Positions 1 to 32,123 of a DNA stretch of 32,123 nt are shown piece by piece. The DNA is from Alphaproteobacteria bacterium HGW-Alphaproteobacteria-11. Its GTDB lineage: Bacteria > Pseudomonadota > Alphaproteobacteria > Parvibaculales > Parvibaculaceae. Under the pieces are notes generated by a model. The model was not told the origin of the DNA and did not search any database. It saw only the letters and a program-made list of their open reading frames with translations. The position numbers were made by a program, and so were the translations under genes. Where the stretch lies: the NCBI GenBank assembly GCA_002841195.1, contig PHEO01000007.1, positions 1 through 32,123 on the forward strand, in the 5' to 3' direction. Numbering within the stretch: the first letter of the stretch is position 1; every line of letters begins with the position of its first letter.

Positions 1-1447
1 AAACCCAGGTGCCCGACGACAGCTTGAAATCCTCCGTCACGCGGCCGTCGAAAACGAGGCCGAGCTCGGGCCGGGCTTCGTCGAGGAATTTCGCGGCGTC
101 GCCGAGGCTGTAGAAACCTTCGTCGTCGAAGACCTCGGCGGTCTTCTTCGGATCGTTGAGATAGCCGGGCGTCACCGTCGGCCCCTTGACGCGGACTTCG
201 AGCTTGGCGCCGTTCGGCACCAGCTTCAGCGTGATGCCCGGCACCGGCAGGCCGACAAGGCCGACGCGCTCGGTCACCCAGTGAACGACGGTGATGCCTT
301 GCGTCTCGGTCGCGCCGTACATCGTCGTCAACGGAATGCGGAACCCCGTCTCGGCGACAGCCAACGCCTGCATCCGGTCGTAGATGTCGCTCGACAGCGT
401 CGCGCCGCCATAGCCCATATATTCGAGATTGCGGAAGAAGTTGGCGCGCAATGTCGGGTCGCGCTCCATCGCGTCGGCCAGCATCGCGAAAGCGACCGGC
501 GCCGAGCCGAAGACGCGGGGTGAAACATCGCGCAGATTGGCGATGGTCTGATCGAACATGCCGGGGATCGGCTTTCCGGCATCGAGATAGACGGTGCCGC
601 CGGCATTCATGTTGCCGTTGAAGCCGATATTGCCGGCCGAGATGTGGTTCCACGGCATCCATTCGAGGCTTTGCGGAACTTCGTCCGGGTCCGGCGCTTC
701 GCTGCGCAGCGCCTCGCCGGCGGCGATCTGCGCCATCATCATGCGATGCGTCTGGATGACGCCTTTCGGCATGCCGGTCGATCCGGAGGTGAAGAGATAT
801 TTCGCCACGGTGTCGTGGCCGACCCGTTCCATCGATGCGGCAACCGCATTGCTGACCGGCGTCGCAACGAGATCGTCGAAGGATGTGGCGCCCGCGACGC
901 TGCCGGTGCAGGTGACGATCTCGGCGCCTTCGCCGACCGCCGCAATGGCCTTGCCGTAGAGATCGCCGTGATCGGCGAAGATCATGCGCGGCCGCGTCAG
1001 CCCGACGACATGGCGCAGCTTCGAGAAATCCGAACTCATCAGCGAATAGGGAACGCTGACCGGCGCGACCGGCACACCCGCCTTCATGGCGCCGAGCGCC
1101 ATCACAGCGTGCGCGATCGAATTGCTCGACAACACCATCAGCGGCGTCTCGGCGTTCATGCCGCGCGCCAGCAGCGCGCTTGCCACCGCATTGGCCTTCA
1201 CATTGGCCTCGCCATAGCCGATGAACCGCCAGGCGCCGTCCGGCCCGCGCTCGCCGATGAAACGGCGCTGCGGATGCATCGCGGCGCGCTCTTCGAGAAT
1301 GTGGACGACGCTGCGCTTCATTTCGCCGAGCGGATAGTCGGACGAAATATAAACCGTGCCGTCGCTCTCGCGGCGGACGGAGATTTTCGGCGGCTTCTGC
1401 TTCAGCGGCTTGAACGGCGCCGGCGCGTCCTGTTCGGCAAGGCTCAT
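1..1447 (-). CDS. Feruloyl-CoA synthase-like acyl-CoA ligase (partial, C-terminus off the window)
   Basis: This is an ANL-superfamily adenylate-forming enzyme. It would activate an aromatic or other carboxylic acid with ATP and CoA through an acyl-adenylate. I translated it by hand because the ORF track omits it: the frame is open from the ATG at 1447 to the window edge, giving 482 codons. The P-loop-like motif TSGSTGMPKG lies near residues 220-229, YGATETQG follows, and the visible end reads DGRVTEDFKLSSGTWV. That ending matches my memory of feruloyl-CoA synthases better than that of fatty-acid ligases. The start is supported by GGGAGAG upstream of the ATG. The gene lies 46 bp downstream of another acyl-CoA ligase on the same strand, so the two are probably cotranscribed. 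The A6 and A10 C-terminal motifs are outside the window. The family call is good; the ferulate substrate is inferred. Confidence 0.85.
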   Translation of the reverse strand, partial: MSLAEQDAPAPFKPLKQKPPKISVRRESDGTVYISSDYPLGEMKRSVVHILEERAAMHPQRRFIGERGPDGAWRFIGYGEANVKANAVASALLARGMNAETPLMVLSSNSIAHAVMALGAMKAGVPVAPVSVPYSLMSSDFSKLRHVVGLTRPRMIFADHGDLYGKAIAAVGEGAEIVTCTGSVAGATSFDDLVATPVSNAVAASMERVGHDTVAKYLFTSGSTGMPKGVIQTHRMMMAQIAAGEALRSEAPDPDEVPQSLEWMPWNHISAGNIGFNGNMNAGGTVYLDAGKPIPGMFDQTIANLRDVSPRVFGSAPVAFAMLADAMERDPTLRANFFRNLEYMGYGGATLSSDIYDRMQALAVAETGFRIPLTTMYGATETQGITVVHWVTERVGLVGLPVPGITLKLVPNGAKLEVRVKGPTVTPGYLNDPKKTAEVFDDEGFYSLGDAAKFLDEARPELGLVFDGRVTEDFKLSSGTWV

Positions 1448-1493
1448 GGTCGCTCTCCCGTCGGATATGAATATCGTATCGGCGCCGCGCCGG

Positions 1494-3065
1494 TCAGTTG
1501 ACCATGCGCGTACGGCCTTCCCAGTAAGGCGCGCGCAGCTCGCGCCGCAGGATCTTGCCCGACGGGTTGCGCGGCAACGCCTCAATGAAGTCGACCGACT
1601 TCGGCACCTTGTAGCTGGCAATGCGCGTCTTCGCGAAGGCAATGACATCTTCGGCCGACGCCTTCTGGCCGGGCTTCAGCACCACGATGGCCTTGACCGC
1701 CTCGCCCCATTTCTCGTCCGGCACGCCAATGACGGCGGCGTCCGCAATCGCTTCATGGCCGAACAGCGCGTTCTCGACTTCGGCCGGATAAATGTTCTCG
1801 CCGCCCGAAACGATCATGTCCTTCACCCGGTCATGGATGAAGAGATAACCTTCCGTGTCGAAAAAGCCGGCATCGCCCGTATAGAACCATCCGTCGCGGA
1901 TGGCGTCTTTCGTGGCGTCGGGCCGGTTCCAGTAGCCCTTCATGATGGAGGCGCCGCGAATGACGATCTCGCCGACATCGCCGGCGGGAACGCTTTCACC
2001 CTTGTCGTCGACAACGCGTACATCCATGCCCGGATTGGGCACGCCGCAGGAGCGCAGCTTGCCGCGCGCCGGATCATGCGCTTCCGGCGGCAGGTTGGTT
2101 GCGCCGCCCGCCGTTTCGGTGAGGCCGTAGACCTGCACGAAATCGGCGCCCTTGAACGTTTCCTGCGCCTGACGCAACACGTCCTCGGCAATCGGCGAGG
2201 CGCCATAGATGATCTGGCGGATCGACGACACGTCGGTCGTGCCCATGTTCGGCTGCTGGAGCAGGAACAGGATCACCGCCGGCACCATGAAGGCGATGTT
2301 GATTTTCTCGCTTTCGATCAGCTTCAGGATCGCCTGCGGATCGACATCCTTGAGAATGATGTTCTTGCAGCCGTGGATATTGCCGATCAGGCCGATATTG
2401 ACACCCGCCACATGAAACAGCGGCATGCAGACCAGCGCCACTTCGCCCTGGCCCCAATTGGCCCAGCCGGCCTTTTCGCCCTGATCGAAAATCGAGAGAT
2501 AGTTGGCGTTGGTCAGCTGCACACCCTTCGGGTGCCCGGTCGTGCCGCTGGTATAGAGCTGGATCACATCGTCGTCCGGGGCGGCCGGCAGCATCGGATC
2601 GGCATCGCTGGTCGCGTTGCGCCAGTCGTCGAACGAGGTCCAGTCGTTGCGGCCGCCATCCAGCGCCACGACCTTGCGCACGGTCGGGCATTCCGGCAGC
2701 ACCTTCTCGACCATGTCGTAGAATTCGGCGCCGACGAAAAGGATCTCGGTGCGGCTGTCGTTGAGCACATAGACAACCTCGGGCGCCGCCAGCCGCCAGT
2801 TGACGCCGACCACGACGGATTTGGCCTTGAAGGCGCCGTAGAGCATTTCGAAATAGCGGTCCGACCCCTTGCCCATGAAGCCGATGCGCGCATCGGGCTT
2901 GCAGCCATCGGCGATCAGCGCCTGTGCGACCTGGCTGGCGCGGCGGTCGAGCTCGCCATAGCCGGTCTCGCGGCCTTCGAAGACCTGCGCGATGCTGTCG
3001 GGCGCCGCCGCCGCCCAGACGCGGGTAATGTCCGCCACCGAACGCACCTGTGCCGTGTTCGCCAT
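1494..3065 (-). CDS. Long/medium-chain fatty-acid-CoA ligase (FadD-type, AMP-binding)
   Basis: This 523-residue acyl-CoA synthetase is full length for short FadD-type ligases. YTSGTTGHPKG at about residues 171-181 is the ATP-binding signature. YGLTETAGG is the A5 motif, TGDAGFFD and DRVKDMIVSGGENIYPAEVE form the hinge region, and PRNPSGKILRREL near the C-terminus carries the catalytic Lys. The start ATG is preceded by a strong GGGGAGGAA Shine-Dalgarno. It is the upstream member of a two-gene leftward unit with the feruloyl-CoA-synthase-like ligase. It diverges from the CMD/SDR/MBL operon across 213 bp that holds both 5' regions and a small CCCCG/CGGGG inverted repeat (3144-3158). Substrate chain length cannot be read from the sequence. 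Pairing with an aromatic-acid ligase suggests a catabolic rather than lipid-synthetic role. Confidence 0.9.
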   Translation of the reverse strand: MANTAQVRSVADITRVWAAAAPDSIAQVFEGRETGYGELDRRASQVAQALIADGCKPDARIGFMGKGSDRYFEMLYGAFKAKSVVVGVNWRLAAPEVVYVLNDSRTEILFVGAEFYDMVEKVLPECPTVRKVVALDGGRNDWTSFDDWRNATSDADPMLPAAPDDDVIQLYTSGTTGHPKGVQLTNANYLSIFDQGEKAGWANWGQGEVALVCMPLFHVAGVNIGLIGNIHGCKNIILKDVDPQAILKLIESEKINIAFMVPAVILFLLQQPNMGTTDVSSIRQIIYGASPIAEDVLRQAQETFKGADFVQVYGLTETAGGATNLPPEAHDPARGKLRSCGVPNPGMDVRVVDDKGESVPAGDVGEIVIRGASIMKGYWNRPDATKDAIRDGWFYTGDAGFFDTEGYLFIHDRVKDMIVSGGENIYPAEVENALFGHEAIADAAVIGVPDEKWGEAVKAIVVLKPGQKASAEDVIAFAKTRIASYKVPKSVDFIEALPRNPSGKILRRELRAPYWEGRTRMVN

Positions 3066-3278
3066 GCTGAAATTCCTCCCCTTGATCCCTGGCCTGGCGT
3101 CAGCTCTTCTCCCGCCGGCTCATGTTGGGCGCGAGTTTACCTACCCCGCCGGACGGGGCAAGCAAAGCCCGCGCGCCCTTTCATGGGGCCGGAAGTCCTC
3201 TTGCCGCTGGACGCAGGGGCGGCGCGGGTTAGACTGACCGCAACAAGAACATCAATTTTCCGGGAGGAACGACAGACG

Positions 3279-3830
3279 ATGGCCCGCATTCCCTATTTCG
3301 ATCCGGCCAAGGCCGAAGGCCGCGCCAAGGCGGTCTACGAGAAGCTGCCCAACCTCAACATTTTCCGCATGCTCGGCCATTCGGGCGACATGATCGACGG
3401 CTTCATCAAGCTCGGAAATGCAATCCTGATCCACAGCGAACTCGATCCGGTCTTGCGGGAAATCGCCATTGTGCGCGTCGGCGTGCTGAAAGGCGCCTCC
3501 TACGAGGTCTATCAGCACGAGGCGATCTCGCGGAAGCTCGGCATGTCCGAGGATCTCATCAAGGCGATCCACGAGGGGCCGGAGGCCGAGATCTTCGACG
3601 AAACGCAACGCCAGGTGATGCGCTTCACCGACGATGTGGTGAAGAACACCCGCGCATCCGACGCGACCTTCAACCCGCTGGCAGAAAAGCTCGGCTACAA
3701 GCAGTTGCAGGAACTGGTCATCACCATCGGCTTTTACACCACCGCCTGCTATTTCCTCGAGACCTTCGATGTCGATATCGAGGATGCGGGGCATAAATCG
3801 GGCGTCAAGCTGCCGGGCATGCAGGACTGA
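3279..3830 (+). CDS. Carboxymuconolactone decarboxylase-family protein, copy 1
   Basis: The 183-residue protein has the helical AhpD/CMD fold. The track ORF begins at 1356, but the credible start is the ATG at 3279, which has GGGAGG at 3262-3267 and opens with MARIPYFDPA, like the next gene. The signature region reads ILIHSELDPVLREIAIVRVG and then YEVYQHEAISRKLGMS, which keeps the Glu and His of the CMD motif. There is no CxxC, so AhpD-type peroxidase chemistry is unlikely. Proteins of this type sit in many aromatic and steroid catabolic clusters, often without a proven reaction. It is the first gene of a tight operon (2 bp to the next start). Its divergent neighbours are acyl-CoA ligases. 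The family is clear; the reaction is unknown. Confidence 0.88.
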   Translation: MARIPYFDPAKAEGRAKAVYEKLPNLNIFRMLGHSGDMIDGFIKLGNAILIHSELDPVLREIAIVRVGVLKGASYEVYQHEAISRKLGMSEDLIKAIHEGPEAEIFDETQRQVMRFTDDVVKNTRASDATFNPLAEKLGYKQLQELVITIGFYTTACYFLETFDVDIEDAGHKSGVKLPGMQD

Positions 3831-3832
3831 CC

Positions 3833-4399
3833 ATGGCCCGCATTCCCTATCCCGATCCGGCGACGCTCGCGCCCGAGGCGCGGGCCCTTCGCGACAGCCT
3901 GCCGCAACTCAACATTTTCAAGATGATTTCCGGCAGCGGCCCCTCGTTCCTGCCGTTCATGGCGCTGGTCAATGCCTATCTCAACGACGGGCTGCTCGAT
4001 ACCGAACTGCGCGAACTGGTGATCCTGCGCGTCGGCCATCTTTGTGGCTCGACCTATGAGCAGCACCAGCACCGCCGCGTCTCGCGCATGATCGGCATGT
4101 CGGAGGCGCGTATCGAAGCGGCGGCGAGCGCGCTGCCCTCGCCGCATCTGAGCGACACGGAAAATTCCGTGCTCGCTTTCACCGACGATCAGGTGGCGAA
4201 CGTCAAGGCCGACGCAAAGCTGTTCGCCGCGGCGCATGCGGCGCTTGGCGACGCCGCGATGCAGGAACTCGTCATCATCATCGGCATCTATCTTCTCGTC
4301 TGCCGCTACCTCGAAACCTTCGAGATCGAACTCGAGGACAAGGACATCGAGACGAGCGGCCTCGACGAAATCAGGCGGAGCATGAAGAACAATGGCTGA
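3833..4399 (+). CDS. Carboxymuconolactone decarboxylase-family protein, copy 2
   Basis: This 188-residue paralogue sits in tandem directly behind copy 1, with only two bases between the TGA and the ATG. The first 18 nt of both genes (MARIPY) are identical, and the core motifs align: LNIFKMI versus LNIFRML, LDTELRELVILRVG, then YEQHQHRRVSRMIGMS. The later parts diverge strongly, so the duplication is old. It likewise has no CxxC pair. Its 3' end overlaps the next SDR gene by 8 bp (ATGGCTGA), so translation is probably coupled. The two proteins may form a hetero-oligomer or act on successive intermediates; the sequence cannot decide between these. Confidence 0.88.
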   Translation: MARIPYPDPATLAPEARALRDSLPQLNIFKMISGSGPSFLPFMALVNAYLNDGLLDTELRELVILRVGHLCGSTYEQHQHRRVSRMIGMSEARIEAAASALPSPHLSDTENSVLAFTDDQVANVKADAKLFAAAHAALGDAAMQELVIIIGIYLLVCRYLETFEIELEDKDIETSGLDEIRRSMKNNG

Positions 4400-5228
4400 C
4401 GGTGGATTCGTACAGGCGCTGCCGCCCGAATCGACGGGCGAGGCACCGGGTCGCGGGCGGTTGAAGGGCCGGCGCATTCTGGTCGTCGGCGGCGGCCAGC
4501 GCGTACTCGACGCGGCGACCGATCCCGTCGGCAACGGCCGCGCCATGTCGATCCTCTTTGCCCGCGAAGGCGCCAGCGTTGCGGTTGCCGACATCAACAA
4601 GGCGTCCGCCGGCGAAACGGCGGCAAAGATCGCGGCGGAGGGCGGCAAGGCGAGCGCCATCGTGGCCGACATTTCAAAACCGGACGACATTCCGCGCATG
4701 ATCGCGGAGGCCGAAAAGGCATTGGGAGGGCTTGACGGCCTCGTGCTCAATGTCGGTATCGGCGTCGGCGGCCTCGGCCTCGAAGGCGCGACACCCGAAG
4801 ACTGGGACAAGGTGCTGGGCGTCAACCTGCGCGGGCCGATGCTCTGTTGCAAGGCGGCGCTGCCGCGGCTGGCCGACGGCTCACCGGTCGTTTTCATTTC
4901 CTCGATCGCCGGGCAGATCGCCGGGTCGCGCCTGCCGGCCTATGATGCCTCGAAGGCGGCGCTGGGCGGGTTGATGCGCCATGTCGCGCTTGAAGGTTCG
5001 CGGCGCGGCATCCGCGCCAACATCGTCGCGCCGGGTCTGGTCGACACACCGCTCGGAAGACTGGCGACGCAGGGCCGTCCGTCGCGCGGCCGGACGCCCG
5101 TGCCCTTCGGACGGCAGGCGACCGGCTGGGAGATCGCCAACGCGGCGCTCTTCCTCGTCTCCGACGAAAGCGTCTACATCACCGCGCAGACGCTCGCCGT
5201 CGACAGCGGCCTCACCGGCATTTCTTAG
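4392..5228 (+). CDS. SDR-family oxidoreductase with expanded cofactor loop
   Basis: This is a 278-residue NAD(P)-dependent short-chain dehydrogenase/reductase. The catalytic residues are visible: Ser in SSIAG (about 170-171) and Tyr184-x-x-x-Lys188 in AYDASKAAL. The Rossmann loop is unusual. In place of TGxxxGIG it reads VGGGQR, then about eight extra residues (VLDAATDP), then VGNGRA. The NNAG element is NVGI. An acidic residue after beta-2 (ADIN) suggests NAD preference. The start overlaps the end of CMD copy 2, so coupling is likely, and the gene is followed after 11 bp by the MBL hydrolase. It probably oxidises a hydroxyl, or reduces a ketone, on the substrate handled by this operon. The family is certain; the substrate is unknown. 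Confidence 0.9.
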   Translation: MADGGFVQALPPESTGEAPGRGRLKGRRILVVGGGQRVLDAATDPVGNGRAMSILFAREGASVAVADINKASAGETAAKIAAEGGKASAIVADISKPDDIPRMIAEAEKALGGLDGLVLNVGIGVGGLGLEGATPEDWDKVLGVNLRGPMLCCKAALPRLADGSPVVFISSIAGQIAGSRLPAYDASKAALGGLMRHVALEGSRRGIRANIVAPGLVDTPLGRLATQGRPSRGRTPVPFGRQATGWEIANAALFLVSDESVYITAQTLAVDSGLTGIS

Positions 5229-5239
5229 GGAGCAGGAAC

Positions 5240-6220
5240 ATGGGTCTCGGACTGAGCCACTTCCAATACACCAAGGGTCTGCACGATCTGGGCAATGGCG
5301 GCTACGCATGGCTGCAACCGGATGGCGGTTGGGGCTGGTCGAATGCCGGCCTGATCGTCGACAGCGGCGAGTCATTCCTCGTCGATACGCTGTTCGACGT
5401 GCCGCTGACGCGCGACATGCTCGCCGCGATGCGCAAGGCCGAGCCGAAGGCGGCGGCGAAAATAAACACCGTCGTCAACACCCATCACAATGGCGATCAC
5501 TGCAACGGCAATGAATGCTGCGCCGGCGCCGAGATCATCGCCCACAAGCTCGCCGTCGAAGCCATGCGCCACGAGCCGCCGGCGCTGCTGGCCGGCTTCC
5601 TCGACATGGCACCCGGCCTCGGCGATCTCGGCAAATATGTGACGCAATGTTTCGGCGCCTTCGACTTCAAGGGCGTGACGCAGACACTGCCGACAACGAC
5701 CTTCGAAACCGAATTGACCCGTCATGTCGGCGCGAAGGAAATCCGCATCATGCATGTCGGCCCCGCGCACACGCCGGGCGACGCGCTGGTCTATGTGCCA
5801 GCCGACAAGACGGTTTTCACCGGCGACATTCTGTTTATCGAAGGCCACCCGATCATGTGGGAAGGCCCGGTCTCGAACTGGATCGCGGCCTGCGACAAAA
5901 TTCTGGCAATGGATGTGGAAACGGTCGTGCCGGGCCACGGCCCGATCACGGGAAAGAATGGCGTCAAGGCGGTGCGCGAATATCTGGTCTATGTGCGCGA
6001 CGAGGCGAAGAAGCGCCACGACGCGGGAATGACGGCGCTGGAGGCCGCGCTCGACATCGACATGACCGATTACGACAGCTGGGGCGACGGCGAACGCATC
6101 GTCGTCAACGTCGCAACGCTCTACAAGGAGTTCAACGGCGACCAAACGCCCAACGACGCCGTAACGCTGTTCGGCCAGATGACCGAAGTCGCAAAGAAGA
6201 AGGGCATCCTGAAGACCTGA
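5240..6220 (+). CDS. MBL-fold metallo-hydrolase
   Basis: The 326-residue protein has a metallo-beta-lactamase fold and would be a zinc-type hydrolase acting on an ester, lactone or thioester. Visible motifs are NTHHNGDHCNGN (residues 80-91), GPAHTPGD with the third-motif His, FTGDILFIEG with the bridging Asp, and VVPGHGP with the last His. In the first motif the canonical HxHxDH reads H82-H-N84-G-D86-H87, so the second His ligand is Asn. I recall the same THxNGDH pattern in other uncharacterised MBL proteins, so it is probably a subfamily trait and not damage. An AGGGAGCAGG Shine-Dalgarno supports the ATG. It is the fourth gene of the CMD-CMD-SDR-MBL operon. No signal peptide is seen, so it should be cytoplasmic. 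Confidence 0.9.
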   Translation: MGLGLSHFQYTKGLHDLGNGGYAWLQPDGGWGWSNAGLIVDSGESFLVDTLFDVPLTRDMLAAMRKAEPKAAAKINTVVNTHHNGDHCNGNECCAGAEIIAHKLAVEAMRHEPPALLAGFLDMAPGLGDLGKYVTQCFGAFDFKGVTQTLPTTTFETELTRHVGAKEIRIMHVGPAHTPGDALVYVPADKTVFTGDILFIEGHPIMWEGPVSNWIAACDKILAMDVETVVPGHGPITGKNGVKAVREYLVYVRDEAKKRHDAGMTALEAALDIDMTDYDSWGDGERIVVNVATLYKEFNGDQTPNDAVTLFGQMTEVAKKKGILKT

Positions 6221-6239
6221 CCCGGCGGCGCCTTGACGC

Positions 6240-6255
6240 TGCGTCACGTCACGCA
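6240..6255. promoter_or_regulatory. Near-palindrome ahead of the GST genes
   Basis: TGCGTCACGTCACGCA is a 16-bp palindrome with one mismatched pair. It lies in the 108-bp gap between the MBL gene and the first GST, 7 bp after a TTGACG hexamer, though no convincing -10 follows. It could be an operator for a GST/GH84 transcript. No regulator can be assigned. Confidence 0.3.
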
Positions 6256-6328
6256 GGCGTGATCTCCTGCGCGTGGACAGTGCCCCGCTGCGCGCCGAAG
6301 ATCGCGCAAACGAAACGGGGGACCCGCC

Positions 6329-7114
6329 ATGCCGACACTCTACGAACATCCGCTCTCGCCCTATGCGCAGAAGGTGAAAATCGCAGCGCGCGAAAAGGGC
6401 GTCGAGCTGACGCTGAAGACACCGGACGGCATTGGCGCGGGGACCTCACAAGGCGAGTTCGTCGCCGCCAATCCGCGCGCCGAGGTGCCGGCGCTGATTG
6501 ATGGCGACGTGCAGGTTTTCGATTCGACGATCATCCTCGAATATCTCGAAGACAAATACCCGGCGCCGCCGATGCTGCCGGCCGCGCCGGCCGCGCGCGC
6601 CAGGGTCCGCATGATCGAAGATGTGTGCGACACGCACTACGAGGCCATCAATTGGGGCCTCGGCGAAATCGCCTATTTTCGCCGCGCGTCGGGCGCAAAG
6701 GCCGCCGAGATGCAGACCCGCGCCGCCGAACAGACGGCGCGCATCCACACCTGGCTGACGCGCCAGCTCGGGCAAGCCGACTGGTTCAATGGCGACAGCT
6801 TTGGCTGGGGCGACCTCTCCGTCGTGCCCTATGTCAACGGCTCGACCGGTTTCGGCAACGCACCCGACGAAGGCTCGGCCCTCGGGCGCTGGCTTGCCCG
6901 CATCAATGCGAGGCCAAGCGTCGCGCAGACGGCGAAGGAAGCCCGCGACAGCATCGCCGCCATGGCGCAGGTTGCGAATGTGCTGGAACAGGGCCTCTTC
7001 AAGCGCGAATATCGCGACCACCGTCTTGAATGGATGATGAAGACCGGCGGAGTCGAGATCGTTCTCGACGGCCTGAAGAAAGACAACATCCGCTTCAGTC
7101 ACGACTTCAAATAG
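6329..7114 (+). CDS. Glutathione S-transferase family protein
   Basis: This 261-residue GST has an N-terminal thioredoxin-like domain (about 1-80) beginning MPTLYEHPLSPYAQKVKI. The cis-Pro segment VPALIDG and the glutathione gamma-glutamyl contact DSTIILEYLE are both present. An all-helical C-terminal domain follows, with the N-capping-box-like region GDSFGWGDLSVVPYV. The catalytic position is probably Ser10 in LSPYAQ. It is somewhat longer than a typical 200-230 residue GST, with a C-terminal tail (EYRDHRLEWMM onward). A second GST follows after 8 bp. With a CoA ligase for aromatic acids nearby, a role in aryl-ether or xenobiotic metabolism is conceivable, but that is only inference from context. 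Confidence 0.9.
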   Translation: MPTLYEHPLSPYAQKVKIAAREKGVELTLKTPDGIGAGTSQGEFVAANPRAEVPALIDGDVQVFDSTIILEYLEDKYPAPPMLPAAPAARARVRMIEDVCDTHYEAINWGLGEIAYFRRASGAKAAEMQTRAAEQTARIHTWLTRQLGQADWFNGDSFGWGDLSVVPYVNGSTGFGNAPDEGSALGRWLARINARPSVAQTAKEARDSIAAMAQVANVLEQGLFKREYRDHRLEWMMKTGGVEIVLDGLKKDNIRFSHDFK

Positions 7115-7122
7115 GAACGCCC

Positions 7123-8055
7123 ATGCCCGCCGACGCGACGTCCATCATTCTGCACCAATACGACATCTCGCCTTTTTCGGAGAAGGTGCGCGTGGTGCTC
7201 GGGATCAAGGGTCTCGACTGGTTCGCCTGCGACGAGCCCGTCATCATGCCGAAACCCGAACTTGTCGCGCTGACCGGCGGCTACCGGAAAATTCCCGTCA
7301 TGCAGATCGGCGCCGACATTTATTGCGACACGCAGATCATCATACGCGAGCTCGAACGCCGCTTCCCGAAACCGTCGATCTTCACCGGCGGCGACAAGGG
7401 CCTCGGCTGGGGCATGGGGCTGTGGACCGACCGCAGCTTTTTCATGGCGGCTGTCGCGGTCATTTTCGGCAACGCGCCGGACGCAATGGGCGAGGATTTC
7501 AAGGCCGACCGCACGAAACTGATGGGCCGCCCCTTCGACACGGAAGCGATGAAAGCGGGCGCGCCGCTGATGGCCGAACAGCTCCGCGCCAATTTCGGCT
7601 GGCTTGAAGAGCAACTGGCGGATGGCCGAAAATTCCTGATGGGAGAGGCGCCGGGCATCGCCGATGCCAACGCCTATTACAATCTGGCCTTCATCCGCTG
7701 GATCGTGCCGGCCGCGATGAAGAGCGCCGAGGCGATGCCGAATCTCGCCGCCTGGGAGAAACGGGTGAAGGGCATCGGCCATGGGAGCCGACAGGAAATT
7801 TCGCGCGACGCGGCGCTCGACATCGCAAAGGCCGCAACCTCGGGCGAAGCTGTGAAAGCCGATCCGGGCGAACCCAACGGGCTGAAGCCCGGCGACAAGG
7901 TGACCGTAGTGGCCGATGACTACGGACGCGATCCGATTGCAGGCGAACTCGTTTCTTCCTCCGCGCAACACATCGCACTGAAGCGCAACGATCCACGCGT
8001 CGGCAACGTGGTGGTGCATTTCCCGCGTGCGGGCTTCCTCGTCATACGCGGCTGA
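7123..8055 (+). CDS. Glutathione S-transferase family protein with C-terminal beta-rich extension
   Basis: The track ORF starts at 7030. I choose the ATG at 7123, 8 bp after the upstream GST stop, because the thioredoxin fold begins right there (MPADATSIILHQYDISPFSEKV). The product has 310 residues: a GST N-domain (1-85, with RKIPVMQIG and CDTQIIIRELE), a helical C-domain (about 95-225, with GIADANAYYNL) and an extra segment of about 75 residues. That segment contains GLKPGDKVTVVADDYGRD and repeated beta-strand-like stretches ending FPRAGFLVIRG. The extension resembles a small beta-barrel and is not part of ordinary GSTs. Ser17 is the likely catalytic residue. It sits between the first GST and the GH84 gene, 1 bp from the latter, so the three are probably one transcript. 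Confidence 0.88.
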   Translation: MPADATSIILHQYDISPFSEKVRVVLGIKGLDWFACDEPVIMPKPELVALTGGYRKIPVMQIGADIYCDTQIIIRELERRFPKPSIFTGGDKGLGWGMGLWTDRSFFMAAVAVIFGNAPDAMGEDFKADRTKLMGRPFDTEAMKAGAPLMAEQLRANFGWLEEQLADGRKFLMGEAPGIADANAYYNLAFIRWIVPAAMKSAEAMPNLAAWEKRVKGIGHGSRQEISRDAALDIAKAATSGEAVKADPGEPNGLKPGDKVTVVADDYGRDPIAGELVSSSAQHIALKRNDPRVGNVVVHFPRAGFLVIRG

Positions 8056-8056
8056 C

Positions 8057-9121
8057 ATGACGCCGGAACTCGGAACGATCGAAGGTTTCTACGGGCGGCC
8101 CTGGACGGTTGAAGAGCGAGCCGCGAACATCGCCTTTCTCGCGGGCCATGGATACGGGTTTTACCTCTACGCGCCGAAAGCCGACACGTTCCTGCGCCGC
8201 CGCTGGGCCGATCCGCACCCGAAGGATATGGCCGACGATCTCGCGCGCCTCGCCGCGCAATGCCGCAACGCGGGCGTCCGCTTCGGCGTCGGCCTGAGCC
8301 CCTACGAGCTTTATCTGAATTTCGACGCCGCCGCCCGCGAGGCGCTGACTGAAAAGCTCGCCTTCCTCGATGCGATCGGATGCGTCGACCTTGCGATCCT
8401 GTTCGACGACATGCGCGGCGACATCGAGGGTCTCGCCGACAAGCAGATCGAAATTGTCGACTGGATCGCCGCGCGCACCGGCGCGAGCCGCCTCATCACA
8501 TGCCCGAGCTACTACACCGACGACCCGATCCTCGATCGCGTCTTCGGCGCCCGTCCGCCCGGCTATCTCGAGGCGCTGGGTGCGCGCCTCGATCCCGCCG
8601 TCGAAATCATGTGGACGGGTCCGCGCGTCTGCTCGAAGGAACTTCCCGTGGATCACCTCGCGCGCACCGCCGAAACGCTGCGCCGCAAGCCCTTCATCTG
8701 GGACAATTATCCGGTCAATGACGGCCAGCGCATGTCGCCTTTCCTCCACCTGCGCGCCTTCACCGGCCGCGCGCGCGAGATCGGCGCCGAAATTTCGGCA
8801 CATGGCGTCAATCCGGCGTCGCAGGCGTGGCTCAGCCGCATTCCGATGCTGACGCTTGAAATGCTCTACCGCGATGCCGCCTATGATCCCGACAATGCAT
8901 TCCGCGCCGCCGCCGGGGAAATCTGCGGACCGGCGCTCGGGAAAACAATCGGCGAAGACCTCACGGCCTTTCAGGATCGCGGCCTGAATGAAATGACGGA
9001 CAAGGAAAAGGCGGCGCTGCATTCCCGCTACGCCGCCTTCGATCATCCCTGCGCCCGCGAAATCGCCCTCTGGCTCGACGGCCACTGGCGCATCACGGAC
9101 GAAATCGTCCAGACACAGTAG
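8057..9121 (+). CDS. GH84-type beta-N-acetylglucosaminidase (protein O-GlcNAcase-like)
   Basis: The 354-residue protein matches the catalytic barrel of glycoside hydrolase family 84, which removes beta-linked GlcNAc by substrate-assisted catalysis. Hallmarks are IEGFYGRPWTVEER at the N-terminus, YLYAPKAD, the catalytic Asp pair in AILFDDMRGD (Asp117-Asp118) and WDNYPVND (about 222-229). The ATG at 8057 is chosen because it lies 1 bp after the GST stop and the barrel starts at once; the track start at 8027 only adds residues encoded by the overlapping GST frame. There is no signal peptide, so the enzyme should be cytoplasmic, unlike secreted clostridial NagJ-type enzymes. Only the barrel and a short helical tail are present. 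Its stop TAG abuts the stop of the convergent SDR gene. Natural substrate unknown. Confidence 0.9.
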   Translation: MTPELGTIEGFYGRPWTVEERAANIAFLAGHGYGFYLYAPKADTFLRRRWADPHPKDMADDLARLAAQCRNAGVRFGVGLSPYELYLNFDAAAREALTEKLAFLDAIGCVDLAILFDDMRGDIEGLADKQIEIVDWIAARTGASRLITCPSYYTDDPILDRVFGARPPGYLEALGARLDPAVEIMWTGPRVCSKELPVDHLARTAETLRRKPFIWDNYPVNDGQRMSPFLHLRAFTGRAREIGAEISAHGVNPASQAWLSRIPMLTLEMLYRDAAYDPDNAFRAAAGEICGPALGKTIGEDLTAFQDRGLNEMTDKEKAALHSRYAAFDHPCAREIALWLDGHWRITDEIVQTQ

Positions 9122-9931
9122 TCAACGCGCCGTCATGCCACCATCAATGACGAGCTCACTACCCGTCATGTATCGCGACTCGTCGGACGCGAGGAACACG
9201 ATCCCGGCCGCGATGTCGGCGGGCAGCCCCGCATAGCCGAGCGGCGCCGCAACCGCGATCGCATTCGGGTCGATGGAGTTGGCGCCCTCGGCGATCGGCA
9301 ACACGCTGGAGGCAAGCGCGCTGGTGCCGCCTGGCGTCATCTTCTGCCAGATCGCGGTGTCGATGATGCCGGGATGAACCGAGTTGACGCGCACATTCAT
9401 CTGCCCTTGCGCGCATTCGAGCGCCACGGCCTTGGTGAAAAGCCTGACCGCGCCCTTGGTTGCGCAATAGCCGGCAAGCCCCGGCGCGCCCTGAAGCCCC
9501 GCGACCGAAGAAATGTTGATGACCGAGCCGCCACCCGAGGCCGCAATCAGCGGAATGGCATGTTTGACGCCGAAGAACACGCCGTCGACATTGATCGCCT
9601 GCTGGCGCGTCCATTCCTCATGGGACATCTCGAAGATCGAGGCGCCGATGGCGATGCCGGCATTGTTGACGAGGACGTGCAGCCCGCCGAATTCGGATTT
9701 GGCGGCAGCGACAATCTCGGCCCAGCGCGCTTCGCTGGTGACGTCGTGCTTGTGGGCCGAGGCCGTGCCACCGGCCTTGCCGATCAGCGCCGCCGTCTCC
9801 TTCAAGCCCGCCTCGTCGACATCGGTGACGACGAGCTTCGCCCCCTCCGCCGCCAGAGCCAGCGCCGCGCCCCGGCCGATACCGCTCGCCGCGCCCGTTA
9901 CCAGCGCCACCTTGCCGCTTACCCGTCCCAT
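9122..9931 (-). CDS. SDR-family oxidoreductase
   Basis: This is a classical 269-residue short-chain dehydrogenase. It shows TGAASGIGRG at 12-21, VTDVD after beta-2 (Asp, NAD preference), NNAG at 89-92, Ser142 in SSVAG and Tyr155-x-x-x-Lys159 in GYCATKGA. The C-terminal SELVIDGG motif is typical of oligomeric SDRs. A GGGAG Shine-Dalgarno precedes the ATG. The gene diverges from the tetR gene at 10099. A palindrome (9992-10009) and a TTGACC hexamer (9982-9987, reading leftward) sit in the 167-bp shared region, so TetR control is plausible. Its TGA directly abuts the TAG of the GH84 gene with no spacer. The substrate is probably a secondary alcohol, but this cannot be specified. Confidence 0.93.
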   Translation of the reverse strand: MGRVSGKVALVTGAASGIGRGAALALAAEGAKLVVTDVDEAGLKETAALIGKAGGTASAHKHDVTSEARWAEIVAAAKSEFGGLHVLVNNAGIAIGASIFEMSHEEWTRQQAINVDGVFFGVKHAIPLIAASGGGSVINISSVAGLQGAPGLAGYCATKGAVRLFTKAVALECAQGQMNVRVNSVHPGIIDTAIWQKMTPGGTSALASSVLPIAEGANSIDPNAIAVAAPLGYAGLPADIAAGIVFLASDESRYMTGSELVIDGGMTAR

Positions 9932-9991
9932 GTTTCGTCTCCCGGTTTTGCTTGTTTTGGCCGATACTCTTTCAGCGTTTGGGTCAATGTT

Positions 9992-10009
9992 CTAGGGTAT
10001 CGCCCCTAG
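9992..10009. promoter_or_regulatory. Candidate TetR operator (CTAGGG-N6-CCCTAG)
   Basis: This is a perfect 6-bp inverted repeat with a 6-bp spacer, CTAGGGTATCGCCCCTAG, in the gap between the divergent SDR and tetR genes. It lies just upstream of a leftward TTGACC and about 29 bp ahead of the tetR -35. Position and symmetry fit an operator for the adjacent regulator. Binding is inferred. Confidence 0.5.
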
Positions 10010-10037
10010 CGCCGCAACGGCCCACCCCACCCCCTGC

Positions 10038-10066
10038 TTGCAGAAAAATGTACTGTGGTCTATTTT
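10038..10066 (+). promoter_or_regulatory. Candidate sigma70 promoter of tetR/LLM unit
   Basis: TTGCAG (10038-10043) and TATTTT (10061-10066) are separated by exactly 17 bp, each matching consensus at four of six positions. Transcription would begin near 10073, about 25 nt before the ATG at 10099. This argues against the upstream in-frame ATG at 10048, which would lie inside the promoter. Confidence 0.5.
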
Positions 10067-10098
10067 CTGCCGGGCAGCGCGATGTAGAAAGCTGGAGG

Positions 10099-10734
10099 AT
10101 GAAACCGTTGAAATCCGCCGAGATCGAAACGGAAGCGCCGCCCCGCCGCGCCGGCAAGAAGGAGCGGACGCGGCAGGAAATCTACCGGACGGCCATGCGC
10201 CTTTTCGGCGAGCACGGCTATGACGGCGTCACCATCGAGGACATTTGCGGCGGCGCCGGCATCGCCAAGGCGACGTTCTTTCTGCATTTCGCCAGCAAGG
10301 CCGCGCTGATCCACGCCTTCAACGACGAAATCACCGCCTCGCTGTCCGAAAAGCTGGCGACGCTGGACGGCACGGCCGAAGAGCAGCTCAACTTCCTTTC
10401 GTCCGTCTTCGAGGAAGCCTGGCAGAACAACGCCGCCGTCATGCGCAAGATGCTGAACGAATATCTCGACCAGCCGGCAGCGCATCTCGTGACGTCGCAA
10501 TTGAACGAAAGCGTCATCGACCTTGTGGCCGCGGTCTTGCGGCGCGGGCAGGCGCGCGGCGAATTCCGCCGGAACTTCACGCCGGAAGTCGGCGCCGCGG
10601 CCATCGTCGCGACATGGAGCGCGCTGACAGCCTGGTGGAGCGCCCATCCGGAAGCCGACACCTCGGCCTTCAACCGCGAATTTCTCGACATCGCGCTGAA
10701 CGGCTTCAAGGTCAAGGCGATCGCAAAAACATAG
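10099..10734 (+). CDS. TetR/AcrR-family transcriptional regulator
   Basis: The product is a 211-residue dimeric one-component repressor. The N-terminal helix-turn-helix spans KKERTRQEIYRTAMRLFGEHGYDGVTIEDICGGAGIAKATFFLHFASKAALI, split here for reading only; ATFFLHF is the recognition-helix end typical of TetR. The C-terminal ligand-binding domain is all helical and includes WSALTAWW. I use the ATG at 10099 (MKPLKSAEIE), which a candidate promoter precedes; the earlier part of the track ORF is non-coding. A GGAGG immediately before this ATG is too close for an ideal Shine-Dalgarno, so the start is moderately certain. The gene is divergent from the SDR and lies 38 bp before the LLM monooxygenase, so it probably controls both. 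The ligand is likely a hydrophobic substrate or acyl-CoA; this is inference. Confidence 0.88.
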   Translation: MKPLKSAEIETEAPPRRAGKKERTRQEIYRTAMRLFGEHGYDGVTIEDICGGAGIAKATFFLHFASKAALIHAFNDEITASLSEKLATLDGTAEEQLNFLSSVFEEAWQNNAAVMRKMLNEYLDQPAAHLVTSQLNESVIDLVAAVLRRGQARGEFRRNFTPEVGAAAIVATWSALTAWWSAHPEADTSAFNREFLDIALNGFKVKAIAKT

Positions 10735-10772
10735 AAATCGACAACAGGGAAACTTCAGGAAAAGGAAATCCA

Positions 10773-11990
10773 ATGGCAGGCACAAAAATGCGCTTCGGCG
10801 CTTTCATCGCCCCCTTTCACCCCCTCGACGAAAATCCGACGCTGGCGATCGAGCGCGATATCGAACTCGTCCAGTGGATGGACAGGCTCGGCTACGACGA
10901 AGCCTGGATCGGCGAGCACCACTCGGCCGGCTACGAGCTGATCGCAAGCCCCGAGCTCTTCATCGCCACGCTTGCCGAACGCACGAAGCACATCCGTCTC
11001 GGCACGGGCGTCTCCTCGCTCCCCTATCACCATCCGCTGATGCTGGCCGACCGCATCAACCAGCTCGATCACATCACGCGTGGCCGCGTGATGTTCGGCG
11101 TCGGTCCGGGCGCGCTGCCCTCCGACGCGTTCATGATGGGCATCGAGGTCGCAAAGCAACGCGACATGATGGACGAAGCGCTGGACGTGCTGGTGCCGCT
11201 GTTGCGCGGCGAAACCGTGACGGCGAAGACGAGCTGGTTCGAACTCAACGAGGCGCGCCTGCAGATGACGCCTTACTCGCGCCCCGGCGTCGAGATCGCA
11301 GTCGCAAGCCAGGTTTCGCCGACCGGCGCCACCGCCGCCGGCAAGCATGGCGTCGGCTTGCTTTCGATCGGCGCAACATCGGCCGGCGGCTTCAACGCGC
11401 TCGCCACCAACTGGGCGATCTGCGAGGACACCGCGAAGGACAGCCGCACGACAATCGACCGCAATGCCTGGCGTCTCGTCGGCCCGGTTCACATCGCCGA
11501 GACGCGCGAAAAGGCGCGCGAGAATGTCCGCTTCGGTCTTGAAAAGTGGCTCTACTATTTCCGTGAAGTGGCGGCCCTGCCGCTGGCGCCGACCGACGGG
11601 TCGGATCCGGTGGATGCGCTCATCGCGTCCGGCATGGCCGTCATCGGCACGCCGGACGATGCGATCGCGCAGATCGAGCGATTGCAGAGCCAGTCGGGCG
11701 GCTTCGGCGCCTTCCTGCAAATGGCGCATAACTGGGCCGACTTCGACAACACGAAAAAGTCCTACGAACTGATGGCGCGCTATGTCTTCCCGAAGTTCCA
11801 GGATCTGAACGTCAACCGCGAAGCCTCGCTCGACTGGGCGCGTACCAACCGCCCGACCTTCATGGGCCAGGCGATGATGGCCGTCGGCAGCCGCGTCGCC
11901 CAGCACATCGAGAAGAAAGGCACCGAAAACATCCGCCCCGAAATCCTCGATGCCATGGGTCTCGGCAAAAAACCCGACGCCGCGCAGTAA
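10773..11990 (+). CDS. LLM-class flavin-dependent oxidoreductase (luciferase-like monooxygenase)
   Basis: The 405-residue protein belongs to the bacterial-luciferase TIM-barrel family, which uses reduced FMN supplied by a partner reductase to oxygenate a substrate. Visible signatures are MRFGAFIAPFHPLDENP, DEAWIGEHH (the conserved EHH near residue 48), LGTGVSSLPYHHPLMLADR and RGRVMFGVGPGALPSD. My nearest mental match is the limonene-monooxygenase-like subgroup, but the substrate is not proven. The track ORF starts far upstream in a shadow frame. The ATG at 10773 is preceded by AGGAAAAGGA and begins the barrel. It follows tetR by 38 bp and is closed by the strong hairpin at 12013-12034. No flavin reductase is seen nearby. 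Confidence 0.9.
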   Translation: MAGTKMRFGAFIAPFHPLDENPTLAIERDIELVQWMDRLGYDEAWIGEHHSAGYELIASPELFIATLAERTKHIRLGTGVSSLPYHHPLMLADRINQLDHITRGRVMFGVGPGALPSDAFMMGIEVAKQRDMMDEALDVLVPLLRGETVTAKTSWFELNEARLQMTPYSRPGVEIAVASQVSPTGATAAGKHGVGLLSIGATSAGGFNALATNWAICEDTAKDSRTTIDRNAWRLVGPVHIAETREKARENVRFGLEKWLYYFREVAALPLAPTDGSDPVDALIASGMAVIGTPDDAIAQIERLQSQSGGFGAFLQMAHNWADFDNTKKSYELMARYVFPKFQDLNVNREASLDWARTNRPTFMGQAMMAVGSRVAQHIEKKGTENIRPEILDAMGLGKKPDAAQ

Positions 11991-12012
11991 GCGAGCCACA
12001 CACAAAAGCAAA

Positions 12013-12038
12013 GGGCGGCTCGCAGGAGCCGCCCTTTT
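12013..12038. terminator. Bidirectional rho-independent terminator
   Basis: GGGCGGCTC (12013-12021), loop GCAG and GAGCCGCCC (12026-12034) form a perfect 9-bp GC stem. It is followed by TTTTCGTTT on the plus strand and preceded by AAAAGCAAA, which reads as a T-rich tail on the minus strand. It lies between the converging LLM and acyl-CoA synthetase genes and can serve both. Confidence 0.9.
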
Positions 12039-12056
12039 CGTTTCCGGCGATGAAAT

Positions 12057-13859
12057 CTAGAGCCTGAGCTCGCCCGCGCAAATCTTGCCGTAAAGGCCCT
12101 GGTCGACCGGGACATATTTCTTCTGCACCGGACAGTTGAAGTAGACCGGGTCGGGCACAATGGAGGGATCGAAGCCTTCCTTCACCAGTTCGACCTTGCG
12201 GTGCTTGAACGTGCCGGTAATCTCGATTTCGGGCTGCAGCCGCACGAACACCGGCACCGCATAATCCGGCAGTTCCTTTTGCATCTGGTCGCGGAAATGG
12301 TCGAGATCGAGCGATCCGTTCTCCGCAACGATCGACGCCATGCCGGCGCGGCCATCGGCGCCGGGCACATGGACACCATAGACATTGGCTTCCTTGACGC
12401 CCGGAAACACCGAAATCGCCTCGGCCACTTCCGACGTCGCCACGTTCTCGCCCTTCCAGCGGAACGTGTCGCCGATGCGGTCGACGAAATAATAATAACC
12501 CCGCTTGTCCTGACGCAGCAGGTCGCCGGTGCGGAACCACGCGTCGCCCTTCTCGAAGACGTCGCGCAGGATTTTCTTCTCGGTTTCTTCCTTCTTGGCG
12601 TAACCATCGAAACGGCCGGTCGGCTGGTCGGGATCGTTGCTGATCCGCCCCAGCGCCTCCCCGGCCTCGCCCGGCTCGGCCGGGATGCAGAACCCGTCCG
12701 GCCCGCGCACCGGCTTCTCGTTTTCGATGTCGAACTTGACGATCTCGACATTGAATTTTTTCTTCGCCCATCCCGGCACGCGCCCGATGGCACCTTGCGT
12801 ACCGTCGAAATTCATCAGCGCCACATTGCCTTCGGTCGCGCCATAGAATTCCAGAATGTGCGGAATCTTGAAACGCTTCTGGAAGGCCGGCCAGATTTCG
12901 GGGCGCAACCCGTTGCCGATCACCATGCGTAGCTTGTGCTTGGTTTCCTTCGGATGATTGGGCGTGTTGAGCAGGTAGCGGCACAGTTCGCCGATATACT
13001 GGAACAGCGTCGCGCCGTATTTTTGCGTATCGTCCCAGAAATTCGTCGCCGAGAACTTCTGCCGGATGATGACCGAGCCGCCGACGGTCAATGTCGCGCC
13101 GACCGCACAGACCCCGCCCGCCGAGTGATAGAGCGGCAGCACAACATACATGCGGTCTTTTTCGTTGGCGTTCGCCCCAGCCGCGAAGGCCGCCATCATC
13201 GTCATCAACCGCACATGCGGGATGCGCGCCGCCTTCGGATTGCCCGTCGTGCCGCTGGTGTATATATAGAGCGCATCGTCTTCGGTCGTGAGGCCCGCGC
13301 GGAAATCGCCCGGCAGCGCATCGCCCGACTGCCGTTCCAGCGCCGCGTCGAGATTGTTGGCGCCCTGCACATTGCCGCCCGTCGCCCAGACCGCCATCGG
13401 CCGCTCAAGCTGATCGCTCGCCGTCGAATAATTCTCGGCAAGCTCGGCCCCGAGGATCAGGTGATTGGCGTTCGAGATGTTGAGACAATGGGCGAGCGGG
13501 CCTTTGGTGAGATTGGTGTTGATCAAGGCCGCCGTCGCGCCCGCCTTGACGATGCCGAGCCAGGCGACGAGATATTCCGGCCTGTTCTCCATCATCAGCG
13601 CAACCACATCGCCGCGCCCGAGGCCCTGCCCCTTGACCCAGCGCGCATAGCGGTTGGCCGCCTCGTTGTATTCGCGGTAGGTGATCTTCCGGTCTTCGAA
13701 ATAGATCGCGATATTGTTTGGCTTCGTCCGCGCCAGCTCCTCCGCCGTGTCGGCAAAGGTATGCGTCGTGTTCTCGCGAATTGCGGTCGCCTTTTTCAGC
13801 GTGCGGAGCGCCGCGCGCAGAAAGGTAATTTCGTTGCCGATCTGTTTGATCAGACCCAT
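12057..13859 (-). CDS. Long/very-long-chain acyl-CoA synthetase, FATP/FadD6 type
   Basis: This 600-residue ligase belongs to the FATP (fatty-acid transport protein)/FadD6 branch of the ANL superfamily. YIYTSGTTGNPKAAR lies at about 198-212, EFYGATEGN is the A5 motif, and VDRIGDTFRWKGENVAT is the FATP signature that separates it from ordinary FadD. The C-terminus has GTFKHRKVELVKEGFDP. It couples fatty-acid activation to uptake and often accepts very-long-chain or bile-acid-like substrates. The start ATG has GGAGGG eight bases upstream. A leftward promoter candidate lies at 13910-13939. It is monocistronic, bounded by the terminator at 12013-12038. It is the third CoA ligase in the first 14 kb, which fits a lipid or hydrophobic-compound-degrading lifestyle. 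Confidence 0.93.
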   Translation of the reverse strand: MGLIKQIGNEITFLRAALRTLKKATAIRENTTHTFADTAEELARTKPNNIAIYFEDRKITYREYNEAANRYARWVKGQGLGRGDVVALMMENRPEYLVAWLGIVKAGATAALINTNLTKGPLAHCLNISNANHLILGAELAENYSTASDQLERPMAVWATGGNVQGANNLDAALERQSGDALPGDFRAGLTTEDDALYIYTSGTTGNPKAARIPHVRLMTMMAAFAAGANANEKDRMYVVLPLYHSAGGVCAVGATLTVGGSVIIRQKFSATNFWDDTQKYGATLFQYIGELCRYLLNTPNHPKETKHKLRMVIGNGLRPEIWPAFQKRFKIPHILEFYGATEGNVALMNFDGTQGAIGRVPGWAKKKFNVEIVKFDIENEKPVRGPDGFCIPAEPGEAGEALGRISNDPDQPTGRFDGYAKKEETEKKILRDVFEKGDAWFRTGDLLRQDKRGYYYFVDRIGDTFRWKGENVATSEVAEAISVFPGVKEANVYGVHVPGADGRAGMASIVAENGSLDLDHFRDQMQKELPDYAVPVFVRLQPEIEITGTFKHRKVELVKEGFDPSIVPDPVYFNCPVQKKYVPVDQGLYGKICAGELRL

Positions 13860-13909
13860 CCCCGTATCCCTCCGGTGCTGATAAAAGCCGCGTTCTTCTC
13901 GTTTTCTCT

Positions 13910-13939
13910 TTTATGCCCGTGGCCCCGCGCAACCGTCAA
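13910..13939 (-). promoter_or_regulatory. Candidate promoter of the FATP-type ligase
   Basis: Read leftward, TTGACG (13934-13939) is followed after 18 bp by CATAAA (13910-13915) in a locally AT-rich stretch. The start codon is about 50 bp further on. The match to sigma70 is 5/6 and 4/6. The rest of the 207-bp gap to tusA (13860-14066) shows no gene. Confidence 0.4.
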
Positions 13940-14066
13940 GAAAAGCCGGAATTTTAGCGGTAAAATCGGCGTTAGCGCGGGCGGGCCGCTCGAAACGGGG
14001 TGACAGCGCGGCATCGCGCGGCCATCATCCGGCCGCCTGTCAAAGCCCTTCGGAGACGGACCCGGA

Positions 14067-14366
14067 ATGGAAGAAAGCCGCGAAGATGCAGGCGAAATCC
14101 TGCTCGATGTGATCGGTCAGCAATGCCCGCTGCCGGTGCTGCGCGCCCGCAAACGGCTGTTGCGGCTGGCGCCCGGCGTTCTTCTGCGCGTCTTCGCCAG
14201 CGATCCGGTGGCGCGCATCGACATGCCGCATTTTTGCGCCGAGGCCGGCCACGAGCTCGTCGAAATACGCGACCGCGGCACCTGGATCGAATTCCTGATC
14301 CGCCGCGGCGCGAATATCCATGAAGAAGATGCGGATTTGGCAGCCAAGCCGGTGCGCAGTCTCTAG
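14067..14366 (+). CDS. TusA-family sulfurtransferase
   Basis: This small 99-residue protein has the TusA/SirA/YeeD fold. The defining CPxP motif is present as QQCPLPVLRARK, with the persulfide-carrying Cys20 at the end of beta-1. Such proteins relay sulfane sulfur, in E. coli TusA for tRNA 2-thiolation, in others for cofactor synthesis or sulfur oxidation. It is monocistronic here, with no tusBCDE or dsrE genes beside it, so the specific pathway is open. GGAG lies 11 bases before the ATG. Its TAG overlaps the TAG of the convergent GNAT gene within a single CTAG. The 32-residue acidic tail (NIHEEDAD) is not part of the core fold. Confidence 0.85.
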   Translation: MEESREDAGEILLDVIGQQCPLPVLRARKRLLRLAPGVLLRVFASDPVARIDMPHFCAEAGHELVEIRDRGTWIEFLIRRGANIHEEDADLAAKPVRSL

Positions 14367-14947
14367 GCGAAGAATTCGTCCGCCAGGATCGCGTAGAGAT
14401 ATTCGTCGCGCCATTCCCCCTGAATGAACCGGCTCTGGCGCAGGGCCCCCTCGCGGCGCATGCCGAGCCGCTCCATCACCCGCGCCGACGCCTTGTTGCG
14501 CTGGTCGCAGGTCGCATAGATGCGTTGCAGCCCGAGCTCGCGGAAGCCGGCCTCCATCAGCGCCTGTGCCGCCTCCGCCGCATAGCCCTGCCCCCAATAG
14601 TCCGGGTGCAGCGCATAGCCGAGATCCCCGGTACGGCGTTCCCAATCGGCGAATTTGAGCCCCACACCGCCGATCAGGCGCGGTTTCTTGCCGTCGCGCA
14701 ACACGATCGCGAGATCGAAATTGACGCGCGGCTTCAGCTTCTGGTCGTCGAGAAAGCCGCGCACCGTCTCCCGGCTCTGCGTCAGCGTGTTCGGTCCCCA
14801 GATCAGGTGCCGCGTCACCTCCTCAAGCGAGGCATAGGCATGAACCTCATCGAGATCGCGGGTGGTGAAATCGCGCAGCACGAGACGCGGCGTTCCGATC
14901 GGCAGCGACAGCGCCGGTGTTGCCGCCTTGCGGCCGCCGAGCCTCAC
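14363..14947 (-). CDS. GNAT-family N-acetyltransferase (RimJ/RimL type)
   Basis: The 194-residue acetyltransferase opens with TPRLVLRDFTTRDLDEVHAYAS, the usual start of RimJ/RimL-like GNATs. It contains the acetyl-CoA-binding turn in LHPDYWGQGYAAEA and NKASARVMERLGMRREG, in which an Asn and the C-terminal helix complete the site. It probably acetylates a protein N-terminus or a small amine. The start is GTG at 14945-14947, overlapping the ArsC-family stop as GTGA, so the two are translationally coupled. The ORF track writes this GTG as M. The gene converges with tusA with a 4-bp CTAG stop overlap. The substrate is unknown. Confidence 0.88.
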   Translation of the reverse strand: MRLGGRKAATPALSLPIGTPRLVLRDFTTRDLDEVHAYASLEEVTRHLIWGPNTLTQSRETVRGFLDDQKLKPRVNFDLAIVLRDGKKPRLIGGVGLKFADWERRTGDLGYALHPDYWGQGYAAEAAQALMEAGFRELGLQRIYATCDQRNKASARVMERLGMRREGALRQSRFIQGEWRDEYLYAILADEFFA

Positions 14948-15312
14948 CGGCTCCCCGCTTTGGCCAGCGCTTGCAATGCAGCTTTTTGCGGATCGCGAAA
15001 TCCGACCACGACATCGCCCTTCCCATGCTCGAACACCGGCCGCTTGATCAGCGCCGGATGCTCGGCCATCAGCTTCAGCGCCTCGGCCTCACCGACTTGC
15101 GCGGTCTTGCCTTTGGGCAACCCGCGCCAGGTCGTCCCCGCTTTGTTGAGGAGCTTCTCCCAGCCCGCCGCCTTTGCAAAACGCCGGATGTCGGCAAGCG
15201 CGATACCATCGGCGCGGACGTCATGGAAGCGATGGGGAGTGCCTTGTTCGTCGAGCCACTTCAGAGCCTTGCGGCAGGTGTCGCAATTCTTGAGCCCGTA
15301 AACGGTCAGCAC
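14944..15312 (-). CDS. ArsC/Spx/YffB-family thioredoxin-fold protein
   Basis: The 122-residue protein belongs to the ArsC/Spx family. It opens MLTVYGLKNCDTCRKALKWLDEQG, with a C10-D-T-C13 pair where arsenate reductases have a single Cys, as in YffB. Later features are the LLNKAGTTWRGL block and the cis-Pro region LIKRPVFEHGKG. The track ORF is far too long. The GTG at 15312 is chosen because GGGGAGGGGAC lies just upstream and the fold starts at residue 2. The three basic residues that mark true arsenate reductases are not clearly present, so a glutathione- or thioredoxin-linked reductase of unknown substrate is likelier than arsenate detoxification. It is coupled to the downstream GNAT. Confidence 0.87.
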   Translation of the reverse strand: MLTVYGLKNCDTCRKALKWLDEQGTPHRFHDVRADGIALADIRRFAKAAGWEKLLNKAGTTWRGLPKGKTAQVGEAEALKLMAEHPALIKRPVFEHGKGDVVVGFRDPQKAALQALAKAGSR

Positions 15313-15406
15313 CGTCCCCTCCCCGCCAGCTTGATCGTGGCAAGCATAGCCGGGACACGGCAAAGACCAAGCGGTCTTGCCGCGGAAACGGATAAAATCG
15401 GCTGAA

Positions 15407-16201
15407 TCAGGCCGCTTTCTTGAGCGCCTCACGCTCAATGAAGGCCCGTTCCCGCTCGGTCGTGATCGGCTCGACCGCGCGATAGGCCTCGGGCGACGCA
15501 ACATTGAGCAAGGCCCGCACTTCCTCAAGTGGCTTGTCGAGCAGCGCCTCCCAATCGGCCGCCGGCAACCAGGCGGCCCGCTTGCCGTGCCGGAAGCCTT
15601 CGCGAATGACCCGGCCGAGCTTGAGGTCCGGATTGCGCTTGTTGCTGAGACGCCAGCCCACCAGAACGATGAAACCGATGCCGCGATTGCGCGTCTGCGC
15701 GTAGCTGAAGGCGAGCAGGGCGAGTTCGCCGAGCCCGTCGCGGCCATAACCGGTCGTCACATGCCAGAGATCGTGGGCATCGCGCAGGCGGTCGCCGAAA
15801 ATGCGCTCGGCTTCGCTGCGTTCGTCGCGCAGCGGCACCTCGCGGCTCGCCTCGACCAGTCCGTCGGCCGTCAGGTTTTCTTCGGCCATGAATTCGTAAT
15901 AGGTGCGCCCCAGCGTGCCTTCCGGCAGCCGCGACAGACGCTCGCGATCGTTGAGCGTCGCGATGAGGTCGCGCTTCTCGGCGACGATCCGCTGCCCCAT
16001 CCCGGTGGCGATGAACCGCTTGAACTGGCGGTCGCGGACATTGCCGGACAAGGCGTCGATGATCTTGAAAACCTGGCCGGTATCTTCCTTGTCGGCGATC
16101 AGGGCGCGGATCGCCCGAATGGCTTTCAGGGGTTCGATACGCTTGCGCGTCCGCCTGGCAGGGGCGGAACCGTTGAATTCGGCTGGACTGGCTGTCGTCA
16201 T
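15407..16201 (-). CDS. coq4: Coq4-family ubiquinone biosynthesis protein
   Basis: The 264-residue protein has the Coq4 hallmark metal motif HDxxH-x11-E, seen as H143-D-L-W-H147 followed by E159 in GYGRDGLGE. In eukaryotes COQ4 organises the CoQ complex and has been linked to oxidative decarboxylation at ring carbon 1. Bacterial homologues are less studied. A long helical N-terminal part (FIATGMGQRIVAEK) precedes the motif. The gene diverges from a tetR gene across a 106-bp region with a consensus TTGACA -35 and a palindrome. The ArsC-family gene follows after 94 bp on the same strand and may be cotranscribed. Coq7 lies about 2 kb away, supporting a real quinone role. Membrane association is expected, though no TM helix is evident. 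Confidence 0.85.
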   Translation of the reverse strand: MTTASPAEFNGSAPARRTRKRIEPLKAIRAIRALIADKEDTGQVFKIIDALSGNVRDRQFKRFIATGMGQRIVAEKRDLIATLNDRERLSRLPEGTLGRTYYEFMAEENLTADGLVEASREVPLRDERSEAERIFGDRLRDAHDLWHVTTGYGRDGLGELALLAFSYAQTRNRGIGFIVLVGWRLSNKRNPDLKLGRVIREGFRHGKRAAWLPAADWEALLDKPLEEVRALLNVASPEAYRAVEPITTERERAFIEREALKKAA

Positions 16202-16253
16202 CGCTCTAATCCCGTTGCTAGGATGAGGTATACATCTACGCCCGTTGCTGCTT

Positions 16254-16282
16254 TATGTACCAAATACTGACATTGTTGTCAA
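16254..16282 (-). promoter_or_regulatory. Candidate coq4 promoter
   Basis: Reading leftward, a perfect TTGACA (complement of 16277-16282) is followed after 17 bp by TACATA (complement of 16254-16259). Transcription would start about 45 bp before the coq4 ATG. The -35 lies inside the palindrome at 16264-16285, so repressor binding there would block it. The -10 is weak (3/6). Confidence 0.45.
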
Positions 16283-16285
16283 TAT
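16264..16285. promoter_or_regulatory. Candidate TetR operator between coq4 and tetR
   Basis: A 22-bp inverted repeat has arms ATACTGACA and TGTCAATAT around TTGT, with 8 of 9 pairs matching. It stands out as AT-rich in GC-rich DNA. It overlaps the coq4 -35 on one strand and a perfect TATAAT (16283-16288) on the tetR strand. This is the expected layout for a repressor that controls itself and coq4. Confidence 0.65.
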
Positions 16286-16307
16286 AATTTGTCTGAAGGA
16301 GTCCGGT

Positions 16308-16967
16308 TTGCCGAGCGCCGCCAAAACCGCCGTAAACCCCGCCAAACCAGCGGGGAAACGCATCCGCCGCACCGCCGAGGAGGCAAGGCGGCTCATTCTG
16401 GATGCCGCCGAGAAGCGCCTGGCGCAACAGGGGCCCGAAGGCCTTCGGCTGCAGGACATCGCCCGCGACATCGGCATCTCGCACCCGGCAATCCTTCATC
16501 ACTTCGAAAGCCGCGAGGGGCTGGTGCGGGCACTGATCGCGCGCGCCAACACGCAACTGCGCGACACCATGCTGACGGCGCTGGCCGGCGGCCACACGAA
16601 CTCGGATGCCTCCGACCATATCGGCCATGTCTTCGAAGCGCTGAGCGACCGCGGCACGGCGCGTCTCCTGTCGTGGCTGTTGCTGACCGGGCGCGCGAGC
16701 GAGAATTCGCCGACCCACAACATCATGGGCGAGATTGTGGAGGCGCTGCAGGCGCGCCGCGCGGAATATGCGGCGGAGAAAGGTCTGCCGGCACCCGACA
16801 AGGAAGACACATTGTTCATGGCCATGCTGACCGCCAACGCCGCCTTCGGCGAAGCGATCATCGGACGGCAACTCGCCGAAGCCGTCGGCCTCGATGCCGA
16901 CGGCATCAAGCGCTTCCGCAACTGGTTTGCGAAGCTCCTGAACGAACATTGGGACGGCAGGAATTGA
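16308..16967 (+). CDS. TetR-family transcriptional regulator
   Basis: The product is a 219-residue TetR repressor. The N-terminal region KRIRRTAEEARRLILDAAEKRLAQQGPEGLRLQDIARDIGIS, shown only to name it, ends in the recognition helix HPAILHHFESREGLV. The C-terminal ligand domain carries WLLLTGRAS and FMAMLTANAAFGEAII. No ATG fits. The track start is a TTG at 16245, which lies within the promoter. I use the TTG at 16308 because GAAGGAG lies six bases before it and the low-complexity Lys/Ala/Pro leader begins there. A TTG start would keep expression low, which suits a repressor. It is divergent from coq4 across the palindrome and followed after 5 bp by a GNAT gene. Confidence 0.85.
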   Translation: MPSAAKTAVNPAKPAGKRIRRTAEEARRLILDAAEKRLAQQGPEGLRLQDIARDIGISHPAILHHFESREGLVRALIARANTQLRDTMLTALAGGHTNSDASDHIGHVFEALSDRGTARLLSWLLLTGRASENSPTHNIMGEIVEALQARRAEYAAEKGLPAPDKEDTLFMAMLTANAAFGEAIIGRQLAEAVGLDADGIKRFRNWFAKLLNEHWDGRN

Positions 16968-16972
16968 GCGCT

Positions 16973-17473
16973 GTGCCGCAAATCGCGGTGAGAGCGGCAA
17001 CGGAGGCCGATCTGCCCGGCATCCTGGCGATCTACAACGACGCGGTCGCCAACACGACGGCGATCTGGAACGAAACCGAAAGCACACTGGAAGGACGGCG
17101 GAGCTGGATGGCCGAACGAACGGGCCGCGGCTTTCCGGTGCTGGTCGCCGACGAAAATGGCGAGGTCGCGGGCTACGCCACCGTCGGCGATTTTCGCCCG
17201 CATGAAGGCTACCGCTTCACGGTCGAAAACTCGATCTATGTGCGCAACGACCGGCGCGGGCGCGGCATCGCCGCCGCCATGATGCCGCCGCTGATCGAGG
17301 CGGCGGAAAAGCTCGGCATGCATGCGATGATCGCCGGGATCGAAGCCGAGAACCTCTCCTCGATCCGCCTGCATGAGCGCTTCGGCTTTCGCGAGGTCGC
17401 GCGCATGCCCGAAGTCGGCCGCAAATTCGACCGCTGGCTCGACCTGGTGCTGATGCAGAGGATGCTGGGGTGA
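16973..17473 (+). CDS. Phosphinothricin/methionine-sulfoximine-type GNAT acetyltransferase
   Basis: The 166-residue GNAT opens with IAVRAATEADLPGILAIYNDAVANTTAIWNE (named by its first residues), characteristic of the Pat/Bar/YncA (MddA) group. The acetyl-CoA loop is RRGRGIAAAMM, preceded by the beta-4 segment ENSIYVRND. It ends NLSSIRLHERFGFREVARMPEVG, also typical. These enzymes N-acetylate phosphinothricin, methionine sulfoximine or related amino-acid analogues. The start is uncertain: GTG at 16973 has GGCAGGA ten bases upstream, while TTG at 16964 would overlap the tetR stop (TTGA). The track ORF from 16289 is a shadow before this point. It is likely cotranscribed with tetR. The family is clear; the natural substrate is not. 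Confidence 0.87.
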   Translation: MPQIAVRAATEADLPGILAIYNDAVANTTAIWNETESTLEGRRSWMAERTGRGFPVLVADENGEVAGYATVGDFRPHEGYRFTVENSIYVRNDRRGRGIAAAMMPPLIEAAEKLGMHAMIAGIEAENLSSIRLHERFGFREVARMPEVGRKFDRWLDLVLMQRMLG

Positions 17474-17518
17474 GTGGCCCGCGCCGCGCCTGCCAGCCGA
17501 ATCACGAAGTGCGAAGCG

Positions 17519-17604
17519 TGGTGCCCCTGGCCGGACTCGAACCAGCACGTTGTTGCCAACAACAGATTTTGAGTCTGCCGCGTCTACCATTCCGCCACAG
17601 GGGC
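17519..17604 (-). tRNA. tRNA-Leu (anticodon CAA)
   Basis: Reverse-complementing gives a class II tRNA. The acceptor arm GCCCCTG pairs with CAGGGGC, and a discriminator A and an encoded CCA follow. The D-arm region is GTGGCGGAATGGTAGACGC. The anticodon stem GCAGA/TCTGT encloses the loop CTCAAAA, so the anticodon is CAA (codon UUG). The long variable arm TTGTTGGCAACAA forms its own hairpin. The T-arm is GCTGG-TTCGAGT-CCGGC. It lies between the converging GNAT gene and the dsbB gene on the other strand. I saw no second copy of its 3' end nearby to suggest an integration site. Confidence 0.97.
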
Positions 17605-17622
17605 TCCCGAAGCGCGGGGCGC

Positions 17623-17650
17623 ATCATACTGGCCGGGGCCGCCCCTTCAA
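17623..17650 (-). promoter_or_regulatory. tRNA-Leu promoter
   Basis: Reading leftward, TTGAAG (complement of 17645-17650) and TATGAT (complement of 17623-17628) are spaced by 16 bp. The expected start is about 12 nt before the mature tRNA 5' end. The -10 matches consensus at five of six positions. Confidence 0.6.
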
Positions 17651-17726
17651 TCGAAAAGAAATGGCGCGGGCAGCGCCGCCGCTGCGGCGACAAGGCGCGC
17701 GACAGGCGGCGGGCCCCCGTGCTTGA

Positions 17727-18257
17727 ATGGCGCCCATGATGGACCGCATCCCCTCGAACGCCATCCCCTGGATACTGGCGGGCGCCAGCGCCGCAACGCT
17801 GGCCGGCGCGTTGTTTTTCGAGCATGTGCTGGGCTATATCCCCTGCTCGCTCTGCCTTGAGGGCCGCATCCCGCATTATTTTGCCATCGGCGCGGCGCTG
17901 ATCGCCGGCGTTCTCTCCCGCGAAGCCAATGTCGGCATCGGCGTATTGCTGTTTCTGGGGATCTGCGTCGCGGCCTACGCCGCCGCTGCTGGTATTTCCG
18001 GCTACCACATCGGCGTCGAACAAAAATGGTGGGAAGGTCCGGTCGCCTGCGGTTCGGGAAACCTCATCGCCGGATCGCTGGAAGAATTGCAGGCCGCCCT
18101 TGAGGGCCGCGTCCACGCGCCGCGCTGCGATGAGGCCGCATGGTCGCTTTTCGGCATTTCGCTGGCGGGCTTCAATCTGCTGATCTCGCTTGTCCTCGGC
18201 GCGCTCGCGGCGCTGCCACTCTGGCGGTTCTACCGCGAGAGCCACGGAGAAGTCTGA
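17727..18257 (+). CDS. dsbB: DsbB-family disulfide bond formation protein
   Basis: The 176-residue inner-membrane protein has four predicted TM helices, near residues 13-33, 48-65, 68-92 and 140-167. The first periplasmic loop has C40-S-L-C43, the DsbB quinone-reducing pair. The second loop has C108 and C134, which would exchange disulfides with DsbA. It passes electrons from the periplasm to ubiquinone. The CxxC follows the usual pattern PCSLCLEGR, close to PCPLCLxQR. Start choice is uncertain because ATGs at 17727, 17736 and 17739 all lie in frame without a clear Shine-Dalgarno. Its TGA overlaps the coq7 ATG as TGATG, a functional pairing since DsbB uses the quinone that Coq7 helps make. 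No dsbA is seen in the window. Confidence 0.88.
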   Translation: MAPMMDRIPSNAIPWILAGASAATLAGALFFEHVLGYIPCSLCLEGRIPHYFAIGAALIAGVLSREANVGIGVLLFLGICVAAYAAAAGISGYHIGVEQKWWEGPVACGSGNLIAGSLEELQAALEGRVHAPRCDEAAWSLFGISLAGFNLLISLVLGALAALPLWRFYRESHGEV

Positions 18258-18853
18258 TGTCGTCATCCGGAAAGGCAGAAGACGGAAAGACGCCCCGCGT
18301 CTCGGCGCAACCCGGCCATGCGCGCAACGAAGCCATCGAGGAAATGATCCGCGTCGATCATGCCGGCGAATACGGCGCCGTACGCATCTACAAGGGCCAG
18401 CTCGCCGTGCTGCGCAATCTGCCGCACAAGCGCGATCTCGTCGCGAAACTCGAACACATGGCGAAGGACGAGGAGGCGCATCTCGCCCGCTTCAACGAAA
18501 TCGTCAACGAGCGCGGCGTCCGCCCGACGGCCTTCGCGCCGGTCTGGCATGTCGCGGGCTTCGCGCTCGGCGCGGCGACCGCCCTTCTCGGCGAAAAGGC
18601 CGCTCATGCCTGCACGGCGGCCGTCGAGGAAGTGATCGACGAGCACTACAAGTCGCAGGTCGGCCGGCTCGACGGCATGGGCGACACCGAAAAGCCGCTA
18701 CGCGACACGATCGAGGAATTCCGTCTGGAAGAAGTGCGCCACCGCGACGAGGCGATTGCGGCGGGCGCGAGAGAAGCACCGGCCTATCCGCTGCTCTCGG
18801 GCGCCATCAAGGCCGCCTGCCGGCTGGCGATACGGATTTCCGAAAAGGCCTGA
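18257..18853 (+). CDS. coq7: Demethoxyubiquinone hydroxylase Coq7
   Basis: This 198-residue di-iron hydroxylase acts late in ubiquinone synthesis, converting demethoxyubiquinone to demethylubiquinone. The ferritin-like ligand set is present: Glu38 in DHAGEYGA, E72-x-x-H75 in KDEEAHLARF, Glu124/125 in AAVEEVIDEHY and E159-x-x-H162 in LEEVRHRDEA. The helix GFALGAATALLGEKAAHACT (about 101-120) is the family's membrane-surface segment. The track ORF starts at 18140, but the ATG at 18257 overlaps the dsbB stop and puts the first ligand at the usual distance. Translation is probably coupled to dsbB. It ends 5 bp from the convergent HNH gene. Confidence 0.95.
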   Translation: MSSSGKAEDGKTPRVSAQPGHARNEAIEEMIRVDHAGEYGAVRIYKGQLAVLRNLPHKRDLVAKLEHMAKDEEAHLARFNEIVNERGVRPTAFAPVWHVAGFALGAATALLGEKAAHACTAAVEEVIDEHYKSQVGRLDGMGDTEKPLRDTIEEFRLEEVRHRDEAIAAGAREAPAYPLLSGAIKAACRLAIRISEKA

Positions 18854-18858
18854 GCCGC

Positions 18859-19419
18859 TTACGGCTCCAGTTCGCTGTCCCAGTAGAGATAGTCTTGCCA
18901 GCTATCATGCAGATAGTTGGGCGGGAAGGCGCGGCCGTTGCGGTGCAGGTCGCCGACCGTCGGCCGGAACGGCGGATGCATCGGGAACATATGTGCATCC
19001 TTCGGCATCTTGCCGCCCTTTTTGAGATTGCAGGGCGCGCAGGCCGTGATGACGTTTTCCCATGTCGTCTGCCCGCCGCGCGAGCGCGGGACCACATGAT
19101 CGAAGGTGAGCTCGTGCCGCGCCGCGCAATACTGGCAGGTGAACCGGTCGCGGAGGAAGAGATTGAACCTTGTGAACGCGGGAAACCGCGCCGGCTTCAC
19201 ATAGGATTTCAGCGAGACGACGCTCGGCAGCTTCATCTCGAATGTCGGCGAGCGCACGGCGGTGTCGTAGCAGGAGACGATGTTGACGCGGTCGAGAAAG
19301 ACCGCCTTGATCGTGTCCTGCCAGGACCAGAGCGAGAGGGGGTAATAGCTGAGCGGCCTGTAATCCGCGTTCAGCACCAGCGCCGGACAACTATCCGGAT
19401 TCGCAAACGATCCGTGCAC
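18859..19419 (-). CDS. HNH endonuclease-family protein
   Basis: The 186-residue protein carries a complete HNH motif. A zinc-binding C95-Q-Y-C98 is followed by LTFDHVVPRSRGG (Asp107-His108), Asn122 in TTWENVITAC, and C127-A-P-C130. The N-terminal part (ALVLNADYRPLSYYPLSLWSWQDTIKAV) is conserved in a family of chromosomal HNH proteins found in many bacteria with no phage context. The function is not established, though nicking or DNA repair is possible. The start is the GTG at 19419, which a perfect AGGAGG fixes; the extra 49 residues of the track ORF are not credible. It converges on coq7, and no phage or restriction gene is adjacent. Confidence 0.88.
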   Translation of the reverse strand: MHGSFANPDSCPALVLNADYRPLSYYPLSLWSWQDTIKAVFLDRVNIVSCYDTAVRSPTFEMKLPSVVSLKSYVKPARFPAFTRFNLFLRDRFTCQYCAARHELTFDHVVPRSRGGQTTWENVITACAPCNLKKGGKMPKDAHMFPMHPPFRPTVGDLHRNGRAFPPNYLHDSWQDYLYWDSELEP

Positions 19420-19424
19420 ACCGT

Positions 19425-19430
19425 CCTCCT
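19425..19430 (-). promoter_or_regulatory. Perfect Shine-Dalgarno fixing the HNH GTG start
   Basis: AGGAGG, read leftward, lies five bases before the GTG at 19417-19419. It is the clearest ribosome-binding site in this part of the window and decides against the longer track ORF start at 19566. Confidence 0.75.
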
Positions 19431-19525
19431 GAAGAGGCGCGCCTTTGCCATGGCCGCTCCCCTGTAGCCGCGAAGCTACTATATCCGGCGCGACAACTTT
19501 GTGAAGGCACGAGATTTCGTCGATG

Positions 19526-20203
19526 TCAGCGCGCCGCGGCAGCCCCGTGACGCCCCGCGAAGGCATCGGCGATAAAGCGCCCGCCCAGCATCAGGCCCGT
19601 CTCGTCGATGCTGTGGCCGAGCCCCGCCGAAACATGCCATTGCACCGCCAGACCGGCTTCCCCAAGGGCCTGCACGGCCTGATGCATCCGCGCGACCGGC
19701 AGCATGTCGTCGCTGTCGCCGTGGACCATCAGCACTGGCGGGCGGGCCCGGATCTCGGCCTGGAGGCGCTCCAGCCCGGCAAGTGCGCCCGAATAGCCGA
19801 CGATGCAGGCCGCCGCGCGGGCCCGGCGCAACCCGACATGCAGCGACATCATGGTGCCCTGGCTGAAGCCGACCAGCGCCAGATGGGCGTCGTCCAGGCC
19901 ATGCAGCCCCAGCTGTGCGTCGATGAAACGGTCGAGCACCGGCGCCGCCGCTTCGACACCGCGGAGGATTTCGTCGGGGTCGAGCCGGCCGATGGGAAAC
20001 CACTGATAGCCCATCGGATTGGCGGGACAAGGTTCAGGCGCGTTCGGCGCGACGAAGGCGGCATCCGGCAGCAGTCGCTGCCAGTAGGGGGCAAGACCGA
20101 TCAGGTCGTTGCCGTCCGACCCGTAGCCATGACAGAGCACGACAAGCTGCCGCGTCGTGCCGCTGGCAGCCGCCACGCTCGGTCCGGTCAGACTTGTCGG
20201 CAT
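19526..20203 (-). CDS. Carboxylesterase/phospholipase-type alpha/beta hydrolase
   Basis: The 225-residue alpha/beta hydrolase belongs to the phospholipase/carboxylesterase (PF02230, YpfH-like) group. VVLCHGYGSDGNDLIGL forms the oxyanion region. The nucleophile is Ser115 in VGFSQGTMMS, the acid is probably Asp166 in HGDSDDMLP, and the base is His197 in GLGHSID. The length is standard. The ATG at 20203 (MPTSLTG) has GGGGAGG three to four bases upstream and is preferred to the track start at 20242. It hydrolyses short acyl esters or lysophospholipids. It diverges from gluQRS and is followed after about 106 bp of unassigned sequence by the HNH gene. Confidence 0.9.
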   Translation of the reverse strand: MPTSLTGPSVAAASGTTRQLVVLCHGYGSDGNDLIGLAPYWQRLLPDAAFVAPNAPEPCPANPMGYQWFPIGRLDPDEILRGVEAAAPVLDRFIDAQLGLHGLDDAHLALVGFSQGTMMSLHVGLRRARAAACIVGYSGALAGLERLQAEIRARPPVLMVHGDSDDMLPVARMHQAVQALGEAGLAVQWHVSAGLGHSIDETGLMLGGRFIADAFAGRHGAAAAR

Positions 20204-20279
20204 TCGCCTCCCCTTTCGCAACATGGCCGCGCACGATAACAATGCGCGTCCGAAACTAAAGGATGGGTCGGCAAGTTCA

Positions 20280-21182
20280 ATGCGGGAAAACGGCGAACTG
20301 ACGGAAGTGCTGCGCTTTGCGCCGAGCCCGAACGGCTGGCTGCATCTCGGCCATGCCTGTTCGGCGCTCTTTGCTCACGAAACGGCGAAAGCGCTGAACG
20401 GCCGCTTTCTGCTGCGTATCGAGGATATCGATGTCGGCCGCTGCCGGCCCGAATACGAAGAGGCGATCCATGAAGACCTCGCCTGGCTCGGCCTCGACTG
20501 GGAACGGCCCGTCCGCCGCCAGTCGGAACATTTCGCCGACTACGAGGCAGCATTGAAACGCCTGCGCGACATGGGCCTCGTCTATCCCTGTTTTGCGACG
20601 CGCAAGGAAATCGCCGACGCCATTGCCGCGACCGGCATCGACGCGCGCAACTGGCCCGTCGATCCCGACGGCGCGCCGATCTATCCGGGCATCTACAAGG
20701 ACCTCGCGCCCGCCGAGATGAACCGCTTGATGTGGGAAGGCCGGACCTATGCCTGGCGGCTCGACACCGAAAGTGCGCTTGCGAAAGCAGAGAAAATTGC
20801 GGGCAAGGCCCTGACATTTTCGGAAGAAGGCGAGGGCCCGAACGGCGAGACCGGAACCTGCGCGGTCAAGCCAGCGCTCTTCGGCGACGTCGTGATCGCG
20901 CGCAAGGATGTGCCGACGAGCTATCACCTCGCGGTGACGATCGATGACGCCATCCAGAATGTGACGCTGGTGACGCGCGGCCAGGACCTGTTTCACGCGA
21001 CCTATATCCATCGCATCCTTCAGGTGCTGCTCGGCCTCCCCGAGCCCCGCTACCGCCATCACCGCCTGATCCGCGACGATGCAGGACGGCGGCTCTCGAA
21101 GTCCGCCCGCGACATGGGCCTGCGCGAACTGCGCGCCGCCGGCAAGACGCCGGCCGACATCCGGCGCATGGTCGGATTTTAA
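20280..21182 (+). CDS. gluQ: Glutamyl-Q tRNA(Asp) synthetase
   Basis: This 300-residue paralogue of the GluRS catalytic domain lacks an anticodon-binding domain, as expected for GluQRS, which glutamylates queuosine in tRNA-Asp. The HIGH motif is RFAPSPNGWLHLGHACSAL (HLGH at 22-25), the KMSKS counterpart is RRLSKSARD near 270-276, and IEDIDVGRCRPEYE contacts the substrate. The track ORF is 41 residues longer. The ATG at 20280 puts RFAPSPNG at residue 12, matching family length. No strong Shine-Dalgarno is seen at this ATG, and an alternative at 20223 remains possible. It is divergent from the esterase. Confidence 0.92.
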   Translation: MRENGELTEVLRFAPSPNGWLHLGHACSALFAHETAKALNGRFLLRIEDIDVGRCRPEYEEAIHEDLAWLGLDWERPVRRQSEHFADYEAALKRLRDMGLVYPCFATRKEIADAIAATGIDARNWPVDPDGAPIYPGIYKDLAPAEMNRLMWEGRTYAWRLDTESALAKAEKIAGKALTFSEEGEGPNGETGTCAVKPALFGDVVIARKDVPTSYHLAVTIDDAIQNVTLVTRGQDLFHATYIHRILQVLLGLPEPRYRHHRLIRDDAGRRLSKSARDMGLRELRAAGKTPADIRRMVGF

Positions 21183-21272
21183 CCGCATCCGCCGCCGCGG
21201 ATTGGCGCGAAAGCTGCTTCCCTGACCTCAGACAGCCGGTTCGATCCCGAATAGGGACGAATTCCGGTCCGC

Positions 21273-22346
21273 ATGAGCCGGGGAGCTTCGAAATTGGCCG
21301 CCGATACCGCATTTGACGTCTCGAAACAACGCATCGACTGGATCGATATGGCCAAGGGCCTGACGATCGTCCTTGTGGTGATGGAACACACGACCGCCGG
21401 CGTCGGCGCGGCGCTCGGACAGCTTCCCGTCGTTTTCGGCGCGCTGGCGGAATTCGCCAAGCCCTTCCGCATGCCGCTCTTTTTCCTGGTCGCCGGCCTC
21501 TTCGCCTACAAGGCGCTATATGGCGATCTCCGCAAATTCGTCGACGGCAAGGTCGTCCACTTCGCCTATTTCTACCTGCTCTGGTCGGTGATCCAGATCG
21601 GTCTGAAAATCGTGATCCCCCATACAAGCACCTGGCAGGTGACCTATGTCGATCTGCTGCTGATCCCGATCCAGCCTTTCGCGGTACTCTGGTTCATCTA
21701 TTCGCTGGCGATGTTCTTCGTCACCATGCGCCTCCTGCGCGATGCGCGGCCCATCTTCGTGTTCTTTTTTGCGCTGGCGCTCTATTTCGCAAATATCGAC
21801 ACCGGCTGGATGCTGATCGATGAATTCGCCTGGCGTTTCGTCTGGTTCGTCGCCGGCGTCTATGGCGCGAAGCAGATTTTCGAACTCGCCGACTGGGCGC
21901 GGGAGAAACCGCTTCACGCGATCGGTCTCGCCTCGGTCATGCTTGCAAGCGTCGCCACCGTCGTCTTCTCGCGTCTTGTGGAAATTCGCGGCCTCGAACT
22001 GCTGATGGGCATTGCCGGCGCCGGCAGCGCCGTCATGCTGGTGAGCCTGCTGGCCGCCGCGCGGCTGGGCGAGCCGCTCGCCTATATCGGCCGCCACTCG
22101 CTCTATATCTTCCTGGCGTTTTTCCTGCCGATGGCGGCGATGCGCACCGGGCTTGTGCGCCTGGGTGTCGACAATGGCGACCTCGTGACGCTTCTCACCA
22201 CCGCCTTCGCCGTGGTCATGCCGATCATTGCCTATCGAATTGTCGTCAACACGCCGCTCGACGTCTTCTTCGTCAGGCCCGACATGTTCCGTCTGACATC
22301 GCCTCGTCCGCACACGCCGAAGATCATGGTCGCCGCCGGCGACTAG
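21273..22346 (+). CDS. Acyltransferase-3 family membrane protein
   Basis: The 357-residue integral membrane protein belongs to the acyltransferase-3 (OafA/OpgC-like) family, which moves acyl groups, often acetyl or succinyl, onto exported polysaccharides or lipids. The N-terminal RIDWIDMAKGLTIVLVVMEHTT holds the conserved Arg and the catalytic His (EHTT). FRMPLFFLVAGLFAYK is the second family motif. About ten hydrophobic helices run to the C-terminus. No SGNH domain is attached, so it would act alone or with a separate protein. The intergenic distance to gluQRS is 90 bp. It converges on the AEC transporter, and both stops share the CTAG at 22343-22346. The acceptor molecule is unknown. Confidence 0.88.
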   Translation: MSRGASKLAADTAFDVSKQRIDWIDMAKGLTIVLVVMEHTTAGVGAALGQLPVVFGALAEFAKPFRMPLFFLVAGLFAYKALYGDLRKFVDGKVVHFAYFYLLWSVIQIGLKIVIPHTSTWQVTYVDLLLIPIQPFAVLWFIYSLAMFFVTMRLLRDARPIFVFFFALALYFANIDTGWMLIDEFAWRFVWFVAGVYGAKQIFELADWAREKPLHAIGLASVMLASVATVVFSRLVEIRGLELLMGIAGAGSAVMLVSLLAAARLGEPLAYIGRHSLYIFLAFFLPMAAMRTGLVRLGVDNGDLVTLLTTAFAVVMPIIAYRIVVNTPLDVFFVRPDMFRLTSPRPHTPKIMVAAGD

Positions 22347-23296
22347 GACGGCGCGAGAAAGAAGCCGAGAAGCACCGTCAAGGTGACGAGGCTGGCAGCC
22401 GTCGAGAGCACGACGGCACTCGACGCGGCACCCGGCGCCGCACCGTAACGGTTGGCGAGGATCGAGGAGTAAACGCCGGTCGGCATGCCGGCAAGCACCG
22501 TCGCCGCCGCAACCCAGAGCGGCTCAAGCCCGAACACGAACTGCGCCAGCACAAACACCAGTGCCGGATGCGCGACGAGCTTGAAGAGGCTCGTCATCGA
22601 GGCCGCGCCGATCGAACGGCGGATGGCATAGCGCGTCAGCATGCCGCCAAGCACGAAAAGCGCGCAGGGGATGGCCGAGCGCGCCACCATTTCGAGCGAG
22701 TTGTCGACAACCGCCGGCAGCGGCACCCCGAGCTGGCCGTACACGACCCCGCCCGCGATGCCGATGATGACGGGGTTCTTCGCGGTGTTGAGCAGCCCTT
22801 CCTTGAGGATCGCCTGAAAGCGCGGTTGCGCCACGCCGTCGCGAACGCGCGTGAGCTCGAGCAGGAAGGTCGCAATGGTAAAAAGAATGATGCCGTGAAA
22901 GGCGAGGATCAGAAAAACCGGCGTGCCTGCCGCTTCACCGAAACCTGTGAGGATGATCGGCAGGCCGAGCATGATCGTGTTGCCCTGCCCGCAACCGAAT
23001 CCGAGCATGACGCTGTCCTTCGCCGGCCGGCGGAGAACATAAAGCGCGATGAGAGAGCCCACCGCCCAGACGGTCAACATGGCGCCGTAGTAGGAAATCC
23101 ATAGGCCCCAGGGCAACGCCGCCGGAAATTCGGTATGCGCGAGATTGCGGAACAGCAGCACCGGCATTGCGAATGTGAAGACATAGGCATCGAGCCCGTC
23201 GATGACGCCGGCGCCCAGGAGCTTCGAGCGCACCGCCGCATAGCCGAGGCCGATAACGCCAAAGATCGGCAGAACAAGACCGAGAGCGACTTCCAT
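22343..23296 (-). CDS. AEC-family (auxin efflux carrier-like) transporter
   Basis: The 317-residue membrane protein has two sets of about five TM helices, as in AEC/BASS-fold carriers such as malonate or malate permeases. Typical elements are the N-terminal LVLPIFGVIGLGYAAVR, GCGQGNTIMLGLPIILTGFG around the first crossover, and the C-terminal AGMPTGVYSSILANRYG with its conserved Pro. Substrates of bacterial members are mostly small organic anions; none can be named here. The Shine-Dalgarno is weak (GGTCCCCGTC before the ATG). It lies 74 bp downstream of the VWA gene on the same strand, far enough to be a separate unit. Its stop overlaps that of the acyltransferase. Confidence 0.88.
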   Translation of the reverse strand: MEVALGLVLPIFGVIGLGYAAVRSKLLGAGVIDGLDAYVFTFAMPVLLFRNLAHTEFPAALPWGLWISYYGAMLTVWAVGSLIALYVLRRPAKDSVMLGFGCGQGNTIMLGLPIILTGFGEAAGTPVFLILAFHGIILFTIATFLLELTRVRDGVAQPRFQAILKEGLLNTAKNPVIIGIAGGVVYGQLGVPLPAVVDNSLEMVARSAIPCALFVLGGMLTRYAIRRSIGAASMTSLFKLVAHPALVFVLAQFVFGLEPLWVAAATVLAGMPTGVYSSILANRYGAAPGAASSAVVLSTAASLVTLTVLLGFFLAPS

Positions 23297-23370
23297 GACG
23301 GGGACCGCGCGAGAGAAAACCCGCGACGGAACCTATAGGGGCCGCAACATGCCGTCAAAGCAGGTAGAGA

Positions 23371-24051
23371 CTACCAGTCGTAGAGACCCGTGAAGTGCTG
23401 GAAGCCGGCGGCTTGCGCCCAGCGTTCCCATTGTTCGCGCGCACGCTTGGTCACCGCCGGGCTGCCGCCACCCTGCCCGACGCCGAGCATCATCAATTCG
23501 GTGCAACCCTGATAGTAAGCTTCCGGCTTCGGCAACGCGCCGCCGCGCAACATGCGGGTCTGCTCGGAATCCTCGAAACCGTCGGTGAGCAGGATGACGC
23601 GCACATCGCCGGCCGCGCAATCGACCTGATGCGACATCGTCTCCATGAAGGAGACGATATAAGTCCATTGCTGCGCCTTGAGCTTGCCTTCGGCGACAAG
23701 CTGCGGCATCGCCGCGACAAGCGCCGAGACGCCTTCGGCCACCGATTCCGGCCGGGCGCGCGCGGAGATGGTTTCGTCGATCTTCAGCGGGTTCTCGGAA
23801 GAATCATAAGCGCCGAAGGTCCGCACCATGACGCGCGAGCGCACCGGCAGCTTGTCGATCTCCGCAACCATGCGCGCCGCGACGCGCGCCGCATAGGCCT
23901 CGTCCTCGACCAGCGGATTGCTCTTCGACAGATCGAGCCCGATGATGACGGTTTGAGCCCGCGCCGGCGCATCGACGGCACCCGCGCCGGCGGCAAGGAA
24001 CGGCGCCGAAAGAAAAGCCAAGGCGACAGCGAGCGGGGCAAAGTTGCGCAT
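23371..24051 (-). CDS. Exported von Willebrand factor A-domain protein, function unknown
   Basis: The 226-residue protein starts with a hydrophobic signal peptide (LAVALAFLSAPFLAAGAGA) that probably cleaves near residues 25-32. A VWA-like domain follows: IIGLDLSKSNPL (40-44) provides the MIDAS DxSxS metal motif, and VILLTDGFED (156-158 TDG) is the fourth-strand motif. Two Cys (145, 183) could form a periplasmic disulfide. No lipobox is evident. The ATG at 24051 is used because the signal peptide begins there and the longer track ORF runs through the upstream gene. The gene sits 5 bp after the four-TM protein gene, so it is the last member of a tight three-gene operon. The partner ligand is unknown. 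Confidence 0.83.
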   Translation of the reverse strand: MRNFAPLAVALAFLSAPFLAAGAGAVDAPARAQTVIIGLDLSKSNPLVEDEAYAARVAARMVAEIDKLPVRSRVMVRTFGAYDSSENPLKIDETISARARPESVAEGVSALVAAMPQLVAEGKLKAQQWTYIVSFMETMSHQVDCAAGDVRVILLTDGFEDSEQTRMLRGGALPKPEAYYQGCTELMMLGVGQGGGSPAVTKRAREQWERWAQAAGFQHFTGLYDW

Positions 24052-24056
24052 GCCGC

Positions 24057-25148
24057 TCACTCGCCCGCCCGGCCGATGGGAATTCGGCGCGAACCGCGCG
24101 GCGGCAGGATTTCGCCGAAAGGTTCGCGAACGGCTTCCATCCGCGACGGTCCGGCCTTCATCGCGTTGCGCGAGCGCCGCTCCCACCAATCGTCGAAAAG
24201 CTTCTCGTAGCGGCCGAGATGACGCGAATCCTCGCAGGCCTTGACGCGCTCGCTGGCATGGCCGTTGACCAGCAACTTCTCCTTGCGCATGCCGAGAAAA
24301 CCGCGTCGCGGCGCCACGGTGATGCCGTTGCGGCGCGCGTCGTCGAGTCCCTGTTCGTAGGCGCGGCATTCGCGCATCAGACCCGTCCACAGAAGATGAC
24401 GCCGGTTCTCCGGGCCTTCCATTTCGGCCAGCGCATGGCGGTTGCTGTCATACTCGGCCTCGAGCGCGGCAAGCCGCTCCATCGCCGTGCGGCGATGCTT
24501 GAAGTCGCGCGCATGGAAGACGCGGCGCAGCGCCGTGATCGCATAGTGAATGCAGAGCGCGGCAACGCCGGTAACGACAAGAAAGACGATCCCGAGCGAG
24601 GCGAGCCATGCGAGCGGCTGCCAGCCGCGCATCTGGTCGACCTCGGAAGCGACGCGCACCGTTTCCTGGGTCGCCGTCGAGGCGATGCCGAGACCGGCCA
24701 GTGCATTGCCGAGCGAGGAGCCGACGCTGCCGTCGCTCGTCGCCGCGATGCCGTTCGGCAGCGACATCAGCGCCAGCAACACGCCGACGCCGAGCAGCAT
24801 GGCGAGCGCCAGCACGAAAACGATGCGGACAAAGACCGCCTTGCCGAAAGCGCCGAGCTGCTCGTAAAGGATATGGGCGGCGACGGTGGCGAAAAGCACC
24901 TGCATCGACTTGAAGGCAACCGACGAGCCGAGCGCACCGGGCAGTTCGAGGAACTCGTTGGCGAGCGCCCGCGTCCAGAATTCGCTGACGATCGCATAGT
25001 CGACGATCAGCGCGCCAACGGCGATGAGCCCGATCAGGATGAAGGCGAAGAAATGAAACGAGGCGAACCGCGCCTCGCGCTCGCTTGCGACATAGTTGCG
25101 CGAAATCTGCGCGCGCGTGTCTTCGGGAATGAGTGTCGTCGCGCTCAT
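24057..25148 (-). CDS. Four-TM membrane protein of unknown function
   Basis: I do not recognise this 363-residue protein. It has four likely TM helices, near residues 31-55, 78-98, 104-129 and 178-203. The 50-residue loop between the third and fourth is Gly/Ser/Ala-rich (TSDGSVGSSLGNALAGLG). The C-terminal 150 residues are charged and probably cytoplasmic. They start with a helix or coiled coil (DFKHRRTAMERLAALEAEYD) and contain MRECRAYEQGLDDARRNG and a Trp-rich FDDWWERRSR. The pattern of an N-terminal TM cluster and a long helical tail loosely recalls MotA/ExbB-like proteins, but no family motif supports that. Its start overlaps the stop of the small upstream gene as ATGA, and the VWA gene follows after 5 bp. 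Confidence 0.8.
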   Translation of the reverse strand: MSATTLIPEDTRAQISRNYVASEREARFASFHFFAFILIGLIAVGALIVDYAIVSEFWTRALANEFLELPGALGSSVAFKSMQVLFATVAAHILYEQLGAFGKAVFVRIVFVLALAMLLGVGVLLALMSLPNGIAATSDGSVGSSLGNALAGLGIASTATQETVRVASEVDQMRGWQPLAWLASLGIVFLVVTGVAALCIHYAITALRRVFHARDFKHRRTAMERLAALEAEYDSNRHALAEMEGPENRRHLLWTGLMRECRAYEQGLDDARRNGITVAPRRGFLGMRKEKLLVNGHASERVKACEDSRHLGRYEKLFDDWWERRSRNAMKAGPSRMEAVREPFGEILPPRGSRRIPIGRAGE

Positions 25149-25435
25149 GATTTCGCCCTCCGGCTGAAGAAGCCCTTGCGCTTCGGCGTCTCGGACGCGG
25201 CGCTTTCAAGCGGCGCGGAAAGGCGCTTGGCTAGTTCGACGACTTCGCGTTCCAGCGTTTCCTGCCGCGCGCGCCGCCGCGCCAGCTCGGCGGCATAGGC
25301 CGCGTCGAGCTCGGAAAGCCGCGAGAAAACATGAAGCTCGGGAAGCGGCTCCGCGGCGCGGCCATAGTGATAGGCCGTCTGCCCCTTGCCTTGCGCGCCG
25401 CCCGGCGCACTCCCCGTATCGAAACCGTCGCTCAT
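25145..25435 (-). CDS. Small coiled-coil protein, first gene of the VWA operon
   Basis: I do not recognise this 96-residue protein. It has a disordered Gly-rich N-terminus, a conserved-looking YHYGRAAEPLPELHVFSRLSELD segment (named in part) and then a Glu/Arg/Leu-rich helix. That helix (AYAAELARRRARQETLEREV, about 46-65) is probably a coiled coil. The tail KRKGFFSRRAKS is very basic. The ATG at 25435 is preceded by AAGGATC at a usable distance; the track ORF adds eight residues. The stop overlaps the next start (ATGA), so it is translationally coupled to the four-TM gene. It may bind the cytoplasmic helical tail of that protein, which is inference only. Confidence 0.75.
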   Translation of the reverse strand: MSDGFDTGSAPGGAQGKGQTAYHYGRAAEPLPELHVFSRLSELDAAYAAELARRRARQETLEREVVELAKRLSAPLESAASETPKRKGFFSRRAKS

Positions 25436-25548
25436 CAGCCCGATCCTTTTCTGACACAACCGGCATTAACACTCTGGGAGAGTAACACCGGTCGACAGGC
25501 AGGCGGAGTCTGGAAAAATGAAATCGTCGAGATGAGAGGGCGCCCGCC

Positions 25549-25565
25549 ACACCTTAACAAGGTGT
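25549..25565. repeat. Perfect inverted repeat ACACCTT-AAC-AAGGTGT
   Basis: A 7-bp perfect palindrome with a 3-bp centre lies in the 213-bp gap between the end of Ecm (25649) and the small coiled-coil gene (25435). No T-tract follows on either strand, so it is not a standard terminator. It could be an operator or 5'-UTR hairpin for the VWA operon. No convincing promoter was found in the gap. Confidence 0.4.
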
Positions 25566-25648
25566 CTCATTGAAGGACTCCAATGCGGCGGAAAGATTAT
25601 GGGAATATGGCAAGAATGTGATGACTGCCCGCTAAATCGGCAGCCGCC

Positions 25649-27652
25649 TCACGCCGCCTCATCCGTGTTGTAATCCACCAGCCGCACGACTTCAGCCATG
25701 ATGTCGGTGATCTGGAAATCCTTGGGCGTGTAGATGGCGGCGACGCCGGCGGCGCGGAGCTTTTCCTCGTCATCCGCGGGGATGATACCGCCGACGACGA
25801 CCGGGATGTCGGTGAGCCCCGCCTCGCGCATCCGCTGCATCACATCCTCAACCAGCGGCACGTGACTGCCCGACAGGATCGACAGCCCGACGACATGCAC
25901 GTCGCCCTGCTGCGCCGATGCGACGATCTGTTCAGGCGTCAGGCGGATACCGTCATAAACGACATCCATGCCGCAATCGCGCGCGCGCACCGCGATCTGC
26001 TCGGCGCCGTTCGAATGACCGTCGAGGCCGGGCTTGCCGACAAGGAACTTCAGGCGGCGGCCGAGCTTCGAGGACACCGCATCGACCATCGCCCGCACCG
26101 GGTCGAGATCGCCCGGCGCATTGCGCGCCGCGCGGGAAACGCCGGTCGGCGCGCGATATTCGCCGAAAATCTGCCGGAGCGCCGTGCCCCACTCGCCGGT
26201 GGTGACGCCGGCCTTGGCACATACGATCGACGGCTCCATGATGTTGCGGCCTTCCTTGGCGGCGCGGCGCAGATCGGCAAGCGCCGCCTCGACTGCCTCC
26301 TTGTCGCGCGCCGCACGCCAGGCTTCGAGCGCCGCGACCTGCTCGGCCTCGACGCCGGCATCGACGACATGGATCGACCCCGCGCCGGTCGAAAGCGGCG
26401 ACGGCGCCGTTTCGACATAGCGGTTGACGCCGACCACGACCTGCCGACCGGCCTCGATTTCCTCAAGCCGCGCCGAATTGGATTCGACGAGGCGTTCTTT
26501 CATATAGGCGCTGTCGACGGCCGCCACCGCGCCGCCCATCTCCTCGATCCGCGCCAGTTCCTCGCGCGCTTCAACCTTCAGCGCCTCAACCTTGGCGTCC
26601 ATTGCCTTCGAGCCGTCGAAGATGTCGCCATATTCGAGAAGGTCGGTTTCATAAGCGAGAATCTGCTGCGCGCGAAGCGACCATTGCTGGTCCCAGGGCC
26701 GCGGCAGACCAAGCGCCTCGTTCCACGCCGGAAGCTGCACCGCGCGGGCACGGGCGTTCTTCGACAGCGTCACCGCCAGCATTTCAAGCAGGATGCGATA
26801 GACGTTGTTTTCCGGCTGCTGCTCGGTGAGGCCGAGCGAATTGACCTGCACCCCATAGCGGAAGCGGCGGAGCTTTGCGTCCTCGACACCGTAGCGGTCG
26901 CGGCAGATCTCGTCCCAGAGATCGACAAAGGCGCGCATCTTGGCGATCTCGGTGATGAAGCGCACACCGGCATTGACGAAAAAGCTGATGCGGCCGACGA
27001 CTTGCGGAAAATCCGTCTCCGGCACCTGTCCGCTCGCCTTCAGCCGGTCGAGCACCGCCTGCGCGGTCGCCAGCGCAAAGGCAAGCTCCTGCACCGGCGT
27101 CGCACCCGCTTCCTGCAAATGATAGGAGCAGACGTTTGTGGGATTCCACTTCGGCACTTCGCGGTAAGTGTAGGAAACGATGTCGGTGATGAGGCGCATC
27201 GAAGGCTCGGGCGGAAACACATAAGTGCCGCGCGAGAGATATTCCTTGATGATGTCGTTCTGGACCGTGCCCTGAAGTTTCGCCCGGTCGGCGCCGTGCT
27301 CGTCCGCCACCGCGATATAGAGCGCCAGCAGCCATGCCGCCGTCGCGTTGATCGTCATGGAGGTGTTCATCTGCTCCATCGGGATCGCGTCGAAGAGAGC
27401 CCGCATGTCGCCGATGTGAGAAACGGGAACGCCAACCTTGCCGACCTCGCCGCGCGCCAGCACATGGTCGCTGTCGTAGCCGGTCTGCGTCGGCAGGTCG
27501 AAGGCGATCGAAAGGCCGGTCTGGCCGCGCGAAAGATTGGTGCGGTAAAGCGCGTTCGAGGCTTTCGCCGTCGAATGGCCGGCATAGGTGCGGAAAATCC
27601 AGGGATTGTCCTTTGCCGGAACGTTCCCGCCGCCCTCACTGCCCTTGCTCAT
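25649..27652 (-). CDS. ecm: Ethylmalonyl-CoA mutase-type B12-dependent mutase (Ecm/MeaA)
   Basis: This 667-residue adenosylcobalamin-dependent acyl-CoA mutase has a single chain: an N-terminal TIM barrel and a C-terminal B12 domain. The barrel has WIFRTYAGHSTAKASNALYR, FDLPTQTGYDSDH and MNTSMTINATAAW. The B12 domain has GKPGLDGHSNGAEQ (Asp544-x-His546-x-x-Gly), SILSGSH and VVVGGIIP. The TYAGHSTAKASN segment is the pattern I associate with ethylmalonyl-CoA mutase, in contrast to TxRPYAGFST of methylmalonyl-CoA mutase, and Ccr lies nearby. It converts (2R)-ethylmalonyl-CoA to methylsuccinyl-CoA. GAGGG supports the ATG at 27652. The upstream region carries a palindrome whose core repeats before ccr. 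A methylmalonyl-CoA mutase cannot be wholly excluded. Confidence 0.9.
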   Translation of the reverse strand: MSKGSEGGGNVPAKDNPWIFRTYAGHSTAKASNALYRTNLSRGQTGLSIAFDLPTQTGYDSDHVLARGEVGKVGVPVSHIGDMRALFDAIPMEQMNTSMTINATAAWLLALYIAVADEHGADRAKLQGTVQNDIIKEYLSRGTYVFPPEPSMRLITDIVSYTYREVPKWNPTNVCSYHLQEAGATPVQELAFALATAQAVLDRLKASGQVPETDFPQVVGRISFFVNAGVRFITEIAKMRAFVDLWDEICRDRYGVEDAKLRRFRYGVQVNSLGLTEQQPENNVYRILLEMLAVTLSKNARARAVQLPAWNEALGLPRPWDQQWSLRAQQILAYETDLLEYGDIFDGSKAMDAKVEALKVEAREELARIEEMGGAVAAVDSAYMKERLVESNSARLEEIEAGRQVVVGVNRYVETAPSPLSTGAGSIHVVDAGVEAEQVAALEAWRAARDKEAVEAALADLRRAAKEGRNIMEPSIVCAKAGVTTGEWGTALRQIFGEYRAPTGVSRAARNAPGDLDPVRAMVDAVSSKLGRRLKFLVGKPGLDGHSNGAEQIAVRARDCGMDVVYDGIRLTPEQIVASAQQGDVHVVGLSILSGSHVPLVEDVMQRMREAGLTDIPVVVGGIIPADDEEKLRAAGVAAIYTPKDFQITDIMAEVVRLVDYNTDEAA

Positions 27653-27701
27653 TAACTTGCCCTCGCGTCAACCGACCTTCCGCAGACCCATTATCACAGG
27701 C

Positions 27702-27717
27702 TTTGCTGCGCTGCAAA
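27702..27717. promoter_or_regulatory. Candidate operator upstream of ecm and the acyl-CoA dehydrogenase
   Basis: TTTGCTGCGCTGCAAA is a 16-bp palindrome with one mismatched pair. On the ecm strand it reads TTTGCAGCGCAGCAAA, covers a TTGCAG hexamer and lies 6 bp upstream of GATAAT (complement of 27690-27695). Its core TTGCAGCGCA recurs upstream of ccr at 29301. It sits in the divergent gap, so it could serve both genes. Confidence 0.5.
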
Positions 27718-27838
27718 AGAGGTGTTGCGGCGCTGCTTGCCCCCTCAATCCGGGGCGCGCACGACAATGGATATCGCGCCGCGGCCGGACGCGTTAACCT
27801 GCGCGCACCGAAACTGAAAACACAATGGATGGAATTTG

Positions 27839-29086
27839 ATGTCAGACCTCGACCAGGACCTGTTTCAGCTTGCGATGTCGGAAAAGGCGCGCCCGCTGAT
27901 GGCGGCCGTGCAGAAGCACATTGCCGAAAATGTAGAGCCGATCACGGAAGAATTTTTCCGCCTCCACGACGAGAAGACCGACCGCTGGAGCTGGCATCCG
28001 CGCCAGCTTGAGCTGCTGGAAGGCGCCAAGAACAAGGCCAAGGAATCGGGCTTGTGGAACTTCTTCCTGCCGGATTCCGAAATCGGCTCCGGCCTCACCA
28101 ATCTCGACTACGCCTATATCGCGGTCGAGCTCGGCAAATCGCCGCTCGCATCGGAATCGCTGAATTGCAGCGCGCCCGACACCGGCAACATGGAAGTGCT
28201 GGAACGCGTCGGCACGCCCGCGCAGAAGAAGAAGTGGCTGGAGCCGCTCCTCAATGGCGAAATCCGTTCCGCCTATGCGATGACCGAGCCGGATGTGCCG
28301 AGTTCCGACGCCAAGAACGTGCGCACCAGCGCCGTGCTCGACGGAGACGAATGGGTCATCAACGGAGAGAAGTTCTATATTTCCGGCGCCGGCGATCCGC
28401 GCTGCAAGATCATGATCGTGATGGTGCGCACGAGCCCGGACGCACCGCCAAGCAAACAGCAATCGCAGATCCTCGTACCGATCGACACGCCCGGCGTCGA
28501 AATTCTCGGGCCGATGAAGGTCTTCGGCAAGGACCATGCGCCGCATGGCCACATGCATATCCGCTTCAACAATGTGCGTGTGCCGAAGGAAAATATCCTG
28601 CTGGGCGAAGGCCGCGGCTTCGAAATCAGCCAGGTGCGCCTCGGCCCCGGCCGCATCCATCACTGCATGCGTTCGATCGGCAAGGCGGAAAAGGCGCTGG
28701 AACTGATGGTGAGGCGCTCGGCCACGCGCGAAGCCTTCGGCAAGCCGATCGCCAAGCTCGGCGGCAATCTTGAGATCATTTCGCGCGCCCGCATCGAGAT
28801 CAATGCGATGCGTCTCGCCGTGCTGCAGGCCGCGAGAGCCATGGACGTGCTGGGCAACAAGGAAGCCCGCGTCTATGTCAGCGCGGTCAAGGCGATGGTG
28901 CCGGAGAAAGTCTGCCTCATCATCGATCAGGCGATCCAGATGCACGGCGCCGCCGGCATCTCGCAATGGACGCCGCTCGCCGACATGTACACCGACATGC
29001 GCCATCTGCGCTTTGCCGACGGCCCCGACGAAGTACATCACATGGTCGTCGGCCGCGCCGAGGTGCAGAAGCACGGTCTCTGGTAG
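27839..29086 (+). CDS. Acyl-CoA dehydrogenase (ACAD10/11-like)
   Basis: The 415-residue FAD-dependent enzyme introduces an alpha-beta double bond into an acyl-CoA and passes electrons to ETF. Domain order is standard: N-terminal helices with WNFFLPDSEIGSGL, a beta domain with YAMTEPDVPSSDAKN (FAD/substrate loop) and WVINGEKFYISGAGDP, and a C-terminal helical bundle with RLGPGRIHHCMR, QMHGAAGISQWTPLA and ADGPDEVHHMV. RLGPGRIHH and GPDEVH fit the ACAD10/11-like branch, which often takes long or branched chains. It is shorter than methylsuccinyl-CoA dehydrogenase (about 550 residues), so it is probably not the missing Mcd step. The ATG at 27839 is used, with TTG at 27836 a minor alternative. It is divergent from ecm and upstream of ccr. 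Confidence 0.92.
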   Translation: MSDLDQDLFQLAMSEKARPLMAAVQKHIAENVEPITEEFFRLHDEKTDRWSWHPRQLELLEGAKNKAKESGLWNFFLPDSEIGSGLTNLDYAYIAVELGKSPLASESLNCSAPDTGNMEVLERVGTPAQKKKWLEPLLNGEIRSAYAMTEPDVPSSDAKNVRTSAVLDGDEWVINGEKFYISGAGDPRCKIMIVMVRTSPDAPPSKQQSQILVPIDTPGVEILGPMKVFGKDHAPHGHMHIRFNNVRVPKENILLGEGRGFEISQVRLGPGRIHHCMRSIGKAEKALELMVRRSATREAFGKPIAKLGGNLEIISRARIEINAMRLAVLQAARAMDVLGNKEARVYVSAVKAMVPEKVCLIIDQAIQMHGAAGISQWTPLADMYTDMRHLRFADGPDEVHHMVVGRAEVQKHGLW

Positions 29087-29117
29087 GGTCGGCGCATAAT
29101 CGGCGCTGAAATGAAAA

Positions 29118-29146
29118 CCGCCGCGTGGAGACAATCCGCGCGGCGG
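29118..29146 (+). terminator. Possible terminator hairpin after the acyl-CoA dehydrogenase
   Basis: CCGCCGCG (29118-29125) and CGCGGCGG (29139-29146) form an 8-bp stem with a 13-nt loop that has an inner GGA/TCC pairing. Four A's precede it, but only GCTTCTG follows, so the T-tract is poor. It starts 31 bp after the stop codon. Confidence 0.4.
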
Positions 29147-29300
29147 GCTTCTGCCGATGCCAAACATGAACACGAAGCCGTTGGGCCTACGCCGTTGCCC
29201 GTCCCGCGGGTTCGACCATGAGGCGTCTTGCTCCGCAGTTCAGTTGACGACAGGTCGAAAAGCCGCGGGTTTCTGCGGTTTTGGCACCAAACTTTCGATA

Positions 29301-29311
29301 TTGCAGCGCAA
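29301..29311. promoter_or_regulatory. Candidate operator upstream of ccr
   Basis: TTGCAGCGCAA is a short palindrome (TTGC/GCAA), 80 bp before the ccr start and followed by a run of A. It shares the 10-mer TTGCAGCGCA with the ecm upstream palindrome at 27702-27717. Common control of the two ethylmalonyl-CoA pathway genes is inferred. Confidence 0.45.
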
Positions 29312-29391
29312 AAAAAGTCCTTGCGTCCCCGGCGTCAAATGCCAATGATCCGCGCCATCGAGCGGTATCGAACGGCGGACGAGGTGGAGTT

Positions 29392-30657
29392 ATGACGGAT
29401 ACGGACAAAAAAGATCTCTACGAGATCGGAGAGATACCGCCGCTCGGCCATGTGCCGGAGAAGATGTATGCCTGGGCGATCCGCCGCGACCGCGAGGGTC
29501 CGCCGCAACAGGCGATGCAGGTGGAGGCGGTGCCCACCTGGGAAATCGACTCAAACGAGGTGCTCGTCCTCGTGATGGCGGCCGGCGTCAACTACAACGG
29601 CATCTGGGCCGGCCTCGGCACACCGGTTTCGGTTTTCGACGTTCACAAGCAGCCCTATCACATCGCCGGCTCGGATGCGTCGGGCATCGTCTATGCGGTC
29701 GGCGCCAAGGTGAAGCGCTGGAAGGTCGGCGACGAAGTCGTCATCCATTGCAACCAGGACGATGGCGACGACGAGGAATGCAATGGCGGCGATCCGATGT
29801 TCTCGCCGACGCAGCGCATCTGGGGTTACGAAACGCCGGACGGTTCCTTCGCGCAATTCTGCCGCGTGCAATCGCAACAGTTGATGCCGCGCCCGAAACA
29901 CCTGACATGGGAAGAAAGCGCCTGCTACACGCTGACGCTGGCAACCGCCTATCGCATGCTGTTCGGACATGCGCCGCATATTCTGGCGCCCGGACAGAAC
30001 GTGCTGGTGTGGGGCGCGAGCGGAGGCCTCGGCTCTTTCGCCGTGCAGCTCTGCGCGACGGCGGGCGCGCACGCCATCGGCGTCATTTCCGACGACAGCA
30101 AACATGATTTCGTGATGTCGATGGGCGCGAAAGGCGTAATCAACCGCAAGCATTTCGATTGCTGGGGCCAATTGCCGAAGGTCAACTCGGCCGAGTTCAA
30201 CGACTTCATGAAGGAAGCGCGCAAATTCGGCAAGGCGATCTGGGACATCACCGGCAAGGGCATCGACCCCGACATCGTGTTCGAGCATCCGGGCGAGGCG
30301 ACGTTCCCCGTTTCCTGCATGGTGACGAAGCGCGGCGGCATGGTTGTGTTCTGCGCCGGCACCAGCGGCTTCAATCTGACATTCGACGCACGCTTCGTAT
30401 GGATGCGGCAGAAGCGCATTCAGGGATCGCATTTCGCGCATCTGAAACAGGCATCGGCCGCCAACCAGCTCGTAATCGAGCGGCGCATCGACCCCTGCAT
30501 GTCGGAAGTCTTTCCGTGGGCGGACATTCCGCTGGCGCATGACAAGATGTGGAAGAACGAGCACCTGCCGGGCAACATGGCGGTGCTTGTGTCGGCCGCG
30601 CGGCCGGGCCTGCGCACCTTCGAGGACACGATCGAGGCGGGCAAAAAGGCGGCCTAA
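29392..30657 (+). CDS. ccr: Crotonyl-CoA carboxylase/reductase
   Basis: This 421-residue zinc-free MDR-family enzyme catalyses NADPH-dependent reductive carboxylation of crotonyl-CoA to ethylmalonyl-CoA, the key step of the ethylmalonyl-CoA pathway. Family marks are GVNYNGIWAGLG, IAGSDASGIVYAVG, WGYETPDGSFAQF, the NADPH site VLVWGASGGLGSFAVQL, the insert NRKHFDCWGQLP and QGSHFAHLKQA. GYET and GSHFAH are the stretches I expect to hold the CO2-pocket Glu and His. The ATG at 29392 follows GGTGGAG at close range; the track start at 29281 lies in non-coding sequence. With Ecm in the same locus, this organism can probably assimilate acetyl-CoA without isocitrate lyase. Mcd, epimerase and Mcl are not in the window. 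Confidence 0.95.
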   Translation: MTDTDKKDLYEIGEIPPLGHVPEKMYAWAIRRDREGPPQQAMQVEAVPTWEIDSNEVLVLVMAAGVNYNGIWAGLGTPVSVFDVHKQPYHIAGSDASGIVYAVGAKVKRWKVGDEVVIHCNQDDGDDEECNGGDPMFSPTQRIWGYETPDGSFAQFCRVQSQQLMPRPKHLTWEESACYTLTLATAYRMLFGHAPHILAPGQNVLVWGASGGLGSFAVQLCATAGAHAIGVISDDSKHDFVMSMGAKGVINRKHFDCWGQLPKVNSAEFNDFMKEARKFGKAIWDITGKGIDPDIVFEHPGEATFPVSCMVTKRGGMVVFCAGTSGFNLTFDARFVWMRQKRIQGSHFAHLKQASAANQLVIERRIDPCMSEVFPWADIPLAHDKMWKNEHLPGNMAVLVSAARPGLRTFEDTIEAGKKAA

Positions 30658-30659
30658 GA

Positions 30660-30673
30660 GCCCCGAAAAGGGC
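30660..30673 (+). terminator. Weak hairpin directly after ccr
   Basis: GCCC, a six-base loop and GGGC follow the ccr stop by two bases, with CTTCTGTC downstream. The stem is only four pairs. It may help termination but is not convincing alone. Confidence 0.3.
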
Positions 30674-30676
30674 CTT

Positions 30677-30705
30677 CTGTCACCGAACTGTCAAAAAACT
30701 GTCAC
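30677..30705 (+). promoter_or_regulatory. Triple Pho-box-like direct repeat (CTGTCA x3, 11-bp period)
   Basis: CTGTCA occurs at 30677, 30688 and 30699, exactly 11 bp apart. The second and third units read CTGTCAAAAAACTGTCAC, matching the known PhoB box (CTGTCAT, four A/T-rich bases, CTGTCAY) at all but one position. The first and second also fit in the hexamers. It starts 20 bp after the ccr stop and no rightward gene follows, since the next gene is convergent. A weak ATTTAT lies about 18 bp downstream. PhoB binding is inferred from the consensus. Confidence 0.6.
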
Positions 30706-30724
30706 AAACGGTTTCGGCGAGCAT

Positions 30725-30801
30725 TTATCCCCGGCCCGGCACCGGGGATAAGTCGAACTTGTCCCCGGTTTGCGGCGCACAAACGGCGTGACTTATCCCC
30801 G
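30725..30801. repeat. Cluster of TTATCCCCGG inverted repeats with competing pairings
   Basis: CCGGGGATAAGT (30742-30753) can pair with TTATCCCCGG upstream (30725-30734, 10 bp perfect). It can also pair with ACTTGTCCCCGG just downstream (30757-30768, 12 pairs including one G-U, 3-nt loop) or with ACTTATCCCCG further on (30791-30801, 11 bp perfect). A related AATCCCCGG occurs at 30843. Only one pairing can form at a time. No coding frame is credible here. It may be a dispersed intergenic repeat, an mRNA 3' structure or part of an RNA gene. Confidence 0.6.
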
Positions 30802-30833
30802 CTTTCGCTTCGCGGCCGCGATAGGGTGACTGC

Positions 30834-30859
30834 AAAAAAGTAATCCCCGGTTTTCGGGC
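30834..30859 (-). terminator. Possible terminator after the TauE gene
   Basis: Read leftward, a short CCCG/CGGG stem with an A-rich loop is followed after about six bases by TTTTTT (complement of 30834-30839). It lies just downstream of the TauE stop. The stem is short and the T-run is displaced, so support is modest. Confidence 0.35.
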
Positions 30860-30862
30860 CCC

Positions 30863-31657
30863 TCACAAAAACACCAGCGCGCCCTGCCCCGCGACATAGA
30901 GCCCGATGGCGATGACCAGCGCGGCGAATATCCGTGTAAGGAGCGCCTTGCGGGCGGCGAGGCGGCGGGCGAGCGCCGTGCCGAGCACCGCGCCGGCGAG
31001 ACCGCCGGCAAGCAGCAGCGCCGCCGCATGCCAGTCGACAAGGCCGGCCAGCGCATAGGAGGAAGCGGTGGCGAAGCCGAAGGCGGAAACCGAAACCAGC
31101 GACGAGCCGACCGCAAAGAGGATCGGCATGTTGGTGGCGCCGATCAGGCCCGGGACGATGAGGAAGCCGCCGCCGACGCCGAAAAAGCCGGAGAGGAGGC
31201 CGACGGCAAGCCCGTAGCCGATCAGCGACGGCAGCAGCTTGCGCGCCGAGGCGCGGTCGAGATGGACCTCCGCATTGCCGCCATCGCCGCGGCGCAGGAA
31301 CATCGAGACGCCGACGGCGATCATCACGAGACCGAACAGCGCCAGCAACAGCTCGCCATCGACCATCTTGCCGAGGCGCGCGCCGCCGAAAGCGCCGACG
31401 ACGCCCGACGCGGCAAAGACCAGGGCGCAAGGCCATTTGACGGTCTTTGCGCGCGCATGAAGGAAGACGCCGGCCAGCGCATTGGCGCCGACCGCGATGG
31501 CGCCGGTGCCGATCGCGACATGGGGCGAGGCGACGCCGACGACATAGACGAGCAGCGGCACGGCGAGAATGGAACCGCCGGCGCCGACAAGCCCGAGCGT
31601 CAGCCCGACAAGCGCGCCCGCGGCGAGCGTGACGAGATCGGCGGCGGCGAATTCCAT
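30863..31657 (-). CDS. TauE/SafE-family sulfite/sulfur-anion exporter
   Basis: The 264-residue membrane protein has about eight TM helices in two homologous halves. Each half opens with the family motif: GLVGAGGSILAVPLLVYVVG near the N-terminus and GFFGVGGGFLIVPGLIGA near residue 155. Members export sulfite, sulfoacetate or related anions, or act as general anion permeases. The ATG at 31657 begins the first helix (MEFAAADLVTLAAGALVGLT). The truncated rhodanese-DUF2892 gene ends 16 bp upstream on the same strand, so the two form an operon. This supports a role in exporting sulfite or thiosulfate made from sulfane sulfur. It converges on ccr across the Pho-box and repeat region. Confidence 0.9.
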   Translation of the reverse strand: MEFAAADLVTLAAGALVGLTLGLVGAGGSILAVPLLVYVVGVASPHVAIGTGAIAVGANALAGVFLHARAKTVKWPCALVFAASGVVGAFGGARLGKMVDGELLLALFGLVMIAVGVSMFLRRGDGGNAEVHLDRASARKLLPSLIGYGLAVGLLSGFFGVGGGFLIVPGLIGATNMPILFAVGSSLVSVSAFGFATASSYALAGLVDWHAAALLLAGGLAGAVLGTALARRLAARKALLTRIFAALVIAIGLYVAGQGALVFL

Positions 31658-31673
31658 TTCCGCATGCTCCCGC

Positions 31674-32123
31674 TTACGCCCTGAGCGCGCGGTTCCACGG
31701 CATCACGGTCAAGAGCCGCGCCATGCCGCAGAAGCCCGAGACTCCGGCAAAGACCAGCCCCGCGCCGACAAAGGCGGAGAGCAGGTAGAAGCCAGGATGG
31801 ACGACAGCGCCGAGCGCCACGCCGAGCACGACGAGCGACCCCGCCGCGATCTGCACCTGGCGCATCAACTCGATGGGTTGAGAGGCGTCGGCGGCGACAG
31901 GGAGCCCGGCGGCCTTCCACGCTTCGATGCCGCCTTCGAGAATATAGGCCTCGCAGAGACCGGCGGCCTCGGCGAGCTTTGCCGCATTGGCCTTGGTGCG
32001 CATGCCGGACTTGCAGTGATAGACGAGGATGCCGCCCGAATTGTTCAAAGCCATGGGCGGGGCGGCGCCCGGCCCGAGCGCGGCGAGCGGCGCGTTGCGC
32101 GCGCCGGGAATATGTTCGCGAGC
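31674..32123 (-). CDS. Rhodanese-DUF2892 fusion protein, YgaP-like (partial, N-terminus off the window)
   Basis: The frame is open to the right edge, beyond the track start at 32054, and adds AREHIPGARNAPLAALG, the rhodanese segment before the active site. The catalytic loop is VYHCKSGMRT, with the persulfide-carrying Cys. AYILEGGIEAWKAAGLPV ends the rhodanese domain. The last 65 residues hold two TM helices (IAAGSLVVLGVALGAVVHPG and LLSAFVGAGLVFAGVSGFCG), the DUF2892 membrane anchor known from YgaP. It transfers sulfane sulfur to thiol or cyanide acceptors at the inner membrane. At least 149 residues are visible, and the first part of the rhodanese domain is missing. It lies 16 bp upstream of the TauE exporter. 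Confidence 0.88.
   Translation of the reverse strand, partial: AREHIPGARNAPLAALGPGAAPPMALNNSGGILVYHCKSGMRTKANAAKLAEAAGLCEAYILEGGIEAWKAAGLPVAADASQPIELMRQVQIAAGSLVVLGVALGAVVHPGFYLLSAFVGAGLVFAGVSGFCGMARLLTVMPWNRALRA

Follow-up and report, generated by a model that had tools for sequence, protein, structure and literature searches.

A conserved gene module of a coiled-coil protein, a four-TM membrane protein and an exported VWA protein as a probable part of cell-envelope organisation in Alphaproteobacteria

We analysed three adjacent genes, g1, g2 and g3, of the window (i.e., the whole 32,123-nt stretch of DNA under study, from a 3.25 Mb assembly whose nearest named relatives belong to Parvibaculum), and conclude that they form a module with a probable, so far undescribed role in organising the cell envelope. 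No family library that we searched covers its two core subunits, but these appear as a conserved, dispensable and selected unit in several alphaproteobacterial orders, and in many relatives the promoter bears sites typical of CtrA, a master regulator of the cell cycle.

All three genes lie on the minus strand. g1 (25145..25435) encodes a soluble coiled-coil protein of 96 aa with the basic tail KRKGFFSRRAKS, g2 (24057..25148) a membrane protein of 363 aa, and g3 (23371..24051) an exported VWA protein of 226 aa when counted from its ATG. The end of g1 and the start of g2 have ATGA (4 bp) in common, and the ATG of g3 is found 5 bp past the g2 stop (an alternative in-frame GTG upstream would give a GTGA overlap with g2); the tight leftward operon described in the first-pass annotation was thus seen again. 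On its upstream side is a gene of the methylmalonyl-CoA mutase family (25649-27652), and on its downstream side a Mem_trans carrier gene (22343-23296). This gene anatomy is solid, and from it and the comparisons below we infer what the operon may do.

The first-pass annotation had also called the operon unrecognised, and our searches agree: g1, g2 and g3 have no match above cut-offs in Pfam, NCBIfam, the PADLOC protein models (PADLOC-DB 2.0.0) or PHROGs. Matches to SiaB (0.037) and Cas11e (0.022) in the family scans of the three proteins were regarded as noise. Single-sequence searches against PDB came back empty, profile searches against PDB returned chance matches only, and a search of a literature collection for VWA together with CtrA found no paper in it.

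The most readily interpreted protein is g3. Its N-terminus is signal-peptide-like, and this is the only place in the chain where a hydrophobic export signal or anchor is predicted. The MIDAS (metal-binding) motif announced in the first-pass annotation (DLSKS, TDG) is complete, with D40, S42, S44, T130 and D157, and all five residues are invariant across 35 homologues with identity to the window protein as low as 35%; C145, C183 and the GL(Y/N)DW at the C-terminus vary hardly at all. The AlphaFold model (pLDDT 87.3) has the alpha/beta Rossmann-like fold of VWA domains, and Foldseek matches it in PDB to vWF A1, factor B, the integrin I domain and CMG2 with probability about 1.00, with the CLCA1 VWA domain also among the matches. 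No curated VWA profile in Pfam, NCBIfam, PADLOC or PHROGs covers g3, nor did one in Pfam when 9 members were used. Alignment and model together strongly support a VWA fold with an intact MIDAS, and the lack of a matching profile marks the g3 family as a diverged sequence subfamily of this fold.

For g2, four TM helices are predicted (about 31-49, 72-97, 109-127 and 182-200), with both termini in the cytoplasm and a helical tail of about 155 residues, close to the tail of some 150 residues first proposed. Invariant polar residues are found around TM1-TM2 (D50, W58, K80, S81, Q83 and H92). The AlphaFold model, built from a 41-sequence alignment, is all helical (mean pLDDT 78.9) and has a 67-residue helix (177-243) leading from TM4 into the cytoplasm. 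The tail is nearly gone in some relatives, e.g. L032, in which the chain stops shortly past TM4. A Foldseek search of the g2 model against PDB gave nothing significant, its best hit (E 0.34) being, like the others, to long helices of a generic kind, and a match of the four-TM protein to a characterised family, which would have spoken against the original description, was found neither by sequence nor by fold. The predicted topology places g1 and the g2 tail in the cytoplasm and g3 outside, which bears out the two-sided membrane layout suggested earlier.

The small basic-tailed coiled-coil protein was described as a component in its own right, and this part of the description has to be revised: the 96-aa protein and its tail are as stated, but g1 is not an independent partner of g2. 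In four relatives (L059, L100, L101 and L103, Candidatus Phaeomarinobacter-type), one reading frame contains first the g1 domain and then g2; E-values of the g1 HMM against these fused proteins run from 1.5e-11 to 9e-8, and the 476-aa protein of L059 aligns colinearly to window g1 and then to g2. Distant g2 proteins other than these four are extended at the N-terminus by helical segments of their own. The correlation of pairwise distances between g1 and g2 (r 0.974) is the highest among the pairs tested, as compared to 0.90 for g1 and 0.89 for g2 against gluQRS in the same species. These comparisons strongly support the unity of g1 and g2 and indicate that g1 is the detached N-terminal cytoplasmic domain of g2, which gives an identity to an otherwise orphan 96-aa protein. 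The lasting core of the module is therefore g2 plus g3, and a separate g1 is a Parvibaculaceae arrangement. Two other matches of g1 were rejected. The similarity to an Rz-like spanin (E 0.0028) reflects the coiled coil, and g1, which in other genomes is joined to a membrane protein, has no signal peptide or TM helix; the hhalign match between g1 and the N-termini of distant g2 proteins was discounted, as the alignment is dominated by the added TM segment.

Out of 37 genomes of the family that were searched, 30 contain g2, and in all 30 loci g1, g2 and g3 are syntenic and spaced by -4 to 22 bp, so that the case in which the genes are not neighbours elsewhere, named at the outset as evidence against the operon, was not encountered. 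dN is far below dS in g1, g2 and g3. Together, synteny and purifying selection mean that the layout is not due to chance. Among GTDB contigs we identified 59 loci, including one from a gammaproteobacterium (L091) and 58 of alphaproteobacterial type (Parvibaculaceae, Rhizomicrobium of Micropepsales, many MAGs, and a few titled only Proteobacteria). g2 is immediately ahead of g3 in 58/58 of the latter; among the neighbouring genes, gluQRS and the mutase recur. The g2-g3 pair is duplicated in tandem in L075 (4704-8487), L077, L111, L112 and L114. In an even draw of Alphaproteobacteria, matches were found in 21 of the 385 genomes, which amounts to 13 of the 276 genera. Distances of g2 and g3 track those of gluQRS (r 0.94 and 0.86, respectively), as expected for mostly vertical descent.

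Two complete genomes lack the module. In G006, of the same genus, the mutase gene is followed by 31 bp and then the carrier gene (L134, 7816-7848), with g1-g3 and the intergenic block described below absent together; in G027 (L135), the stretch from the mutase to gluQRS is without the module. The module is therefore not essential to the group, and its loss, strongly supported by these junctions, indicates that it behaves as one unit. VWA subunits are found in cobalt chelatase, and a tie of the module to the neighbouring B12-dependent mutase was considered and rejected: g3 is exported, and the trio stays together where the mutase is not adjacent.

The stretch that separates g1 from the mutase gene (25436..25648, minus strand) contains candidate control elements. 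In Caulobacter, TTAA pairs with N7 and with N6 spacing are both CtrA motifs (PMC4287350). A perfect TTAA-N7-TTAA is found upstream of g1 in 11 of the 30 family loci (L001-L030), starting at -29 to -45 and with differing spacers. Of the 27 Parvibaculaceae loci in the contig set, 10 have a perfect N7 box within 120 bp upstream of g1, where shuffled sequences give an expectation of about 0.01, and 3 have an N6 box. Outside the family, other orders included, a box with at most one mismatch lies upstream of g2 in 9 of 30 loci (0.46 expected; 2 of 30 perfect). These counts serve as guides, since the shuffles preserve nothing beyond base composition and related species do not count as independent. 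The argument is carried by the neighbouring-gene controls and by the occurrence of boxes in two phylogenetic groups: the five control sets, which include sequences upstream of the mutase, gluQRS, carrier and acyltransferase genes, contain no N7 box, and 12 of the 13 such CtrA-type sites found in 650 kb of loci are at the module promoter. CtrA-type boxes in the relatives are thus strongly supported as sequence motifs. In the window's clade the left half of the box has degraded or been lost and only one TTAA half remains (25466..25469, minus strand), where other Parvibaculum species have the right half of the box, so CtrA may, but need not, control the window's own copy. The window's genome encodes a full-length protein 84% identical to a CtrA query, and GcrA is present as two contig-end pieces. 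A GANTC (CcrM-type) site at -75 (25506..25510, minus strand) is conserved in many Parvibaculum species, and there is a second GANTC site at -145 (25576-25580).

A conserved non-coding block of about 60 nt (25563..25622, minus strand) is missing at the cassette-free G006 junction. Its sequence, ATCACATTCTTGCCATATTCCCATAATcTTTCCGCCGCATTGGAGTCCTyCAATG, is near-identical in Parvibaculum species between which the proteins diverge by 20-35%. It is possibly regulatory; a comparison with Rfam gave no match.

Outside the alphaproteobacterial-type loci, homologous VWA proteins are found in L091 (Chromatocurvus halotolerans, Gammaproteobacteria; profile E 1e-61) and in L117, from a genome of another class (E 4e-23; both values calculated for nominal 100,000 sequences). 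Both loci have the order small helical protein, four-TM protein and VWA protein with overlapping reading frames, and their four-TM partners have a helix spacing similar to that of g2 and a long tail. We term these partners analogous only, because a profile comparison with g2 detected no homology. The L091 cassette (3207-8620) is flanked by HsdM with an unmatched 453-aa protein on one side and by a serine recombinase on the other; the frames adjoining the L117 cassette, named by eye, resemble a VirD4-type coupling protein, MobC and a relaxase. Weak matches in L118 and L119 were set aside, as the reading frames there resemble unrelated proteins. At the sensitivities used, no relatives were found in 72,556 plasmids, 50,697 phage records and IMG/VR.

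That the promoters have CtrA-type sites, that the genes are inherited next to metabolic ones and that the phage and plasmid collections lack them all suggests a role in the envelope or the cell cycle; on the other side, distant homologues are found in mobile contexts. Our preferred reading is that the operon products form one inner-membrane complex serving as an envelope tether or landmark, in many carriers timed through CtrA, a tentative proposal to which we give slightly less than an even chance. The four-TM g2 would be the scaffold, with g1 and the long g2 tail in the cytoplasm and the exported g3 on the periplasmic face, probably docked to the periplasmic loops of g2. There, the metal-dependent MIDAS of g3 may hold a protein or wall ligand, so that the complex could act as a McaA-like tether or landmark of the cell envelope, made in many carriers at a set cell-cycle stage. 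We counted against this reading the missing left half of the CtrA box in the window's clade, the mobile contexts of the L091 and L117 g3 homologues, the existence of G006 and G027 without the module, and the few genera that carry it (13/276 sampled). If CtrA does time a periplasmic metal-dependent adhesion protein, more envelope factors would be wired into the alphaproteobacterial cell cycle.

The closest comparison is with McaA/McaB of Magnetospirillum, in which the periplasmic MIDAS VWA of McaA is needed for localisation and function and can place a membrane protein (PMC9512821). That system, too, combines an intact-MIDAS VWA in the periplasm beside the inner membrane with a membrane-spanning segment and a portion in the cytoplasm, and is likewise two-gene, syntenic and alphaproteobacterial. 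In McaA, however, the VWA domain, TM helix and cytoplasmic C-terminal domain are in one chain (PMC9512821), whereas here the exported VWA protein, which has an N-terminal hydrophobic segment only, is separate from the four-TM protein, and the same topology is predicted on separate chains. We treat McaA as an analogue of the module, and kinship between the two would be putative. Bat proteins also place a periplasm-facing VWA at the inner membrane, but their own chains include TM helices and their genes accompany that of a MoxR AAA+ ATPase, whereas the module is flanked by the mutase and carrier genes with no MoxR AAA+ ATPase gene adjacent.

A wider account takes the mobile relatives and the alphaproteobacterial loci as one VWA lineage used as an undescribed, interchangeable envelope device: the order small coiled coil, four-TM protein and exported VWA would have been kept while the membrane partner was replaced or diverged past recognition, the device being a CtrA-timed landmark in Alphaproteobacteria and mobile-borne elsewhere. 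We consider this possible but rather doubtful.

The module could instead be a signalling complex, the view taken in the first-pass annotation: a ligand in the envelope would be sensed by the VWA protein on the periplasmic side, and g1 together with the tail of g2 would relay the signal to a cytoplasmic partner. An exported VWA with a membrane protein and two cytoplasmic helical parts would suit this role, and the continuation of TM4 into the long helix is a plausible lever; however, none of the three proteins showed an enzymatic domain or a known signalling domain in the family scans, and relatives such as L032 almost lack the tail. We judge signalling unlikely.

We hold it to be quite improbable that g2 conducts or moves a substrate through a polar TM1-TM2 core with g3 as a VWA auxiliary for gating or trafficking, as in alpha2delta and CLCA of animals. 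The invariant polar D50, K80, S81, Q83 and H92 in or beside TM helices and the CLCA1 match of the g3 model are consistent with such a channel or transporter. On the other hand, g2 has only four TM helices, its model has no structural match to any channel, and we know of no pore signature for it. The likeness to alpha2delta/CLCA (an extracytoplasmic MIDAS VWA) is one of fold alone. Two four-TM proteins with no detectable homology to g2 beside homologous VWAs also argue against a specific transport chemistry.

In contrast to the envelope tether or landmark that we prefer, a module for anti-phage defence, exclusion or a mobile element, domesticated in some Alphaproteobacteria, is likewise quite improbable: the order shared with the cassette beside the serine recombinase and HsdM in L091 and with a four-TM/VWA cassette in L120 (5146-11519) that directly adjoins VirD4-type coupling protein-, MobC- and relaxase-like frames (named by eye) is set against the lack of PADLOC matches and of plasmid and viral relatives, and against genes that in Alphaproteobacteria are CtrA-linked, mostly single-copy and syntenic with the mutase and gluQRS, in step with which they evolve. 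A similar pairing, in which a multi-TM protein of the inner membrane has a partner that acts on the opposite side, is seen in membrane defence systems such as Zorya, but the module matches no PADLOC model. The L120 locus also encodes two related small proteins (117 and 153 aa) that have the same MGLWN start.
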